Shown in pieces: positions 1 through 64,000 of a stretch of 64,000 nt of DNA. Made by a program: the position numbers and the translations under genes. The notes beneath the pieces were generated by a model. It saw only the letters and a list, made by a program, of their open reading frames with translations. It did no database searches and had not been told where the DNA came from. This DNA comes from an uncultured Anaerolineae bacterium (GTDB taxonomy: Bacteria; Chloroflexota; Anaerolineae; Aggregatilineales; Phototrophicaceae): the NCBI GenBank assembly GCA_934216615.1, contig CAKQCB010000002.1, forward strand, positions 554,409 to 618,408, written 5' to 3'. Every line of letters begins with the position of its first letter. Position 1 is the stretch's first letter.

Positions 1-1
1 C

Positions 2-784
2 GACACCGCCCAAAATCAATTAGGCACGAGTGGCAGTGGCAATCACTTTGTCGAATGGGGTGAAATTGAGATCAATGAAGCCAATGACGAGTTGGGCCTC
101 AAAGCGGGAAAATATCTCGCTCTGCTCTCGCACAGCGGGTCGCGCGGGGTGGGCTTCAAGATCGCCAATCATTATTCTAAACTGGCGATGGATGTGCGCA
201 GCGGGCTTGACCCCGCGGTGAAACATCTCGCTTGGCTTGATCTGACCTCTTATGAGGGACAAGCCTATTGGACGTCGATGGAATTGGCGGGGCGTTTTGC
301 CTCTGCCAACCATGAAGTGATCCATAAACGGGTTGCCAAAGCCGTCGGCATCAAACCGATTGCGGTGGTGGAGAATCATCACAATTTCGCGTGGAAAGAG
401 CTGATCCACACAGCGGATGGCGAACAAGAAGCGATTGTTCACCGCAAAGGCGCAACGCCCGCAGGTGAAGGCGTGTACGGGTTCATCCCGGGTTCGATGG
501 GCGACTTCGGCTTTTTAGTGCGTGGACGCGGCAACGAAGCCAGCTTAAACTCAGCCTCTCATGGGGCGGGGCGTAAAATGAGCCGTAAAGGGGCATTGAA
601 CAGCATCACAACCACCGAGCGCAATCAGTATCTTAAAGCGCGTGGGGTTGAACTGTTAGGCGGTGGTCTGGACGAATCCCCCCAAGCATATAAGCCGATT
701 GAAGACGTCATTGCGGCACAAGCTGATCTGGTGGATATTGTCGGGCGGTTCATGCCCAAGATCGTGCGTATGTCGAATAAATAA
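2..784 (+). CDS. rtcB: RNA-splicing ligase RtcB, 3' part
   Basis: This is the C-terminal part of a tRNA-splicing/RNA-repair ligase that joins 2',3'-cyclic phosphate (or 3'-phosphate) and 5'-OH RNA ends using GTP and Mn2+. The frame is open from base 2, so the start lies outside the window; about 260 residues are visible against roughly 390-480 for the family. Visible family motifs are GSGNHF (metal-binding His), SHSGSRG, VVENHHNFAW, and SHGAGRKMSR, which carries the His that is guanylated in characterised RtcB. The end MPKIVRMSNK is a normal family C-terminus. The gene is convergent with the sugar-binding-protein gene, and the two share a strong hairpin terminator. The partner gene upstream (often archease) cannot be seen. 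Confidence 0.95.
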   Translation, partial: DTAQNQLGTSGSGNHFVEWGEIEINEANDELGLKAGKYLALLSHSGSRGVGFKIANHYSKLAMDVRSGLDPAVKHLAWLDLTSYEGQAYWTSMELAGRFASANHEVIHKRVAKAVGIKPIAVVENHHNFAWKELIHTADGEQEAIVHRKGATPAGEGVYGFIPGSMGDFGFLVRGRGNEASLNSASHGAGRKMSRKGALNSITTTERNQYLKARGVELLGGGLDESPQAYKPIEDVIAAQADLVDIVGRFMPKIVRMSNK

Positions 785-803
785 AAATATGTTCAAGCGT
801 TAC

Positions 804-837
804 AAAAAAACTCCGCAAGTGATTGCGGAGTTTTTTT
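804..837. terminator. bidirectional intrinsic terminator
   Basis: The 8-bp perfect stem CTCCGCAA/TTGCGGAG (811-818 and 823-830) has a GTGA loop. It is flanked by A7 on the left and T7 on the right, so it gives a U-tract on either strand. It lies between the convergent ends of rtcB (+) and the solute-binding-protein gene (-) and can end both transcripts. Confidence 0.93.
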
Positions 838-861
838 ATTGATTTGTATCAGGGTCAGATG

Positions 862-2175
862 TTAGCCGTCGAGGGCTGCGTCTGCGCCTTCTTGCAGGAT
901 TTCAACGGTTTCTTCAACCGACAGACCATTGCTGGTCACGTTCGCCAACGCTTCGCTGAGCAAACCACGCACGGTGCCGTAAGCGGCAACAGAAGGCGAG
1001 CTGTAGAGGCGGACGCCTTCAGAGTTCAACCATGTGTTTGACGCATTGAAGTAAGGGAACAGGCCGGGGAATGTGACGGTTTCTTCAGTCAACAGATCGA
1101 CAGTTGAGGTCACGGGGTTGAAGTAACCTGTGCCACCGCTCCATGTCACGGCAGAGCTTTCTTGGACGAGGAACTTCAAGAATAACCAGCTGGCTAATTC
1201 TTGTTCAGGGGTTCCCGCAACAAGGGCGATACCGGGCAAGAAGACTTGTAAGCTGGGGGTTTCGGCGGCATAGGGGAACACGGTGGGAACCCAAACGTCG
1301 CTGGAACCTGCATCTTCAAATGCGGCGATCACGAAGGTGTAACCCGCAGAGCTACTGACGATGAACGGATTCAAGCCCAAAGCAAAGTCACTTTGTTCAG
1401 CAAATGCTTCGGCAGGAATGTAACCGCAACCATTGTCATACAATTCTTTGTAGAGAGCCAAAGCGCTCAAAACGGCTTCGTTGCCCGCAAATGTGAAGGC
1501 TTCGCCGTCCCAAATGGTGCCACCATGAGCAGCCACCCATGATTCAAATGCAGACGCATCTGTTGTGAGGGGGTAACCTTGCATGTCTTCCCCATTGGGG
1601 CCAGTGGCTTCTGCAACGGTGCAAGCAACTTCTTTGAAGGCTTCTACGCTGGTGGGAACTTCCAAGCCCATTCTTTCCAACAAAGATTCGTTGTAGAGGA
1701 AGAATTGTGCCGACAATTGATGTGGGAACACCAACAGTTCACCATCAACGGTGTCAAAGTCGAACAGCGCGGTGTTGAAATTCGCCAGTTCTTCTTCGCT
1801 CAAACCATAGGTGGCATCGTTGACATAAGTATTGATGTCCACAACGGCGCCATCGCTTGCATAGCTTGCAGCATCGTTGGCATAAGCGGCCACTAACGCA
1901 GGCAATTCACCAGAAGTGATCGCACCATTAAATTGTTCACGAATGTCGTTATAGCTACCGGGACGGGTCCCTTCGACTGTGATCCCCCATTCGTTGGTGC
2001 TGTTGAATTCTTCAATCAGCGCGGCGATGGTATCGCCTTGCGCACCACTAAATTGATGCCAGTAAAGGACAGATTGCCCACTGGGATCTACGCCGGATAA
2101 ATCATCTTGTGCCATCACCGCACCGCTAATGGCGAGGGCGCTCACTAAACCGAGGCTAAGAGCTAATTTCCGCAT
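862..2175 (-). CDS. sugar ABC transporter solute-binding protein (family 1)
   Basis: An exported binding protein that would capture a sugar or glycoside and deliver it to the two permeases encoded just upstream. It has 437 residues, normal for family-1 (MalE/UgpB-like) proteins. The N-terminus MRKLALSLGLVSALAISG followed by AVMAQDD is a clear signal peptide, and no lipobox Cys is seen. YWHQFSGAQGD near residue 40 and the central SAQFFLYNESLLERMGL resemble the UgpB/MalE cluster. The start is supported by AGGAGA about 11 nt upstream. It is the last gene of the kinase-kinase-permease-permease-SBP block and is separated from the permease by 116 nt with a stem-loop. No ATPase is encoded nearby, so a shared MsiK/UgpC-type ATPase elsewhere is likely. 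The substrate cannot be read from the sequence. Confidence 0.92.
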   Translation of the reverse strand: MRKLALSLGLVSALAISGAVMAQDDLSGVDPSGQSVLYWHQFSGAQGDTIAALIEEFNSTNEWGITVEGTRPGSYNDIREQFNGAITSGELPALVAAYANDAASYASDGAVVDINTYVNDATYGLSEEELANFNTALFDFDTVDGELLVFPHQLSAQFFLYNESLLERMGLEVPTSVEAFKEVACTVAEATGPNGEDMQGYPLTTDASAFESWVAAHGGTIWDGEAFTFAGNEAVLSALALYKELYDNGCGYIPAEAFAEQSDFALGLNPFIVSSSAGYTFVIAAFEDAGSSDVWVPTVFPYAAETPSLQVFLPGIALVAGTPEQELASWLFLKFLVQESSAVTWSGGTGYFNPVTSTVDLLTEETVTFPGLFPYFNASNTWLNSEGVRLYSSPSVAAYGTVRGLLSEALANVTSNGLSVEETVEILQEGADAALDG

Positions 2176-2221
2176 TGTGTCATCTTCTCCTATGAATGAT
2201 GAACTTTGACTTACTCACTGC

Positions 2222-2246
2222 CGAATAGGTGTTTACCTCATATTCG
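2222..2246. repeat. inverted repeat between permease and SBP genes
   Basis: CGAATA (2222-2227) and TATTCG (2241-2246) are perfect 6-bp arms. The spacer contains a second, nested pair, AGGT-GTTT-ACCT. In the minus-strand transcript this could fold as a bulged stem upstream of the SBP start, as an operator, an RNA-processing site or a stability element. No T-tract follows, so it is not a classic terminator. Confidence 0.4.
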
Positions 2247-2291
2247 ACAAAAAATTAACATCGCCATTCAAGACGATGGAGGTCCCGCGTT

Positions 2292-3209
2292 CTAGCCCTT
2301 CACGCCTGAAGAAGCGATCCCTTCAGTAAAGTGTCTTTGCGTGAAGAAATACAAAATTAAAATCGGAATGATCATCATGACCGAGGCCGCCATTTGCAAA
2401 TGCAGTTGATTCGGCGCTTCGTTGGAAACAAAATTCGTCAGCCCGACGGCGACAGGTCGCCATGCTTGCGTTTGTGTGACCATGATCGGCCATAAGAGCG
2501 CGTTCCATGCCCCAATAAAAGCAAACGTCACAATCGTCATCACAGGGGCGCGCGACAAGGGCATCACCACCGAGATCAGATAACGCAAATGCCCCGCCCC
2601 ATCAATACGCGCCGCATCCCAAAAATCTTCGGGAATTTGCATGAAGAACTGACGCAGTAAAAAGATGGTGAAAGCAGACGCCATGAAGGGAATGGTTAAG
2701 GCAGGCCAGTTATCAAACCAAGGGATGCCAATTAAACTGTCGCTCAACCGTCCAATCCAGATCACTGTCAAGTAATTCGGGATGAAGGTCGCGACTTCAG
2801 GAATCATCAAAGTAGCTAAGATCAAGCCAAAGATGAAGTTCTTGCCGAAGAAGTTAATGCGAGCGAACGCATACGCGGCGGGCACACACACCACCAACTG
2901 ACCGATAATCGTGATAGCGGTGATGCGGGCGCTGTTCCACATATATTGTCCAAACGCCGCTTGGTCCCACGCTTGTTGATAGTTCCCAAAACGTAGTTCA
3001 GAAGGAAGCATCGCACCGAGTGTAATTTCACCCACCGACATAAATGATGCGCTCAACATCCATAAAAATGGGAAGATCGCTTGTACCAGCCCTAAGATCA
3101 AGATGCCGTAAACGACGATGGGCTTCCATGGAATGTGACGACGTGGGTTCTTTGATGCTTCCTGCGTCGTCGCAAAGGATGTATCTAATGGGCGCGAAGT
3201 TTCAGCCAT
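2292..3209 (-). CDS. carbohydrate ABC transporter permease (MalG/UgpE type)
   Basis: The second membrane subunit of the sugar importer, 305 residues, with about six TM helices. It has a polar N-terminal tail and a first TM near residues 30-52 (IVVYGILILGLVQAIFPF). The cytoplasmic EAA loop that docks the ATPase is visible as EDFWDAARIDGAGHLRYL about 100 residues from the C-terminus, followed by the conserved VVMPLSRAP. The C-terminus HFTEGIASSGVKG is typical of UgpE/LacG relatives. The start overlaps the end of the preceding permease gene by 8 nt, which implies translational coupling and an obligate heterodimer. It is of ordinary length, unlike its partner. Confidence 0.93.
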   Translation of the reverse strand: MAETSRPLDTSFATTQEASKNPRRHIPWKPIVVYGILILGLVQAIFPFLWMLSASFMSVGEITLGAMLPSELRFGNYQQAWDQAAFGQYMWNSARITAITIIGQLVVCVPAAYAFARINFFGKNFIFGLILATLMIPEVATFIPNYLTVIWIGRLSDSLIGIPWFDNWPALTIPFMASAFTIFLLRQFFMQIPEDFWDAARIDGAGHLRYLISVVMPLSRAPVMTIVTFAFIGAWNALLWPIMVTQTQAWRPVAVGLTNFVSNEAPNQLHLQMAASVMMIIPILILYFFTQRHFTEGIASSGVKG

Positions 3210-4860
3210 AGAAAACCTTGCTCCCTAGGAATCGGTTTTGGAAAACGGTAATTAACAAAATGACTGCGAATAACACAAACGCCAGCGCCGAGCCATAACC
3301 AAGATTCGGCTCTGTTTGCCGTACCGTCGTGAAGATATGAACGGCTAACGTATCGACTGAGCTTGCCGCCGCAGGCGTTCGCATGATCCATAACTGCGTG
3401 AAGGCTTTAAACGTCCCTGTAATCGCAATTAACATGAGGAAAAAGGTTGTTGGCGAAAGTAAGGGAAGTGTGATGCGACGGAACAAGACCCATTCGCTGG
3501 CGCCGTCAATGCGGGCGGCTTCGTAAAGTTCTACGGGAATATTGCCCAATCCCGCCAAGAACACAACGGCATCATAGCCGATGTATGTCCATACGGTATA
3601 AATCATAATCACGATCAAGGCGAGGCTAGGGCCTGTCAAAACAGAGGGCAGACCTTCGCCAAAAATGAGCGTGAAAATCCCTTTCGGTTCCAGTAACCAC
3701 TTTTGATCAGGAATCCCAAACAGATTGATCAATTGGTTGATGGGTGATTCGGGACGGAATGAAAAGAGCAGATTAAACACAATCGCCGTCGCGACAAAAG
3801 GCATGATATACGGCAAGAAGTAGACCACACGGAACAGGGAACGCGCCTTAATCTCTTGGAAAAGTAGATACGCGAGTACCAAGCCGATGCCGATTTGGAA
3901 AGGAATCGTTCCGATGGCAAACATCACGGTGATGTTCAGCCCACGCAGAACGTCAGGGTCAGAATTGGCTAACGCAACAGGCAGTTCCGCAATCAACAGA
4001 TACCCGCCTACAGCAAGCGCGCCTGTGGCAAAAATACCGAGCGCAAGGTTACGTGTTCCGTCAGCGTTGAGAGAACGTCGCCAGACGATGTAAGCCAGCG
4101 CGATCAAGACGACGCCTAACGTCATCAAGACAATCTGTGACCAGATCGGCAGTTCGGTGCCAGCTTCGCGGGCCGTCGCAATCGCGGTGTTGATTTCGCT
4201 CAGCGTGAGTTCAATCACCAAATAACTAATCAACACGCTGGATGTGATGATGAAGGCTTTTACAAGCCATTGGAACCAATCGGCATGGGTGCGGATCACG
4301 AACCACCAGCCGATCAAAACCGCCATCGCGATGATGAACACCAGCAAAAATTCGTTCCCAAGCGGAAGGATGTCCGGCATTTGAAAACTTGCCATTAGCT
4401 CGTTGACAAACATGCCCGGCACACGTTCTTGTCCGCGTATGCGCTGGGGGATATTGAGCACAACAGGAAGAGCAACACTCACCCATTTTGTGAAAAAGAA
4501 AGAGGTGGCAGTCAGGCCAACCGCCGGAATGAAGGCGGTGAAAGCTTTGCGAAGATTGCCCCCACGCCACAAAGCGATCAGTTTTGTGCCTGCATAAATG
4601 AGTAGACCGAGGCTTACCCAAAAGAAAACCACATAAGCAAAATCATCTAACCCGCGAATGTAATTTCGCAAGCCAAGATAATCACCCGGAAAGCGTCGCC
4701 ACTGGTGAAAGCTTACAAAGAGAGCAAATGCTAATGGGATAAGGCCAAAAAGCAGGATTAGAATAAATGCGGGTGCAATAAACGCATAGCCTGTTAAATT
4801 CTCAAGCAAAATGCGTCGAGTACGTGATGCTGATTTTACAGCTTTAGGTGTGGCTGTCAT
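3202..4860 (-). CDS. sugar ABC transporter permease (MalF/UgpA type) with large membrane insertion
   Basis: The first membrane subunit of the importer. The last ~260 residues are a standard UgpA-type permease: FAIGTIPFQIGIGLVLAYLL, then the EAA loop ELYEAARIDGASEWVLFRR and the ITLPLLSPT motif. TM1 near residues 22-48 is also normal. Between them lies a stretch of about 230 residues with roughly five or six extra hydrophobic segments separated by charged loops, making 552 residues where about 290-310 is usual. E. coli MalF also has an insertion after its early helices, but that one is a soluble periplasmic loop; here it is membranous. The gene follows a 254-nt gap after the kinase genes and overlaps the next permease by 8 nt. 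No frameshift is visible. Confidence 0.88.
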   Translation of the reverse strand: MTATPKAVKSASRTRRILLENLTGYAFIAPAFILILLFGLIPLAFALFVSFHQWRRFPGDYLGLRNYIRGLDDFAYVVFFWVSLGLLIYAGTKLIALWRGGNLRKAFTAFIPAVGLTATSFFFTKWVSVALPVVLNIPQRIRGQERVPGMFVNELMASFQMPDILPLGNEFLLVFIIAMAVLIGWWFVIRTHADWFQWLVKAFIITSSVLISYLVIELTLSEINTAIATAREAGTELPIWSQIVLMTLGVVLIALAYIVWRRSLNADGTRNLALGIFATGALAVGGYLLIAELPVALANSDPDVLRGLNITVMFAIGTIPFQIGIGLVLAYLLFQEIKARSLFRVVYFLPYIMPFVATAIVFNLLFSFRPESPINQLINLFGIPDQKWLLEPKGIFTLIFGEGLPSVLTGPSLALIVIMIYTVWTYIGYDAVVFLAGLGNIPVELYEAARIDGASEWVLFRRITLPLLSPTTFFLMLIAITGTFKAFTQLWIMRTPAAASSVDTLAVHIFTTVRQTEPNLGYGSALAFVLFAVILLITVFQNRFLGSKVFYG

Positions 4861-5000
4861 TGATGAACCGGAGTTTTTCCCCCTTATTCCAACCCAAGCT
4901 CTTACGATAAATCAATGTTGCGAAAAAACATTTAAGAGATTATTAAGGATTTTTATTATTGTGGCGCATGTTGTTCATTTGAGCAACCACAAATGTCATA

Positions 5001-5062
5001 TAAAAATGAGAGTTTTTCTATTCTTCACCTGACAAGCCATCAAATCTTAAAAATGAGACTTT
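5001..5062. repeat. direct repeat upstream of the sugar transporter genes
   Basis: TAAAAATGAGAGTTT (5001-5015) is repeated as TAAAAATGAGACTTT (5048-5062), 14 of 15 bases identical, with start-to-start spacing of 47 nt. Both lie in the 254-nt gap between the kinase gene and the permease gene, where a promoter or operator of the transporter genes is expected. The region is AT-rich, so chance similarity is possible. Confidence 0.4.
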
Positions 5063-5114
5063 CATAAAAATAGAGCCTATACAGTTAGTTTAAGGGTTTG
5101 ATCCTGACAGGTTG

Positions 5115-7175
5115 TTACATTCCATTGTTTCTGAGACTTGGAGATACGTCGAGGTAGCGTTCTGTTGTGAGCCATGTGCTTGGGCTGGTGGTGATGATTT
5201 CGGGGACAACATGCCCTGCCATCAGGCTGATCAAACTAAAATAAGGGGCGCTGGCCGCTTCTTCATTATCGACTGCTAACGTACCGCGTAAATAATGTTC
5301 TGAGTTCACCAGCGAAACAACGGATGCCTCACCATTCACACTCAAGATCGGCATTCTTTGAGGGGAAATGTTGAGGCGCTCTAACGTAGAGACAATGCCC
5401 AACGCGATATCGTCATTGGTCGCGATGATGACATTCACACCGTCTAAAAAGCGGGGACGTTCCTGTAAAAACAGATTCAGCGTTTCATAAGTTTGCTGTT
5501 GGCCGGTGCTGTTCAAGTAGAGCGCGACACGGCTTTCTGGGGATATTTCACGCAGTCGTTGGTTGAACGCTTCGTAACGTAAATCTGAAAAAGCGGTGCC
5601 AGACGGCCCCACATATAAAATAGAAGCAAACGAGTTAAATTCTTCCGTCGCCACTTCAACGGCGAACTCGGCCAACTGTCGGCCAATCAAGTGGTTTTGA
5701 AAATCAATTTTTACGCCATACGTGCTATCGGACATCCCATTAAACACGACTGGGATATTATTCTGTTCCAACAGGCTCAAGGCAGGTTGTAACTGGTTCT
5801 CTGGAAATGGGCAGAGGATGAAACCTTGCGCCCCTTCTTGCAACACAGTACGAATCAAGGACTGCGTGACCATCGGATCGTTGCTGGTGTCATAAATCCG
5901 CAGTGAAATATCATTTTGACGGGCGATATCCGCCATTTCACGGGCGCGTTGCGCTTGCGTCGCGCTGTTCAAATTGCAAGAGATCATCGCCACAAAGCGG
6001 ATGTCCCCACTGGCCGACAGCCAATTATAGACAAACTCAAAATCCTCTTGGCTCGGTAAAACGCTGGTAATTTCACCACTCGCTTCATCCATCATCGTAA
6101 AACGTGGAAGATGCGTAGGTTCTTCGGCGGTGGAATCGGTATTAATCACAGGGGTATGGATGATCGGCGTGAAGCTGTTTTGACGTAACCACACGACGAC
6201 CAGCACCGCAATAAAAACGATCAGCGCCATCAATGCAAATTGCAACCAATTCGCGCCTCTTTTTTCGCCTTCGGTTGTGGGCAGATAAAACCAGCGTCCC
6301 AGAAAATATGAGTTGCCGCGCACATCCAGCACGACGGAAAGTTCATTCACCATTTCGCTGGCGGTGCGGTAGCGGTCTTGAGGCTTTTTGGCAATCGCCT
6401 TAGCCATCACCAAGTCAATGTTAGAAGGCAGTTCTGAATTGAATAATTTGATCGAAGGAATTGGCTCTTGAACATGCTGTTGTAATAAACCTGCGATGCC
6501 TTGACCGTTCATCTCATAAGGCAGTCGCCCCGTTAATATTTCAAATAGGACGATGCCTAGACTGTAGAGGTCAGCGCGGTGATCCACCTTTTGATGTTGT
6601 ATGGCTTCCGGTGAAACATACGCGGGGGTTCCCACCATGATGTCATGTTGCGACGGGTCTTGGGCGATGGTCAACGTGCGCGCGAGGCCAAAATCACTCA
6701 GATAGGCATTTCCCAAATGATCCAACAAAATATTGCTGGCTTTGATATCGCCATGAATCACATCATGACTGTGGGCATAGTCGAGCGCCGCGCCGATTTG
6801 AGAGAAGATTTGCACGATCTTTTCAGGCGGAAGTGCGCCTTCGCGGATATGGTCGGCGAGAGTTCCCCCGGTCATCAAGCGCATAGCTAAAAATGCGTAA
6901 CGGTCATCGACGATGCCATAGGCATACACAGGCAGCACATGCAGATGTTCCAAACGGGCGATGAGTTCTGCTTCTTGGTCAAAGCGAGGGGCAAAATTTT
7001 CAGTCAGGGTGACATCAAGGTAAAGGTCGATGACCTTCAGCGCCACATCACGGTTCATCGAAGGCTGATGCGCGCGATAAACCATCCCTGCGCTTCCCCG
7101 CGCAAGGGGTTCCAAGATGACGAACTCACCAAATGTCCTACCTGTTAGAACATCCTTTTTTTGCGCCGTGGTCAC
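5115..7175 (-). CDS. transmembrane Ser/Thr kinase with extracytoplasmic sugar-binding-protein-like sensor (copy 1)
   Basis: 686 residues. A PknB-type kinase domain fills residues ~15-283: VALKVI with Lys47, HGDIKASN (141-148; catalytic Asp143, Lys145, Asn148), DFG 161-163 and the activation segment GTPAYVSPEA. A single TM segment covers ~309-330 (FALMALIVFIAVLVVVWL). Residues ~375-670 resemble a periplasmic binding protein of the RbsB/LacI class (FVAMISCNLN, GFILCPFPENQL, INDD-like IIATNDDIALG, MPILSVNGEA). Two oddities: the loop LARGSAGMVY has Ala for the first glycine, and the catalytic motif is HGD rather than HRD. A ligand outside could thus control phosphorylation inside. It follows a paralog by 61 nt and precedes a sugar ABC transporter on the same strand. 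Domain calls are firm; the sugar ligand is inferred. Confidence 0.9.
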   Translation of the reverse strand: MTTAQKKDVLTGRTFGEFVILEPLARGSAGMVYRAHQPSMNRDVALKVIDLYLDVTLTENFAPRFDQEAELIARLEHLHVLPVYAYGIVDDRYAFLAMRLMTGGTLADHIREGALPPEKIVQIFSQIGAALDYAHSHDVIHGDIKASNILLDHLGNAYLSDFGLARTLTIAQDPSQHDIMVGTPAYVSPEAIQHQKVDHRADLYSLGIVLFEILTGRLPYEMNGQGIAGLLQQHVQEPIPSIKLFNSELPSNIDLVMAKAIAKKPQDRYRTASEMVNELSVVLDVRGNSYFLGRWFYLPTTEGEKRGANWLQFALMALIVFIAVLVVVWLRQNSFTPIIHTPVINTDSTAEEPTHLPRFTMMDEASGEITSVLPSQEDFEFVYNWLSASGDIRFVAMISCNLNSATQAQRAREMADIARQNDISLRIYDTSNDPMVTQSLIRTVLQEGAQGFILCPFPENQLQPALSLLEQNNIPVVFNGMSDSTYGVKIDFQNHLIGRQLAEFAVEVATEEFNSFASILYVGPSGTAFSDLRYEAFNQRLREISPESRVALYLNSTGQQQTYETLNLFLQERPRFLDGVNVIIATNDDIALGIVSTLERLNISPQRMPILSVNGEASVVSLVNSEHYLRGTLAVDNEEAASAPYFSLISLMAGHVVPEIITTSPSTWLTTERYLDVSPSLRNNGM

Positions 7176-7236
7176 GTTTATTACAAACCTAAGAGCATCT
7201 AGTAATTTAAAGTATCCATTTTCAATTATTAAACAC

Positions 7237-9489
7237 TTAAAATAAAGTCGTAATATTTAGGTTTCTGTTAAATGTGGTTTCCGTCGGAACAGGCGTTTCC
7301 GTCTGCAAGTCGGACTGGCGTAAATAGTTTTCATTGATGGCTAAGCCAGGCGGTACGATGACCACTTCTGCAACAGAGCTACCCGCCAACAACTTCACCA
7401 TCACATTCACAGCGGCAATCGAAAACTGTTGACGGTTAATCTCAACAGAGGCCCGCATGTAGTAGCCATCCCGTATGTACTGACGGGCGAGGTTTTCTGC
7501 ATCCACGCTAAAAATCATCACGCTGGAGGGGTCGATTTCCGCATCATTCAAGGCATCAATTGCGCCGAATGCGCCCGCGTCATTAATGCTCAAGATGACG
7601 TTAAAATCTTCGCCTTGCTCCAAAAAAGATTGGACAGCTTCATAGCCGTTTTCGCGGGTTCCGCCCGGCGCACTGCCCACAAATTCCACGTCAGGGATCA
7701 AGGACAAAAAGCCTTCTTGAAGCCCTCTGGCGCGGTTCACTAACAGCGGGATTGTGGGGTAATCTAAGATCAGGGCGCGGGCAGGTTGATCGGTTTCTGA
7801 GGTGAAAATTTCGCCACCTGCGTGGCCCGCAACATAGCCCATTTGATAGTCGTCACCGGCAATCACGACACCGCCATACGTCGGAACACCAGACGCAAGC
7901 TGTACCAAAGGCGTGTCTACAGCTTGCAAACTTTCTAAAGTCGATGTCAACAATTCAAAGTCTAGCGGGCAAATGATGAACGCCTTCGCACCCTCAGCGC
8001 GCGCCCGCTCAATTTGGGTGACTTCACGGTAGCGATCCCCATCACTGTCATAGATGCGAATGGGCAAGCCATATTCCTCTGCCAATTCGACAATTTCACG
8101 GGTTTGAACAGCGTGATATTCCGTCTCTTGGGTGCACGTCACCAGCGCGAGGAAACCCCCAGTTTCATCAAAATAATGAGATGCGCTGGCGATCTCTTGC
8201 GGGGATGGGACATATGCTTCACTCGAACCATTCACACCCGCGAGGACTTGTATCGGTGAAGTCAAAATACTGGACGTATTCATGAACATCGATTCGGCGG
8301 TTTGGGTCGCGTCGTTCTCAAGCATTTCACGGCGTAGAGAAAGCAAGCTGATGAAGGCCAAAATAGCGATGGTTAACCCCGTGAAACTGACTGCTAAAAG
8401 TGCGGCGGAACCCCATCGGTTGTTTTTTCGTGGTTCGTCGCGTATCTGTAAGATCGTAGTTCCGAAACCATCCGCTTTAGTGGTATTGGAGACGTCTTGG
8501 CTCAGCGGTTTCAGATCGTCCGTTTTGATTTTGCCCAGCTCGGTGAGCGGGTTCATCTCAGCGTCAGAGGCGAGGAGGTCTGCCTTTTCGCGAACGTCAG
8601 TCACAAGGACATCTTTCGCAAAATTGAGCGTTCCAGAGCGTCCCAAAGCGACATTCAACGCATTCGCCATTTCCAGCATATTGGGATAACGATCTGCCGG
8701 GTCTTTCGCCAAAGCCTTCAAGATCACCTGATCCACTTCATGTGAAATTTCGGGGCGGATCGTCCGCGCTGGTGCGGGGGGTTTTTCGAGATGGGCGTAG
8801 ATGATCGACGCGACGGTTGAACCCGCCGTTTCAAAGGGGGTGATCCCCGTCAGCATGTGATATAACAAAATCCCCATGCTGTAAATGTCGGCGCGGTGGT
8901 CGATGGGGTCACCACGAAGCTGTTCAGGGGAAATGTAGGCAGGCGTGCCGACGATGTTGCCCGACTGTGTAAACCCCTGTGAAGATTCGACTAATTTCGC
9001 CAAGCCAAAATCCGCTAAAAAGGCGTTGTCGGCATGGTCAAACATCAAGTTGCTAGGTTTGAGGTCGCGGTGAATCACCCCCTGACTGTGGGCATATGCC
9101 AGCGCAGAGGCGATCTGTAAAAAGATGTCCGCTGCGCGGTCAATGTTACGGTCAGTCTGGTTCACCCATGTGTTAAGCGTACCCCCACGCATCAAGCGCA
9201 TAGCGATATAAGCAAACTCGTTTTCGACAAACCCGTACCCATAAACAGGCAAAATATGGAGATGTTCCAGCGACGCGGCGAGGCGTGCTTCTTGCGCAAA
9301 ACGACGCTTAAAATTCGCGTCATTATCGTCTTGTAAGAGGATGATCTTCAGCGCGACATAGCGATCCACTGACTTTTGATGGGCTTGGTATACAAACGCC
9401 ATTCCCCCGCGCCCTATACGATGCTGTATCGTATAGTCGCCAATTTGTCGCCCTATAAACCCATCCGTAGACATAATTTGAGAAGCCAT
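7237..9489 (-). CDS. transmembrane Ser/Thr kinase with extracytoplasmic sugar-binding-protein-like sensor (copy 2)
   Basis: 750 residues, same architecture as the next gene. The kinase domain covers ~18-282: GRGGMAFVY, Lys48 in VALKII, the full HRDLKPSN motif (140-147), DFG 160-162 and GTPAYISPEQ. A juxtamembrane linker of ~75 residues rich in Asp/Lys/Thr follows, then a TM segment ~358-384 and an outside RbsB-like domain ~435-735 (FLALVTCTQE, AFIICPLDFELL, VVIAGDDYQMGY, VILSINDAGAFGA, MIFSVDAE). With canonical catalytic residues it is the more likely active member, and the long linker could hold phosphorylation sites. It is first in the block and has a good promoter about 60 nt upstream. Divergent neighbour: the C39-like peptidase gene. 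Confidence 0.92.
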   Translation of the reverse strand: MASQIMSTDGFIGRQIGDYTIQHRIGRGGMAFVYQAHQKSVDRYVALKIILLQDDNDANFKRRFAQEARLAASLEHLHILPVYGYGFVENEFAYIAMRLMRGGTLNTWVNQTDRNIDRAADIFLQIASALAYAHSQGVIHRDLKPSNLMFDHADNAFLADFGLAKLVESSQGFTQSGNIVGTPAYISPEQLRGDPIDHRADIYSMGILLYHMLTGITPFETAGSTVASIIYAHLEKPPAPARTIRPEISHEVDQVILKALAKDPADRYPNMLEMANALNVALGRSGTLNFAKDVLVTDVREKADLLASDAEMNPLTELGKIKTDDLKPLSQDVSNTTKADGFGTTILQIRDEPRKNNRWGSAALLAVSFTGLTIAILAFISLLSLRREMLENDATQTAESMFMNTSSILTSPIQVLAGVNGSSEAYVPSPQEIASASHYFDETGGFLALVTCTQETEYHAVQTREIVELAEEYGLPIRIYDSDGDRYREVTQIERARAEGAKAFIICPLDFELLTSTLESLQAVDTPLVQLASGVPTYGGVVIAGDDYQMGYVAGHAGGEIFTSETDQPARALILDYPTIPLLVNRARGLQEGFLSLIPDVEFVGSAPGGTRENGYEAVQSFLEQGEDFNVILSINDAGAFGAIDALNDAEIDPSSVMIFSVDAENLARQYIRDGYYMRASVEINRQQFSIAAVNVMVKLLAGSSVAEVVIVPPGLAINENYLRQSDLQTETPVPTETTFNRNLNITTLF

Positions 9490-9552
9490 AACTACTTAAA
9501 GTTTCACAAAAAAAGATCAACCATGCGATTAATCCTGCTTGGTTAGGGGATA

Positions 9553-9582
9553 ATCATAAGATATTCACCAAAAACTTGCCAA
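9553..9582 (-). promoter_or_regulatory. sigma-70-type promoter of the kinase gene
   Basis: Read on the minus strand: TTGGCA (9582-9577), an 18-nt spacer and TATGAT (9558-9553), each 5 of 6 to consensus. The predicted leader to the kinase start at 9489 is about 55-60 nt. Confidence 0.5.
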
Positions 9583-9640
9583 AAGATTAGAGTTCCCTAA
9601 AAAACTTTTTTGAAATTTCTTTTAGCGTCGATCAAAAAAA

Positions 9641-9655
9641 ACGTTTAGGAAACGT
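9641..9655. promoter_or_regulatory. palindrome ACGTTT-AGG-AAACGT, candidate operator
   Basis: A perfect inverted repeat with 6-bp arms and a 3-nt spacer. It sits in the divergent region between the kinase gene and the peptidase gene, about 36 nt upstream of the extended -10 element of the latter. No regulator can be assigned from sequence alone. Confidence 0.35.
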
Positions 9656-9687
9656 AGTCTAGACACTCAACATGCAGAGACTACGAC

Positions 9688-9696
9688 TGGTATAAT
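9688..9696 (+). promoter_or_regulatory. extended -10 promoter element
   Basis: TGGTATAAT is a perfect TATAAT preceded by the TGN extension. No good -35 hexamer lies at 17 nt, as is common for extended -10 promoters. It would drive the C39-like peptidase gene with a leader of about 30 nt. Confidence 0.5.
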
Positions 9697-9732
9697 AGGG
9701 GTAGAAAGCTCGAACAGTAGAGGTGGATGACC

Positions 9733-10812
9733 GTGATTTTGAAACAATTTCGTTCCAAACTTGGAGCGGTTTTAGGGATACTGAGCGTAACCCTACTTTT
9801 AAACGTTGTGGGGGCAAGCGCCCAAATTCCACAACCCACACAACCCATTTCCTTACCAACTGAATACCGCCTGAATGGTATTACACACATTTATCAGGGC
9901 TGGAATAACTGTGGCCCCGCAACCTTGACGATGGGGCTGACGTATTTCGGTGTCCCTGCCGATCAATACCCTGCGGCACAGTGGTTGAAACCGAATTCAG
10001 AAGATAAAAACGTCAGCCCATGGCAGATGACCGCTTACGTCAACACACAACTGCCCGGCACAGTCCAAGCGTTGATGCGCTACGGCGGTACGCTGGACAC
10101 CCTGCGTTTGCTGATTGCTAATGATTTCCCCGTCATCATCGAAGCGGGATATGACCCGCCCGGTGAAAACCTCGGCTGGATGGGACACTACTTGTTGATG
10201 TCCGGTTACAACGATGCCGCGCAAGTCTTCGTCGCGCAGGACAGCTACGACGGCCCGAACCTGCCCTACACATACGATCACGTTCAAGAGTATTGGCAAC
10301 ATTTTAATTACCTCTACATCGTTTTGTATGATGTGTCACGCGAAACCGAACTGCTCACGCTCTTGGGTGACGACGCAGACGAAGATCAAAATGTGGTCAA
10401 CGCGATGGCGATTGCCCGCGCCGAAGCAGTTGCTAACCCTGAAGACCCATTTGCTTGGTTCAACATGGGGACAAACTTCAATCTCTTGGGCATGTACTCA
10501 GAAGCTGCCACTGCCTACGATCAATCCCGTAATGTGGGGGATGGTCTGCCGTGGCGAATGATGTGGTATCAGTTTGGCCCGTTTGAAGCTTATTTAGAAG
10601 TGGGGCGTTACAACGATGTGATCTCACTGGCCGCCGCAAACTTGAATGACGGCGGGGGGCAATATGTGGAAGAAACCTACTATTATGCAGGTTGGGCACG
10701 TGCAGGTTTAGGCGAAACCCAACGCGCGATTGATAATTTTAATGGCGCGATCAGCTTCAACCCGAACTTCACCCCCGCACGCGAAGCCTTGAGCGAAGTC
10801 ACAGGCGGGTAG
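9733..10812 (+). CDS. exported C39-like cysteine peptidase with TPR tail
   Basis: Signal peptide/anchor in the first ~33 residues (LGAVLGILSVTLLLNVVGASAQ), so it acts outside the membrane. Residues ~45-195 form a papain-fold domain of the Peptidase_C39_2 type: Cys62 in QGWNNCGPATLTM, His154 in MGHYLLMSGY and Asp172 in VAQDSY (numbered from the ATG at 9727). Residues ~235-350 hold TPR-like helices. The ATG at 9727 directly abuts the Shine-Dalgarno GAGGTGG (9720-9726) with no spacing, whereas the in-frame GTG at 9733 lies 6 nt from it, so I place the start at the GTG. No bacteriocin or ABC exporter is nearby, so a housekeeping cell-surface protease or transglutaminase-like role is possible. Confidence 0.82.
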   Translation: MILKQFRSKLGAVLGILSVTLLLNVVGASAQIPQPTQPISLPTEYRLNGITHIYQGWNNCGPATLTMGLTYFGVPADQYPAAQWLKPNSEDKNVSPWQMTAYVNTQLPGTVQALMRYGGTLDTLRLLIANDFPVIIEAGYDPPGENLGWMGHYLLMSGYNDAAQVFVAQDSYDGPNLPYTYDHVQEYWQHFNYLYIVLYDVSRETELLTLLGDDADEDQNVVNAMAIARAEAVANPEDPFAWFNMGTNFNLLGMYSEAATAYDQSRNVGDGLPWRMMWYQFGPFEAYLEVGRYNDVISLAAANLNDGGGQYVEETYYYAGWARAGLGETQRAIDNFNGAISFNPNFTPAREALSEVTGG

Positions 10813-10832
10813 GCGAAACCCTCAGCATGTAT

Positions 10833-10868
10833 ATAAAGACCTTCTCTTAGTTAAGAGAAGGTCTTTAT
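10833..10868. terminator. long perfect hairpin between convergent genes
   Basis: The 17-nt arms ATAAAGACCTTCTCTTA (10833-10849) and its exact complement (10852-10868) are separated by 2 nt, so the real loop is a few bases larger. It lies between the convergent C39 and TIR genes. The T-tract is modest on the plus strand (TGTTTTAC). Confidence 0.8.
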
Positions 10869-10912
10869 GTTTTACAACGTACAGAATCTCATCTATTAGG
10901 ATTGCTACAAGC

Positions 10913-11536
10913 TCAACCATTTAACGCTTCTAACAAAGCGCGGAACGCCAATTTATAATCTTGCGTGAAATCAAAGCGCGGTTTGCGTCGAATATCGTCG
11001 GGTGGGTCGATGGGCGCAATCTGCGCGATCACAATCGGCTTGTTTTTCGACTTAAAAAACTGCTTCGCCGTTTGGACACTCTCCGCAACTTTACTTTCGA
11101 GAGAGAGTACATAGACCATGCGCGAACACTCTGTTAACGCAGGATGGACGCCGGATGCCCAAGAAATATCACCCGGATCATGTTCGTGAAGCCAGCAGGC
11201 CACCCCTAACTGGCGTAACCCGCCTGCCAATTGTTCCGCAAACGCTTGATCTTCGACCGCAAAATTGATGTATACCGTTTCTTGCGTCAGTTTCACCCGC
11301 GTATTGGTCGCCACTTGGACGGATTCAGGTTTTTCAGACGCTTCATGAGCGGTACTGCGCCCCATACGAAAGACTTTCCCTCCACAATACGGGCAGTTCC
11401 CCGAAGTCGCAGGAACCCCGCGCCGTGTCCAAACCGCATGGGGGGCTTCCATCTCAATGGTTTCACGGCAGCGCACACAATAGGCCTCAATGGGTTCTGG
11501 CTCAAACAGGTCATCCATGTTGGTGTCGTTCGTCAT
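10913..11536 (-). CDS. zinc-ribbon (DUF5679-like) - TIR domain protein
   Basis: 207 residues. Residues ~18-60 form a DUF5679-like zinc ribbon with two CxxC knuckles (Cys20/23 and Cys48/51), the type with AYCVRCRETIEM and GNCPYCGGKVFRMG. Residues ~87-205 are TIR-like (TIR_2): VYINFAVEDQAFAEQLAGGL, GVACWLHEHDPGDISW, ALTECSRMVYVLSLES and KPIVIAQI. By my alignment the usual catalytic Glu of NAD-cleaving TIRs, about nine residues before KPI, is Ala157 here, so it may be a scaffold rather than an NADase. No effector or sensor gene of a known defence system adjoins it. It lies downstream of recA, separated by a terminator. Cytosolic by lack of TM or signal. Confidence 0.75.
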   Translation of the reverse strand: MTNDTNMDDLFEPEPIEAYCVRCRETIEMEAPHAVWTRRGVPATSGNCPYCGGKVFRMGRSTAHEASEKPESVQVATNTRVKLTQETVYINFAVEDQAFAEQLAGGLRQLGVACWLHEHDPGDISWASGVHPALTECSRMVYVLSLESKVAESVQTAKQFFKSKNKPIVIAQIAPIDPPDDIRRKPRFDFTQDYKLAFRALLEALNG

Positions 11537-11557
11537 AACGTCCTCATACTCAACAAA

Positions 11558-11591
11558 AAAGGACGGATGAAATGTTTATCATCCGTCCTTT
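11558..11591 (-). terminator. recA terminator
   Basis: 13-bp perfect stem, AAAGGACGGATGA (11558-11570) against TCATCCGTCCTTT (11579-11591), with an 8-nt loop. On the minus strand it is followed by TTTTTTG. It lies 30 nt past the recA stop and just upstream of the TIR gene. Confidence 0.88.
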
Positions 11592-11621
11592 GAATATACC
11601 GATCAATTGCAGGTCTGTCAG

Positions 11622-12698
11622 TTAACGCGCGCTGGTTGCAAGACCATATTTTTCGCGAACGAGGTCTTCTAACTCCACGGCTAACTCAGGATTTTCATTG
11701 AGGTACTGTTTGGCATTCTCGCGCCCTTGCCCAAGCAAACCTTCATTGTAACGGTAGAACGCACCGCGTTTTTCTACAATGCCTAGCTCAGTCGCAAGGT
11801 CAAGAATTTCACCCATCTTGCTGATGCCTCGTTCGAGGAACATGATATCAAATTCTGCTTCGCGGAAGGGTGCGCTGACCTTGTTCTTGGTCACGCGGAC
11901 GCGGGTACGGCTTCCCAATACTTCACCGCCCGAACCTTTGATAGATTCCTGCTTACGGACATCTAAACGCATACTGGCGTAGAATTTCAACGCGCGACCG
12001 CCTGACGTGGTTTCTGGATTGCCATACATCACGCCGATTTTGTCACGAAGTTGGTTGGTGAAAATCACAGACACATTGGAGTGTTTGATCGCACCTGCCA
12101 ATTTACGCAGAGCTTGGCTCATCAAACGGGCTTGGATACCAACATGGCTATCACCCATTTCGCCTTCGATTTCAACGCGGGGAACGAGCGCGGCCACACT
12201 ATCCAAGACCACGACATCCAACGCGCCAGAACGTACCAATGCTTCGGTAATTTCAAGCGCTTGTTCGGCGGTGTCCGGTTGGGAAATGTACAGCGTTTCG
12301 ACGTTCACGCCGATACGCTTGGCATAGGCAGGGTCTAACGCATGTTCCATATCGACAAATGCGGCCAAACCGCCCCGCTTTTGTGCTTCAGCAATCACAT
12401 GCAAACAGATAGTGGTTTTACCCGAACTTTCAGGGCCGTAAATCTCGATCACACGGCCACGCGGAACCCCGCCCACGCCGGTTGCGATATCAAGTGTTAA
12501 TGACCCTGTAGGAACCGTGTCCACGACCATATTGGGGGCATCGCCAAGGCGAACCACTGTCCCATCCCCAAACCGCTTTGTCAAATCATCAACGGTTGTT
12601 TCGATGGCCTTTTTACGCGCTTCTTCCGTCACCGGAAGTTGAATATCGCGATCTTCACTTTTTTCTTTAGAACTCTTACGTGGAGGCAACGTACCCAT
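11622..12698 (-). CDS. recA: recombinase RecA
   Basis: The homologous recombination and SOS coprotease, 358 residues, a usual length. Walker [10 protein letters not shown] begins near residue 88, the Walker B strand is [15 protein letters not shown], and the L2 DNA-binding region contains [20 protein letters not shown]. It forms ATP-dependent filaments on single-stranded DNA. The N-terminus is about 20-25 residues longer than in E. coli and strongly charged ([14 protein letters not shown]). The only ATG has GTAAGG directly against it with no spacing, so a later non-ATG start is possible. It is monocistronic, with an extended -10 upstream and a strong terminator. No clear SOS box of the GAAC-N4-GTTC type is seen. 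Confidence 0.98.
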
Positions 12699-12753
12699 CC
12701 TTACTATATGATGTGATTCTGCGGATCGGAAAGTGTGTTTCTATCTCATACGC

Positions 12754-12762
12754 AGTATATCA
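12754..12762 (-). promoter_or_regulatory. extended -10 element of recA
   Basis: TGATATACT on the minus strand (12762 to 12754) gives TGN plus TATACT. The leader to the recA start is about 55 nt. No matching -35 is seen at 17 nt. Confidence 0.4.
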
Positions 12763-12856
12763 AACTTCATCAACTCTGTGCGTTAAAATTATGTGTAAAT
12801 TTTAGCATATTTGTTCTACATACACAAGTAAGATATTTCGTATTCCTAACACAAGG

Positions 12857-12866
12857 GTTCGCGAAC
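12857..12866. promoter_or_regulatory. palindrome GTTCGCGAAC upstream of recA
   Basis: A perfect 10-nt palindrome in the 285-nt gap between msrB and recA, about 95 nt upstream of the recA -10. It is the reverse arrangement of the Gram-positive LexA box half-sites (GTTC then GAAC), so assigning it to LexA is not supported. It may be an operator or chance. Confidence 0.25.
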
Positions 12867-12900
12867 AACCTTAGATAAAACGCCCCTGCCTTACACAATA

Positions 12901-12930
12901 AACAGGGACATGATGATGCATGCCCCTGTT
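12901..12930. terminator. hairpin downstream of msrB
   Basis: AACAGGGACATG (12901-12912) pairs with CATGCCCCTGTT (12919-12930) with one mismatch and a 6-nt loop. It lies about 55 nt past the msrB stop on the minus strand. There is no strong T-tract, so it is a weak terminator or a 3'-end stabiliser. Confidence 0.45.
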
Positions 12931-12983
12931 CGATCTATGACGGATTGATATCTGCACCAAATTAGAGAGGGCAACCCATCTCT

Positions 12984-13406
12984 TTAAGATGCGTCTTCTT
13001 TCGGCTTGAATTTGATCGCCACCGAATTGATGCAGTAACGCTGACCGGTTTTGTCACGCGGGCCATCCTCAAACACATGGCCGAGATGCGCACCACAGCG
13101 ACTGCACACGGTTTCAACACGCACCATACCGTGACTACGGTCTTCACGAAACTCTACCGTTCCCTCTTCAACCATGTCCCAGAAGCTCGGCCAACCACAA
13201 CCGGAATCAAACTTGGTGTCGGACGAGAATAAGGCGAGATCACAAGCGATGCAGTGATAGGTTCCTTCCGCTTTGTGATACACGTATTCACCTGTGAAGG
13301 GGCGTTCTGTCGCTTGTTGGCGCGTCACCGCATATTGGATCGGCGTTAACTGAAGACGCCATTCGTCATCGGTCTTGATGATCTTTTCGAATTTATTTTC
13401 AGACAT
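12984..13406 (-). CDS. msrB: peptide-methionine (R)-S-oxide reductase MsrB
   Basis: Repairs methionine-R-sulfoxide in proteins with thioredoxin as reductant. 140 residues, standard for a stand-alone MsrB. The zinc site is Cys52/Cys55 (CIAC) plus Cys101/Cys104 (CSRC). The catalytic Cys125 lies in [11 protein letters not shown], and the possible recycling Cys70 lies in [13 protein letters not shown] sits 7 nt before the ATG, a clear start. It is the last gene of a same-strand trio with free-Met-sulfoxide reductase and dus, which places repair of protein-bound and free Met sulfoxide in one unit. No MsrA is in the window. Confidence 0.97.
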
Positions 13407-13451
13407 AAAAAAACCTCCATGCTATGTCAGCAAGTTGAGATGCTGAACTGT

Positions 13452-13982
13452 TTACTGGATGTTTGGTGATGGAATTTCCGTGCGCTCCATAAGACGCGAA
13501 GCCAACATTTCTAAACCTGATGCATCTTCGCCGTCAAAGCGGTTCAGGTGCGGGCTGTCCAAGTCGAGCACGCCCCATAACTGTCCATCGTTGATCAAAG
13601 GGATGACCACTTCAGATTGAGAGGCGCTGTCACAGGCGATATGGCCGGGGAATTGATGCACGTCGGGCACAACGATAGTCTCGCGTTTTTGGGCGGCGGT
13701 TCCGCACACTCCATTCCCCATCGGGATACGGACACAAGCGACTTTGCCCTGAAATGGCCCTAACACCAATTCATCCCCGCGCAAAAGATAGAACCCAACC
13801 CAATTCAGGTTTGGCAGGGTTTGATAGATCAACGCCGAAAAATTGGCGAGGTTGGCAATAAAATCATGTTCTTCGGCAAACAGACTTTCCACTTGCGAAA
13901 CCAAATGCTGATAAAGTTCCGCTTTGGGTATATCAGAGGGAATTTCACTCAACGTTACATGTGAATAAGATTGATCAAGCAT
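13452..13982 (-). CDS. msrC: free methionine-(R)-sulfoxide reductase (GAF type, fRMsr/MsrC)
   Basis: A GAF-domain enzyme that reduces free L-Met-R-sulfoxide. 176 residues, as in YebR/fRMsr. The three family cysteines are present: Cys83 (GKVACVRIP), Cys93 (GNGVCGTA) and Cys117 (HIACDSAS), corresponding to the Cys84/94/118 set of the E. coli enzyme. VGFYLLRGDELVLGPFQG and GVLDLDSPHLNRFD are family signatures. It lies 45 nt upstream of msrB and 14 nt downstream of the dus gene. A general GAF signalling role is unlikely, given the intact cysteine set. Confidence 0.95.
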   Translation of the reverse strand: MLDQSYSHVTLSEIPSDIPKAELYQHLVSQVESLFAEEHDFIANLANFSALIYQTLPNLNWVGFYLLRGDELVLGPFQGKVACVRIPMGNGVCGTAAQKRETIVVPDVHQFPGHIACDSASQSEVVIPLINDGQLWGVLDLDSPHLNRFDGEDASGLEMLASRLMERTEIPSPNIQ

Positions 13983-13996
13983 GGTGAATCACTTCC

Positions 13997-15049
13997 TCAC
14001 AATGACGTGACGGACGGCTCTAACGCGCTGCCCGTTTCGATCACAGGGATCAATAAATTACGGATATCGTCTAAAGTTTCGGTGCGTACCAATTGGTCGC
14101 GCAGACGTGCCGCGCCGGGGACACCCAGCGCATATTTTGTGAGTTGTCCACGCAGTTCGCGAATGGCTTGATGCACAGGTAAAAGCGTGGTTGCGACGGT
14201 CAGTTCAGCATGACGTAAACACAGGCGTGCTTTTTCTTGCGGGGTGGGGTCAGGCAAGATTTCGCCTGTGCGCAGCGCATGGGCAATATGATGAAACACC
14301 CAAGGCCGACCTAATGCCCCGCGCCCGATCATCACGCCATCACAGCCTGTTTCTTCGAGCATTCGTTTGGCATCTAACGCATTTAACACATCCCCGTTGC
14401 CTAACACGGGAATGGATACATTCTCTTTCACACGGCGAATCCAATTCCAATCCGGTTCGCCTTGAAACCCCTGTACTGCAAACCGCGCATGTACCGCGAT
14501 GGCTTGAGCGCCCGCATCTTGAGCAGACTTGGCAAAATCAACACTGGTGGGGTTATTCGGTTCCCACCCCGCCCGAATCTTCACCGTGACAGGGATTTTC
14601 ACCGCATCCACCACCGCTTTGACGATACCCGTCGCAATGCAGATGTCCTTCAAAAGTGCCGCCCCTGCACCCGCCCCCGCGACTTTAGGAACCCAACACC
14701 CCATATTAATGTCAATGATCTGTGCGCCCGCTTCTGCGACGATTTGGGCAGCTTCGGCCATCAATGCGGGGTCGGCCCCAAACAACTGCACCGCAAACGG
14801 TTGTTCCGCAGGCGTCCAATCCAACATGGTTTGTGTTTTTGCATTCCGATAATGGATGGCGTGACTGCTCAGTAATTCGGTACAGACCAGACCACAATCG
14901 CCTTCTTCGCGACACAACACCCGAAATGGATGGTTCGTCTGCCCCGCCATCGGGGCTAAGGTGAGCGGTGTGTTGATCACAACGTCGCCAATGCGAAGCG
15001 GTTTGAGGTCATAGCGTAAGTTTGGGTCAAAGCGAGTGTTTGCTGTCAT
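13997..15049 (-). CDS. dus: tRNA-dihydrouridine synthase, Dus family
   Basis: An FMN- and NADPH-dependent enzyme reducing uridines in tRNA D-loops. The barrel begins PLTLAPMAGQTNHPFR and the catalytic Cys is in INMGCWVPKV (P replaced by W after the Cys compared with many DusB). The phosphate-binding end is GNGDVLNA and GCDGVMIGRGALGRPW. The longest reading starts with TTG at 15103 and adds 18 unconserved residues; the ATG at 15049 (MTANTRFD) gives a normal N-terminus and about 350 residues, so I use it. First of the dus-msrC-msrB group; the HtrA gene lies upstream on the same strand, 142 nt away. Confidence 0.95.
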   Translation of the reverse strand: MTANTRFDPNLRYDLKPLRIGDVVINTPLTLAPMAGQTNHPFRVLCREEGDCGLVCTELLSSHAIHYRNAKTQTMLDWTPAEQPFAVQLFGADPALMAEAAQIVAEAGAQIIDINMGCWVPKVAGAGAGAALLKDICIATGIVKAVVDAVKIPVTVKIRAGWEPNNPTSVDFAKSAQDAGAQAIAVHARFAVQGFQGEPDWNWIRRVKENVSIPVLGNGDVLNALDAKRMLEETGCDGVMIGRGALGRPWVFHHIAHALRTGEILPDPTPQEKARLCLRHAELTVATTLLPVHQAIRELRGQLTKYALGVPGAARLRDQLVRTETLDDIRNLLIPVIETGSALEPSVTSL

Positions 15050-15190
15050 AGGTGTTTCGTAAATAGATGAAAGGGTATGTTCATTGTACAAAAGCAAGGT
15101 CAAAACGCGATAGCAATTTCCAGAAATGAAACCAGCCTGTCAACTTTGCATGACGAGGCTGGCGCATCATATTGCGTGAGAAAACTGGTT

Positions 15191-16372
15191 TTAGCGAGCG
15201 CCGAGTGTCACTGGCACAACAATACTTTGCCCGTCACGAATCACTTGCAGATTCACCGCTTGTCCCGGGAGGGTATTTTCTGCCAAGTAAGAGATCAGAG
15301 CGGGCATATCGCGCACCGTGCTCCCATCAATCGCCGTGATGATGTCGAGCGAAGTTGGCACATCAAACCCATCAATCGTCACGGTTGAGCGCATATCAGG
15401 GCTTAACAGACCCGCACTTTCAGCAGGGCCATTGGCTAACACTTGTTGGATGACAACGCCTTGAGTATCAGAAGGCAGGTTTAACGCCTCCAGCACATCC
15501 AAGCTCATCCCGCGCCCTGTAATTCCCAAATAGCTGTAATTCATCTCACCCGACGTAATTAACGCCTCTGCGACCCGTCCGACTAAATTGCTCGGAATGG
15601 CGAAGCCAATCCCTGAATTGCTTTGCGTTTGGCTCACAATTTGGGCGTTGACCCCGATCACTTGCCCATTCAAGTTTAAGAGTGGACCACCGCTGTTGCC
15701 CGGGTTGATGGCCGCATCGGTTTGGATGACGGAACCAATCGAATAACCCGCAAGGCCATCGATACTACGCCCTAAAGCGCTGATGATCCCCGTCGTCATC
15801 GTCCAAGGTTGGTTGAACGGACTGCCCAACGCGATCACTTCTTGACCGATGAATAAATTATCGGAATCGGCCAACGTCACAGGGATCAATTCGTCAGAGG
15901 GGACATCCGTCACACGGATCACCGCCAAATCAGAATCAGGGTCATTCCCGATAACCTCACCGCGCACAATCCGCCCATTGAAGAAATTCACTTCAACGCG
16001 GAACGCATCTTGCACGACGTGGCTGTTCGTGACAATATGCCCTTCTTGATCGATGACAAAGCCCGTTCCCGTACTGCCAAATAACTGTGCTTGACGGAAA
16101 GCAGGGTTGGACACTTCACCAATCACGTTGATTGAAACAACAGACTGCGCGACTGCACCATAAACAGAGGCGTAAATCTGTTCATTTTGGGTCATGACGA
16201 CAGGCTGCATTTGACCTGCATCCTGCTGGTTGATGTGAATTCCGTTGGAATTCGCAGTGTCGATCAATGCGTCAGCGTAGGTAGAATTCACCGCTGTTCC
16301 GCCAATAAACGCAATTACGGCGATTAACAAGCCTGTTATCAACAGACCTAAGCGTTGTTTTATGGTGTGCAT
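15191..16372 (-). CDS. HtrA/DegP-like serine protease with PDZ domain
   Basis: A membrane-anchored trypsin-fold protease for envelope protein quality control. 393 residues: signal anchor at ~8-27, protease domain ~65-270 and one PDZ domain ~285-385. The catalytic triad is visible: His in VTNSHVVQDA, Asp in DSDLAVIRV and Ser in INPGNSGGPL. The PDZ core has LGITGRGM, VVIQQVLANGPAESAGL and ITAIDGS. AAGGAG lies about 12 nt before the ATG. It is transcribed divergently from a MocR-type regulator across 284 nt. One PDZ domain is typical for DegS/HhoA-size members. Confidence 0.96.
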   Translation of the reverse strand: MHTIKQRLGLLITGLLIAVIAFIGGTAVNSTYADALIDTANSNGIHINQQDAGQMQPVVMTQNEQIYASVYGAVAQSVVSINVIGEVSNPAFRQAQLFGSTGTGFVIDQEGHIVTNSHVVQDAFRVEVNFFNGRIVRGEVIGNDPDSDLAVIRVTDVPSDELIPVTLADSDNLFIGQEVIALGSPFNQPWTMTTGIISALGRSIDGLAGYSIGSVIQTDAAINPGNSGGPLLNLNGQVIGVNAQIVSQTQSNSGIGFAIPSNLVGRVAEALITSGEMNYSYLGITGRGMSLDVLEALNLPSDTQGVVIQQVLANGPAESAGLLSPDMRSTVTIDGFDVPTSLDIITAIDGSTVRDMPALISYLAENTLPGQAVNLQVIRDGQSIVVPVTLGAR

Positions 16373-16436
16373 TATAGAATTTATCTCCTTGTCACACTTT
16401 ATGGAGGTGACTAAAATCCATCTTCACTGTGTTTAT

Positions 16437-16465
16437 TAAGATAACTAAACTCAATAAGTATCTTA
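16437..16465. promoter_or_regulatory. inverted repeat in the htrA/mocR divergent region
   Basis: TAAGATA (16437-16443) and TATCTTA (16459-16465) are perfect 7-bp arms with a 15-nt spacer, midway between the two divergent starts. The whole 284-nt gap is AT-rich. A regulator site is possible, but the composition makes chance arms easy. Confidence 0.3.
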
Positions 16466-16656
16466 CTTTGTCGCTCTTAGAATTAACTAAGATCAAAATT
16501 AATCCTATGTTGGATAACTGTAAAATCCAGTTTACATTTTCAGGCTGTTCAGGACATGGAAAAGGCTCTAGACACAATCATCAGAGTTTTGTATTAATTA
16601 CAACTAATTATAGTAAATTAATATTTGCCTGACTTTAGGCCAGTGAGCCGAATATA

Positions 16657-18165
16657 TTGAAAACCCTATCGATAGAGACGCTGCTCTCAGAGATTCAGTT
16701 AGATTCTGAATCAACCGTTCCTTTATATAAACAGTTATACCAACAACTACATCAAGCGATTGTAGAGGGGAAATTCCCCCCAGGAATCTATTTACAATCC
16801 ACCCGTGACCTCTCAAAAATCCTGAAAGTTTCTCGTAATACAGTTTTACAAGCGATTCAACAACTCATTGCTGAAGGATTTTTAGAAGCAAAAGCAGGGT
16901 CTGGAACTCGCATTACCAGCAACCTTCCGCGCAACTTCTTCTGGAAAGACTATACTGAACAAACCCACGAAAAAGAGCCTGTCAGTATACGCTCCATTTC
17001 CAGACGTGGAGAAACTTACGCAGCGGGGAAATTCACCAATCGTCAAAAGATGGACGGGCCGTATATATTCACCCTCTCCGTCCCTGCTTTAGATCATTTC
17101 CCTGTGGAGATGTGGTCGAGGCTCGTGGCACGGCATCATCGCAAAGCGAGCCTGAATCTGTTTGATTACAACGTGGGGGAACCCGCAGGGTATCAACCGC
17201 TTCGTGAAGCGATTGCGAATTATGTTCAGGTTGTGCGCGGGGTCAAATGTACCGCTGAACAAGTCATCATCACCAATGGCGCACAGCACGCCATCTTCCT
17301 CGCGACGCAAGTCCTGCTCGACCCGGGCGATAAAGTGTGGCTGGAAAACCCCGGGCACATCGGCACCCGCTCGATCTTACAAGCCTCGAACGCCAAAATT
17401 GTCTCTGTCCCTGTGGATAATCACGGTTTGAATGTGGAAGCGGGGATTCGCCTCGCACCCGACGCTTCGATGGTCTGCATCACCCCCCATCAAATGCCGG
17501 TGGGTAGTTTGATGAACCTGAAGCGTCGCCTTGAACTGTTGCGCTGGGCGCGTGAAGAAGGCGCTTGGATTCTGGAAGATGATTACGATCACGAATTCAC
17601 CTATCGCGGAAGGCCGATTATGTCCTTGCAAGGCTTGGACAATGCCAACCGCGTCATTTACATCGGCACGTTTAGCAAGTCGATGTTTCCTAGCTTACGC
17701 ATCGGCTATATGATCGTCCCTCATGATCTCGTCCAGCCTTTGAGCATGGCGCGCCTCACAATAGATGTGCAAACCTCAACGATTCAGCAAGCCGCGCTGG
17801 CAGACTTCATCCACAAAGGTTATTTATCAAACCACATTCGGCGTATGCGCAAGCTGTACGGACAGCGACGCAATCACCTGTTGAAGTTGCTCTCGAAAGA
17901 ATTGAGCGAATGGGTGACGCCGGGCATCGCGACGACAGGTTTCCACATGATGGCATGGCTTCATTCCGATATTTCAGACAAAGTTATTTGCGAAGAAGGA
18001 CGGAAACACGGCTTGAGCCTTGTGCCCGTTTCAAACCTGTATATCGGAAAAGCCCTGCGCAGTGGTCTACTGCTCGGTTATGCCGCCACCGATGAGGAAA
18101 ACATGACCAAAGGCGTGATGATCCTCAAAAAAATTCTTCAGGAATACAGCGCGCGCCCGTCTTAA
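16657..18165 (+). CDS. MocR/PdxR-type regulator (GntR HTH + aminotransferase-like domain)
   Basis: A chimeric transcription factor: N-terminal GntR winged helix (residues ~18-88: PLYKQLYQQLHQAI, STRDLSKILKVSRNTVLQA, AKAGSGTRI) and a C-terminal fold-type-I aminotransferase domain (~115-500). PLP-site signatures are present: ITNGAQHAI, NPGHIGTRS, LEDDYDHEF and the Schiff-base Lys in GTFSKSMFPSLRIGY. Members sense PLP, GABA, taurine or similar amines. 502 residues, typical length. The reading frame begins with TTG at 16657; no ATG lies nearby, and only a weak AGTGAG precedes it. No pdxS/T, gabT or transporter gene adjoins, so the target is unknown. It ends 3 nt before the stop of the convergent lipoprotein gene. 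Confidence 0.93.
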   Translation: MKTLSIETLLSEIQLDSESTVPLYKQLYQQLHQAIVEGKFPPGIYLQSTRDLSKILKVSRNTVLQAIQQLIAEGFLEAKAGSGTRITSNLPRNFFWKDYTEQTHEKEPVSIRSISRRGETYAAGKFTNRQKMDGPYIFTLSVPALDHFPVEMWSRLVARHHRKASLNLFDYNVGEPAGYQPLREAIANYVQVVRGVKCTAEQVIITNGAQHAIFLATQVLLDPGDKVWLENPGHIGTRSILQASNAKIVSVPVDNHGLNVEAGIRLAPDASMVCITPHQMPVGSLMNLKRRLELLRWAREEGAWILEDDYDHEFTYRGRPIMSLQGLDNANRVIYIGTFSKSMFPSLRIGYMIVPHDLVQPLSMARLTIDVQTSTIQQAALADFIHKGYLSNHIRRMRKLYGQRRNHLLKLLSKELSEWVTPGIATTGFHMMAWLHSDISDKVICEEGRKHGLSLVPVSNLYIGKALRSGLLLGYAATDEENMTKGVMILKKILQEYSARPS

Positions 18166-18168
18166 ACG

Positions 18169-18759
18169 TCACGCGCCGATCAGCAAGCGCACATCATAAT
18201 CCGCCTTGCCATGAATCCCGATCCAGAAGGGGCGAACCAGCTCATAGTTGCACGTCCCTTCTGTGACAAGGCGCACTGAAATGGCATAAATCATCGCGAC
18301 ATCATCTTGACGAATATCGGTAATTTCGTGGTGCGCACTACATCCCCGTCCACGCGACCACGTCCCCGCTAAAATTCTCCCTTCCGAAAAGTCGAACGTC
18401 CCCCGCGTGATGGGATGTGAACACAAGCCACTGCTGTCGGCGAGGTCGTACAAGTTGGTTAAAGCCTCGGGCACACGGAAGATGAAAACCTGTCCCGCCG
18501 CGTCATAGACCGATTCAAAACATAATCCCTGCATGATGCTCGTTTCATCCGTCCATGGGTACGGGGATTCTGTACGTACAACATCCGGCATGAGCAAATC
18601 TGTCGGGGTGGCTAACAGGTCAGCGGTGGCGGTGATGGCGGGCGTGGCGGTAGGTTCGGGCGCGTCGCGTAAACACCCGCTGAGTAATACGGCGTATAAG
18701 AGAAAAAGAACAAATAACTTGAATCTTTTCGATAATCGATTTTGGATATTCAAAAGCAT
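18169..18759 (-). CDS. putative lipoprotein of unknown function
   Basis: 196 residues. The start MLLNIQNRLSKRFKLFVLFLL leads into AVLLSGCLRDAPEPTATP, a signal peptide with a lipobox (LLSGC) followed by a Pro/Thr-rich tether. The mature part (~40-196) has several Cys (GLCFESV, GLCSHPI, GRGCSAHHEI, GTCNYEL), which fits an exported, perhaps disulfide-bonded domain. I do not recognise the family. It is monocistronic, convergent with the MocR gene (3-nt gap), and divergent from the phosphoesterase gene. Confidence 0.75.
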   Translation of the reverse strand: MLLNIQNRLSKRFKLFVLFLLYAVLLSGCLRDAPEPTATPAITATADLLATPTDLLMPDVVRTESPYPWTDETSIMQGLCFESVYDAAGQVFIFRVPEALTNLYDLADSSGLCSHPITRGTFDFSEGRILAGTWSRGRGCSAHHEITDIRQDDVAMIYAISVRLVTEGTCNYELVRPFWIGIHGKADYDVRLLIGA

Positions 18760-18791
18760 ATATTCTCAAGTAGAATCGCTTATTAAAGCAT

Positions 18792-18799
18792 GATATGAT
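18792..18799 (+). promoter_or_regulatory. extended -10 element (with TGN) of the phosphoesterase gene
   Basis: TGATATGAT spans 18791-18799: TG, one base, then TATGAT. It lies about 60 nt upstream of the ATG at 18859. The -35 candidate TAGAAT (18771-18776) matches only 3 of 6. Confidence 0.35.
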
Positions 18800-18858
18800 A
18801 CGCTCATATTATCTTCAACGTTATCAATACCACTGCCCATTTTTCGGACTTATTTTAC

Positions 18859-19590
18859 ATGCGTATTCTTATCATATCTGATATTCACGCGAACCTCACG
18901 GCTTTTGAAACCGTCTTAAAAGACGCCAAAGGCGATTGGGATTACGTTTGGTGTTTAGGCGATGTTGTTGGTTATGGGCCAGACCCGAATGAATGCGTTG
19001 AAACTTTAAAACAACTGCCTCATTTATGCCTTGCCGGAAACCATGACTGGGCGGCTTTAAACCGTCTGGACATCCGCACCTTTAACCCCGACGCACGCCG
19101 AGCTGTGGATTGGACACGCGACACCCTCACCGCAGAGAACATCCGTTATTTAGAAGATTTACCCGTCACCTTTGTGATTGGGAATTATACGTTAGTGCAT
19201 GGCAGTCCACGCGAACCTGTATGGGAATATATTTTAGAACCCTACTTTGCCGCGCTGAACTTTTCGCATTTTGAAACGCCATACTGTCTGGTTGGGCACA
19301 CCCATCACCCCATCATTTATGAATTGGTGAGTGAACAAGGGGATTGTGAAGCGGTACAGCCGATCTATCGTCAAGAGCGCTATTTAAATGGTCGTCGTTT
19401 GATCATCAATCCGGGCAGTGTCGGCCAACCGCGTGACACCAACCCCGACGCAGCGTATGCCATCCTTGATGACGAGACCAACATGATTGAACACCGTCGG
19501 GTCGCTTATGATATCCCTGCGGTGCAAGCGCGTATGCGCAAACATGATATGCCCGAACGCTTGATCACCCGTTTGGAACATGGATGGTGA
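18859..19590 (+). CDS. calcineurin-like metallophosphoesterase (YfcE/ApaH-type fold)
   Basis: A dinuclear-metal phosphoesterase, 243 residues, cytosolic. Metal ligands are all visible: Asp8 and His10 (ISDIHANL), Asp in LGDVVGYGPDP, Asn-His in LAGNHDWAA, His in LVHGSPREP and GHTHHP. The PGSVGQPRD motif is typical of the subfamily often annotated as phosphodiesterase/diadenosine-tetraphosphatase-like. The substrate cannot be told. The stop lies 4 nt before the start of the DtxR-family regulator, so the pair is probably co-translated; phosphoesterases of this fold are Mn-dependent, which may be the functional link. Confidence 0.93.
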   Translation: MRILIISDIHANLTAFETVLKDAKGDWDYVWCLGDVVGYGPDPNECVETLKQLPHLCLAGNHDWAALNRLDIRTFNPDARRAVDWTRDTLTAENIRYLEDLPVTFVIGNYTLVHGSPREPVWEYILEPYFAALNFSHFETPYCLVGHTHHPIIYELVSEQGDCEAVQPIYRQERYLNGRRLIINPGSVGQPRDTNPDAAYAILDDETNMIEHRRVAYDIPAVQARMRKHDMPERLITRLEHGW

Positions 19591-19594
19591 TGTG

Positions 19595-20323
19595 ATGAAA
19601 CCACGCCGTATCATTGAAACAGAGAGCACCGACAGCCCTGAAGAAGTCGCCAGCGATGGACTCACCAGCGCGATGCGCCAGTACCTCGCTGAAATCTACC
19701 GTCTGAGCGAGCGTGAAGGGACAGAATCCGGCTATATCAGCACATCATCATTGGCTTATGCGTTGGAAGTCAGCCCGCCTGCAGTGAACCGCATGGTTGG
19801 CAAACTGCGCGAGTTATCCCTGCTGGAACATGAACCCTATCAAGGCATTCGGCTGACCAACACGGGACAAACCGAAGCCTTAAAAACCCTGCGTGTACAT
19901 CGTATTATCGAAGCCTTCTTAGTCAACGTGATGAATTTTCAATGGCATGAAATCCACAGCGAAGCCAAAGAAATGAGTTACGAAATCAGCGATATGCTCT
20001 TGAACCGCATGTATGAAATGGCGGGGAAACCTAAGTTCTGCCCTCATGGTGAGCCGATCCCTGACGAAGAAGGTCGTATCGAGTTTGAGCCGGACATCAT
20101 CGCTGTTGATGCACCGCTCAAGACACCTGTAAAAATCAGCCGTGTGATGACCCGCGAAACCGACCGTTTGCAATATTTGGCGGCGCTGGGGCTAACCCCC
20201 GGCACCACTTTCCAAGTCATTCATATTGCGCCGTTTAGTGGGCCGATCCAACTCCACATTGGCTCTGAATATCGCATCATCGGGCATAACCTCGCCGAGA
20301 TGCTTCGGGTGCATGTGGAATAA
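19595..20323 (+). CDS. DtxR/MntR-family metal-dependent regulator
   Basis: A metal-sensing repressor: N-terminal winged helix (~20-85; MRQYLAEIYRLSEREG, ISTSSLAYALEVSPPAVNRMVGKL), a dimerisation/metal domain (~85-150; HRIIEAFLVNVMNFQWHEIH, FCPHGEPIPD with His/Cys ligands) and a C-terminal FeoA/SH3-like domain (~165-240). The three-domain layout fits IdeR/DtxR more than the short MntR. An ATG at 19580 overlaps the upstream stop, but the ATG at 19595 has GGTGA just before it and is preferred. The 30-residue N-terminal tail is polar. An iron-uptake cassette is about 35 kb away in this window; no DtxR-type operator was recognised there. Confidence 0.92.
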   Translation: MKPRRIIETESTDSPEEVASDGLTSAMRQYLAEIYRLSEREGTESGYISTSSLAYALEVSPPAVNRMVGKLRELSLLEHEPYQGIRLTNTGQTEALKTLRVHRIIEAFLVNVMNFQWHEIHSEAKEMSYEISDMLLNRMYEMAGKPKFCPHGEPIPDEEGRIEFEPDIIAVDAPLKTPVKISRVMTRETDRLQYLAALGLTPGTTFQVIHIAPFSGPIQLHIGSEYRIIGHNLAEMLRVHVE

Positions 20324-20330
20324 CCCCCAC

Positions 20331-21095
20331 TTATAACCCAAAGTACATTTGATCCCGTCGATACGATACCCTTACAGGAACCCCGCGTGAGGGTATTTTT
20401 TCGCGTAAATCCGGACGGTTCACGCGCACCTCACCCGTTAACACCTTCCCCTGTGGAGAAACAAATTTAAAGTAGAATGTCACCCCATACAAGCCGGGCA
20501 GGGCGACTTTTGGCGGGATCGTCTCGACCAGTTCGCCCGTCAGTAATTGACCATGCATGATCAACCACTGCCTGAAAACGTTGAACAGACAAAATGACGC
20601 TGTGGCTAACGCGCCCAACGGAACCAACCAGCGTAACAATTCATACGTTGTGCGCTGAATCGGCTGTCCATCAATGATCATCCATGACGGTGTGTTGGCA
20701 TCATAAATCACGCTCAGGCGTTCCCCCGCGCTTTGCAGAACGGGTAAACGTCCCCATAATTCCGAACCGACAGGGGCAGATTGTTCGTAATCCTGCCCAC
20801 CTACGCGGTAGCGTACCGTGACCATGCCGCCGCTCAAAAACGGAATCCCCGTAGGGACCGCGGAAACAATGTCCGCGCGGATGCGTAACCCTTGCGTTTC
20901 GATGCGCACAAAATGATCAACTTGTTGGGAAAAGGCGGAATAGGCAAGCGCCGCGCTCACGATCAACAGTACCGCAATCACGATGAAAAAAATCTGCTTG
21001 CCGAAACCTGTCCGTTTACCGCCTCGCGCCAACTTTTTATAACGTCGGTTCATGACAAAAACGGGGACTCTTGGTTGGCTTTCTGGTAACGACAT
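20331..21095 (-). CDS. DUF3592-like membrane protein, array copy 4 (divergent)
   Basis: 254 residues. TM1 at ~32-53 (IFFIVIAVLLIVSAALAYSAF), an outside DUF3592-like domain (~60-150: ADIVSAVPT, VTVRYRVGGQDYEQSAP, LSVIYDANTPS), TM2 at ~165-187 and a cytoplasmic tail (~190-254) ending VPVRVSYRRDQMYFGL. It is the last and most divergent of four tandem paralogs: the central SNAFY-type segment of the others is replaced by SELWG. The ORF starts 5 nt after the preceding copy and ends 7 nt from the convergent regulator gene. Function unknown. Confidence 0.82.
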   Translation of the reverse strand: MSLPESQPRVPVFVMNRRYKKLARGGKRTGFGKQIFFIVIAVLLIVSAALAYSAFSQQVDHFVRIETQGLRIRADIVSAVPTGIPFLSGGMVTVRYRVGGQDYEQSAPVGSELWGRLPVLQSAGERLSVIYDANTPSWMIIDGQPIQRTTYELLRWLVPLGALATASFCLFNVFRQWLIMHGQLLTGELVETIPPKVALPGLYGVTFYFKFVSPQGKVLTGEVRVNRPDLREKIPSRGVPVRVSYRRDQMYFGL

Positions 21096-21100
21096 CGACG

Positions 21101-21865
21101 TTACAACCCACGAAACATCGTATCATTTGCATACAGTACAAGGATGGGCATACCCTGACGCGGAAGGCGTTTCCCGCGCAGATCACGGCGGTTATAAGTC
21201 ACCTTCCTCGTGAGATATTTTCCTGAAGGGGATTGAAAACCGTAGTTGAATAACAGCGTGTAGTCGTTGCCGAAAATCCCACGCCGACCGCCAAGCGCCG
21301 TCACAGAGATTAACTCGCCCATAATGCGCTGACCATTGATGATTTTGTTATTCACGCGCTCCAGAATCAACAAAATAAGCGCGAGGATCACCGTAGAGGC
21401 GAGGATGAGGTTGCGCGGGATGAATAACTCTGACTGCGCATAATCATCATCGACAAAACGCACAAACGAGGGGTCGTTATGATCGTAATAAATTTCATGC
21501 TCAGTGCCGACTTCAACATCAGAAAAAAACGGGTTCGAGACGCGAAGCATCGTCTGATAATTTTCAGATTCAACACGGTAATTCAGCGTCAAATAGTTAT
21601 TTGACGCATAACGCGAAAACCGCTGACTTTTATTCTCTACCGTTGCGATCACCCGTGTATTGGTACTGACCATACTTTCATAACGCTGTATTTGATACGT
21701 AAACCACGCCAACGCTACCACACCAGCAATCAGCAAAATAAAGATCACGCCCCAATAAATGACATGGTTACGCGTATTTGCGTTCTCTCTCAACAAGTTC
21801 TTATGAGAGGGTTTCATCAAAAAATAGGGCGCTGCGGTTCCTGCTTGTGGATCAGTCATGATCAT
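21101..21865 (-). CDS. DUF3592-like membrane protein, array copy 3
   Basis: 254 residues. The N-terminal tail MKPSHKNLLREN is shared in pattern with the other copies. TM1 ~35-57, outside domain ~65-145 (VIATVENKSQ, YLTLNYRVESENYQT, RVSNPFF, EIYYDHNDPSF), TM2 ~152-172 (LILASTVILALILLILE) and an inner domain ~178-254 (IMGELISVTALGG, FNYGFQSPSGKYLTRKV, MPILVLYANDTMFRGL). The start overlaps the stop of the upstream copy by 4 nt. The outer and inner soluble parts look like two related beta-rich units. Function unknown. Confidence 0.85.
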   Translation of the reverse strand: MIMTDPQAGTAAPYFLMKPSHKNLLRENANTRNHVIYWGVIFILLIAGVVALAWFTYQIQRYESMVSTNTRVIATVENKSQRFSRYASNNYLTLNYRVESENYQTMLRVSNPFFSDVEVGTEHEIYYDHNDPSFVRFVDDDYAQSELFIPRNLILASTVILALILLILERVNNKIINGQRIMGELISVTALGGRRGIFGNDYTLLFNYGFQSPSGKYLTRKVTYNRRDLRGKRLPRQGMPILVLYANDTMFRGL

Positions 21866-22617
21866 AGTCCGCGAAACAAGGTGTCATTCACATAAAGGAC
21901 AATAACAGGTGTTCCCGCTTTCGGCAACCATCTTGAAGTCCCTAAATCGGGACGGTTGTGCATCGTTTTCTTCCGAAGTTGTTTACCTTGAGGGGTGGTA
22001 AAACGATAATCAAAGTGGACATGTTGACCCCGCGCACTGGTAAAACGTGCCTCAACAAGGTGACCATTGAGCCTTTGCCCTTTGGAAAGACGGTGATTGC
22101 GAACGTCGATGAAAAGTGTATAAGAGGCCGACACCAACATAAAAAGCGGGATGCCTACAAAAGGAATATGCAGGTTGGTCTTCATGTGGTCATCGTCCAC
22201 CAACAGGATAAAGTTGGGGTCGGACGGATCGTAATAGAGCGCCAGTGACATACCTTGTTGCACACGTTCATAGAAGGCATTAGATATCTGAATCGCCGTC
22301 TCGTAAGCTTGTCCCTCCACTGTATAGGCTAAGCGCACACGGCTCACTGGAAGTTGTTGGGTATAAGTTTGCCAGACATCCTCGACAGTCGCTTGAACAA
22401 CATGATCAGACGTTTGAAGCGTCGCATAATGTTGGATTTGGGGGCCAAAATAGACTAGCGCGCCTACCCCGATGCTCAATAGGATGAGCGCAATTGCCCC
22501 CATGATATAGCTGTTGCCGATCCGTGTCGATTTACCCGTCAAAAGTTTCTGATGTTTTGGGTTCATGAGAAACGGCGCAGGCGGAATCCGCTCAGCAGAA
22601 GCGTCTTGCATCCTCAT
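21862..22617 (-). CDS. DUF3592-like membrane protein, array copy 2
   Basis: 251 residues. MNPKHQKLLTGKSTRIGNS precedes TM1 (~35-58). The outside DUF3592-like part reads VQATVEDVWQT, VRLAYTVEGQAYETAIQISNAFY and LALYYDPSDPNFIL, the family pattern of a beta-rich domain with a YDPxDP turn. TM2 is at ~150-170; the inner part ends TPVIVLYVNDTLFRGL. Clearly closest to copy 1 (shared RIGNSYIM and QISNAFY). It overlaps copy 1 and copy 3 by 4 nt each. Function unknown; the surrounding long run of surface-glycan genes is on the same strand. Confidence 0.86.
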   Translation of the reverse strand: MRMQDASAERIPPAPFLMNPKHQKLLTGKSTRIGNSYIMGAIALILLSIGVGALVYFGPQIQHYATLQTSDHVVQATVEDVWQTYTQQLPVSRVRLAYTVEGQAYETAIQISNAFYERVQQGMSLALYYDPSDPNFILLVDDDHMKTNLHIPFVGIPLFMLVSASYTLFIDVRNHRLSKGQRLNGHLVEARFTSARGQHVHFDYRFTTPQGKQLRKKTMHNRPDLGTSRWLPKAGTPVIVLYVNDTLFRGL

Positions 22618-23345
22618 AAACCTCGAAAGGTTCTCTCATTCAGATACAACACAATCACCGGTGTTCCTGTAGTGGGCAATGTTTTTGACTTCCACAAATC
22701 CGGCCGACCAATCAACATCTTTTTCTTGAGGAGCTTGCCTTCAGGGGTATAAAACCCGTATTCAAACCGGACTTGTCGCCCTTTGGCACTGCCATAATTG
22801 ACAGCGAGAAGTTCACCCGCAATCATCTGCCCTTTGGACACTTTGCGGTTTCTATAGTCCATAAACATCATGAGGAGCGCGGGAATCACCGTAAAAACAG
22901 GGATTAACACACGCGGAATTTGCAGATCATCTTTCGCTTCGGAATCACGGACGGGCAAGACAAACGAGGGGTCATTCTTGTCAAAATAGAGATCAATCGT
23001 CATGCCTTCGCTGACGCGATTATAAAACGCATTCGATATCTGAAGGGTGACGGTGTAACTTTCCCCGCTCACAACATAATTAAGCGTAAGCCTGCTGTTA
23101 CGACTACCGCGCCGTGAACGGGTTTGACGCGCTTCTTCAATCGTGGCTTGGACGATATTTCCAGCGCCTTGTATCGTCTCATAGCGCTGGATCACCATCG
23201 TGAAATAGATGATTGACCCGACGCCGATGGCTAAAAGAACCAGCGCGATTGACCACATGATATAGCTGTTGCCAATGCGCTTGGCTTCTCCGTCCACAAA
23301 CTTTTGATTGCGGCGATCCATCACAAAATAATTCGGTTGCATCAT
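22614..23345 (-). CDS. DUF3592-like membrane protein, array copy 1
   Basis: 243 residues, first of the four tandem copies. MDRRNQKFVDGEAKRIGNSY leads into TM1 (~30-52). The outer domain has VQATIEEARQTRS, RLTLNYVVSGESYTVTLQIS and IDLYFDKNDPSFVL; TM2 is at ~140-160. The inner domain has IAGELLAVNYGSAKGRQVRFEYGF and ends TPVIVLYLNERTFRGL. It is preceded by 57 nt after the hydratase gene and overlaps copy 2 by 4 nt, so the four are surely one transcript. No catalytic motif is visible; a scaffold or sensor role is possible but unproven. Confidence 0.86.
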   Translation of the reverse strand: MMQPNYFVMDRRNQKFVDGEAKRIGNSYIMWSIALVLLAIGVGSIIYFTMVIQRYETIQGAGNIVQATIEEARQTRSRRGSRNSRLTLNYVVSGESYTVTLQISNAFYNRVSEGMTIDLYFDKNDPSFVLPVRDSEAKDDLQIPRVLIPVFTVIPALLMMFMDYRNRKVSKGQMIAGELLAVNYGSAKGRQVRFEYGFYTPEGKLLKKKMLIGRPDLWKSKTLPTTGTPVIVLYLNERTFRGL

Positions 23346-23402
23346 GTTCCTTTCCGTGATGTCAACAGGGGTGCTCCGTTTTCATGACATCTTCAGCCGC
23401 TT

Positions 23403-24278
23403 TTATTTCAGATACACCACCGCGTTATTTAAAACAACCGCATCACGCTCTGGCACCGTCGTCTCAAAGACGACGGCGTTTTCTTCGGGCAGATGCCACA
23501 TCCGTGTGAGCAGACTCTCGCCGGGGAAAACCGGTTTCGCGAACCGAACCCGTATACTCTTAAAATGCTGAGCCTCATTTTGGCAAAAATGACGAAGTAC
23601 AGCGCGCGCAGAAAAGCCCATCGTGGCGAGGCCATGCAAGATCGGACGGTCAAAACCACCCACCGCCGCCATGTTCGGGTCAGCATGAAGTGGATTTGTA
23701 TCGCCCGACAAGCGATAGATCAAGGCTTGGTTTGGTGAAGTTTCTTGGAGCATCTCCACGTCTGGCGCGCGGTCAGGAATACTGGGGATGACGGCTCCAG
23801 TGCCACGTTCGCCCCCAAAGCCCCCCACGCCACGAATGAACATCGACAGTTGCAGGAAAGCCACTTCTTGCTGAGTTTGTTCATCTTTACACAGCACATC
23901 CGTGACCAACAACGCACCGCTTCCCTTGTCATAACAACCGGAAATATGCGCCTCACAGCGAACACTTCCGCTGGTGGGAAGTGCCCCGCGCAACTCTAAA
24001 TACTGTTCCCCGTGTACTAACATCATGGGGTTGAACTGCAAACCGGGCAGGTCACCGGTCAACACTTCGATCAGCATTTTGCTGGGAAATAACACCGGAA
24101 ATGTCGGCAAGGCTTGAAAATCACCCGCCAGCTCATAGACAAAACGCAATTCGCTGGCATCGAGCGGGTTCAATGGAGCGCCCACGCCTAACGCATATAA
24201 ACTCACATCGCGTTCGGTATAGGTGTGGAGAAACGGGCTAAACGTGTACTGAAGAAGTTTTTCAACATCCACTGTCAT
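23403..24278 (-). CDS. MaoC-like hydratase 2 (two hot-dog repeat, (R)-enoyl-CoA hydratase type)
   Basis: 291 residues with the eukaryote-like double hot-dog architecture of 2-enoyl-CoA hydratase 2. The catalytic hydratase-2 motif is intact in the C-terminal half: YRLSGDTNPLHADP with Asp193, Asn195 and His198, followed by GFDRPILHGLATMGF. The N-terminal half (~1-150) is the degenerate, substrate-tunnel hot-dog. It would hydrate trans-2-enoyl-CoA to (R)-3-hydroxyacyl-CoA in beta-oxidation or PHA-like metabolism. It follows the SDR gene by 3 nt. No thiolase or acyl-CoA dehydrogenase is nearby, so the pathway is unclear. Confidence 0.93.
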   Translation of the reverse strand: MTVDVEKLLQYTFSPFLHTYTERDVSLYALGVGAPLNPLDASELRFVYELAGDFQALPTFPVLFPSKMLIEVLTGDLPGLQFNPMMLVHGEQYLELRGALPTSGSVRCEAHISGCYDKGSGALLVTDVLCKDEQTQQEVAFLQLSMFIRGVGGFGGERGTGAVIPSIPDRAPDVEMLQETSPNQALIYRLSGDTNPLHADPNMAAVGGFDRPILHGLATMGFSARAVLRHFCQNEAQHFKSIRVRFAKPVFPGESLLTRMWHLPEENAVVFETTVPERDAVVLNNAVVYLK

Positions 24279-24281
24279 CGG

Positions 24282-25307
24282 TTATAACTCCGCGAGGCTA
24301 GGATTCTCTTGAATTTGTTCGATCAATAATAACTCGGCACGGCGACGACGATAACCCGACGGCACAGGCGGTGGGTTTTTCGCCCATGCCTCTAAAATCA
24401 TATTCAGGTACGTTTTTAAGGGGGTGTAGGTGAGTCCTAACTCGGTTTTACTGAGTTGGTTATCTAACTCGCTCATCCACCGTTCGCTGAAGGGGGAACA
24501 GCCGGGTAAAAAGCCGTTTGCGTCGAGTAAGGCACGTTTCGCCCGCACAATCTTGGGTTTCACGCCCACCAACTCACCCACGATCTCTAAAAAGTCGTCG
24601 AGCGGGGTGATTTCATCTTGTGCGATGTTATAGGCTTTACCTTTGCCCTTGCCCGTCTGAATCAAAATTTCAATCGCCTTGACGACATCCTCCGCATAAA
24701 TATGACGTAGAGGATAATTCGGCGTGGCGGCGGTCAAGATCGGTCCACCGTCGCGTAAACGTAAAACATATGACCATAAACGCCCAAAATGATCGCGAGC
24801 GCTGTTGACCATCGGCAAACGTAGTGCCGTCATAGGAAATTGATATTTGGCATAAGCAGACCGTAAAACATCTTCAGCTTGACGTTTATCCATGCCGTAC
24901 TGCCATTCTTCAAAGCCAAAGGTGTTGATTTTAGGCGCAGGCAATAAACGCCCGTCATAATCTTCTTCACGCGTGGGGCGTTCGGCATCTTCGCGTACAA
25001 GGTAGACCTGCCCTGTGCTTAAAAAGATGTAATGTCCTATCCGCCTTTTAAACAGCTCAACGATGGTTTCTGCTTCAGCGCCTTTATACAGCGCATTGTC
25101 CACCACAACATCAAACGTGCGCTTGCCTAAGAGCTGTTCCATCACATGGGGTTCGGTGCGGTTGCCATATAACCGTTCGACTTCGGCAGGCAGTTCATCG
25201 ACCGTTTGCCCGCGGTTCAGAACAGTGACGGTATGCCCTGCATCCACCAATGAATGTACTAAATAATGCCCAATGTTACGGGTTCCGCCGATGACCAGAA
25301 TTTTCAT
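24282..25307 (-). CDS. NAD-dependent epimerase/dehydratase-like extended SDR
   Basis: 341 residues with a Rossmann start ILVIGGTRNIGHYLVHSL (GxxxxIG type) and the catalytic pair in STGQVY and YGMDKRQAED (YxxxK). The C-terminal part (~200-341) is the substrate-binding lobe of extended SDRs. It resembles the NAD-dependent epimerases related to nucleotide-sugar enzymes and to CSP41, but the substrate is not determinable. The glycosyltransferase/flippase genes directly upstream on the same strand make a nucleotide-sugar substrate possible; the hydratase-2 gene downstream points instead to acyl metabolism. Confidence 0.85.
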   Translation of the reverse strand: MKILVIGGTRNIGHYLVHSLVDAGHTVTVLNRGQTVDELPAEVERLYGNRTEPHVMEQLLGKRTFDVVVDNALYKGAEAETIVELFKRRIGHYIFLSTGQVYLVREDAERPTREEDYDGRLLPAPKINTFGFEEWQYGMDKRQAEDVLRSAYAKYQFPMTALRLPMVNSARDHFGRLWSYVLRLRDGGPILTAATPNYPLRHIYAEDVVKAIEILIQTGKGKGKAYNIAQDEITPLDDFLEIVGELVGVKPKIVRAKRALLDANGFLPGCSPFSERWMSELDNQLSKTELGLTYTPLKTYLNMILEAWAKNPPPVPSGYRRRRAELLLIEQIQENPSLAEL

Positions 25308-25369
25308 AACATCCTCAATAGAAAATGATTATTCCACCCGCCTAAATGCTTCGATGATAACACGACACA

Positions 25370-26800
25370 CTATAACTCTTGTTGTTGATGTTCACGCGCG
25401 CGACGTTTTAAAACGGGCAGTGTGATGCACGCCGTCAGGACAATCGACACCATATATAACAAGTTGATCAACCACGCCCCCGCTACAGAAACCGACTGCG
25501 CGTGAAGATTCATTGCGTTGGCAATCACCTGGGGTTCGATAAAGTTCTCACCCCAATAGACGGGCGCTTCAGGTTGTACCACCAGCCAAAACGGGATGAA
25601 TACAATCACCCATGTCACAACTTTGACGATTAACGCCGGACGTAACAAATCTAAAGCGCGGTACAACAAGCCAAATAAACCGCCTACCGTGGTGAACGCG
25701 CCGAAGATCGCCAACACGCTCAGTGTGGGGATGGCAGGTCGCCAATGGTCACCTAAGACAATTGGCAGGACGAGCGGGGCAAGCAGAGCAAACACGCTGT
25801 AAAAAACTGCCGAGCCGAGGGTTAAGAGCATCAAAACACGGGTGAAGTTGCGCTGAAGGCTGACATAATCTTTTCTACCGACCGCACGCGGGATGATCGC
25901 CTGCATATTCTCGAAGATGGCGGCGGTGAAGACGCTCAACTGCGCCAACCCATTCAGCGCTAAGTTGAGATAGCCGACGGCGGTCGTCCCGCCCCATATC
26001 CCCACCAATTGCAGGGGCAAATGTTGAAACAACGATGAGGCGTTTTTGTCCATCGCGTTTGTGACGCCAAACCCTAGATAGGGAATGGGCGACACTTTGA
26101 ACATCATGCGCACCACGTTCGAAATGGCGGGAAAGGTGACATCATCCCTGTGCTTCAGGTGTTGGTACGCCCACAGCGCGATAAAAAAGGTGATATATGA
26201 ATAGCAGATACGGGCGAGAAGCAACCCTTCAGGCTGGCGCAGTAACCCCACAAAAATGATGTTCAAGCTGGTCAATACGACTTGATTCACCATTTGCATC
26301 ACCGCATACCACCCCATCAAACGACGGCTGGCAAAGGTTAAAAGTAACAAGTTGTAAAACCCGTCGGCGATTGAGGCAACGGCCACGCCGACCGCGATCC
26401 CGCTCACACGGTCAGCAACGCTGGCATCGGGGTACAGTTGTGTGGTGATCCATGTCCCCAAAAATAAGAGAAAAAGGATGATCAGCCCATTCGCAAGCAA
26501 GGTGAACTGCAAATGGAGTCCCATCAAACGGGTGATTTCAGGCTGATCGTTCGCGCCGACTGCGATGGGCAGGCGTGTGGTCGTGCTCATCGCCACGCCA
26601 GAAAGATTCACAAGGCTTAAGACGATGAATAACGACTGGCCTAACCCCCAAATCCCATATAAATCTGGCCCTAAAAGTCGCCAGACCACCAGCGAGGATA
26701 AGATGCTGAAGCCGAGGACGACAAATTTCGCTGATTGTAAGATCGCGGTGTCGCGGACAAATTTACGCTGTGAAAGCTGTTGTAGACGTGCGCGCATCAA
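25370..26800 (-). CDS. polysaccharide (oligosaccharide) flippase, MOP superfamily
   Basis: 476 residues, about 12-14 TM helices, and a short charged tail (RRAREHQQQEL). The N-terminus FVRDTAILQSAKFVVLGFSILSS and the WRLLGPDLYGIWGLGQS motif are typical of Wzx/RfbX-like exporters that flip lipid-linked glycans. An outside loop near residues 405-440 (VQPEAPVYWGEN) is larger than usual. It overlaps the upstream glycosyltransferase gene by 4 nt. With four GT genes this forms a surface-glycan assembly unit; no polymerase (Wzy) or initiating transferase is in the window. Confidence 0.92.
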   Translation of the reverse strand: MMRARLQQLSQRKFVRDTAILQSAKFVVLGFSILSSLVVWRLLGPDLYGIWGLGQSLFIVLSLVNLSGVAMSTTTRLPIAVGANDQPEITRLMGLHLQFTLLANGLIILFLLFLGTWITTQLYPDASVADRVSGIAVGVAVASIADGFYNLLLLTFASRRLMGWYAVMQMVNQVVLTSLNIIFVGLLRQPEGLLLARICYSYITFFIALWAYQHLKHRDDVTFPAISNVVRMMFKVSPIPYLGFGVTNAMDKNASSLFQHLPLQLVGIWGGTTAVGYLNLALNGLAQLSVFTAAIFENMQAIIPRAVGRKDYVSLQRNFTRVLMLLTLGSAVFYSVFALLAPLVLPIVLGDHWRPAIPTLSVLAIFGAFTTVGGLFGLLYRALDLLRPALIVKVVTWVIVFIPFWLVVQPEAPVYWGENFIEPQVIANAMNLHAQSVSVAGAWLINLLYMVSIVLTACITLPVLKRRAREHQQQEL

Positions 26801-27906
26801 CGCCCTGCCAATTCACGCTCATAAAGTTGTATCACCTGTTTGGCGGCGTTTTCCCATGTTTGTGCGCGCGCAAAGGCTTTGCCAGCATTACCCATTTCGC
26901 GGGCGCGAACGGGGTTATGAAACAGCGATAAAATCGCCTGAGTGAGTTCGTCCGCCAAATTCAACTGCGAAACCAGCAGACCCGTCACCCCGTGTTGAAC
27001 GGCATCTTCTGCGCCACAATCGCGCGCGCCGATGACGGGTAAACCCGCCGCACTCGCCTCTAAAAGCGAAAGCCCATAGCCTTCAAACTTCCAGTCGATG
27101 TTTAAAGAAGGTAGGACGAACACATCAGCGCTTGCGTACCATTCAAGTAAGGTCTGTTCAGGAACACGTCCCATGAGCCAAACATTTTGGTTCAGCCCGC
27201 GCACTTCAATTTCCCCCGCGACACGGTCCGCATATTCTGGTTCTGCGTCTAACGTGCCGATCAAAACACATAAGATGTTCGGGATTTTTTCGCGGACGGC
27301 GGCTATCGCCTCAACTAACGCCAACGTCCCTTTACGCGCTTTGACCGCACCAACACAGAGAACCGTCGGGCGGTCATGGGGAATTGGCGAAAGTCTTGAA
27401 AAGCGTTGTTCATTCACACCATTATTGACCACTTCGGTACGTAAACCGGGCAAGACCCCGCGCGCTACTTCGGACGTGTAACGACTGACGCAGATCATGG
27501 TGGATGCTAAGAACGCCCGCCGATACAGAAAATTGATCGGGAAAGAACGCTCTACGGGGGCGCGCACATACGAACCATGCCCCGTGACGAACAGCGGTTT
27601 ATTCCCCTTCACCCAATATCCTAGCGGGGCGTAAGGCTCGATGGCGACGTGCACAATGTCACAATCCCGTAAAATTTCACGGACTTTGGGCAAGGCCTGT
27701 ATGAGGCGCAAATTCATTTTAGGAGGCATTGGGTCTACTGGAGGTAATAAAGCCTGCGCAGAAAACTCGTTTTTATTGGCGATATTCGGCGCACAAATGA
27801 CTTTTAAATCGACGCCTTGTTCACTCAATGCTCGCGCCATACTCAGCCCGTAATGCGCCCATCCATGTTGGTGTGTAAGGTCACAAGTTAAAAATCCGAC
27901 ACGCAT
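26797..27906 (-). CDS. glycosyltransferase family 4 (GT-B)
   Basis: 369 residues. The N-terminal acceptor domain begins MRVGFLTCDLTHQHGWAHYG with a glycine-containing loop. The C-terminal donor domain has RPTVLCVGAVKARKGTLALVEA and the GT4 EX7E region FEGYGLSLLEASAAGLPVIG (E...E), then GAEDAVQHGVTGLLV. It would transfer a sugar from a nucleotide-sugar to a lipid-linked glycan at the inner membrane face. It is coupled to the flippase gene by a 4-nt overlap and lies 46 nt downstream of another GT gene. Confidence 0.93.
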   Translation of the reverse strand: MRVGFLTCDLTHQHGWAHYGLSMARALSEQGVDLKVICAPNIANKNEFSAQALLPPVDPMPPKMNLRLIQALPKVREILRDCDIVHVAIEPYAPLGYWVKGNKPLFVTGHGSYVRAPVERSFPINFLYRRAFLASTMICVSRYTSEVARGVLPGLRTEVVNNGVNEQRFSRLSPIPHDRPTVLCVGAVKARKGTLALVEAIAAVREKIPNILCVLIGTLDAEPEYADRVAGEIEVRGLNQNVWLMGRVPEQTLLEWYASADVFVLPSLNIDWKFEGYGLSLLEASAAGLPVIGARDCGAEDAVQHGVTGLLVSQLNLADELTQAILSLFHNPVRAREMGNAGKAFARAQTWENAAKQVIQLYERELAGR

Positions 27907-27952
27907 TACATTTCCTCAAATACAGCCCAGGCACACGTATTTTTGAAGAGAT

Positions 27953-29164
27953 TCACTCAATACCCGCGCCTGTGGTTGATTTTGCGATTGCAAGGTTTAG
28001 CTTATCTAGAATCATAGCGGTACGAGCGCCCCATGTATATGCTGTTATCACTAACTGATGCCCGTTCTCGCCTAATTCGATGCGTAAGGGTTCATCCATT
28101 TGTAAGCGGAGGATAGCTTGGGTCAACGCATGGACATCATCGGGCGGGACTAAAATCGCCGTCTGTCCCTGTTGAACCACTTCGAGGGTGCTGGGCAGTT
28201 CAGTCGCGACCACTGGACGGCCAGAAGCCAAGTATTCAAACAGCTTGATTGGCGACGCGTAATAGGCAAAGTGAGGCGTAAACGGAAACGGCATCACGCA
28301 TACATCAAAAGCGCGTAGATAAAGAGGCACATCATCCGGTTTCACCTGACCCGCATACAAGAATTGATCCGCAGGTTTGCCTTGTTCCAACCACACCCCG
28401 CGCAGTTGATTGGCGTGCTCATCTGGCCCGCCGACCAACCCTAACGAGACCGACTCTAAAGCGCTCAAAGACCGTACCAACGTGCCCACGCCTTTATCCA
28501 TCGCCATCGTTTGTAAACGACCAACATAGCCAACGATGAACGCATCTTGAGGCCAGCCGATCTGCCGACGCGCCGTTTGTTGATCGGGCAGGTTTTCAAA
28601 ACGGGCAGCGCGAATTCCGTCATGCGCCACAAAGACATGCTCACGCAGTGCGCCCAACTCGACCAAATCATTTTTTAAGTGTTGGGTGGTGGCAAAGATG
28701 CTTCCACAGCGCAGAACTGCCTGCTTTTGAAACCAGCGTCCAACGCGCCCTTTTGCCAGCGAGTGCGCCTCATACGCAAGTTGATATCGGCGTTTAAACA
28801 GGCTCAACATCACGAGCGTTTGAGCATCCCGCGAATAAAATACATCCGCAGAGGTGACGAGGGCTTGGAACATCGCCGACAGGATGAAAGTGAACATCTG
28901 CAACGCAAAGATCATCTTCGAGTTATTCAACCCACGCACCCAAATCAGGTCTACGGTGAATAGACGTAACAGGCTGAAATTGCGCTTCACGCCATAATGA
29001 GCAAAAGGATCAACGCCTGCAAGCGCTTCGGTATTCTGACGACGCGCTACCCAAAGCTGAACCTCTGCACCCGCGTCAGCAAAGGCCTCACAATTTTGGA
29101 TGATCTGTAAGCCATGCGCTTTTTCCGTAGGCATACGGATATTGGCGAGATAAATCAACTTCAC
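27953..29164 (-). CDS. glycosyltransferase family 4 (GT-B)
   Basis: 403 residues. N-terminal MKLIYLANIRMPTEKAHGLQI, where the KAHG pattern is common in surface-glycan GT4 proteins. The donor domain has VGYVGRLQTMAMDKGVGTLV and the nucleotide-sugar region PIKLFEYLASGRPVVATELPS, followed by GQTAILVPPDD. A hydrophobic stretch near residues 85-105 (MIFALQMFTFILSAMFQAL) may attach it to the membrane. It overlaps the upstream GT gene by 4 nt. Donor and acceptor are unknown. Confidence 0.92.
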   Translation of the reverse strand: MKLIYLANIRMPTEKAHGLQIIQNCEAFADAGAEVQLWVARRQNTEALAGVDPFAHYGVKRNFSLLRLFTVDLIWVRGLNNSKMIFALQMFTFILSAMFQALVTSADVFYSRDAQTLVMLSLFKRRYQLAYEAHSLAKGRVGRWFQKQAVLRCGSIFATTQHLKNDLVELGALREHVFVAHDGIRAARFENLPDQQTARRQIGWPQDAFIVGYVGRLQTMAMDKGVGTLVRSLSALESVSLGLVGGPDEHANQLRGVWLEQGKPADQFLYAGQVKPDDVPLYLRAFDVCVMPFPFTPHFAYYASPIKLFEYLASGRPVVATELPSTLEVVQQGQTAILVPPDDVHALTQAILRLQMDEPLRIELGENGHQLVITAYTWGARTAMILDKLNLAIAKSTTGAGIE

Positions 29165-30219
29165 CGCGTCGTTTCCCCTGTAAGAATAATGTCCTCAATG
29201 CGGTTGATGAGCTGTTTAAAGCTGTGATATTGAATGACCAATTCGCGCTGACGTAAGCCGATTGCGCGCCGTTCTTCGGTGGTGAGGCTGCGTAGATACT
29301 CAATCCGTTCAGCCAGCCCTTCAATATCATCTGAATCGTCAATGAGCAGTTGCTCACGATATTCCCCTAATACCGCCTCATAAGAGGGGTTCGCTACAAT
29401 CGTGGGGATGCCACACGCCATCGACTCTAACCCTGTTTTATCAAATGAGCCTTGCGGGGTTAAGTTCACGGCCAGCAGTGCCGTGTGAAGATCATCACGT
29501 ATTTGAGCGGGGGGTTTTGCGCCTGTGAATTCAACCAGCTCATAAATATCGAGGGCGTGCGCCATGTCTTCTAACGACTGTCGATACTCCACCGCGCCCA
29601 TCGGGTCACCGATCAAAATCACTTTCCCTTTGGGGTCTTTCGCAAAAGCGCGGATCAACGTCATTTGATGTTTGATCGGCATCAAGCGCGATACGTACAG
29701 GATCGAATCAGTCTCTGATGCGGGGTCGGCGAGCGTCCAAAAGTCGGTATTAATGCCCTGCCCGATCACACGTAGATGCGGAACGGGAATCGGAAAACTA
29801 TCCGTAACCGATGTGATGACACGACGGCTCAAGCGTGCGCCCCACTCAACTTGACGATGACGCGCAGGGTGCGCATACCACAGCGTAACTGGGATACGCC
29901 ACACTTTCAGGAAGGGCGCGCCCATCACCACAAACAAGGGCATCATGTGGGCGAAACACGCCACATAACGATGCTTGATGAGTAAACCGAGAAGAATTTT
30001 ATAAAACACAAGGGCACGGCGCGGTTCGCTGTAGCCTCTTTCCTTGCCAATGGAATAGACCGTCACATTAGGCGCCACTTGGGGATCGCCCTTTTGCATC
30101 GTCACCACGTCAATATGATCGAACCGTTCGGCGAGAGCATTCACCCAGTTGACCGTAAAATTCAGCGCGGAATTGTTCTCATCCATCGCCAGATTAAAAA
30201 GTAAAAGACGCTTGTTCAC
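29161..30219 (-). CDS. glycosyltransferase (GT4-like, GT-B)
   Basis: I place the start at GTG 30219 (VNKRLLLFNLAMDENNSAL), which overlaps the stop of the upstream GT gene as GTGA and has GGGAAA before it. The longer reading from 30264 would add 15 residues inside that gene. About 352 residues. The donor-domain signals are SILYVSRLMPIKHQMTLIRAFA, KVILIGDPMG and the late acidic region GLESMACGIPTIVANPSYEAV. An internal hydrophobic segment (KHRYVACFAHMMPLFVVMGAPF) could give membrane contact. It is one of four consecutive GT genes. Confidence 0.9.
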   Translation of the reverse strand: MNKRLLLFNLAMDENNSALNFTVNWVNALAERFDHIDVVTMQKGDPQVAPNVTVYSIGKERGYSEPRRALVFYKILLGLLIKHRYVACFAHMMPLFVVMGAPFLKVWRIPVTLWYAHPARHRQVEWGARLSRRVITSVTDSFPIPVPHLRVIGQGINTDFWTLADPASETDSILYVSRLMPIKHQMTLIRAFAKDPKGKVILIGDPMGAVEYRQSLEDMAHALDIYELVEFTGAKPPAQIRDDLHTALLAVNLTPQGSFDKTGLESMACGIPTIVANPSYEAVLGEYREQLLIDDSDDIEGLAERIEYLRSLTTEERRAIGLRQRELVIQYHSFKQLINRIEDIILTGETTR

Positions 30220-31403
30220 GCTCGTTTTCCCAATTCGATAGCTTGTAACCACAACGCAACCCAACGATCCGCATAACCATCCGCAGCATATTCGCGAAAG
30301 GCGATTTCCTGCGCTTGTTTTCCCAACCGCTCACGCAGGTCAGCGTTTTGTAATAACGTGGAGATGTGCGACGCAAAACCGTCTAAATCGCCATCCGTTG
30401 CCAGATAGCCGTTGACACCCACTTGAATACATTCTTGCATGCCCGGCACTGCAAAAGCGACGGTTGGAAGCCCTGAAGCGCTGGCTTCAAAAAACACACG
30501 CGGAGCGCCTTCATAAGAAGATGTGTGGATGTACACGTCACTCATCTGATAGTACAAAGGCAGTTGCTGAAAAGGCACCCCCCCCACAAAAGTGATCTGC
30601 TTCTCTACGCCTAAACCAACCGCGCGCTGTGTGAGTTGAGCTTGTATGTTGGAAAGGTTGCCCACCATCAGCAAGCGCGTTTTCGGGTGGAGCTTCACCA
30701 CGTTCGCGAGGATGTCAATCAGTAAGTGATGGCGCTTGGTCACATAATCATGACCGACCCATAACAAGATGTGTTCATCGTCCGTCAGCCCAAGTTGATG
30801 ACGCACATCGCGCAGGGTTTCTAGCGAAGCAGGTTGCGCGAATTCCGGCGCAGCCGTGCCTAAAGGAAGTACTGACGCACGCTCAGGCTCTCCGCCTTGT
30901 TGGATGTATATCGCTCGTTGATGATGATTGACGGTACGGTAAAAATCCGCCATTTTGACCACGCGCTCCGCCAGTGTGATGAGCACACGGTTGCGCAGGG
31001 GATGCTCAGCAATAAATGCAGGGTTATTAAAAAACACAGAATGATTCTGTACCAGCAAAGGAACTTGTAACACACGCCGAAGCAAAACGCCGGCGATCCC
31101 CGTTAAGAACGGGTCTTGGGCGATCACCAGTGTAAACGGGCGCAGGTGATGTTCACGCTTGGCGATGCGAACCGCATCCCATGGAAAGAGTGCTTTATGA
31201 ACCCCCTGTTGGGCGATGATGGTAAAGTGTTCGCTGACAGGTATTTTTTCAGTCGCTGTTTTTGAGGGGACAATCACCGTCAAATGCGCATCGGGCGTGT
31301 GCTGTGCAAAACGTTCCGCATAAACGCGGTGACGTTCGCGCGACGCCCCTTGAGGTTGGGTCGCTAAAGTGGTGTCTGTGCTGATCATCAATATGTGTGT
31401 CAT
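30216..31403 (-). CDS. glycosyltransferase family 4, first gene of the glycan operon
   Basis: The reading frame extends to 31472, but the ATG at 31403 (MTHILMISTDTTL) gives a normal GT-B N-terminus; about 395 residues. The donor-domain signals are ILLWVGHDYVTKRHHLLIDIL, RLLMVGNLSN, SSYEGAPRVFFEASASGLPTVAF and GVNGYLATDGDLDGF. It heads a minus-strand run of GT-GT-GT-GT-flippase with 4-nt overlaps. It is divergent from a membrane-protein gene across 90 nt. No strong Shine-Dalgarno precedes the ATG, so the exact start is uncertain. Confidence 0.9.
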   Translation of the reverse strand: MTHILMISTDTTLATQPQGASRERHRVYAERFAQHTPDAHLTVIVPSKTATEKIPVSEHFTIIAQQGVHKALFPWDAVRIAKREHHLRPFTLVIAQDPFLTGIAGVLLRRVLQVPLLVQNHSVFFNNPAFIAEHPLRNRVLITLAERVVKMADFYRTVNHHQRAIYIQQGGEPERASVLPLGTAAPEFAQPASLETLRDVRHQLGLTDDEHILLWVGHDYVTKRHHLLIDILANVVKLHPKTRLLMVGNLSNIQAQLTQRAVGLGVEKQITFVGGVPFQQLPLYYQMSDVYIHTSSYEGAPRVFFEASASGLPTVAFAVPGMQECIQVGVNGYLATDGDLDGFASHISTLLQNADLRERLGKQAQEIAFREYAADGYADRWVALWLQAIELGKRA

Positions 31404-31493
31404 GAGGTCGCATTGTACAAGATTGGACACACTTGTGGAATGCAATCTCAATCTTCCATATACTAAATACACTCACGGATTGAGGACAAACCC

Positions 31494-32555
31494 ATGAACT
31501 GGCGATCTGCGATTCAGCAACACCCGATCATCATGCGGGACCTTCAGAAATACGCCCCCTCAAAACAAGGAATATTCAAACGCAGGCTTGCCCAAATGGC
31601 TTGGGTACTGCTCCTTTTGATCTTGGGGTTCGCGTTTGTGATTGAAAGCGCCTCACTCATCACCCAACAAGATTTTTGGTCACCTTTCCGCTCGATCTAT
31701 GGGGTGTTTGCGGTGGCCTGTGTCATCACGCTGATGCTTCAAATCATCGTCCTGTTCACGCTGATCGCGCGCGCTTCACAAGCCATCGTCACAGATTACC
31801 CACAGCGGGATTTGATCGCGCTGACAGGGATCAGCGCGCGCGGGTATGTGTGGGCGAAATGGTGGGCGGTGTTCTACGCTTCGGGCAAAGAGATTTTATT
31901 GATCGGCATCCTGAGAACGTTCGGCGCATTATGGGTCGCGTCGATCATGAGCCGAACCTTATATGAAGAAACCAACGACATCGCGATCTCGCTCGCCTTT
32001 CCGCCAGCCGTCAATCTGCTGTTGATTCCGTTCATCGGGTTAGGCTTTCTGGTTGGGGTCTGTGTGCTGGTCAGTGGGATTGCCATCTTCACGTCGGCCA
32101 TCAGCCGTTCAAAGATGGGGGCCTTCATCAAAGCGCTTTTATTGAGCGCGGTCATTTTGATCGTCCCGGCCCTGCTCATTCAAATGAGCCGTCCCGTCAT
32201 CGAGACGACGCGCGGAATACGCTCGACCACCCGTGACACATTACGCCCGCTGGCACAGTATGCCTATGAAACATGGACCTCGAACGGTATCCACCTTGCG
32301 CTGAATGTAATCGACTATCGCGCGGTATATGAATATCGTGAAGTGCGGTACGCGCTTGAGTATTATCATGTACGGCGCGTCTTTGCCTTCGTGGGTTCGG
32401 TCATCTTCACAACGGCGATCTACGGGGGCGGGTTTGTCCTCAGTTTGTACGGGGCAGAATTGGCGTGCCGTCGCATGGGGATGTTACCGCCTCAAAACCA
32501 ACGACGCGCCAAAAAACGCCGACTGCGGTTAAAACCTGTCGTGACCACCGTTTGA
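31494..32555 (+). CDS. multi-pass membrane protein, ABC-2-permease-like
   Basis: 353 residues with about six TM helices (near 35-57, 70-95, ~135-155, ~170-200, ~215-235 and 295-320) and a basic C-terminus (QRRAKKRRLRLKPV). The loop DYPQRDLIALTGISARGYVWAKWWAVF resembles the ABC-2 pattern where a membrane exporter subunit contacts its ATPase, but no ATPase gene is adjacent. GAGGA lies about 6-7 nt before the ATG. It ends before a strong hairpin shared with the convergent peptidase gene. Function unassigned. Confidence 0.72.
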   Translation: MNWRSAIQQHPIIMRDLQKYAPSKQGIFKRRLAQMAWVLLLLILGFAFVIESASLITQQDFWSPFRSIYGVFAVACVITLMLQIIVLFTLIARASQAIVTDYPQRDLIALTGISARGYVWAKWWAVFYASGKEILLIGILRTFGALWVASIMSRTLYEETNDIAISLAFPPAVNLLLIPFIGLGFLVGVCVLVSGIAIFTSAISRSKMGAFIKALLLSAVILIVPALLIQMSRPVIETTRGIRSTTRDTLRPLAQYAYETWTSNGIHLALNVIDYRAVYEYREVRYALEYYHVRRVFAFVGSVIFTTAIYGGGFVLSLYGAELACRRMGMLPPQNQRRAKKRRLRLKPVVTTV

Positions 32556-32631
32556 GATTTTATAAATCGACTTTATTCTGAACAACCCTGCTGACCAAGA
32601 AGAATACAGGGCGAGGTTTCAAGAGGGATCA

Positions 32632-32663
32632 ACTTCGGGACATGGCTGAGCATGTCCCGAAGT
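32632..32663. terminator. hairpin between convergent genes
   Basis: The 13-bp perfect stem ACTTCGGGACATG / CATGTCCCGAAGT (32632-32644 and 32651-32663) has a GCTGAG loop. It lies between the membrane-protein gene (+) and the M3 peptidase gene (-). The plus-strand side is followed by ATGTAGAAAAATTT rather than a clean T-run. Confidence 0.7.
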
Positions 32664-32675
32664 ATGTAGAAAAAT

Positions 32676-34379
32676 TTACGCTTGAAGTTCAGATAATTTC
32701 TTTTCGTGAAGTTCAACCATCTCGCCCACAATTGTGCTGTCCATCGCTAATTTTGCACCAGCGGCTTCAAACAATTTGGGTAAGCTCACGGTTCCGCCCA
32801 AGCTCAACGCATGGAGATATTGGTTCACAGCCTTGGATTGATCTTCCAAAGCGTTACGCCACACTTGAGAAGCGCCTAACTGCGCAATCCCGTATTCGAC
32901 ATAGTAGAACGGAATTTGGAAGATGTGCAGTTTACGATGCCAGCCCGTCGCTTTGACATCTTCTAAGCCTGAATAATCTATGCCGGGCATAAAACGATCC
33001 CACAATTCAGACCATTTGCGGTCACAATTGTCGGCATTCTTGGCTTCTTCGATGTGGGTGTACACCCAATGTTGGAAGGCATCGACCACCGCCATATACG
33101 GCCAGAAACGCAAATTCTTTTCGAGGTGTTCGACGACAGCGCGGGACGCATCCGCTTCGGAATAAAAACCACCTTTATCCTTAGCTAAATAGGGCGAGGC
33201 GAGCAGTTCCATGCTCATCGACGCGACTTCAGCAAATTCAATCGGCAGGTTATCCGTTTGTTGATAGTCGGGCAAGGTCACAAATTCAAACCCGTGAAAT
33301 GCGTGCCCGCCTTCATGGAGCATCGTTTGTACATCATCATGGGTGCCGACGGCGTTCATGAAGATGAATGCGCGCTTAGACACAGGCAAATAAGCGCAGT
33401 AGCCTCCGGGCGCCTTCCCTTTACGGCTGTCGAGGTCGAGCAGTTTTTCCGCTTGCATGATGTCAAAATAGCCACCGACACGTTTATCCACCGCATAGAA
33501 AATTTGAGAAACGGTGCTGTTTAATTGATCGATGGTTTCAAACGGTTTTAAAGGTGGTTTATTTTCGGGGTCAACGTCTAAATCCCACGGGCGAAGGGCA
33601 TCTAGCCCTAATTGACGTTTCTTGTGTTCATACAAGCGTTGAACCGCAGGCACGACGGTTTCTTCAATGGCTTGATGGAACTTTTCGCAATCTTCTGGGG
33701 TGTAATCAAAACGATGAAACGCCTTCCATTGATAATCGCGAAAATTGTCGAAGCCCGCGTTTTCAGCGATGGTTTGGCGTAAATCTAAGAAGCGCCCCCA
33801 GAGGTCGTTCAGTTTTTCGCGGTCTTGGAGTGTACGTTCCATGATTGCGCGGAAGGCACGTTCGCGAACGTCGCGGTCTGGCTGGAGCAAGTATTGGTTC
33901 ATCTGGGGCAAGGTTTTTTCTTCGCCTTCCCATTCCACCATTTGAGCGCCAATAATTTGATCGTATTCGATGCCCAATTTATGTTCTTGGGTTGCTAAGG
34001 GTAGGTTGGCTTCGCGGAAAATTTCCGCATCCACGCGCATATTGCGCAAAGAAATTTCAAAGCCTTGAGGTTCTAAGCCTGTCGCTAAGAATTTTTCTTT
34101 CAACTTTTGATCTTCGGCTTGTGCCTTTTCAATCACATTTTCGGCAAAGTCCATCAAGCGTTCTTCGGCGACTTTATCGGTGGTATCGACGGTGGTGGCA
34201 ATTTGACGACGACCATAACTTTCACTGACAAGCGCGTAAAGATTCACCCAATCCGTGAGCCACTCAATCACGGTGTCTTCGTTAACATCACGATTGAGCA
34301 GGGCCTCAAAATGTGGGCCGATTTCAGCCCAGCCCCAATCTTTATAATCTTCATATTTCTTTGGTAGTGGTGTAGCCAT
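32676..34379 (-). CDS. M3-family oligoendopeptidase (PepF-like)
   Basis: A cytosolic zinc metallopeptidase trimming short peptides. 567 residues, typical of the pepF/M3 group. The zinc motif HEGGH lies at 355-359 in QTMLHEGGHAFHGFE, and the third-ligand Glu in EFAEVASMSMELLAS follows about 30 residues later. The substrate-side Tyr/His signals near the C-terminus are present (FQIPFYYVEYGIAQLGA). No signal peptide. It stands alone, flanked by hairpins on both sides. Confidence 0.95.
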   Translation of the reverse strand: MATPLPKKYEDYKDWGWAEIGPHFEALLNRDVNEDTVIEWLTDWVNLYALVSESYGRRQIATTVDTTDKVAEERLMDFAENVIEKAQAEDQKLKEKFLATGLEPQGFEISLRNMRVDAEIFREANLPLATQEHKLGIEYDQIIGAQMVEWEGEEKTLPQMNQYLLQPDRDVRERAFRAIMERTLQDREKLNDLWGRFLDLRQTIAENAGFDNFRDYQWKAFHRFDYTPEDCEKFHQAIEETVVPAVQRLYEHKKRQLGLDALRPWDLDVDPENKPPLKPFETIDQLNSTVSQIFYAVDKRVGGYFDIMQAEKLLDLDSRKGKAPGGYCAYLPVSKRAFIFMNAVGTHDDVQTMLHEGGHAFHGFEFVTLPDYQQTDNLPIEFAEVASMSMELLASPYLAKDKGGFYSEADASRAVVEHLEKNLRFWPYMAVVDAFQHWVYTHIEEAKNADNCDRKWSELWDRFMPGIDYSGLEDVKATGWHRKLHIFQIPFYYVEYGIAQLGASQVWRNALEDQSKAVNQYLHALSLGGTVSLPKLFEAAGAKLAMDSTIVGEMVELHEKKLSELQA

Positions 34380-34412
34380 TCTCTCTCCCTAGAATAAGGT
34401 TTTAAGTAACCC

Positions 34413-34444
34413 AAGGCGTTAAGTTTTGACCCCTTAACGCCCTT
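34413..34444 (-). terminator. hairpin downstream of the HerA-like gene
   Basis: AAGGCGTTAAG (34413-34423) pairs with CTTAACGCCCTT (34433-34444) with one bulged C and a 9-nt loop. It lies 37 nt past the stop of the ATPase gene and upstream of the peptidase gene on the same strand. There is no long T-tract. Confidence 0.55.
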
Positions 34445-34480
34445 AGTGTACCAATAGTGGATGTGAATAATCAGGGCGAA

Positions 34481-37192
34481 TTACGACGCCCCTTCATACG
34501 CAGGTAATAATGCAATTTGGCCATTCATGTTCAAGAGCCAATTGGGAAGCCAACCAATGCCAAACATCTCCACGACAATATCTTTCTTGTAGGGGGTGAT
34601 GTAATAGTCTTCGACTTGGGAAGCTACCCGCGCCCATTTTTCATTCAGGGCTTGGACTTCGGTTTGGAACTCTTGCTGTACCCGTTCTTGTTCGCGCCCA
34701 ATCTGATCAATTTCCAGCTCGTGCATCTGCGCCTGCCCTTTCGAGCGTTGTTTGTACACGGCGGCACGGCTCATACGAGAGAGGGTAAACGCGGTACGTC
34801 CCTTCAACAAACCGAGGACTGCTTCACCCGTGGTGAACAGTTCTTCGCGCTTGGTGTTGGCTAATTCTCGCTTTTCAGATTCCAGCCGTTGCGTATGCTT
34901 TTGCATGTCCATGTCTAATTTGTCGAGGACACCTTCAAACTTGCGGGTTAATTTTTCAAACTCCACATCGCGACGTTCACGCGCTGCCTGCTGTACCTGC
35001 GCAATAAAATGGCTGATGTCGGTGTTGGGATCGCCGTACATATCCAGTTGGCTGTTATAAGGAATCTGCAAGCGGGCGGTGGTATATAACATATCCACCA
35101 ATTCACGGCGGACGGCGGTCAAGCGCTTGCTGTCGCTTAAACCAGCGGGTAACTCGCCATAGATTGCCCCGTCAACGGGGGCGCTGAGAATAGAACGCGG
35201 ATCAACCGACGTCGCGAGATATTCTTCCCAATGGATCAACCCATTTCGTTCAAGGTCGGGGATGTGATAGGCAAAATAACGCGATGTGAAGGTTTGCGTT
35301 TTACGGTCTTGATAGCGCAGTGAGACTTGTGCCAACAACACGGGTTGATAAGCTAACGTTGTGCTTGGCGCCCCTTGAGCCATAAACCCAGTGCGTTGTT
35401 GCCATTGGGCTAATGCGCTTTGATTATTCAACACAGCGGGCAAGAAATACTGCGTCACCGAGGACGGCACAGGCGGGGAAATCGTCGTGTAGCCCGGGTA
35501 GCCACTCGCAATTCCGCGCGCGGTTGACGGGTGACTAGGCGCTATCGGACGTGAATCTGTAGGCATGATGGGCGCGCTGGCCGTTTCAATTTCAGGGAAA
35601 TCTTCCGGCAAGGAAGGCGGCACATCACGCACCGCGACCTGTTGCTGAGCATAAAAAGCCGATTGTGCGCCGAAGGTGGCGTTCCGCGCCCCCATACTTT
35701 CGGGTAACGGCGTTGAGCCACTCATCACAGGCGGTTCGCTGTTTGGGTTGCGCGCAGGCCGTGACGCGACCATCTTGGCACGTTGTTCGGCCATCAAAAT
35801 TTTGACTTGATCGCGGGTGAGTGGCCCACGCAGATAACTCATCGACCAACGGGTGTGTAACAAGACAGGCCCAGACCGTTCATGGACGTTGTGCATCAAA
35901 AAGACACGCGCGGGCAGGTCAGAAATCAAGCGGTCTACATCACGCAGGTTGAGCGTGCTGTTCATACTCGCAAGCGATTCTAAACCCGTCATCACTTTTT
36001 GTTTGTCGTTTTCGCTCTGTAACCGTCCGATGAACCACGTTCCGGCATTACTCAAACCTTTGTAGTCCAAGTCACCCGGGTTTTGGGTGGCGAGGATCAA
36101 GCCTAAACCGAAGGCGCGCGCTTGTTTGAGCAAGCGCAAAATCGGCTCTTTGGTCGGCGGGTTTCTTGGATACGGTGGGAAGTAACCGAACATCTCATCA
36201 ATGTACAAGAGCGCCCGCAAACTGGTCGTCCCGCTGAGCGTGCGCATCCAGCCTAATGTGTTTTCCAGTAAGAGCGTGGTCACAAATTGACGTTCGACTT
36301 CGGAAAGGTGCGCCGTATAAAAAATGGAGATGCGCGGGCGACCATCCGGCCGATACAACAAACTGTGAATGTCCATCGGGTCGCCGTTGATCCATGACTG
36401 GAAAGAGGGCGCGGCGACGATGCTGTTTAAATCCATCGCCAATTTCTGGCGTGAACGTTCGCTGATGTATTCATCAATGTTGAATACGCCAAGTTTGGTG
36501 AAAGGCGGTTTTTGAACTTGTAAAATGATGCTCTCTAGCGTCAAGTCGATGCCTTGTCGCCACGCATGTTCAAAAATGTTCGCCACCAAGACGTGTTCTT
36601 TGTCTTGTAGGGGTTGCGCATCCCGCCCGACTAACGCCAACAGCGCGGTCACAATCCCGTTGATGCGTTCGCGGTTTTCTTCTTCAAATTCGCTCCAGTT
36701 CTTCGGAGCGCGTAACGACGCTAAAATGCTGATGGGCAGACCTGTATCTGACCCGGGCGTGTAAATGCTGTACTGCGTCGCCAGTTTTAACCAGCGAATA
36801 CGGTCTTTGACGATTCCCCAACTGGCTAAGCCTTCGCCCCAACGATGGGCGACGTCGGCCGCATAACTTTCGACATCCATTTTGGCGCGGGCGGCATCGT
36901 CAGAATTGACCCAATGCAAGAAGTCTTGCGGGCGCAATTCGGGAAATGTCAGCAGTAAATTGGTGATGTCCCCTTTAGGGTCGATGATGATCGCGGGGAT
37001 GTTGTCGAGAATGGCTTCTTCTAATAACGTGATGCACAGGCCAGTTTTACCGCTACCGGTCATGCCGACGACCACCGCATGCGTCGTTAAATCACGCGAG
37101 TCATAATAAACAACTTCGTCCGCTACACGCGCGGCAGCAGGGTCATACCGCCGTCCAAGATAAAAAGTCGTTGGTGCTTCAATGAAAGGCAT
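34481..37192 (-). CDS. HerA/DUF87-type P-loop ATPase with C-terminal coiled coil
   Basis: 903 residues. Walker A GMTGSGKT is at 43-50, preceded by THAVVVG; AIIIDPKGDITNLLL follows, and the Walker B strand is LRALLYIDEMFGYFPP, then a sensor-like LGLILATQNPGDLDY. This is the FtsK/HerA superfamily (DUF87/DUF853-like) of hexameric DNA-translocating or pumping ATPases. Residues ~470-600 are a Pro/Ser-rich linker. The tail (~700-870) is strongly charged and heptad-like, a likely coiled coil, ending in a conserved-looking PNWLLNMNGQIALLPAY. GGAGG lies ~9 nt before the ATG. No NurA nuclease is adjacent, so a role in DNA end resection is not supported; function open. Confidence 0.85.
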   Translation of the reverse strand: MPFIEAPTTFYLGRRYDPAAARVADEVVYYDSRDLTTHAVVVGMTGSGKTGLCITLLEEAILDNIPAIIIDPKGDITNLLLTFPELRPQDFLHWVNSDDAARAKMDVESYAADVAHRWGEGLASWGIVKDRIRWLKLATQYSIYTPGSDTGLPISILASLRAPKNWSEFEEENRERINGIVTALLALVGRDAQPLQDKEHVLVANIFEHAWRQGIDLTLESIILQVQKPPFTKLGVFNIDEYISERSRQKLAMDLNSIVAAPSFQSWINGDPMDIHSLLYRPDGRPRISIFYTAHLSEVERQFVTTLLLENTLGWMRTLSGTTSLRALLYIDEMFGYFPPYPRNPPTKEPILRLLKQARAFGLGLILATQNPGDLDYKGLSNAGTWFIGRLQSENDKQKVMTGLESLASMNSTLNLRDVDRLISDLPARVFLMHNVHERSGPVLLHTRWSMSYLRGPLTRDQVKILMAEQRAKMVASRPARNPNSEPPVMSGSTPLPESMGARNATFGAQSAFYAQQQVAVRDVPPSLPEDFPEIETASAPIMPTDSRPIAPSHPSTARGIASGYPGYTTISPPVPSSVTQYFLPAVLNNQSALAQWQQRTGFMAQGAPSTTLAYQPVLLAQVSLRYQDRKTQTFTSRYFAYHIPDLERNGLIHWEEYLATSVDPRSILSAPVDGAIYGELPAGLSDSKRLTAVRRELVDMLYTTARLQIPYNSQLDMYGDPNTDISHFIAQVQQAARERRDVEFEKLTRKFEGVLDKLDMDMQKHTQRLESEKRELANTKREELFTTGEAVLGLLKGRTAFTLSRMSRAAVYKQRSKGQAQMHELEIDQIGREQERVQQEFQTEVQALNEKWARVASQVEDYYITPYKKDIVVEMFGIGWLPNWLLNMNGQIALLPAYEGAS

Positions 37193-37221
37193 TGCCTATT
37201 TTCCTCCACAACTGACCAAAG

Positions 37222-37243
37222 GGAATTTAAAAGCACAAATTCC
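37222..37243 (-). terminator. hairpin downstream of the PLD gene
   Basis: GGAATTT (37222-37228) and AAATTCC (37237-37243) are perfect 7-bp arms with an 8-nt loop. Read on the minus strand the stem is followed by CTTT. It lies 13 nt past the PLD stop and upstream of the ATPase gene. Weak terminator or operator. Confidence 0.4.
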
Positions 37244-37255
37244 GTTTTTATTCCT

Positions 37256-38482
37256 TTAACACGCCACGTTAGGGACCAGCGCTTCTGCCCAACGACGGTC
37301 AAATTCGGCGAGATACTGCGCTGCAAGGTTCGCATCTTGCACGATCAAGAGATTTTCGTCGTTGGATGTCGCCGCGTTATTTGAGAAATTAAACGAGCCG
37401 ATGATGACAATCGAACGATCAATCACAATCACTTTATGATGCAAGATGTAGCGGTTCCCGTCTTGACGTACCGGAACCCCTGCACAGAATAACGGTGTCA
37501 TTCGGCTGTAGATGGTTTCACTGCCTGTGCGCTCAAAAATACCTTGAATATCTACCCCTGCGGCGGCGCGGTTCAACATCGCATCGCCCAAAGGTTCTAA
37601 GGTGTATGAGAAGGTCATAAAGCGAATGGAGTTTTGCGCAGACCCCACCAATGCCGTAACCGCGCCTAAGACATCGTCTTCAGGCGCAAAGTAAGTGGCG
37701 ATGCGCACGCCATCTTGCACAAATTGGACATTCGGCGTGTTTGATGTTGAACGCGGGCCAAACTCACCCCGCAAGAACATCTCATCAAATTCGGTTTGAT
37801 AATTTGCCACAAGGCGCTGAGAGCGCAGGGCAATCGCGTTGTTATTATTACGGTAGGTATCGTTGATGGTGTAATTCCAAGAGCCTGTCCAGACCGTGAT
37901 GCCATCTAAAATCATGAATTTATTGTGCATCAAGGCCGAACGGGTATCCGCGACGATCTGCGCCCCTTGCAGTTGATGGAGCGTGGTATTGCTATCGCCA
38001 ATGCCATCTTCGTTGTCGGTGACAATGCGCACCCGAACCCCACGCGCTAAGGCACGCTGAACGGCAGCGGTCAACGCAGGGCTGTTAAATTCATAAGCGA
38101 CAATATCCAGCGTGTTGGTCACAGCGTCGATTTCTGAGGCGAGAATTTCATCTAAACCGCCTGTATACGTAGTGGTGTCGCTAGAACCATCGGGCGAGGT
38201 GAAAAAGACTTCCCAAAACCCACTCGATGCGCCGAGGGCGCGGGGATAGACAAAATGAGCAACAGGGTTTCCCGGCGTTAACATCGGGGTTGCGGTCGCG
38301 ACAATACTGGTTGGGGGCATCGTCGATGGGGTACGCATCGGATACGTTGGGGTTTCCCCGCCCCCACCGCCACAACGCGCAATAATAAAAGCAACAATCA
38401 TCGCCAACGCACCAAAAATAGCACCCGCAGTAGACTTTGATTGGCGTTGTGTACGTGAATTTTGGTTATTCATCCGGGTCAT
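37256..38482 (-). CDS. exported phospholipase D-like protein (two HKD motifs)
   Basis: 408 residues. Both HxKxxxxD motifs are intact: HNKFMILDG (followed by TVWTGSWN) and HHKVIVIDRS (followed by IVIIGSFNFS). The N-terminus has a polar ~20-residue tail, a hydrophobic segment (AGAIFGALAMIVAFIIARCGGGGG) and a Thr/Pro-rich tether. It is thus membrane-anchored with the catalytic part outside; IIARC is not a good lipobox. It could cleave phospholipids, cardiolipin or nucleic acid. The second half's cysteines (PLFCAGVPV and the C-terminal VPNVAC) could form a disulfide. Lies 63 nt upstream of the HerA-like gene. Confidence 0.9.
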   Translation of the reverse strand: MTRMNNQNSRTQRQSKSTAGAIFGALAMIVAFIIARCGGGGGETPTYPMRTPSTMPPTSIVATATPMLTPGNPVAHFVYPRALGASSGFWEVFFTSPDGSSDTTTYTGGLDEILASEIDAVTNTLDIVAYEFNSPALTAAVQRALARGVRVRIVTDNEDGIGDSNTTLHQLQGAQIVADTRSALMHNKFMILDGITVWTGSWNYTINDTYRNNNNAIALRSQRLVANYQTEFDEMFLRGEFGPRSTSNTPNVQFVQDGVRIATYFAPEDDVLGAVTALVGSAQNSIRFMTFSYTLEPLGDAMLNRAAAGVDIQGIFERTGSETIYSRMTPLFCAGVPVRQDGNRYILHHKVIVIDRSIVIIGSFNFSNNAATSNDENLLIVQDANLAAQYLAEFDRRWAEALVPNVAC

Positions 38483-38571
38483 CCGGCTACTTACTCCGTG
38501 AGTTACAGCAATAAAAATCGATATTGAAAGTGTTCGCCTAGATAATGCGAACAGGACGTGAAAACGCTCAG

Positions 38572-39738
38572 CTATTCCTTCTTGTGAGGCGCATCTGGCC
38601 CATCATCAAACGGGTCAAAAATCTCATCATCAAGGTCGAATAGATCAAAATTCACGCGTGTTTTACTCGATGGTGTTTCGTCTTGGGTTTCGGTTTCGTC
38701 CACCACTGGCTCTGAGGCTGATTTTTCCCCTACCGTGTCATCATCAAGTTGTTGAGGCGTAGACCGAAAATCAAACCCTTGTTTGGTGGAAGGGGTCGGT
38801 TCGTCTGGCGTGGACACATCCCTTGGCTGAGTTTGATTTTCATCCTCATGTGAAGGGGGATCACTCGGCTTTTCTTCCGCTTCAGGCGTAATAGACGGTT
38901 GAGCATCGGTTGTTTCTGTGGTGAAAAAATCTCTCAAGCTCGAAAAGTCTTGAGCAGGTTTTACAGGGGGTGTTTCTTCTATCTCTGGTTCGGCAGAAGC
39001 AGCGGATGCTTCAGGCGTAGCAGGTGCAAAAAAGTCCGTCAAATTTGAGAAGTCTTGCACCGCTTTGGTGGGCAAAGGTTCTGACGTTTCAACGTGAGCC
39101 TCTTTTGGTGAGGTGTCCTCATCAGTGGTTGTTTTGGTCGAAAAACCTTGGCTTTTCTTGTTCGAATCTTCGATCACAGGGTTTTCATCCGTTGGCGCGG
39201 AAGCGGGGGCGCTTTCAGTTTGTGCTGAAGCATCCACTACAGGCGCGGGGTCAGATGGGGGTAACCCAAAGAACCCAACCAAACCCGAAAAATCTTGTTC
39301 TGCTCTCTCGACGGGGGCTTCTTCTTCGGTTTCTGCCTGCGCAAACACGGGCGGGATGAACGGCGCATTTTCTACAACTCGCAGTACCCCTTCCAAAACA
39401 GAACGCGCATCGGGATGGTAATAATCAAGAACGCTCAGCACATCCGCAGGGGCGAGCGTCCAGCCTAAAGCCTGCCCCGCATTGACAATCTCTCTGACAT
39501 TGGTTTGGGTAGAGGGATCATCCACATGCTGGATACGCCCCGCAAAACGGTTGATCTGCCGTAGCAGGTCGCGCACAAACTTGGCGACGCTCTGGGAAAC
39601 TTGGGGCTGTGTTTCAGCGATCCGTCGAATTTGTTCACTGCCCCATTGCAACAGACGATCCGCATCGTCGTCGTTTAGATCGCTCCGTACTTCTGCATCT
39701 TCATATAAACTTTGAATGGCTTGATCTAAAAGGCTCAT
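38572..39738 (-). CDS. acidic, mostly disordered protein with three QDFSxLxxFF motifs
   Basis: 388 residues, no family recognised. Residues ~1-130 are helical and look folded (LLQWGSEQIRRIAE, VAKFVRDLLRQINRFAG). The rest is Glu/Asp/Thr/Pro/Ser-rich and low complexity, but carries three near-identical short motifs: QDFSGLVGFF (148-157), QDFSNLTDFF (228-237) and QDFSSLRDFF (263-272). Degenerate relatives are GFDFRS (321-326) and a Phe/Asp-rich end (NFDLFDLDDEIFDPFDD). Such spaced aromatic motifs suggest multivalent docking to one partner. The start overlaps the ankyrin gene's stop by 4 nt, so the two are co-translated. Cytosolic (no signal). Confidence 0.8.
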   Translation of the reverse strand: MSLLDQAIQSLYEDAEVRSDLNDDDADRLLQWGSEQIRRIAETQPQVSQSVAKFVRDLLRQINRFAGRIQHVDDPSTQTNVREIVNAGQALGWTLAPADVLSVLDYYHPDARSVLEGVLRVVENAPFIPPVFAQAETEEEAPVERAEQDFSGLVGFFGLPPSDPAPVVDASAQTESAPASAPTDENPVIEDSNKKSQGFSTKTTTDEDTSPKEAHVETSEPLPTKAVQDFSNLTDFFAPATPEASAASAEPEIEETPPVKPAQDFSSLRDFFTTETTDAQPSITPEAEEKPSDPPSHEDENQTQPRDVSTPDEPTPSTKQGFDFRSTPQQLDDDTVGEKSASEPVVDETETQDETPSSKTRVNFDLFDLDDEIFDPFDDGPDAPHKKE

Positions 39739-40310
39739 TGATCCTCTGCATCTAAGAATGTTTTTAGAAGCTCAACCGTTTCAACGTGTTCACCTGCTTT
39801 TGCTAAATCATACGCCAAATGCCCCTCAATATCAGTAGCATAAGGGTCCGCGCCTGCATCTAACAACAACTGCACCATGTCGGTATACCCACGACGTGCC
39901 GCCCCATGAAGCGGCGCGATACCCCCCTCTGGCCCGTTGACTTCTGCGCCCGCGCTGATCAGTTCGCGCGCAAGCTCCATTTGGTGACCAATCGCCGCAA
40001 AATATAACAGAGGGATGTCATGCGCACCCCGCGCATGGATTAGCTCAGGTTGGTCGGCCAACATCGCGCGGACATCGTCCGTTTTGCCAAGTAAGGTCGC
40101 GGTGCAAATATCCATTGGCGCGCCGACGCTCAGCAAGTAGTCTACAATGTCCGTATTTCCGACATGACTTGCCGCCTGAATCGGGGTTTCGAGCCATTCC
40201 GCGTTTTCATTCAAAATAGATGGGGTTTCTGACAAAATCTCTTTCACTTTTTGTAAGTTAAAATGAGATGCAATCACCAAATCGTCAATTTCTTGTTGCG
40301 ATGGAGTCAT
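39735..40310 (-). CDS. ankyrin-repeat protein
   Basis: 191 residues, nearly all ankyrin repeats: TPIQAASHVGNTDIVDYLLSVGA (~41-63), IPLLYFAAIGHQMELARELISAGA (~98-121), APLHGAARRGYTDMVQLLLDAGA (~132-154) and HLAYDLAKAGEHVETVELL (~163-181). A protein-interaction module with no signal peptide or enzyme domain. It is translationally coupled (ATGA overlap) to the QDFS-motif protein. An ankyrin surface beside a protein with repeated short motifs makes a direct partnership plausible. Divergent from holB. Confidence 0.9.
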   Translation of the reverse strand: MTPSQQEIDDLVIASHFNLQKVKEILSETPSILNENAEWLETPIQAASHVGNTDIVDYLLSVGAPMDICTATLLGKTDDVRAMLADQPELIHARGAHDIPLLYFAAIGHQMELARELISAGAEVNGPEGGIAPLHGAARRGYTDMVQLLLDAGADPYATDIEGHLAYDLAKAGEHVETVELLKTFLDAEDQ

Positions 40311-40445
40311 GGTTTGCCCTCTTTCTTTTTGTGATTTATTTAATTATTTAAGCGATCTTCGCCCCACTCATCATAGGACATTTGTTCTCTATCGTCAAAT
40401 CCACAGAATCGTTATTTTCTGGCATAATGAAGATCATTCAGAATT

Positions 40446-41477
40446 ATGACAGAACTTGATGAGAAGCACATGATGCATTGGCAAATTTATGGACACGACT
40501 GGGCGTTAAACCAGCTTGATAACGCCTTACGTAAAGGGCGACTGCGCCATGCCCATCTCTTTTATGGGCCGAAGCATATCGGCAAAGAGACGGTCGCATG
40601 GGCATTAGCGCGTGCCATCACCTGTCAACATTATGCCCAAAACGGGGAACTTTGCCCAACCAACAGCCCTGATATTTGCCCTTCTTGCCGACGGATTTTG
40701 AACCGCAATTTTCCTGATATTCTCAAAATTGAACCGCTGGATGGCGGTCAACTCAAAATTGAAGAAGTGCGCAACGCCATGAACTGGCTGGCGCTCAAAC
40801 CGTTTGAATCTAAACATCGAATTGTGATCTTCCGCGACTTTGACCACGCGCAACCCCGCGTTCAGGACGCGCTTTTAAAGACCTTAGAAGAACCACCTGC
40901 TCACGGCATTTTGATCTTATTGGTCAGCACGTTGGAAGCCATTCTGCCCACCATCACCAGTCGCAGTCAGGTGGTTCATCTACGCCCCTCAGCGTTTAAA
41001 GATGTATACCAAGCGTTGAGCGATCACGGTGTAGACGAGAACCATGCAGGGCTTTTAGCCCATTTAAGCGGGGGACGTGTTGGCTGGGCGTTGAATGTGC
41101 TTCAAGATGATGAGGTGTTGAAAGAGCGTGAGACCGCGCTCACACTTTTAGAGGGGTTGATTACCGCCAACCGCATCACCCGTTTCCAACAGGCCGAAAC
41201 CTTGAGCAAAGACAAAGGGCAGTTGGGCGCGATGTTGGCGCTCTGGCTCACCTATTGGCGTGACCTTTTACACCTGCGCGAAGAAAGCGGGCTAGAAATC
41301 AGCAACGTCGATCATCTGGAGACGATTCGCAATATCGCTCGCATGGTCGATACCACGCAGATTTTGAAGGCGATTCGCGCCACGCGGGATTTTATCCACG
41401 TCTCGAATACGACCAACGCCAACCTGCGCTTACAGTTAGAGGTGATGTTATTACAGTATCCGCTGGTGAATGGGTGA
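40446..41477 (+). CDS. holB: DNA polymerase III delta' subunit (HolB-like clamp-loader AAA+)
   Basis: 343 residues. A clamp-loader subunit: QIYGHDWALNQLDNALRKGRLRHAHLFYGP start, a P-loop-like GPKHIGKETVA, a zinc module with Cys in ITCQ, ELCP, DICPSC, the IEEVRNAMNWLALKPFES segment, DALLKTLEEPP and the SRC-like TITSRSQV arginine-finger region. All are typical of bacterial HolB/DnaX-like delta'. The first ATG at 40446 lacks a Shine-Dalgarno; the ATG at 40470 (MMHWQIYG) follows GATGAGAAG and matches the usual N-terminus, so it may be the true start. It ends 2 nt from the convergent murJ stop. Confidence 0.92.
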   Translation: MTELDEKHMMHWQIYGHDWALNQLDNALRKGRLRHAHLFYGPKHIGKETVAWALARAITCQHYAQNGELCPTNSPDICPSCRRILNRNFPDILKIEPLDGGQLKIEEVRNAMNWLALKPFESKHRIVIFRDFDHAQPRVQDALLKTLEEPPAHGILILLVSTLEAILPTITSRSQVVHLRPSAFKDVYQALSDHGVDENHAGLLAHLSGGRVGWALNVLQDDEVLKERETALTLLEGLITANRITRFQQAETLSKDKGQLGAMLALWLTYWRDLLHLREESGLEISNVDHLETIRNIARMVDTTQILKAIRATRDFIHVSNTTNANLRLQLEVMLLQYPLVNG

Positions 41478-41479
41478 AA

Positions 41480-43225
41480 TTACCCGCGTAGGCGACGCGG
41501 CAAACGTGAGCGGATCATGCCAACGATCCACGCAAACTCCTCGAGTTTAAACAGCCACGCCAGCGCGCCATAGACAAGCACGCTCAAGCCCCCTGCCAAG
41601 ACGACCAGCGCCACTTCGCGGAAGAACTGTCGGCCGACATATTCGCCAAGGAATTGTTCGGCAATCGGCTCAACTAAGGCGGCCACAATCCCCATGACCA
41701 GCGCCGCCGTCCCCGCTTTGATCAGCGTCAGCGTGATGCGTTGTTTGCCCAACCCTTTGACCCGTCGCCATAAAATCACCGACGAGATGCTGGCATGAAC
41801 GACATGCTTCACACTGTCGGCAATCATCAAACTGAACAAGCCGATGGAAGGCAGTAACACAATCGCCACGATCATGTACACAATCAAGCTAAATACACCG
41901 ATGAGCGCGGGCGTGAGCGTATCTTTACGCGCATAGAAGGCGTAGACCAGCAGAAGATCAACCGCCGCAAACGGCAGGCCGATCAAATACAGGCGTAAGA
42001 CATCCATGGTGATGAGCGTGTTTTGAGGCGTGAATTCGCCCCGTTCGAATAACAAGCTGATGATCGGCTGGGCGAGGACGAACAAGCCCACCGTCGCGGG
42101 TAAAATCAAGGTGATGGATAACCGCAGGCCTAAACCCAGCGTATCGCGAAATGAGGTTTCATCTTTAGTTTCAGTGGCGATCAACGCCTGCCGTGCCAAT
42201 GTCGGCAAAATGGCGATGCTGATCGCCGTCGCGACCAAGCCCTGCGGGAATTGGATCAACGTGGTGGCCCAATTCATGTAGCCTAAACTGCCCGTTCCGG
42301 TTTGACTGGCGAGATTATAGCTGAAGGTACGCACAATCAGCGTATCGACGATCAAAGAAAACATGACCGGAATATAAAGTTTCACCACCTGCTTGACCGC
42401 AGGATGTCGAAAATTAAAGTTGATGCGTAACTGCGCCCCGCGCAGGCCGAAGGTCTGCAAGAGCAGTTGACCCAATGACCCCGCGACCCAACCCATCGCC
42501 GCCGCTTGAATCCCTTGTCCGGTAGGATCGTTGGGGCGAAAAAGTGGCGTGAGGGCAAACGTCAAAACGACGATAGCGCCGTTAAATACGACCCCCGAAA
42601 ACGCAGGCCACGTAAAAGAGCGCAAGGCATATAAAGCCCCGCTGAGGATCGAGAACAAGCCTAAGAGGATGAGCGCGGGGGAAGTCAGCCGTAACAAGTT
42701 GACGGCGAGATCGAACGTCGCTTCATCGGCCCCACTGCTGACCAAGCTCACCGCCTGCGGTGCAAACAAAGTGAGCAAGATCGTCAATAACCCCGTGATG
42801 ACGGTGGTGAGCGTCAACAACACCGACGTGAGACGCCAAAACTCTTGTTTATTCCGCGTGGCGACTTCGCTCAATACGGGGATGATCGCGCCATTGACAT
42901 GCCCCGCGATCAGCAGGTCATATAAGGTTTTCGGGATGATCGTCGCGATGTAAAACGCGTCGGTTGCGATACTGGCCCCGAACAGGTTGGTCATCACCAC
43001 TTCGCGCGCCATGCCCAAAACACGACTGGCAATATTGCCCATCGCCAAAACGCCGGTGGCTTTGGCAACGCGCACATTGGTTTCCGTTTGTGTTTCTTCT
43101 TGTACCGCGACGGCTGTGGTCATTTCCACAGCGGTTTCAGCATCCAGTGCCTCCACGCCAATTTGGGTGATTGTAGCGGCACTTTCAAGCGCATTTGCAG
43201 AGAGTGAATCGGGTTGTTCAGCCAA
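41480..43225 (-). CDS. murJ: lipid II flippase MurJ (MviN)
   Basis: A MOP-superfamily flippase moving the peptidoglycan precursor lipid II outward. 581 residues with about 14 TM helices. The core begins near residue 55 with ATGVLAMGNIASRVLGMAREVVMTNLFGAS and TDAFYIATIIPKTLYDLL (MviN signatures), and the central LLFERGEFTPQNTL is conserved. The first ~50 residues are an acidic, Ala/Thr/Glu-rich cytoplasmic extension not seen in E. coli MurJ. Convergent with holB (2-nt gap) and divergent from the TPR array. Confidence 0.94.
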   Translation of the reverse strand: MAEQPDSLSANALESAATITQIGVEALDAETAVEMTTAVAVQEETQTETNVRVAKATGVLAMGNIASRVLGMAREVVMTNLFGASIATDAFYIATIIPKTLYDLLIAGHVNGAIIPVLSEVATRNKQEFWRLTSVLLTLTTVITGLLTILLTLFAPQAVSLVSSGADEATFDLAVNLLRLTSPALILLGLFSILSGALYALRSFTWPAFSGVVFNGAIVVLTFALTPLFRPNDPTGQGIQAAAMGWVAGSLGQLLLQTFGLRGAQLRINFNFRHPAVKQVVKLYIPVMFSLIVDTLIVRTFSYNLASQTGTGSLGYMNWATTLIQFPQGLVATAISIAILPTLARQALIATETKDETSFRDTLGLGLRLSITLILPATVGLFVLAQPIISLLFERGEFTPQNTLITMDVLRLYLIGLPFAAVDLLLVYAFYARKDTLTPALIGVFSLIVYMIVAIVLLPSIGLFSLMIADSVKHVVHASISSVILWRRVKGLGKQRITLTLIKAGTAALVMGIVAALVEPIAEQFLGEYVGRQFFREVALVVLAGGLSVLVYGALAWLFKLEEFAWIVGMIRSRLPRRLRG

Positions 43226-43404
43226 AAGAAATCCTCGATTCGGCTTGGGCAGATCACAAACAACTTAGGATAGCACACCGATCTCATAGAGTTAAGTTGA
43301 GAGTCATTTTTGCGGAGGGCAAACGCCTATAAGTCCTGTAATAATGCACCCTCTATTCACAAGAAATTTGAAGCGACTCATCGAACACTTATATGGATAT
43401 GCCA

Positions 43405-43433
43405 TTGGAAGCAGGTTGAGATTTCTTTATAAT
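43405..43433 (+). promoter_or_regulatory. sigma-70-type promoter of the TPR operon
   Basis: TTGGAA (43405-43410), an exact 17-nt spacer, then TATAAT (43428-43433). This is the best -35/-10 pair I found in the window. The predicted leader to the start at 43517 is about 75-80 nt. Confidence 0.65.
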
Positions 43434-43516
43434 GCAAGGTGATGGTGATGCACAGATGCGTTGTAAAATGCGCTTGGGCGTCATCCCATCAATTGCAGGT
43501 GGAGGAATTTTTATCT

Positions 43517-44818
43517 ATGCAAATCCGTCGTGATGATTCTCACGCATTCAGTTTTCGCAAACGTCGGGAACGCCCGTGGCGAATCATCATTATTTTCAGC
43601 ATTTTTATCATCGCCTTGCTGTTTATCATTGATAGCAACTATTCGCGCTTTCAAATCTTAGCGCTCGAAGTTGTAGGGCAAGCGCCTGCGCCAACCCAAT
43701 TTGCGAGTTTTTATGCGACCAACGCCAGCCAACAATTCGTCCAAGGCGACTTGATCGGTGCGCGTAATAATTATCAGCAGGCGATTCGCCAACAGCCCAA
43801 CAACATCAATTACTTGTATGAATACGGGCGCGTACTGTTAGAACTCGGCGCGGAAGATGTCACCTATTGGCAAGAAGCGGCGACCATTGGCGAACAGATT
43901 TCACAGATCGACCCGAATAACCCACGCGGTTATTACATCCAGTCGCGCGCGCAAGATCAGCTCGGCAATTCTGAAATCGCCGTTCCATTGGCCCAACAAG
44001 GCCTCAATCTAGATGCCAACTTCGCGCCTTTATACGCCGCGTTGAGCAGTGCCTACCGCAACATTGATCGTTATGATGTTGCGCTGAGCTTTGCGGAACA
44101 GTCCATCAGCCGTGACCCGAACGACGCGGGCGCACGTCGTATTTATGCCTATGCGTTGATGTGGTTAGGCCGTTATGACGAGGCGATTGCACAACTAGAA
44201 CAGGCGATTGTGCTCAACCCCAACATGACGGGGCCATATTTTGAATTGGCAGGCCAATACCTTTCGCGGTCTTCGCAGATGTTCGGTAGTGCGTTAGGGA
44301 CAGAATATGCCGCGCGCGCCATCGCCACGCTGACGTTAATCACGCAGATGCAGCCGGATAACGCGCGCGCCTATCTCCGCTTGTGTGACGCATACTTCAG
44401 CATTGGCGAAAATATCACCGCAACGCAATACTGCCAGCAAGCCCTGAACATCAACCCAGAATACGCGGTGGCATGGGCGAGTTTGGGGCAAACCCAATAC
44501 AGCCGACGTAATTATGAAAGCGCCATTGAGTCTTTTGAAACGTGTCTGCGTTACGGCAGTACCGACATCCGTTGTTACTATCTGCGCGGGCTGGCGCTGT
44601 ATTATCTGGGCAATTGTGAAGACGCATGGAATGTCCTCACTGAAGCGCAGAACCTCATCCAACAAGAGAACCAGAACCCCAATAACCCTGTTTTATTGGC
44701 AACGATGGAAGGGTTACGCCTGATCACCGCAACATCATCCTGTACAGGGTTCGCAAACCGAGCGCTGCCCACCGCCATCCCACCCACCGCCATTCCACCG
44801 ACACCTATTGGTGGTTAA
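43517..44818 (+). CDS. membrane-anchored TPR protein, array copy 1
   Basis: I use the ATG at 43517 (MQIRRDDSHAF), which has GGAGGA 11 nt upstream and matches the N-terminus of copy 2; the frame is open to 43439. About 433 residues: basic tail (FRKRRERPWR), one TM at ~23-42 (IIIIFSIFIIALLFII), then outside TPRs from ~70 to 390 (ARNNYQQAIRQQPNNINYLYEYGRVLLELG and following), ending in a Pro/Thr-rich tail. Conserved Cys pairs appear in the last repeats (LRLCDAYFS, TQYCQQAL, ETCLRYGSTDIRCYYL, LGNCEDAW). Role unknown; probably an envelope scaffold. Confidence 0.87.
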   Translation: MQIRRDDSHAFSFRKRRERPWRIIIIFSIFIIALLFIIDSNYSRFQILALEVVGQAPAPTQFASFYATNASQQFVQGDLIGARNNYQQAIRQQPNNINYLYEYGRVLLELGAEDVTYWQEAATIGEQISQIDPNNPRGYYIQSRAQDQLGNSEIAVPLAQQGLNLDANFAPLYAALSSAYRNIDRYDVALSFAEQSISRDPNDAGARRIYAYALMWLGRYDEAIAQLEQAIVLNPNMTGPYFELAGQYLSRSSQMFGSALGTEYAARAIATLTLITQMQPDNARAYLRLCDAYFSIGENITATQYCQQALNINPEYAVAWASLGQTQYSRRNYESAIESFETCLRYGSTDIRCYYLRGLALYYLGNCEDAWNVLTEAQNLIQQENQNPNNPVLLATMEGLRLITATSSCTGFANRALPTAIPPTAIPPTPIGG

Positions 44819-44897
44819 AATACGCACGCTTCTATTGGATTATCTTGACCGAAAACCAGCGTTTGTCATGAATGTTGGCGATTTCTGGAAAAAATGA

Positions 44898-46226
44898 ATG
44901 CAGATTCACCGCGACTATTCTCAATCTATCTTCACACACCGCAAACGCCGAAGCACCAAATGGTGGCGAGTGTTGATCTTGCTGGCGTTGATTGCGGGGT
45001 TCGTGTTTTTTGTGGATCGCAATTTTTACACGTTACAAAGCGCCACGATGGATATGATTGGCATGGCGCCCGAACCCACGCCCGTCGCCAGCTATTATGC
45101 GGAACAGGCGTTGACCCGTTTTCAAAGAGGGAATACCCTCGCCGCCGCCCAAGCCTTTGAGCAAGCCATTCAACAACAGCCGGACAATATCGACTACTTG
45201 TATGAGTATGGGCGGATGCTGTTGGAGATGGGCGTTGATAACCGCAGTCATTATGAACGAGCGCTCGAAATCGGCGACATCGCCATCCAAACAGACCCGA
45301 ATAACCCCCGCGGATATGTGATTAAAATGCGTGCCTTAGATGCGCTTGGCCGTCCACAAGATGCGGTTCCGGTGGGGCAAGCAGGCTTAAACGTGGATCG
45401 CGGGTTTGCCTCGCTATACGCCGGTTTGAGCAGTGCCTACCGCAATACAGACCGTTACGAATTGGCGTTGGAGTTTGGCGCGCGCGCGGTCGAACTTGAC
45501 CCGACAGACCCCGTAGCACGGCGCATCTATGCGCTGGCGCTCAACTGGGTGGGACAGCGTCAGCAAGCGATTGCCCAATTAGAGCAAGCGGTTGCATTGA
45601 ACCCTAGCCTCGCGGGGTCTTCATTTGAACTTGCCAATATGTATCGTAGTATTGCGTTGAATTCAGCCGACCCTGAAGAAATCGCGTATTATTCGGCGTT
45701 AGCGCTTGATATTTACGAGCGGATCATCGCCCAACAGCCGGAAAATGCGCGCGCCTTTTTACGTTTATGCGAAGCCTATTTTGAACGGCGTGAAATGGCG
45801 CGTTCGGCGGATCACTGCACCAACGCGCTGAACATCAACCCCACCTATGCGCAAGCGTGGGCCTCACTGGGGCAAGCGGAATACAGTCAAACCCGTTTCA
45901 CGCAGGCCATCACCGCATTTGATCAATGTGTTGCGAATCAGGGGACGGACATCCGCTGTTACACCCTACGCGGATTAGCCCATTATTATATTGGGGATTG
46001 TGATCAGGCATGGGCGATTTTGAGCGAGGCGTTGGGGCGCATCCAACAGATCACGACTAACCCGCAAGATTACCGCCTCTCTACGGCGTTGGAAGGGATT
46101 TCGCTGGTATCTTCCACGTGTCCCGGCTATTCGGGGCGTACCGTGCCGAATCTTTTGGTACCCACCGCCACCATAGCGCCTGAAGTGACACCCGAAGCTA
46201 CATCTGAAGTGACATCTGGAGTGTAA
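44898..46226 (+). CDS. membrane-anchored TPR protein, array copy 2
   Basis: 442 residues. MQIHRDYSQSIFTHRKRRSTKW, one TM (~23-41: WRVLILLALIAGFVFFV), then TPRs from ~68 onward. It is closely related to copy 1 throughout: AFEQAIQQQPDNIDYLYEYGRMLLEMG, GLSSAYRNTDRYELAL and the Cys-bearing segments LRLCEAYFE, SADHCTNAL, DQCVANQGTDIRCYTL, IGDCDQAW. The tail is Thr/Pro/Glu repeat-like (APEVTPEATSEVTSGV). It starts 79 nt after copy 1 and ends 7 nt before copy 3. The matching cysteines argue for disulfides outside the membrane. Confidence 0.88.
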   Translation: MQIHRDYSQSIFTHRKRRSTKWWRVLILLALIAGFVFFVDRNFYTLQSATMDMIGMAPEPTPVASYYAEQALTRFQRGNTLAAAQAFEQAIQQQPDNIDYLYEYGRMLLEMGVDNRSHYERALEIGDIAIQTDPNNPRGYVIKMRALDALGRPQDAVPVGQAGLNVDRGFASLYAGLSSAYRNTDRYELALEFGARAVELDPTDPVARRIYALALNWVGQRQQAIAQLEQAVALNPSLAGSSFELANMYRSIALNSADPEEIAYYSALALDIYERIIAQQPENARAFLRLCEAYFERREMARSADHCTNALNINPTYAQAWASLGQAEYSQTRFTQAITAFDQCVANQGTDIRCYTLRGLAHYYIGDCDQAWAILSEALGRIQQITTNPQDYRLSTALEGISLVSSTCPGYSGRTVPNLLVPTATIAPEVTPEATSEVTSGV

Positions 46227-46233
46227 ACACCCT

Positions 46234-47529
46234 ATGTACTTGCGCACACCAAAACGTTATCAAGCCGGACGCAAACAAAGCCGAAATATCATTTCGCTCC
46301 GTTGGTTGTGGTTATGGATTCTCACGCCGATTGTGGTTGCAGGCGGTCTTTTCATCTATCAACAGCGCGAAGTGTTCGGCCCACCGCTCCGCGAAGCCAT
46401 CAACAACGCGGTGAATGATGCTCAACAAAGCATCTCGACGGTGGTCGCGCCCACGCCCCTTCCCACCGCTGACCCATCGTTACAGTTGGAACAAGCGAAT
46501 AACTTATGGGCAGCAGGCAATATTGAAGGTGCGCTCGATATTTATATGCCCGCCTTACAAAATGCCCCGAACGATGTCACCGCACATTATCGCGTCGCAT
46601 TCGGTTACATCATGCAGGGTCAACCTGAAGAAGCCCTTCAATACGCCGAACGTACCATCACCGCCAACCCGTATTCGTCCGACGCTTGGGCGATTCGGTC
46701 ACTAGCGCTCAGCGATAATCAACAGTATGCGGCGGCAGCAGCCAGCGCACAGCAATCACTGGCGTTAAACCCAAATAACACGCGGGCATCAGCATTTTTA
46801 GCCGAAGCCTATTATGGGGGCAACCGTATGGAGTTGGCTTTGAGCACGGTCAACCGCGCCTTAGAAGTCAATCCAGATTTAGCCGAAGGCTATTATGTTC
46901 GTGGGCTGTTGAACCGTTTTCACCTGATCAACTACACCGCCGCGCGCGACGACCTCGAACGCGCCTATGAACTTGCGCCGAATTACCCCTACATCGCCAT
47001 CGCGTTGGCAGAGATGGAACAGGTGCTTCAAAACTATGATGTTTCGCAAGAAATTTTGCTGGACGTCTTGGAACAAAACCCCGAAAACCGCGACGCGCTC
47101 TACGCGATTGGGTTCTTGTATTACTCGGCGTATGGTTCCCCCGAACAGGCCGCGACATATTTGGAACGGTGTGTTTCGCTCGACCCGGATAACCGCGCTT
47201 GTTTGCGCTATCTCGGTACTTTATATAACGGGACAGGCAACAGTTCTGAAGCGGTGCGCATGTACCAAGCCCTCTTGGATACCGAAACCACCCGCCCGCG
47301 CGATTATTTAGGCGCAGGTATCGCCTATATCAACGCGGGGAATTGCAATACGGCGATCAATGTTTTAGAGCAAGGGTATCAATACGAATTGCAATCTGAA
47401 CTGCCAGAGACTTCAACCCTGACCCTGTTTGAAGACTACTTGACCAGTTGTGGCGCAAACGTCAACAGCTTATTCCCAAGTGCGGCAACCGCTGAAGCGA
47501 CGGAAGAATTTACAGAAGATAGTCAATAA
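46234..47529 (+). CDS. membrane-anchored TPR protein, array copy 3
   Basis: 431 residues, the most divergent copy. Basic N-terminus (MYLRTPKRYQAGRKQSRN), TM at ~24-43, a Pro/Thr stretch (VVAPTPLPTADPS), then TPRs (~88-400): ANNLWAAGNIEGALDIYMPAL, AHYRVAFGYIMQGQPEEALQYAERTI, SAQQSLALNPNNTRASAFLAEAYYGG. Fewer cysteines than copies 1-2 (LERCVSL, NRACLRYL, AGNCNTAI, TSCGA). The acidic tail is ATAEATEEFTEDSQ. Probably co-transcribed with copies 1 and 2. The next gene is separated by an SD-masking stem. Confidence 0.87.
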   Translation: MYLRTPKRYQAGRKQSRNIISLRWLWLWILTPIVVAGGLFIYQQREVFGPPLREAINNAVNDAQQSISTVVAPTPLPTADPSLQLEQANNLWAAGNIEGALDIYMPALQNAPNDVTAHYRVAFGYIMQGQPEEALQYAERTITANPYSSDAWAIRSLALSDNQQYAAAAASAQQSLALNPNNTRASAFLAEAYYGGNRMELALSTVNRALEVNPDLAEGYYVRGLLNRFHLINYTAARDDLERAYELAPNYPYIAIALAEMEQVLQNYDVSQEILLDVLEQNPENRDALYAIGFLYYSAYGSPEQAATYLERCVSLDPDNRACLRYLGTLYNGTGNSSEAVRMYQALLDTETTRPRDYLGAGIAYINAGNCNTAINVLEQGYQYELQSELPETSTLTLFEDYLTSCGANVNSLFPSAATAEATEEFTEDSQ

Positions 47530-47542
47530 ATACTCGCTAGGA

Positions 47543-47590
47543 TTCTCTACCTGCGTTATTCTGTATAAGATATTCAGCGCAGGTGGAGAA
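47543..47590 (+). promoter_or_regulatory. stem-loop masking the Shine-Dalgarno of the next gene
   Basis: TTCTCTACCTGCG (47543-47555) pairs with CGCAGGTGGAGAA (47578-47590) along 13 positions, with one U-G wobble and a 22-nt loop. The right arm contains the AGGTGGAG that serves the ATG at 47601. If formed in mRNA, the stem would hide the ribosome site, so translation of the following genes could depend on temperature, ligand, or ribosomes coming from upstream. Confidence 0.6.
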
Positions 47591-47600
47591 CAGTGTTATC

Positions 47601-48353
47601 ATGACATTTATCAAACGTGTATTCCGTGACGTTAAAGCGCGCGTCAACCTTGAAGCCTATATCGTCGCGTTGATTGCGAGTGGTCTGCTGGTGATCGATA
47701 TCATCGGCGACGTGGACGACTCGCTTAAACTCACCGTCATCGTCGCGGCGCTTTTAGTTTTGGTGCTTCGCTCCACCGCCCCATCAACTACCACCACTGC
47801 CAACCTCGACACGGTACTGCGCGACCGTTCGGCGCAAGGCCCGTTAAGGGAATTTATTGGCACAGGCAAAACCCTCTATGCGTATGGGCCATCGGCAATC
47901 AATGTGTTGGCAAAAATAGGCGAAGTGCGCAATCAACTCATTGAAAAAAACGGGATGTGTCGCATCATCATCCAACACCCTGACATAACTCCAGACTTCG
48001 GCGCCTTAAAACACCACCCTGACTTTGCCACGATTGAAACGGATATTCAGAGCAGTTTAACGAAACTGCGTCGGTTTAAGGTCGATTGGTACGGCCATCT
48101 TGAGTATCGTCTGACCGAATACACATCCGGTTTCAGCATGCTGATCGTTGACCCTGACAAAAAAGATGGGCGTATGGTGATCGAGTTTTTTGGCTACCAG
48201 AACGAAGATATTCACCAGCGTATGCACATCGTCATCCACCGTTCCGAATCTGAAAAATGGTTTGAGTATTGGTTGGGTCAATTTAACCTGATGTGGGAAC
48301 AAAGCACCCTCGACCCGATAGTAACAAAAGCAGAGATTTCCAGTTCAACATGA
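47601..48353 (+). CDS. small two-TM membrane protein with cytoplasmic domain, family unknown
   Basis: The frame also opens with GTG at 47583, but the ATG at 47601 (MTFIKRVFRDVKARV) sits at a workable distance from AGGTGGAG; about 250 residues. Two closely spaced TM segments (~13-32 and ~37-54) are followed by a soluble alpha/beta part (~75-250): LYAYGPSAINVLAKIGEVRNQL, CRIIIQHPD, FSMLIVDPDKKDGRMVIEFF, HQRMHIVIHR. The beta-strand pattern recalls PLD-like or related NTPase-free domains, but no HKD or P-loop is present. Its stop overlaps the glycosidase start by 4 nt (ATGA). Confidence 0.78.
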   Translation: MTFIKRVFRDVKARVNLEAYIVALIASGLLVIDIIGDVDDSLKLTVIVAALLVLVLRSTAPSTTTTANLDTVLRDRSAQGPLREFIGTGKTLYAYGPSAINVLAKIGEVRNQLIEKNGMCRIIIQHPDITPDFGALKHHPDFATIETDIQSSLTKLRRFKVDWYGHLEYRLTEYTSGFSMLIVDPDKKDGRMVIEFFGYQNEDIHQRMHIVIHRSESEKWFEYWLGQFNLMWEQSTLDPIVTKAEISSST

Positions 48354-50338
48354 GTAGACAGTTCAAACACCAAAGCATCCTTATTTTTGTCTTCATCACC
48401 TTTATTTTCAGTTTACAAACGCACGGACAATCCCTTTATCAACAATCGAATCGCTTAGGCATCACCTTCATCAGTTCGGCGCAAATGCCCTATGATGAAA
48501 ACCGTTACCGTAACGCCCTCACGTTAGGCGCAGGTTGGAACCGCTGGCCTTTATATTGGTCACAAGTTGAGCTGAGCGCCGGAACGTTTGACTGGCTGGC
48601 ATACGATCAACTGGTGATTCAAGATTTACGGCATGGGTTGAACATCAACGCGATTCTGCTCGGCATCTCACAGCCCTACCGTGTAGGCCACACCATCCGC
48701 AATTTATATACGCCCATCTTCGCTGACGGAACCGATCAATGGAGCGCGGGCAAAGCGGTGAATCCAGATAACCCGTGGGCGGTGTTTGTCAACACGGCGG
48801 TGAACCGCTACCGTCCTGGGGGGTTACTCGCTCAATCCCAAAATTTCGGGCCAGATGTCGGAATTCGCGTTTGGGAAGCATGGAATGAACAGGATTACAC
48901 CTTGTTCTGGTCGGGCGGGGTCGATGACTATGCGCGCTTGCTCAAAATCACCTATATGGCCGCCCATGCCGCCGACCCCAATGCCGAAGTTATGTACGGC
49001 GGGCTGGCCTATCTACAACCTGAAACGGACGACTGGTTAGCCAAAACACTCGCCATTTATGCGCGCGACCCGATGGCAGGCGTGAACAACTGGTATATGG
49101 ATATTGTCGCCGTTCATAACTACACCGACGCGGGGCGTGCGCGGACGGTCATCGCGCGTATTCGCGAAAACCTCGCCCACTATGGCCTCACCCGTCCGAT
49201 CTGGCTGAATGAGAGTGGCGTTCCTGTTTGGGATGACTACCCAGGGCCAACATGGGCGGCGAATAACCCTTCAGGCAGGCGCTGGCGTGGTTCAATGCAA
49301 GAGCAGGCCGCCTTCATTTTACAAAGCACTGCGTTTGCTTGGGCGGCAGGTGCGGATGTCGTGTTTTATCATCAACTCTACGATGACTGTGGCAACCAAG
49401 CACAGGGCACGGATTTTGCCCCGAATGTCGTCGGCCAAGCGGGGGATGCGCACGGCTTGTATCGTAACCAGCACAATAATGTGTGCTTCAGGCAAAGCCC
49501 TCAACCCGGCACAGCGCGCCCTTCGGCCACCGCGTTTTATTTGATGTCACAGAATTTTCAAGGGGATATTGGCGAAGGCACGATCGTCAATGTGTATGGC
49601 TTAGGCACCGCGATTGTGTTTGATCGTTTTCAACGCACACCACAAGGGGGGCGCGCGGTCAGTGAACGCATTTATGTGATCTGGAATAACCATTCACAAC
49701 CCGTTGCGTTTGAACTGCCCACCGTAGGCAACGCTGCCCGTATGATCACGTTACAAAACCGTGAATACACCCTCTACCCCGAAGATGGCGAATACCGCAT
49801 TGTCTTAGAGGGCGGGGTTGGGCAAGCAACGGGGATTGGCTTGCATCCGGTGATTATCATTGACCCTATTCCTAGCGGACGTATGCCCCGCGACCCCAAT
49901 CTCATTTTTGTGGAAGGGGTAGCGCGTCGCACCTTGCCCACACCTTCCGTTGTACCGCTTGAAAACGATGAACGGTTTGAAGAAACAGGCCAAGCCACCG
50001 GGTTCAGTTTCCCCACGCCAACGCCCATCCCGACCACCGCACCCGTAGATGACCGCACGCCCCCGCTTCCGTTTGTGGATGCGTTACCTGAAGTGAGTCC
50101 ATCTACTTTTACGGTGTTATGGGGGGCGCAAGATAGCAGCCCGATCCAGACCTATATTGTTTGGGTCAGAGTGAATGGCGAAGGCTGGAGCCAGTGGTTA
50201 GAGACGGCAGAAACCAGCGCTGAATATACAGGTGCGCAAGGCGCTTTCATCGAGTTCGCAGTTTGGGCGCAAGATATCGCAGGGAATTGGTCAACCAACA
50301 TCGACCTGAACGCACAAGCCAACACCCGCATCGAATGA
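48350..50338 (+). CDS. secreted glycoside hydrolase-like protein (clan GH-A)
   Basis: The start ATG 48350 overlaps the upstream stop; about 662 residues. Signal peptide at ~9-26 (ILIFVFITFIFSLQTHGQS). A TIM-barrel glycosidase follows (~35-400): the acid/base Glu180 lies in RVWEAWNEQDYTLFW (Asn-Glu, clan-A signature) and the candidate nucleophile Glu288 in PIWLNESGVPVW. This resembles GH5/GH39-like proteins. Residues ~400-520 are a beta-rich region, then a Pro/Thr linker, and a C-terminal Ig/Fn3-like domain (VLWGAQDSSPIQTYIVWVRVNG). Substrate unknown. Convergent with the lipase-like gene, 4-nt gap. Confidence 0.85.
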   Translation: MSRQFKHQSILIFVFITFIFSLQTHGQSLYQQSNRLGITFISSAQMPYDENRYRNALTLGAGWNRWPLYWSQVELSAGTFDWLAYDQLVIQDLRHGLNINAILLGISQPYRVGHTIRNLYTPIFADGTDQWSAGKAVNPDNPWAVFVNTAVNRYRPGGLLAQSQNFGPDVGIRVWEAWNEQDYTLFWSGGVDDYARLLKITYMAAHAADPNAEVMYGGLAYLQPETDDWLAKTLAIYARDPMAGVNNWYMDIVAVHNYTDAGRARTVIARIRENLAHYGLTRPIWLNESGVPVWDDYPGPTWAANNPSGRRWRGSMQEQAAFILQSTAFAWAAGADVVFYHQLYDDCGNQAQGTDFAPNVVGQAGDAHGLYRNQHNNVCFRQSPQPGTARPSATAFYLMSQNFQGDIGEGTIVNVYGLGTAIVFDRFQRTPQGGRAVSERIYVIWNNHSQPVAFELPTVGNAARMITLQNREYTLYPEDGEYRIVLEGGVGQATGIGLHPVIIIDPIPSGRMPRDPNLIFVEGVARRTLPTPSVVPLENDERFEETGQATGFSFPTPTPIPTTAPVDDRTPPLPFVDALPEVSPSTFTVLWGAQDSSPIQTYIVWVRVNGEGWSQWLETAETSAEYTGAQGAFIEFAVWAQDIAGNWSTNIDLNAQANTRIE

Positions 50339-50342
50339 TGAT

Positions 50343-51278
50343 TTAACGCGGTGCGAGCGCCTCATCCATAAATTCAACGATCCGCGCAGGGTACTCTATA
50401 GGCTGTACACGCACATAATTACCGTGTACAGCCCCCTGCACAGGGTATAATTCGGCCGTCGCCCCGCCTGCTTCGGCGAGAAGCTCACCCGCATAAAATG
50501 AAGGTTCAATCGTCCCGTAGACCAATAACACGGGACGTGGCGCAATTTGATCCATGACGCTGATCGGACTAAGCCGTTCGATCTCAAAGCCGACTTGGGT
50601 TTGATAGCTCACCCGCACCCCGAAGCGAAATAACTCACCGAAGATGCCGAAAGTGTCGGTATTGCGCTGGATTTCGCCAAACAAGTCGTGATAGCCCCCT
50701 TCAGCCACTACCGCGCCGAGTTCAGGATATTGTGAGGCGGCCAATAAACTGAGAGCGCCCCCCGCAGAAAAGCCGTGAATCCCAACGCGGTCAAGGTCTA
50801 CGTCGGCGCGTGTGCGTAGATAATCTAACGACGAACCGATCAGCGGCACTTCGCCATACCCCAACGAATTTTGCACCTGCCCTGTGCAGTTCACCGAGTC
50901 AAACGTCAAAATGTGATATCCCGCTTGTTGATAGTGAATCCATTCTTCAAGGCGGGAACCGCGTCCACTTCCCAACGTCGGCGCAATGATGACCGTCGCG
51001 CCGTTTTGGGGCGAAGCACCCGTTATAAAATAACCCTGTGTAGGCGCTGTGTTTAACGTGGACGGAAACGTGATGTTTTCCACCCTGAACGCTTGCGTCG
51101 AAAGATCAACAATGCCTGTGCAGGCGGGATAGATCAACGCGGTGATGAACACCCCGCCCCCAATCAACGGGATGACAACCGCACTGGCAATCAAAATCAC
51201 CACAAACGAACGCAAAATAAACCACAACCGCTGTTGCAGGGTGCGTTCCTGTCCTTGAGGCGCGGGGGTCAACATCAT
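50343..51278 (-). CDS. membrane-anchored alpha/beta hydrolase
   Basis: The reading frame extends to 51536, but its first 86 residues overlap the amidohydrolase gene and look like a shadow. The ATG at 51278 (MMLTPAPQGQ) lies 4 nt after that gene's stop, giving about 311 residues. One TM at ~25-50 (FVVILIASAVVIPLIGGGVFI) precedes the hydrolase domain outside. The nucleophile elbow is GIHGFSAGGALS (Ser); the active His is probably in GAVHGNYVRVQ and an acid in LVYGTIEPSF-type context. Likely an esterase/lipase-like enzyme of unknown substrate. Confidence 0.85.
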   Translation of the reverse strand: MMLTPAPQGQERTLQQRLWFILRSFVVILIASAVVIPLIGGGVFITALIYPACTGIVDLSTQAFRVENITFPSTLNTAPTQGYFITGASPQNGATVIIAPTLGSGRGSRLEEWIHYQQAGYHILTFDSVNCTGQVQNSLGYGEVPLIGSSLDYLRTRADVDLDRVGIHGFSAGGALSLLAASQYPELGAVVAEGGYHDLFGEIQRNTDTFGIFGELFRFGVRVSYQTQVGFEIERLSPISVMDQIAPRPVLLVYGTIEPSFYAGELLAEAGGATAELYPVQGAVHGNYVRVQPIEYPARIVEFMDEALAPR

Positions 51279-51282
51279 CAGG

Positions 51283-52869
51283 TTAAGATTCGTAGCGCAG
51301 TTCACCGCCGACATACGTTTGGCGAACGCGAATATTGGCGAGTTCTTCAGGCGGGGTTGTGAGCGGGTCGCCCTCAAGGATGGTGAGGTCTGCCCATTTA
51401 CCCGTTTCGATACTGCCCCGCGTCTGCTGGTCACCGCTTGCAATCGCCCCGCCCATCGTATACGCATATAACGCCTCATACGCGCTGATGGCTTGGTCGG
51501 GCGCGAGGGGGTTTCCCTGCGCATCTTGACGATCAATCGCGGCTTTGATGCCGACTAACGGATTGTCGTCGGTGACAACGGGCGCGTCTGAACTTAGAGC
51601 AATAGTGAGGCCTGCATCTATCAAGTCACGGATGGGGTAACAGCGCGGGTAAAATTCATCCGGCAAGTAACGGCGGTACGTCACGCCAAGCGCGTACAAG
51701 AAGATCGTCTGCGGAACGGCGATCACATTCATCGCCCCACAGCGTTTTAAATGATCGGCGCTCGGCAAGCCCAAATGCTCAATACGGTGGCGTAATGTAG
51801 AAGGATGTTGGGCATACAAGCGCTCATAAGTTGTGATCACTTGGTCGAGCGCGACATCACCAATCGCGTGGGTCGCGATGCGATATCCCGCTTGATGCGC
51901 CTCAAACATCAATTCAAAAAGTTCATCATCAGCAAAGCGTAACACGCCCTGTGTGCCCGTCACTTTGTAAGGCACGCTGAGCGCGGCTGTCGCCCCACTT
52001 AACCCCCCGTCGGCAAAAAATTTCACGCTGTCGATGCGTAAGGTGTCGCTGAGATATTTTTCTGGCAGAGGCAGTGTTTCCGTGCCTCCGTCGGGACGCC
52101 GAATCGGTAAGCCGTTGATGCGAACTTTCAGCTTGCCTTCGGCTTCAAGTTGACGATAGACGCGCAGATGTGAAGGTGCCAAAAGCGGATCGGTCGCGCT
52201 GGTGATGCCCAATGCCAATTGATGATCGAGCGTCGCTTGAATCGCCCGCGCCATCGTCGCGTCGTCGGGGTCGGTCATGGCGTGGTTGAGCAAGCCCATC
52301 GCCGTTTCTTGGATGAGGCCTGTCGGTTCGCCGTGTTCGTCACGCACAATCATCCCGCCGGCAGGGTCGGACGTGTTGGCGGTGATGCCCGCTAAAGCCA
52401 ATGCCTTGCTATTAGCGACGATCATATGCCCACAGGTGCGGGTCAACGCAATCGGATGTTCAGTGCTGGCTTGGTCAAGATCGTGACGGGTTAAATGCCG
52501 ACCTTCAGGCAGTTCAGCTTCGTTGTAACCGCGTCCGGTCAGCCATGTGCCGTGTGCAGTTTGCGCCGCCCGCTCTTTAAATTTCGCGATGATCGTAGGA
52601 ATATCAGGCGCGGCATTTTTACGCGCATCTACTTGAACGGTGAGCAGTAAGCCTAATTTCCAAATATGCACATGCGCATCATTCAAGCCCGGGATGAGTG
52701 TTGCCCCGCCCAAATCCACCATTGTGGTATTCGCCGCAGAAGGAAGGTCACACCACTTGCCCACAAAGGCAATTTTCCCGTCATCGTCCACCAAGACGAG
52801 TTCGGGACGTTCACGAGGCGCGGCGACGTTTGAGAGTGTGTGAATCACCCCATTATGGAATAAACGCAT
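51283..52869 (-). CDS. YtcJ-type amidohydrolase (metal-dependent)
   Basis: 528 residues, the usual size for the YtcJ/NfdA group. Metal site: LNDAHVHIWKLG (HxH), later ATHAIGDVALDQV and HRIEHLGLP, and the catalytic Asp in LSSDAPV. The N-terminal beta-sandwich part has LFHNGVIHTL and the C-terminal part IETGKWADLTILEGDPL. It would hydrolyse amide or ester bonds of small molecules; the substrate is not predictable. No signal peptide. Translationally close to the alpha/beta hydrolase downstream (4-nt gap). Confidence 0.93.
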   Translation of the reverse strand: MRLFHNGVIHTLSNVAAPRERPELVLVDDDGKIAFVGKWCDLPSAANTTMVDLGGATLIPGLNDAHVHIWKLGLLLTVQVDARKNAAPDIPTIIAKFKERAAQTAHGTWLTGRGYNEAELPEGRHLTRHDLDQASTEHPIALTRTCGHMIVANSKALALAGITANTSDPAGGMIVRDEHGEPTGLIQETAMGLLNHAMTDPDDATMARAIQATLDHQLALGITSATDPLLAPSHLRVYRQLEAEGKLKVRINGLPIRRPDGGTETLPLPEKYLSDTLRIDSVKFFADGGLSGATAALSVPYKVTGTQGVLRFADDELFELMFEAHQAGYRIATHAIGDVALDQVITTYERLYAQHPSTLRHRIEHLGLPSADHLKRCGAMNVIAVPQTIFLYALGVTYRRYLPDEFYPRCYPIRDLIDAGLTIALSSDAPVVTDDNPLVGIKAAIDRQDAQGNPLAPDQAISAYEALYAYTMGGAIASGDQQTRGSIETGKWADLTILEGDPLTTPPEELANIRVRQTYVGGELRYES

Positions 52870-52963
52870 GTTGTACTACCCTTTTCATGTAAACGTTATA
52901 AAAATTATTTAAGAGAGCATATATAGGGGCTTTTAACCCCTATATATCCTAATAGAAGATGTT

Positions 52964-55531
52964 TTAAAACGATGATGTTACTAACGTCACGGTGTTATTA
53001 GAAGGATTCTCATCAGGGTTTGCGCTGCTTGCTGAGGCCGTATTGCTGTAACTGACGCCTGCATCAAAGGTGGTGATGACAAAACTAATCGTTTGGTTGG
53101 CGCCGGGCGCTAAATCATCCGGCGTCCATGTCTTGGTCACATCGTCATACCCTGTTCCAGTGACCGTCGAAGGTGACAATTCAAACGGTAAAACATCGAT
53201 CACGGCGATATTGCTGGCGGTCAGCCCTGCATCAAGGTTGGTGATCGTGTAAGTATAGGTCAACTGGCCGGGGACAGATTCATCGAGGGTGCCAGCCAAT
53301 TGAAGATCAATCGAGGGTGGCGGTTGTTGCTGACTTTCGACAATCGCCGTGAGCGTGGACGCGACATTATCGCTAGGGTATGAATCGGTCTCGTTCAAGC
53401 TGATCGTCGCCGTCGTCGCATACGTGCCTACGGTTTCGGGCATCACCTCAATCGAAATGGAGGCTATTCCTTCAACAGCATTCAGATCGGGCACAAGCCA
53501 AACATACTCGCCCAATTCCGTATCGAAGATCACGCTGCCATCGCCTGTTGTGATCGGAGCGCCCACACCACTCATGAAGATGCCACTCACACGGACGCCT
53601 GTCGCAACGGCATTTCCCATATTATTAATTGTATAGGCATACGTTAGCGCCGAGCCTAACATCACGGTTGCGCTTGAGTCACCGTTCACTTCAGCGCGGG
53701 TAAAGTACAAGTCAGGCAGCATCTGTTGGGTGGGCACCATCACTTGAACTGCCAATGTAGTGCTGTTATCAGACGGCGTAATATCCCCTTCATTTGAGAT
53801 CAACGTGGCGCTGTTGCTCATCAGCCCCGCAGCATAATAAGAAACTTCACCGTGAATTGTGAAAGAAACAGATTCGCCTACGGCGATGTCGCCAATATAC
53901 CAGTGCCAAGTGCCTGTCTCTTCATCAAATGACAATGAGGGATAGTTCGTGAGAAGAAACAAATCTTCAGGGATTACATCCTCTACATACACGCCTGTAG
54001 CAGGGACATTTCCGTTATTGGTGACCGTGTACGAATACATCAATTGGCTTTCAGGCGAAACGATGAGAGTGCCTTGTGCCAACGGTTTCATATACTGAAG
54101 TGAGTTAAAAAAGGCTGTCGCGACCATCACATTTGCTTGGGAAAATGAGAGATCAGGCAACATCACAACGGGTGTTGAGGTAGGCAGTACAGGCGTCTCA
54201 GTGGGTGGCACTACTGTAGGCGGTACAGCAGTTGGCGGGATGTCGGTGGGTGGAACCGCCGTTGGCACCAGCGTTGGGGTGGGCGGAATTGGCGTGTTCG
54301 TCCACGGAACCCATTGAACAATCGTTGGCGTGGGGCTGGGCGAAGGGAAAATATCAATGGGATAGTATAAACCGCTGAATCCATCAAACCCTAAAAAGTC
54401 TTGTCGGAAATCTTCCGGAATATCGCGCGGGTCGGTGAACCCACAGCTTGGCAAGACCACTTGATCATTTTCTACGCCATCTAAGCCTAAATCTTGCGGG
54501 TGGCTTAAGCAGGTAGATGACTGCTGACCTTCAGGAATCTCGACTTCATCGTCTGTATCAGGGCTGACGATCACATTCCCATCAACCGTTGAAATCTCTA
54601 AAATACCCCCTATTGGCGAGTCATCATCTTGTTTTCCAAACGTATTCTGACCTTGTACGGGCAGGGTACGAATGATCGCGGTAGAGCCGATGCGCAAGTC
54701 CGCACCGTTGATCGTAATATCCACTTCATAGCCTTGTGGCCCTTGAATGATCATAGCTGAAGGCGCGCTGTTACAGGTGAGCTGTCCCAACCCTGTCCGC
54801 AGGTAGAAGGCTTGCATCACGCCGAAACTTTCCCCTTGTTGGTAGGCGGGAAGGGAACTTAAATCTAACGCAGGGTCGATGAAACTGCGTGAAACCCAAC
54901 CGGATTGGTCGGCGTAAAAGACGCGCACCCATAAACCATCATGGCTCACCGCGTCGATGGAAACCTCTGCTTGCGCAGGCACAGATTGAATGACTTGGCT
55001 ATTCGATGTAGGCTGTACCGACATCTGCACCGTGCCAAGGGTTTGTGTTGTGATAGGGGTATCACTGCCCACAAAGATCGTTTCGGGCGCCGTCGCATTT
55101 TCAATCTCAGAGTCCCCCAACAGGATAAACATCGCGTTTTGACCCGGAAGCATGTTGGGTAAATTCGCTTGGACGCTGAGTAATGAAACGCCCCATTCGT
55201 TCAAATTTTCATTGAGGGGCATGGTGCGAATACGGCTTATTTCTGGTAAGGGGGCTAAGTCCCCCACATTGGTAAAAGTATCTGCTGGTTGGGTACTGAC
55301 AAATTGCGCTTCGACCAAGTTGTACCCATAACAGGCAGAGTTGCGTTCGATGCCACTGCATGCGTTACCGATGGATTCCAAAGCGCGAGAAACGATCTGC
55401 GGGCAAGCTTCAGTGCTTCCCTGCATCGAGGCGGTGTGAGGGGGAATCACCATACCGATCAAAACAAGAAAAGTGCTGATGAAAGCCACTTTCATCACGT
55501 TTGTGTGCAAGAAATTCAGCAGTGCTTTCAT
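52964..55531 (-). CDS. large secreted protein with SH3b domain and three DUF11-like repeats
   Basis: 855 residues. Signal peptide in the first ~35 (VAFISTFLVLIGMVIPP). Residues ~35-165 hold a Cys-rich N-terminal unit, ~185-240 an SH3b domain (VPAQAEVSIDAVSHDGLWVRVFYADQSGWVSRSF), and ~400-470 a long Thr/Pro linker (PTAVPPTDIPPTAVPPT). Three beta-sandwich DUF11-like repeats follow: LMYSYTVTNNGNVPATGVYV, LTYAYTINNMGNAVATGVRV and LTYTYTITNLDAGLTASNI. A cell-surface or exoprotein; no enzyme motif is seen. The ATG at 55531 has no clear Shine-Dalgarno; ATG 55495 is possible. Divergent from the iron-uptake genes. Confidence 0.87.
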   Translation of the reverse strand: MKALLNFLHTNVMKVAFISTFLVLIGMVIPPHTASMQGSTEACPQIVSRALESIGNACSGIERNSACYGYNLVEAQFVSTQPADTFTNVGDLAPLPEISRIRTMPLNENLNEWGVSLLSVQANLPNMLPGQNAMFILLGDSEIENATAPETIFVGSDTPITTQTLGTVQMSVQPTSNSQVIQSVPAQAEVSIDAVSHDGLWVRVFYADQSGWVSRSFIDPALDLSSLPAYQQGESFGVMQAFYLRTGLGQLTCNSAPSAMIIQGPQGYEVDITINGADLRIGSTAIIRTLPVQGQNTFGKQDDDSPIGGILEISTVDGNVIVSPDTDDEVEIPEGQQSSTCLSHPQDLGLDGVENDQVVLPSCGFTDPRDIPEDFRQDFLGFDGFSGLYYPIDIFPSPSPTPTIVQWVPWTNTPIPPTPTLVPTAVPPTDIPPTAVPPTVVPPTETPVLPTSTPVVMLPDLSFSQANVMVATAFFNSLQYMKPLAQGTLIVSPESQLMYSYTVTNNGNVPATGVYVEDVIPEDLFLLTNYPSLSFDEETGTWHWYIGDIAVGESVSFTIHGEVSYYAAGLMSNSATLISNEGDITPSDNSTTLAVQVMVPTQQMLPDLYFTRAEVNGDSSATVMLGSALTYAYTINNMGNAVATGVRVSGIFMSGVGAPITTGDGSVIFDTELGEYVWLVPDLNAVEGIASISIEVMPETVGTYATTATISLNETDSYPSDNVASTLTAIVESQQQPPPSIDLQLAGTLDESVPGQLTYTYTITNLDAGLTASNIAVIDVLPFELSPSTVTGTGYDDVTKTWTPDDLAPGANQTISFVITTFDAGVSYSNTASASSANPDENPSNNTVTLVTSSF

Positions 55532-55824
55532 AATGTAATCACTCGACGTGGTTTATTTATACCTATTAAATGTAACATGATTTAAATATTAAAGATGGGG
55601 TTTTTGCGAAATTTATAAACTTTCACGGCACAGCACATCCAAATGTTAAATGCGGGTAAATCAATAATTTCGGCTGTTCACTCCACGAATTAAAGGTAGG
55701 TTAAACAACCCCTACAGATGAGTAAATTTAGCCTTAACCGCCTGCGTGGAATTGTTACATCTCTCACAAGTATGATTACACTGTCTTTTACTGTTGATTG
55801 AATCCGTACTTTAAAGAGAACTTT

Positions 55825-56853
55825 ATGGGTTTTATTTCTTCGCTGAAAACTTGCGGGTTGTTGGGTGTCGTTGGTCTTTCGTTCATCGCGACGGGCAGTT
55901 TCGCTTCTGCGCAAGATGTCACTTGTGCCGAAGGTGAACGTCAATTTGAACATTCTTTAGGCACGCTTTGCATCCCCGAAACCGTGGAACGGGTGGTCGC
56001 CTTAGAATGGTCACTGGTCGAAGCACTGTTGGCCGTGGGTATTCAACCTGTGGGCGTGGCCGATATTGAAGGCTATAACGCTTGGGTGAAAATCCCCGTC
56101 ACCTTAGATGAAACCGTCCCCGACGTGGGCACACGTCAAGAACCCAATTTAGAACTTATTGCGACCTTAAATCCTGACCTGATCTTGGCGGCAGAATCCC
56201 GCGTTGTCAATAACTATGAAGCGCTGAATGCGATTGCCCCAACCATGACCTTTAACCCGTATCCTGTAGATATGGCGTCACAATATGACGATATGCTGAA
56301 CTCATTCAGAAATATCGCCGCCGCTGTGAACCGTGAAGAAGAAGCGGAAACAGTGCTGGCCGACATGGAAGCCTATTTTGATGCGGTCGCAGAAGTCGTT
56401 ACAGAAGCAGAACTCGCTACGAATACGTTTGTGATTGCTCAAACCTTCCCTGCGGGGGATGTCCCTGCGTTCCGTCTGTTTACAGACAACGCCTTGGCCG
56501 TTCAAGTGTTGCAACGCATCGGCCTAGAGAATATCTGGGATGCGCCGATTGAACTCTACGGATTCACCCAAGGTGATATTGAACCGCTCGCCGACATTCC
56601 GGATACCAATTTCTTCTACGTCGCCCAAGCCGATTTTAATGACCTGTTGGTCGCACTGCCTTTATGGCAAGCTCACCCAGCGGTAGCCGCAGGGCATGCG
56701 TACTGGCTCGGTGGTGATGTGTGGTTCTTCGGTGGCCCACTTTCAGCAGAGGTATTGGTTGAAACCATCCTCAATTCTTTGGGGATTGAACCGCCCGTCC
56801 TAGACGTTGAAGCAACGCCTGAAGTCACTCCCGAAGTGACCCCAGCGTCATAA
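55825..56853 (+). CDS. iron-siderophore ABC transporter binding protein (FecB/FepB type)
   Basis: I choose the ATG at 55825 (MGFISSLKTCGLLG), with AAGAGA upstream, over the TTG at 55798; about 342 residues. Signal peptide through FIATGSFASAQD. The mature start TCAEGERQFEHSLGTLCIPETVERVVALEWSLVEALLAVGI is typical of siderophore-binding class III proteins, as are DVGTRQEPNLELIATLNPDLIL and HPAVAAGHAYWL. The C-terminus is a Thr/Pro/Glu tail (VEATPEVTPEVTPAS). No lipobox, so its membrane tether is unclear. Followed by a long hairpin, then the ATPase gene. Confidence 0.93.
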   Translation: MGFISSLKTCGLLGVVGLSFIATGSFASAQDVTCAEGERQFEHSLGTLCIPETVERVVALEWSLVEALLAVGIQPVGVADIEGYNAWVKIPVTLDETVPDVGTRQEPNLELIATLNPDLILAAESRVVNNYEALNAIAPTMTFNPYPVDMASQYDDMLNSFRNIAAAVNREEEAETVLADMEAYFDAVAEVVTEAELATNTFVIAQTFPAGDVPAFRLFTDNALAVQVLQRIGLENIWDAPIELYGFTQGDIEPLADIPDTNFFYVAQADFNDLLVALPLWQAHPAVAAGHAYWLGGDVWFFGGPLSAEVLVETILNSLGIEPPVLDVEATPEVTPEVTPAS

Positions 56854-56870
56854 CTTCAGAATTTACAACT

Positions 56871-56914
56871 ATGAAGTCATGCTGATCTGACGTGTCACCT
56901 CAGCGTGACTTCAT
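56871..56914 (+). repeat. long hairpin between iron SBP and ATPase genes
   Basis: ATGAAGTCATGCTGA (56871-56885) pairs with TCAGCGTGACTTCAT (56900-56914) over 15 positions with one U-G pair and a 14-nt loop. No T-tract follows. A hairpin here fits a 3'-end stabiliser or attenuator that lowers ATPase expression relative to the binding protein. Confidence 0.65.
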
Positions 56915-56952
56915 GAAATCGTTCGTTTCATACATTACGGAACCTAATTCTC

Positions 56953-57795
56953 ATGAGCGCAATTTGTGGTAACAATCTCAAACTCTCGTATGAAAATGCG
57001 ACCATCATTCATGATTTGACCCTCAACGTTCCTTCTAACGTGATCACGGCTTTGGTTGGGCCGAACGGCTGTGGAAAATCCACCCTTTTACGGGGCATTT
57101 CACGCTTGCTGAAACCGAATCACGGCCAAGTGCTTTTAAGCGGGGAAGATATTTGGAGATTGCCCGCCAAAGAACTGGCGAAGAAACTCGGCATTTTGCC
57201 ACAAGGGCCAGTTGCCCCCGAAGGGTTGACCGTTCACGAATTGGTTGCTCAAGGGCGTTACCCACATCAGAGCTGGTTCCAACAATGGTCGCGTGAAGAC
57301 GAACGCATCACCCAAGATGCCCTGCAAATTACGGGGATCGCCCCATTTGCGGATCGCCCTATCGATACCCTTTCAGGGGGTCAACGTCAACGTGCATGGA
57401 TCGCCATGACGTTAGCGCAGGACAGCGACACCATCCTCTTAGATGAACCAACCACGTTCCTCGATCTAGCGTATCAAATCGAAGTCTTGGACTTGCTCCA
57501 TGAACTGAACCGTACCCGCAAGAAAACCATTGTCATGGTCTTGCACGATTTGAACCAAGCCTGCCGTTACGCGGACTATCTGATTGCGGTGAAAGAAGGT
57601 TGCATCGCGGCGGAAGGGATTCCGTCTGAAGTTGTGACGGGGGACATGGTGAACGAAGTCTTTGGCATCGAATGTCACATCATCAGTGACCCGATCTCGA
57701 ATACCCCGTTAATTGTGCCGATGGGACGGCGTGGACAGCAAATTCAGCAGGAAAGAAAGCATGCCGCATTTGCGCAAGTCGCCATTTCTGCATAA
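56953..57795 (+). CDS. ABC transporter ATP-binding protein, iron-siderophore type (FecE/FepC)
   Basis: 280 residues. Walker [10 protein letters not shown] (36-44), Q-loop in LGILPQGP, the helical [18 protein letters not shown] segment ([13 protein letters not shown]), signature [13 protein letters not shown], Walker [13 protein letters not shown] and the switch His in [15 protein letters not shown]. The GRYPH motif and C-terminus place it with vitamin B12/siderophore importers. The expected FecCD permease is absent: the gene is followed within 6 nt by the ferredoxin-like gene. The permease must come from elsewhere or the cassette is partial. Confidence 0.95.
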
Positions 57796-57801
57796 ACCAC
57801 T

Positions 57802-58812
57802 ATGGTAGCAATTGAGGGGATTCGTACAAAAGATTACTGTAACGTACTGGCTATCTTGAAAGAGATGGACCCTGTTGGCTACGCATCGAACTTTGACGAC
57901 GCGGTGATCATCGAAACACCCCTCTCATGGAAATATGAGTTGTGGAAAGACACCCAACGTCTGCCCTCCCAAGTGATTCAACTTCTAGACCTGTGGCTCG
58001 AAACGTATCACATCACAGGTCATTATGGACATCGTCCACTCGTGATCGCCCCCGACCCTGAATATTCGGTTGAGGGGTTTCGTCGGGTGATGTTCTATCA
58101 AAAGCCCGAAGGCGCGTTTAGCCAATATATCAAAACTGAATACTTAGCGCCAGAAGCGGTGTATGGCGATCTGGTCTATGCCCTTTACGAAAAACGTGAT
58201 CAACTGCCTGAATTTGAACAGTATCGCGTCCCTGAAGCCGACAACATCCGCGATTTGTTGGTCTGCACACATGGCACAGTTGATGCCGCGTGTGGCAAAT
58301 TTGGATTCCGCGTCTTTCAGAAAATGCGTGCCCAACCGTATGCTCAAACTGTGCGGGTTTGGCGGGTCAACCACTTTGGGGGGCATGTATTCGCGCCCAC
58401 CATTTTAGATATGCCCAGCGGACATTATTGGGCGTTTGTTGAACCTGAACAGGGGGATCAAATTGCCCAGAAGAATCAACCAGTATCACAGCTCAACGCT
58501 TATTATCGCGGTTGGTCAGGCGTGGATGATGGCTTTCTACAAGCCGCGGAACGCGCTGTATGGCAAACGCTAGGCTGGGATTGGTTCGATTATCTCAAAA
58601 GTGGGGAAATTCTGCGCCAAGACACCAGCGAAAAACCGCAGTGGGCAGAGGTAGCAATTCACTATCAAACGCCGGATGGACAGGTGCGGGGTGTATATTC
58701 GGCGCATGTTGAAGTCAGCGGGTACATCGATAATCCTTCAGGCTCGTTTAACTCCAAAACCTATGCGTATGCGCAGTATCATGTGAGTTCCCTCAAACAC
58801 AGCCTCCCCTAA
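57802..58812 (+). CDS. sucrase/ferredoxin-like (Suc_Fer) protein, candidate siderophore-iron reductase
   Basis: 336 residues. The C-terminal half carries the thioredoxin-like ferredoxin pattern: LLVCTHGTVDAACGKFG, then RVWRVNHFGGHVFAPTILDMPSGHYW, with Cys and His positions expected to hold an [2Fe-2S] cluster in this family. The tail from ~275 (EVAIHYQTPDGQVRGVYSAHVEV) is an extra beta-rich part. No signal peptide, so cytosolic. Placement directly after a siderophore ATPase suggests it reduces the imported ferric complex to release iron, analogous to FhuF. That role is inferred from context. Confidence 0.8.
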   Translation: MVAIEGIRTKDYCNVLAILKEMDPVGYASNFDDAVIIETPLSWKYELWKDTQRLPSQVIQLLDLWLETYHITGHYGHRPLVIAPDPEYSVEGFRRVMFYQKPEGAFSQYIKTEYLAPEAVYGDLVYALYEKRDQLPEFEQYRVPEADNIRDLLVCTHGTVDAACGKFGFRVFQKMRAQPYAQTVRVWRVNHFGGHVFAPTILDMPSGHYWAFVEPEQGDQIAQKNQPVSQLNAYYRGWSGVDDGFLQAAERAVWQTLGWDWFDYLKSGEILRQDTSEKPQWAEVAIHYQTPDGQVRGVYSAHVEVSGYIDNPSGSFNSKTYAYAQYHVSSLKHSLP

Positions 58813-58918
58813 AATTTGGCTCTAATATTCTCATGTTAAGTATTGCCCCTCTATTTCGATGTTATATTACGAAATAATAAACGTTTGCAAAACTTCTGCC
58901 TGAGTTTAAGAGTGATAT

Positions 58919-60973
58919 ATGTCGAATAAGTCATCTGATGCCAAATCACTTCCTCCCCTCAAGTTACGCCAAGTTTTCATAGAATTCCTGATCATCTTCG
59001 CTGTTTTTTTATGGGTAACGTCTCACTTTCATCAATTTAGCAGTGACATCCTTATCAATAACCTTGATATTGTCCCGCTCTCAAGATCGGCAGATTTTGC
59101 AGGTCATTTCTTACGTACAGAAGGTGCTATCCCCTTATGGAATCCGTTTATTGGGAATGGCGAACCGATGTTAGAGGCAGTCTCCTCTTTCATCCTCAAC
59201 CCGTTCATGTCTTTGCCAAGTATGCTCTTAGGTGCACGCCCGGGTGTTTTAATCACGATTCTTTTACACGGCCTACTCATGGGAATTGGGGGTTGGGTTC
59301 TCGCCCGTGTGATTGGGTTACATGCGGCGGGGCGCGTTTTTATAGGTATCCTGCTGATAAGTAATGGAAGTTACACAGGCGCTTTAAGTCACGGGGTGTT
59401 TCAGCTCTCGCAAAGTCAGGCATATATCCCCTATGTTTTAGCAGGGATGGTTACACTGTTATTTCTTCCCTATAAACGCACAGGGATGCTTCTTTTCGTC
59501 ACCACGACGATGTTATTAATCTTTAGTGGCAGTTTTTGGTATGTGTTACCCGTCGCTTTTACATGCGCGTTGATCGGGCTGTTCGCGTTCATCAACCCCC
59601 GCGCAGACCGAAAACGTATCCTGAAACAACTCATCACAGCGGGTCTTTTTGTGGTGGGGTGTAGTGCGATTCGCCTTTTCACCATGAATCGCGACCTGCT
59701 CTACCATACCTACCATAGTTATGACTATATCTTGAGTTACACTCAAGTTTTCTATAATTTTTTTGATCCCAATTACACCCATGACATGGGCAGATGGTTT
59801 ATTGTCTATCACTATATCGTGCCCGCGCTCACACTCACCGTGATCGTGCTTTTTGCGATGCTCACGTTTTGGAAATTTGAGTATCGTTTTACGGGTGGTT
59901 GGACGGTCATCCTCGCGGGGATTGTGAGTGTTGGCGTATTCGCCTTTTTTGGGATGGGGCCTACCCCTGAGTTAGAAGCCGTTCATGAAGCCTTACCTGT
60001 GTTACGCGATTGGCGCAATACAGGGCGGATGGCAGCGGCAGCCACCCCTTGGGTCATTCTCGCTGTAGGATGGCTCTTCGACCGTGTTTTCAGCGTACTT
60101 CTACAAATATTTCAGACTCAACACGTAATGCGGTTTTTGGGCATGGCGGGCATCATCAGCTTGAGCGTGCTTGCCTTATGGAGCGCCGAAAATGTAGGCG
60201 TAAATTGGCGTAAATCGGTATATCTTGAAGAAACAGAGGCTTTTTTCTCAAATGAAAATCGGGGGGCATCCCTTTTAAGAGAACAATACCCCAGTGCGTT
60301 TCTCTCCATTCATAGCGGTTGGATTCTACACTACGCGCTCAATGACAATTTAATTCGCCATCCATACGGTGATAATGAAGTTTTTACGATGGGCTTACCT
60401 CCAACAATTGGCGCTTGGCAACCTAATTTTTTGGCTGAATTTACGTTCGGTGATGATCCAGAATCCGGCAACGGTATGATCCTGCTGGATAATGGCTATG
60501 TCGAAATGCCAGAAATGCCCATCGATCCTTTGATTGGCGCGCTCATCGATAGAAACCCACGTGCATTAGCCTATGCTTTCGTCACATCCGAAACGACGAT
60601 TATCGAAAACGAAGCTAAGCAAATGTTCAATGACAATACCACCCCGGCAACATACTATCATCGCATGGATGAGATTGAAGTATTGCTGGATGGAAGTAGC
60701 GAGGAAGATGTCTTGGTCGTGCAAGAAACTGCTTACCCGGGCTGGCGAGTAAGCATCAACGGTGACACGGTACCGATTGAGTCTGTAAATGGGCGTATTG
60801 CCGTCCGATTACCACAAAATGCAGGCGGTCTACACGTATTATTTGAATACAAACCCTTAAATTTATATGTGACTGGCGCCGTGACGGTGATCAGTATCTT
60901 TATCCTGATCGGCTACTCATTACACGTCGATCAACACCTGAAACGCAGGACTTCGCGCTCAACTTCCGGATGA
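58919..60973 (+). CDS. YfhO-like multi-pass membrane protein
   Basis: 684 residues, about 12-13 TM helices in the first ~470, then an outside domain (~480-650) and a last TM (~655-675). The early loop DFAGHFLRTEGAIPLWNPFIGNGEPML is the signature of YfhO/GT-C-like proteins, which are thought to act on lipid-linked sugars (YfhO glycosylates lipoteichoic acid in Bacillus). The C-terminal VLVVQETAYPGWRVSINGDTV is also typical. The last 15 nt overlap, tail to tail, the end of the Tat gene on the other strand. Confidence 0.87.
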   Translation: MSNKSSDAKSLPPLKLRQVFIEFLIIFAVFLWVTSHFHQFSSDILINNLDIVPLSRSADFAGHFLRTEGAIPLWNPFIGNGEPMLEAVSSFILNPFMSLPSMLLGARPGVLITILLHGLLMGIGGWVLARVIGLHAAGRVFIGILLISNGSYTGALSHGVFQLSQSQAYIPYVLAGMVTLLFLPYKRTGMLLFVTTTMLLIFSGSFWYVLPVAFTCALIGLFAFINPRADRKRILKQLITAGLFVVGCSAIRLFTMNRDLLYHTYHSYDYILSYTQVFYNFFDPNYTHDMGRWFIVYHYIVPALTLTVIVLFAMLTFWKFEYRFTGGWTVILAGIVSVGVFAFFGMGPTPELEAVHEALPVLRDWRNTGRMAAAATPWVILAVGWLFDRVFSVLLQIFQTQHVMRFLGMAGIISLSVLALWSAENVGVNWRKSVYLEETEAFFSNENRGASLLREQYPSAFLSIHSGWILHYALNDNLIRHPYGDNEVFTMGLPPTIGAWQPNFLAEFTFGDDPESGNGMILLDNGYVEMPEMPIDPLIGALIDRNPRALAYAFVTSETTIIENEAKQMFNDNTTPATYYHRMDEIEVLLDGSSEEDVLVVQETAYPGWRVSINGDTVPIESVNGRIAVRLPQNAGGLHVLFEYKPLNLYVTGAVTVISIFILIGYSLHVDQHLKRRTSRSTSG

Positions 60974-61483
60974 CCATGTACCGAAATGACCCTCTGATTC
61001 AGAAGGGGCGTTCGGCTCGGAAGCTGAATCAGATTCAGCGGTAGACCATGTACCCAGATAGGGGGTAGAAGGGGCATTTTCGGCAGGTGGATTGGACGAT
61101 TTCTTCGCGGGTGTCACAGGCTTATAAGACTTTACATCCCCTTGAGATTTGAGAACACGAGAGTTTTCGCGCATCGTCGCCATATCCTTCTGGATTTCTT
61201 CGAGAGGTTCGGCGATTGGCCTGCCGTATTTGGTCACGATACGCCCCGCTTCTTGTTGAAGATCATGGCGGGTAGGGATGTCTTTCGGCACGTTGACATC
61301 AACACCGGCTTTATCAAACTCATTTTGTAAGACGCTGGCCGCTTCTACCCACATTTTACGTACTTTGGAGAGATATGTGCCTAGCACATACGACCATTGA
61401 ATCATGCGTTTAGGGCCTGCCACAATCAGCATAAGGATTAGAATCGCGACGAGTTCCCATGTACCTACACCAAAAATTTCCAT
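60959..61483 (-). CDS. TatA/TatB-like twin-arginine translocase subunit
   Basis: 174 residues. One N-terminal TM (~4-22: FGVGTWELVAILILMLIVAGPKRM), with the hinge GPKRM, an amphipathic helix (LGTYLSKVRKMWVEA) and then a long soluble tail. Length and the polar Glu-rich helix resemble TatB more than TatA. The tail carries two copies of a GTWS motif (LGTWS at 143-147, FGTWS at 167-171) in a Ser/Pro/Glu-rich region, which is unusual. No TatC is adjacent. Convergent overlap of 15 nt with the YfhO-like gene. Confidence 0.85.
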   Translation of the reverse strand: MEIFGVGTWELVAILILMLIVAGPKRMIQWSYVLGTYLSKVRKMWVEAASVLQNEFDKAGVDVNVPKDIPTRHDLQQEAGRIVTKYGRPIAEPLEEIQKDMATMRENSRVLKSQGDVKSYKPVTPAKKSSNPPAENAPSTPYLGTWSTAESDSASEPNAPSESEGHFGTWSSGS

Positions 61484-61498
61484 CTCAGGCAGCCTTCA

Positions 61499-62104
61499 TT
61501 AAACCTTGTTTTCATCAGTTGGTATGGAGGGTTCTTGTTCTCTTAAGCGTGCATAGATCAGAAGGTCGCGCAGTTGACCCGCTTTATCACGCGCTTCATT
61601 GCGTAAATGTGCCTCTTTGAGATACCCCGTTCGCTGAGCCACCGCCGCGCTTGCAAGATTACGAGCATCACAGCGAATCTCGATACGTTCAGCGTGGAAA
61701 CGCTCAAAGAGCAGTTGCGAAAGCAGATTCACCGCCTCGGTCATGATCCCCTTGCCCGTTTCACCTTTACGAAGCCAATAGCCAATCTCAAAGCGGGGCA
61801 CACTCCAGTCAATATGATGAGCGCCACACCATCCGATCATGCGCTTTTGATCGGGCGCGTACACATAGTAAATTAAATCCGTCTTTGCGCGTTCTTTCAC
61901 ATGGATTTCTAAAATTGTGGTTTCGGCTTCCGCCAAAGAAGGGACATGATGAATCGACGGTATCCACCATAAAAGCTCGGTTTCCGTCTCACGGATCGCT
62001 TCCATGAGCTGAGGCGCATCAGATAACTGTGGCATCCGTAGATAAAAACATGAACCCGCGATGATTTCAGGGATATGAAGCGGCACAAAATGTTGCATGA
62101 TCAA
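61499..62104 (-). CDS. GNAT acetyltransferase (RimJ/RimL type), paralog A
   Basis: 201 residues. Acetyl-CoA site: YWLRKGETGKGIMTEAVNLLSQLLF (R/Q-x-x-G-x-G/A region) and RIEIRCDARNLASAAVAQRTGYLKEAHLRNEA, the conserved RimJ/RimL end. It would N-acetylate a protein N-terminus or a small amine. It is close to the neighbouring GNAT gene (shared FHAERIEIRCD and FEIGYW). A promoter-like TATAAT precedes it on the minus strand (62143-62138). Ends 16 nt upstream of the Tat start. Confidence 0.92.
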   Translation of the reverse strand: MIMQHFVPLHIPEIIAGSCFYLRMPQLSDAPQLMEAIRETETELLWWIPSIHHVPSLAEAETTILEIHVKERAKTDLIYYVYAPDQKRMIGWCGAHHIDWSVPRFEIGYWLRKGETGKGIMTEAVNLLSQLLFERFHAERIEIRCDARNLASAAVAQRTGYLKEAHLRNEARDKAGQLRDLLIYARLREQEPSIPTDENKV

Positions 62105-62148
62105 GTTAGCATTTCAATGAATAGACGTCGATGAAGGATTATAACCCC

Positions 62149-62718
62149 CTAGTCAGTGTCCCGTAAACGGGCGAAAACTAAAGTATCGCGCAGGTTGCCT
62201 TGCGGGTCGCGCGTTTCGCGCCGTAGGCAGGCTTCTAATAAATAACCTGCCCGTCGCGCAACCGACGCACTTCCGCGATTACGCGAATCGCACCGAATTT
62301 CAATACGTTCGGCATGAAATTGTTCAAATAAAAGATTGGTGATTAATCGTGTCGCTTCTGTCGCGTAGCCGTTGCCTGTTTCGCTGGTGCGCACCCAATA
62401 TCCAATTTCGAAGCGCGGGACATCCCAATAGATATGATGAACACCACACGCCCCTAACACGCGCCGATCCTCTTTAGAAAACATGTAGTAACTAAATTCA
62501 CGGCGATGCCTTTCGCTCTCTTGCCATATTTGAATGACCGATTCACTCTCTTCAACCGTAGGAATCGTTTGCGCCCAAGGCATCCACAGGCGAAGCTCTT
62601 CATGGCTTTCGGTGATGGCTTCGACCATCGCGGGTGCATCTTGGAACTGAGGAAACCGAAGGCGTAGTTTAGACGATTCTAGCACTTCAGGGACATTCAT
62701 TGGGATATAGCGGCTCAT
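62149..62718 (-). CDS. GNAT acetyltransferase (RimJ/RimL type), paralog B
   Basis: 189 residues, same family as the next gene. YWVRTSETGNGYATEATRLITNLLF holds the acetyl-CoA loop, and RIEIRCDSRNRGSASVARRAGYLLEACLRRE is the C-terminal core. The N-terminus MSRYIPMNVPEVLESSKLRLRFP parallels paralog A. The two form a tandem duplicate with diverged ends, spaced by 44 nt. Substrate unknown. Confidence 0.92.
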   Translation of the reverse strand: MSRYIPMNVPEVLESSKLRLRFPQFQDAPAMVEAITESHEELRLWMPWAQTIPTVEESESVIQIWQESERHRREFSYYMFSKEDRRVLGACGVHHIYWDVPRFEIGYWVRTSETGNGYATEATRLITNLLFEQFHAERIEIRCDSRNRGSASVARRAGYLLEACLRRETRDPQGNLRDTLVFARLRDTD

Positions 62719-62764
62719 AATAGCTCATATCTTTTTAAAAGAGATCAAGTGCTTCATTATAAAT

Positions 62765-62795
62765 AAAAAGAGCACTGAAAATCAGCGCTCTTTTT
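62765..62795 (-). terminator. hairpin downstream of the PPC-like protein gene
   Basis: AAAAAGAGCACTGA (62765-62778) and TCAGCGCTCTTTTT (62782-62795) pair with one mismatch and a 3-nt loop, with the A/T ends giving a U-tract on either strand. It lies 22 nt past the stop of the gene at 62817 and upstream of the GNAT gene, so it most likely ends the former. Confidence 0.8.
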
Positions 62796-62816
62796 AAGCT
62801 CTAAATCTATTTAAGA

Positions 62817-63626
62817 TTAATAACTGCGCGTCTCGAGCAGAACAGGGTTCGGGAAGGCGGGATCAATTGTGTAGGTTGATGAAGCGGCTGCAGGGCATCC
62901 ATTCCAGATGAACAAGTAAGATTTGCCATTCGCTAAGGGCGAAACTAAGGCCAACTGTCCCTCATGGGTGAGGGAAACTGTGATGCCACTGCCGTTTGCA
63001 ATCACATCACCGCCCGTTGCGGATGCGACCTCTTCTGCAGATACGCTGAAAGCGAAAACGCCTTCACTCGCACTATTCACCGCGTAAATATCAGAACGGT
63101 TTTCATGGCAATACACCACCGCCGTCGCTTGTTGATGCGGATTCAAGCGACCATCCGTAAAAGGATGTTCAGCGCTGAGGGGCATTGTCGTGACAATAGT
63201 GAGCGTGTAAGGTCCCGTTTGATTTCCAAAGCCATCCGCACGGAAGGTGTATGTCCCTGTAACAGGCGCAGTGAAACTCAAAAATGAGCTGTCGAAAGCA
63301 TTACAATCCACCCCGTCTGGGCTGTCGTCATTACCAAACCCATCATCATTGTAAACATTTGCATTGATGAGGTCCGATGGATCCACGCCGGGAAAATAAA
63401 CGCTTAGAACAGGGTCTAAGGGGCGATCATTCGGGGCAATCTCATCACATACAAGGGTTGCAGATGCTTGCTCACCCTCCACAAGATCAACGGTGTACAG
63501 ATCATATTGTGCACCACTAGCAATATTGCCACTATACGACGCAGTCAATGCCAATGCACTTTGAGCAACAATCAGCGCTGCCCCCAATAAACAACCTGTG
63601 ATCCAAAAACGGTGTAACTTGTTCAT
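62817..63626 (-). CDS. exported PPC-like (pre-peptidase C-terminal) protein
   Basis: 269 residues. Signal peptide at 1-26 (FWITGCLLGAALIVAQSALA). Residues ~27-145 match the PPC beta-sandwich pattern: SYSGNIASGAQYDLYTVDLVEGEQASATL, then FLSFTAPVTGTYTFRADGFGNQTGPYTLTI, a domain that usually flanks secreted proteases but here stands alone. The second half (~150-269) has paired Cys (VVYCHENRS and NGCPAAASS) and another beta-rich unit. No enzyme motif. The gene is preceded by an AT-rich promoter region. Confidence 0.82.
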   Translation of the reverse strand: MNKLHRFWITGCLLGAALIVAQSALALTASYSGNIASGAQYDLYTVDLVEGEQASATLVCDEIAPNDRPLDPVLSVYFPGVDPSDLINANVYNDDGFGNDDSPDGVDCNAFDSSFLSFTAPVTGTYTFRADGFGNQTGPYTLTIVTTMPLSAEHPFTDGRLNPHQQATAVVYCHENRSDIYAVNSASEGVFAFSVSAEEVASATGGDVIANGSGITVSLTHEGQLALVSPLANGKSYLFIWNGCPAAASSTYTIDPAFPNPVLLETRSY

Positions 63627-64000
63627 TTTAGCCTCCAGCTAAAACTCATCTTTATAAAAAGCATTAAATCACGAAGCTAAAATGCGAGATATGTACAACC
63701 TATAAATCAAATTTACGATTTTAATTTCAGTATTTATTACATATATATATTTTATAGCGAGCAATTATTGACGAGCATAGCTTTTGAATATCAGCCCATG
63801 AGAAAACGCTGTTTACACAAAATATATGATCAGAAATCATGCTCATTTTAGGATTTAAAAGCAGGGAATAGGGTAGATAGAATCAGGGACAGGCACAAGG
63901 TAGGGGGAAACAAAAAACGCGCTGTGTGCGCGTTCTTTTGTGTGTTTCGTGTTTGGTATCGGTTGTCGAAGGATATGATGACGAGAACGGGGTGTCGGTT
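63627..64000. other. gene-free end of the window
   Basis: 374 nt without a coding frame I can support. The first ~200 nt are AT-rich and should hold the promoter of the PPC-like protein gene on the minus strand. The last ~65 nt could be the tail of a further gene on either strand, but no signature is visible. The only structure I see is the hairpin at 63916-63934. Confidence 0.5.
63916..63934 (-). terminator. hairpin near window end
   Basis: AACGCGC (63916-63922), loop TGTGT, GCGCGTT (63928-63934), a perfect 7-bp stem. Read on the minus strand it is followed by a T-run (TTTTTTG), so it would end a minus-strand gene that lies to the right, outside the window. The plus-strand run (CTTTT) is weaker. 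Confidence 0.6.

Follow-up and report, generated by a model that had tools for sequence, protein, structure and literature searches.

A putative one-piece receptor kinase with a sugar-binding-protein-like sensor, and its diverged tandem copy, beside a CUT1-type importer in an Anaerolineae genome

The locus and its genes

The window, which is the whole stretch of 64,000 nucleotides that was analysed from an uncultured Anaerolineae bacterium, carries near its start five genes on the minus strand. It had been claimed that these are two kinase genes upstream of two permease genes and a binding protein gene, and all five open reading frames are present in that order. The first gene, K1 (7237..9489), codes for a receptor Ser/Thr kinase of 750 amino acids that was recognized by Pfam, by its motifs and by a transmembrane (TM) segment. 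It is followed after 61 bp by K2 (5115..7175), a gene with a GTG start that codes for a paralogous receptor kinase of 686 amino acids. After a further 254 bp there is the gene for a CUT1-type, MalF/UgpA-like permease of 552 amino acids (3202..4860; BPD_transp_1, 57.5 bits), and this gene overlaps by 8 bp with that of a second CUT1-type permease, which is MalG/UgpE-like (2292..3209; BPD_transp_1, 65.3 bits). The last gene codes for the extracellular binding protein of the importer (862..2175; SBP_bac_8, 105.4 bits). On the plus strand, divergent from K1, lies a gene (9727..10812) whose product has, by Pfam, a Peptidase_C39_2 domain and TPR repeats, and a signal-like N-terminus.

All three importer proteins score above the Pfam gathering cut-offs, and two BPD_transp_1 permeases with an SBP_bac-type binding protein are the make-up of a CUT1 importer. 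The best named NCBIfam models for them are UgpE, UgpA and UgpB, and all are far under cut-off (UgpA at 64.5 bits against 335 for the MalF-like protein, UgpE at 134 bits against 297 for the MalG-like protein). No ABC ATPase was found by Pfam among the five proteins; CUT1 importers use a shared MsiK/MalK-type ATPase. Between positions 4700 and 9900 there are 7 promoter-like matches versus 6.4 in shuffled sequence and 6 terminator-like matches versus 6.5, and the 254-bp gap between K2 and the MalF-like gene has no promoter-like match on the minus strand.

Kinase and sensor domains of K1 and K2

The kinase domain of K1 spans residues 19-275 (8665..9435, minus strand) and is followed by one TM segment (361-385) and by the sensor at about residues 445-724 (7318..8157, minus strand). 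It reads GRGGMAFVY, VALK, HRDLKPSN and DFG, with FTQSGNIVGT in the activation loop, and aligns over its whole length to PknB (5u94; E 4.4e-50), while the best PDB match of the K2 kinase is PknE (2h34; E 7.4e-42). With Pkinase scores of 173.7 bits for K1 and 154.5 bits for K2, against a gathering cut-off of 31.7, both are by domain score Hanks-type (PknB-like) Ser/Thr kinases. K2 likewise has a single hydrophobic segment (307-333), so that the proposed architecture, in which one TM helix joins a kinase to an outside domain resembling RbsB, is borne out for both proteins. Their proposed paralogy holds as well, with 31% identity in an alignment of 729 columns that takes in both the kinase and the sensor. 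PknB, PrkC and StkP resemble K1 in having an N-terminal Hanks-type kinase, a single TM helix and an outside part, but they carry PASTA domains where K1 and K2 carry an RbsB-like sensor. Pfam finds no PASTA match in K1 or K2, and the NCBIfam PknB_PASTA scores (302.2 and 251.1 bits) are below the equivalog cut-off of 450; by these criteria neither protein is a PASTA-type PknB kinase.

HRD and DFG are present in all 40 rows of the K1 family alignment. The catalytic loop of K2 reads HGDIKASN, with HGD and not HRD, and a tandem kinase at another K1 locus (L005) has HGD and DFS, which would fit K2 being a pseudokinase or a weakly regulated partner of K1. We consider this somewhat unlikely: DFG is intact in K2, as are the lysine of VALK and the Asp and Asn of the catalytic loop.

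The Pfam family of both sensors is Peripla_BP_4 (86.4 bits in K1 and 52.2 bits in K2; cut-off 35.1), and their AlphaFold models are confident, with pLDDT values of 90.5 and 91.2. Both outside domains, whose modelling had been suggested, match sugar-binding proteins structurally; for the divergent K2 sensor (5148..6062, minus strand) Foldseek returned 2vk2 at E 4e-18 and 1drj at a TM score (target) of 0.88. Judged from these models, both sensors have the type I (RbsB-like, Peripla_BP_4) binding fold. Of the pocket residues, RbsB 141, 190 and 215, which we take to be the Arg, Asn and Asp contacts of the C-lobe, all have their equivalents in K1, and K2 has Asn at the position of the Asp. On the N-lobe, where the Asp-Arg pair at 89 and 90 and the aromatic residue at 15/16 presumably make the contacts, the full set is not found: all 40 K1 rows have Tyr or Phe at position 15, 35 of the 40 have His at position 16 (F16), and the equivalents of D89/R90 are replaced. 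Because D89/R90 are absent and F16 is mostly His, the ligand of K1 may differ from the usual pentoses and hexoses. A search with the K2 sensor recovered only K2 itself, and in the tree K2 sits on a long branch with its position unsure.

Distribution and neighbourhood of K1

A kinase domain is present in 116 of the 120 listed relatives of the K1 sensor. K1 is thus a member of a family of such fusions, and relatives are present in many Chloroflexota genomes. The architecture is not unusual in the clade, although a K1-grade match was found in only 13 of 396 genomes of the class. The closest database entries, from Anaerolineae, have the Pkinase and Peripla_BP_4 make-up of K1 under automatically assigned names, 'protein kinase' or 'substrate-binding domain-containing protein', and their best sensor identities are 50-57%. 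In Streptomyces there is a product name bifunctional kinase/ABC substrate-binding protein. A locus from Actinosynnema (L036, 25% identity) was dropped as not being a K1; L034, with a stop within the K1 frame, was kept out of alignments and trees and retained in neighbourhood counts; and L043, a near-copy of L042, was left out of the tree used to place K2.

The co-directional order of K1 and importer recurs outside the window in L012 (K1, 101 bp, a kinase, MalF), in L026 (K1, 88 bp, MalF) and in L010 (K1, two kinases and a MalF fragment at the contig end), and the importers of all four are related to one another. A single clade for the four importer-linked K1s was rejected in a quick tree (AU p 0.0002), and the MalF tree needs 3 changes, which 166 of 500 shuffles do equally well. 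The link may have been gained repeatedly, or it may be old and have been lost many times. K1 lies beside MalG-like permeases of any kind in 3 of 26 loci versus 0.69 expected, a weak excess (P 0.03); the stronger adjacency figure for one named importer is post hoc and assumes a single copy in a 5.5-Mb genome. A MalF match at 1e-150 or better is present in 14 of the 396 class genomes, and 5 of these (G001, G008, G013, G302 and G408) have a K1-grade match as well, which is above the number expected under independence, with kinship uncorrected.

The occurrence of such fusions with no tie to sugar transporters had been named as a refutation, and for most loci the genome survey finds just that: at 19 of the 26 K1 loci with enough flank, neither CUT1 nor the recurrent Opp permeases, the only types scored, lie downstream. 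Moreover, 12 other K1 genomes have an orthologous importer (54-71% identity) with no kinase match within the 10-18 kb fetched around it. Opp-type importers adjoin K1 in L011, L013, L018 and L033, which belong to one part of the K1 tree, L018 and L033 being near-copies. Recurrence downstream of K1 is not peculiar to the importer because a DtxR-type gene (typed on L009) also recurs there, directly after K1 and on the opposite strand, in L008, L009, L022 and L023.

Candidate ligands and the proposed role of K1

The original prediction was of a pathway from sugar to phosphorylation that works together with the adjacent importer. Its architecture, its fold and the gene order recurring in L010, L012 and L026 stand, but it is not a general rule. 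The kinases could sense the solute of the adjacent CUT1 importer and switch its expression or transport by phosphorylation, and the shared gene order, the relatedness of the importers beside K1s that do not form one clade, and the genomes that hold both MalF and K1 argue for this. Against it are the kinase-free orthologous importers and the K1 loci with no such importer alongside, for which the importer as the sensor's own was demoted to a rival explanation, and the Pfam families of the two binding modules also differ, SBP_bac_8 in the importer and Peripla_BP_4 in the sensors. The words 'its likely importer' are weakened further because the nearest free kin of the sensor lie mostly in CUT2-type operons; the adjacency itself recurs, but we regard sensing of the CUT1 solute as unlikely.

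These kin, free binding proteins with 32-34% identity, are the closest non-kinase relatives that were found for the K1 sensor, and they have in common with it the motifs C..(S/T)EYH, Arg, SINDAG and DAE and two invariant cysteines. This raises the alternative that the ligand is the solute of a CUT2-type importer and that the CUT1 importer is incidental or the remnant of an old neighbourhood. K1 and such a free protein coexist in G009, G014, G022 and G302, but at 1e-60 one was found in only 3 of 25 K1 genomes surveyed, so it is no constant partner, and an identity of 32-34% does not fix a ligand. At two of nine free loci (L038 and L041) no CUT2 operon was seen in the stretch, where length-based gene picking, which missed K1 itself in L046, makes absences weaker. 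We take this alternative to be possible, though short of an even chance. There is little likelihood that the outside domain, instead of sensing a ligand, serves for docking or as a structural element, with the product of the divergent C39-TPR gene or a second receptor as conceivable partners. The classical N-lobe sugar contacts are gone, and the C39-TPR gene is the commonest K1 neighbour found, lying divergent at 19 of the 32 loci whose upstream sequence reaches 300 bp or more; but C-lobe contacts and cleft motifs are retained in K1 rows and free binding proteins alike, and a C39 match at 1e-40 is present in 230 of the 396 class genomes, against 13 with a K1-grade match, and therefore the C39 family is no dedicated partner.

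The most likely explanation is that K1 is a sugar-gated receptor kinase. We propose, with a probability of roughly 0.6, that K1 is a one-piece ligand-gated receptor, that K2 is a diverged copy, and that control of an importer belongs to some lineages only. A sugar-like ligand would enter the cleft of the outside domain of K1, closure of the lobes would rearrange the receptor across its one TM helix, and the intracellular PknB-like kinase would phosphorylate both itself and proteins of the cell. K1 would be the conserved receptor; K2, its tandem copy, would have diverged and probably responds to a different signal or acts as a partner of K1. In some lineages the receptor genes precede an ABC importer and may help to control it, and elsewhere the receptor would act unlinked. 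The analysis itself establishes the domain make-up, the predicted folds, the conserved residues of kinase and pocket, the distribution and the counts of linkage; ligand binding, signalling, dimerisation and importer control by K1 and K2 are what we infer. A bolder reading is that these are a widespread class of one-protein sugar receptor kinases with a cysteine-pair pocket in common with CUT2-type binding proteins, by which a nutrient outside the cell would pass directly into Ser/Thr phosphorylation, and that in several lineages they were separately attached to one ABC importer and control it; this seems doubtful to us.

For most bacterial Hanks kinases, the signal to which they respond is not known. 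LytS, the membrane kinase of the XylFII-LytS system, is a histidine kinase. The hybrid sensor BT1754 (PDB 2x7x) has a periplasmic sugar-binding-protein fold as K1 has, but belongs to a two-component system, whereas K1 is a Hanks kinase. In XylFII-LytS, a separate periplasmic binding protein feeds the membrane sensor kinase (PMC9602780, PMC9769921), whereas the sensor of K1 is fused to its kinase. In the GlnH-GlnX-PknG system of Corynebacterium (PMC9769921), a Ser/Thr kinase is likewise under the control of a solute-binding protein, but there the proteins are three separate ones and the ligands are amino acids, whereas K1 unites its kinase with a sensor of sugar-type fold in a single polypeptide. 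A literature search, with subscription papers mostly outside its scope, found no bench study of a kinase fused to such a binding protein. Standard thermal-shift screens can identify ligands for this class of sensor, and the free relatives that have the pocket in common supply a shortlist. The signal and the targets of a bacterial receptor Ser/Thr kinase would thus be open to direct testing in a group that is large but has had little study.

The receptor kinases and their neighbours in the window

It had been predicted that two sugar-sensor kinase fusions lie beside their likely importer and form a one-component sugar-to-phosphorylation pathway, and the architecture was borne out by Pfam and by the hydrophobic segments. 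The paralogues K1 (7237-9489) and K2 (5115-7175), both on the minus strand, each have Pkinase and Peripla_BP_4 domains and a single hydrophobic segment placed between the kinase and the sensor, and they are 31% identical over both domains. On the same strand are a MalF-like permease (3202-4860) and a MalG-like permease (2292-3209), both BPD_transp_1, and a binding protein (862-2175, SBP_bac_8); all these domains scored above the Pfam cut-off. The gap between K1 and K2 is 61 bp and that between K2 and the permeases is 254 bp, and promoter-like and terminator-like matches around the kinase genes were not in excess over shuffles.

The glycine loop, VALK, HRDLKPSN, and DFG are all present in the kinase domain of K1, and the FTQSGNIVGT of K1 aligns to the PknB activation loop; HRD and DFG are kept in 40 of 40 K1-family rows. 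In K2, whose top PDB match is PknE, the catalytic loop has HGD in place of HRD and the lysine, catalytic Asp, Asn, and DFG are retained. A tandem paralogue in another locus, L005, has HGD and DFS.

The window also encodes a TIR domain fused to DUF5679 (10913-11536, Pfam). In L011 and L022, relatives lie close to RecA and no more than about 6 kb from K1, in what looks like a conserved chromosomal block. Four tandem membrane-protein genes (20331-23345) code for 243-254 aa each, with 29% identity between the two compared; DUF3592 matched weakly in two of three scanned proteins, one above cut-off.

Distribution of the family and its sensor

The K1 sensor matched 157 proteins at E 1e-3 among 7995 candidates scored. 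Among the 120 relatives listed of these 157, one being the window's own, 116 have a precomputed kinase domain; those that do not are P0004, P0005, P0026, and P0109, three of which come from contigs shorter than 4 kb. A genome scan gave 36 loci, 34 of them titled Chloroflexota (Anaerolineae and the like) and the others Pleurocapsa (L002) and Actinosynnema (L036). L002, titled Pleurocapsa minor, has two sensor kinases in tandem and its K1 groups with Anaerolineae; this assembly is probably mislabelled or mixed. In the class survey 19 of 396 genomes matched at 1e-60, and in 13 of the 19 a frame of kinase size reached 1e-97 or better. Of 25 genomes chosen for having K1, 24 reached 1e-103 or better; G006 had three such matches, the other 23 a single one, and the match in G024 was weaker. 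In the G024 metagenome assembly a stop breaks the K1-type kinase gene (L034).

When columns were compared across relatives, C452 and C507 of K1, at RbsB positions 9 and 64, were an invariant cysteine pair that marks the sensor subfamily and its free-standing solute-binding kin. Nine loci of such free proteins were fetched (L037-L045); the proteins have 339-394 aa, and their E-values against the sensor profile run from about 9e-64 to 2e-73. The eight placed in the tree, which share 32-34% identity with the K1 sensor, form a single clade (support 97) that adjoins the sensor of one kinase, L055. Permease-sized and ATPase-sized genes, CUT2-type as judged by look, are 3' of the binding protein gene in seven of the nine loci, and this pair was not seen after it in L038 and L041. 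The typed operon in L042 has a DeoR/SorC-type regulator, the binding protein, a BPD_transp_2 permease, a double ABC ATPase, a SIS protein most similar to the isomerase part of GlmS, and a PfkB kinase. This context of the free kin suggests that the ligand class is a monosaccharide, perhaps an amino sugar. The L042 operon is followed by a gene for a 717-aa protein (13649-15802 of L042) that had no Pfam match at 1e-5 and no NCBIfam match at 1e-6; a similar 718-aa gene is in L045.

Neighbours of K1 and the importer link

Neighbourhoods were counted in 35 loci (L001-L035) filtered for each question by flank length. The commonest neighbour is a divergent Peptidase_C39_2 and TPR gene (9727-10812 in the window), found in 19 of 32 loci with at least 300 bp upstream; its matches are far more widespread than this pairing (230 of 396 class genomes at 1e-40). 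Where at least 900 bp of flank was available (30 loci), an additional kinase is directly 3' of K1 in seven, with a sensor in L002, L005, L010, and L012 and no sensor match in L015, L017, and L031. A DtxR-type gene is immediately downstream in L008, L009, L022, and L023. GH31-cluster glycosidase genes, typed on L018, are on the K1 side in L018, L027, L033, and L035, a hint of carbohydrate context.

The importer link held in part. Among 25 loci with at least 4 kb downstream, a CUT1 permease starts within 4.5 kb of K1 in two (L010 and L012) and an Opp-type permease within 4.7 kb in four (L011, L013, L018, and L033); L026, with only 3.3 kb downstream, also has a CUT1 pair. Thus, three of 26 loci are CUT1-linked like the window and four are Opp-linked, but 19 have neither of these two types, to which importer typing was limited. 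In L013 the Opp binding protein is co-directional with K1 and 111 bp after it. No MalF/MalG match was found in K1 loci L048, L049, L050, L052, L053, and L054, a weaker absence because genes were picked by length, which lost K1 itself in L046.

MalG matches summed to 781 over 24 K1 genomes (about 132 Mb). A near full-length match at 54-75% identity was present in 14 of the 24, at 59% or more in 13, and two of the 14 adjoin K1 (G008 and G020). The other 12 were fetched together with the less similar G018 (46%) and G025 (53%, partial), and none of these 14 importer stretches (L057-L070) had a kinase match or a C39 match. G016 has a further partial match outside this set, 61% over 143 residues. 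MalF matched in 92 of 396 class genomes at 1e-80 and in 14 at 1e-150, and five of the 13 K1-grade genomes fall among these 14. On a K1 tree made by a quick method the four CUT1-linked rows (the window, L010, L012, and L026) need four changes among 31 labelled rows, and a single clade of the four was rejected (AU p 0.0002).

Known systems and the proposed mechanism

GlnH-GlnX-PknG has a binding protein acting on a Ser/Thr kinase as separate proteins (PMC9769921), and PMC9602780 also describes such separate proteins. The binding-protein fold is already known in a two-component sensor, BT1754 (PDB 2x7x). The fusion of a kinase to a binding protein is already annotated in databases, and no report of it was found in the literature searched.

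This analysis supplied the order of the domains, the predicted fold, and the conserved residues; ligand binding, the direction of control, and the kinase targets are inferences. Most likely, the outside sensor closes around a sugar-like ligand and the change is relayed through the TM helix to the PknB-like kinase. In lineages where the two are linked, the importer beside the kinase may be one of its targets, but the link is absent from most of the relatives examined.
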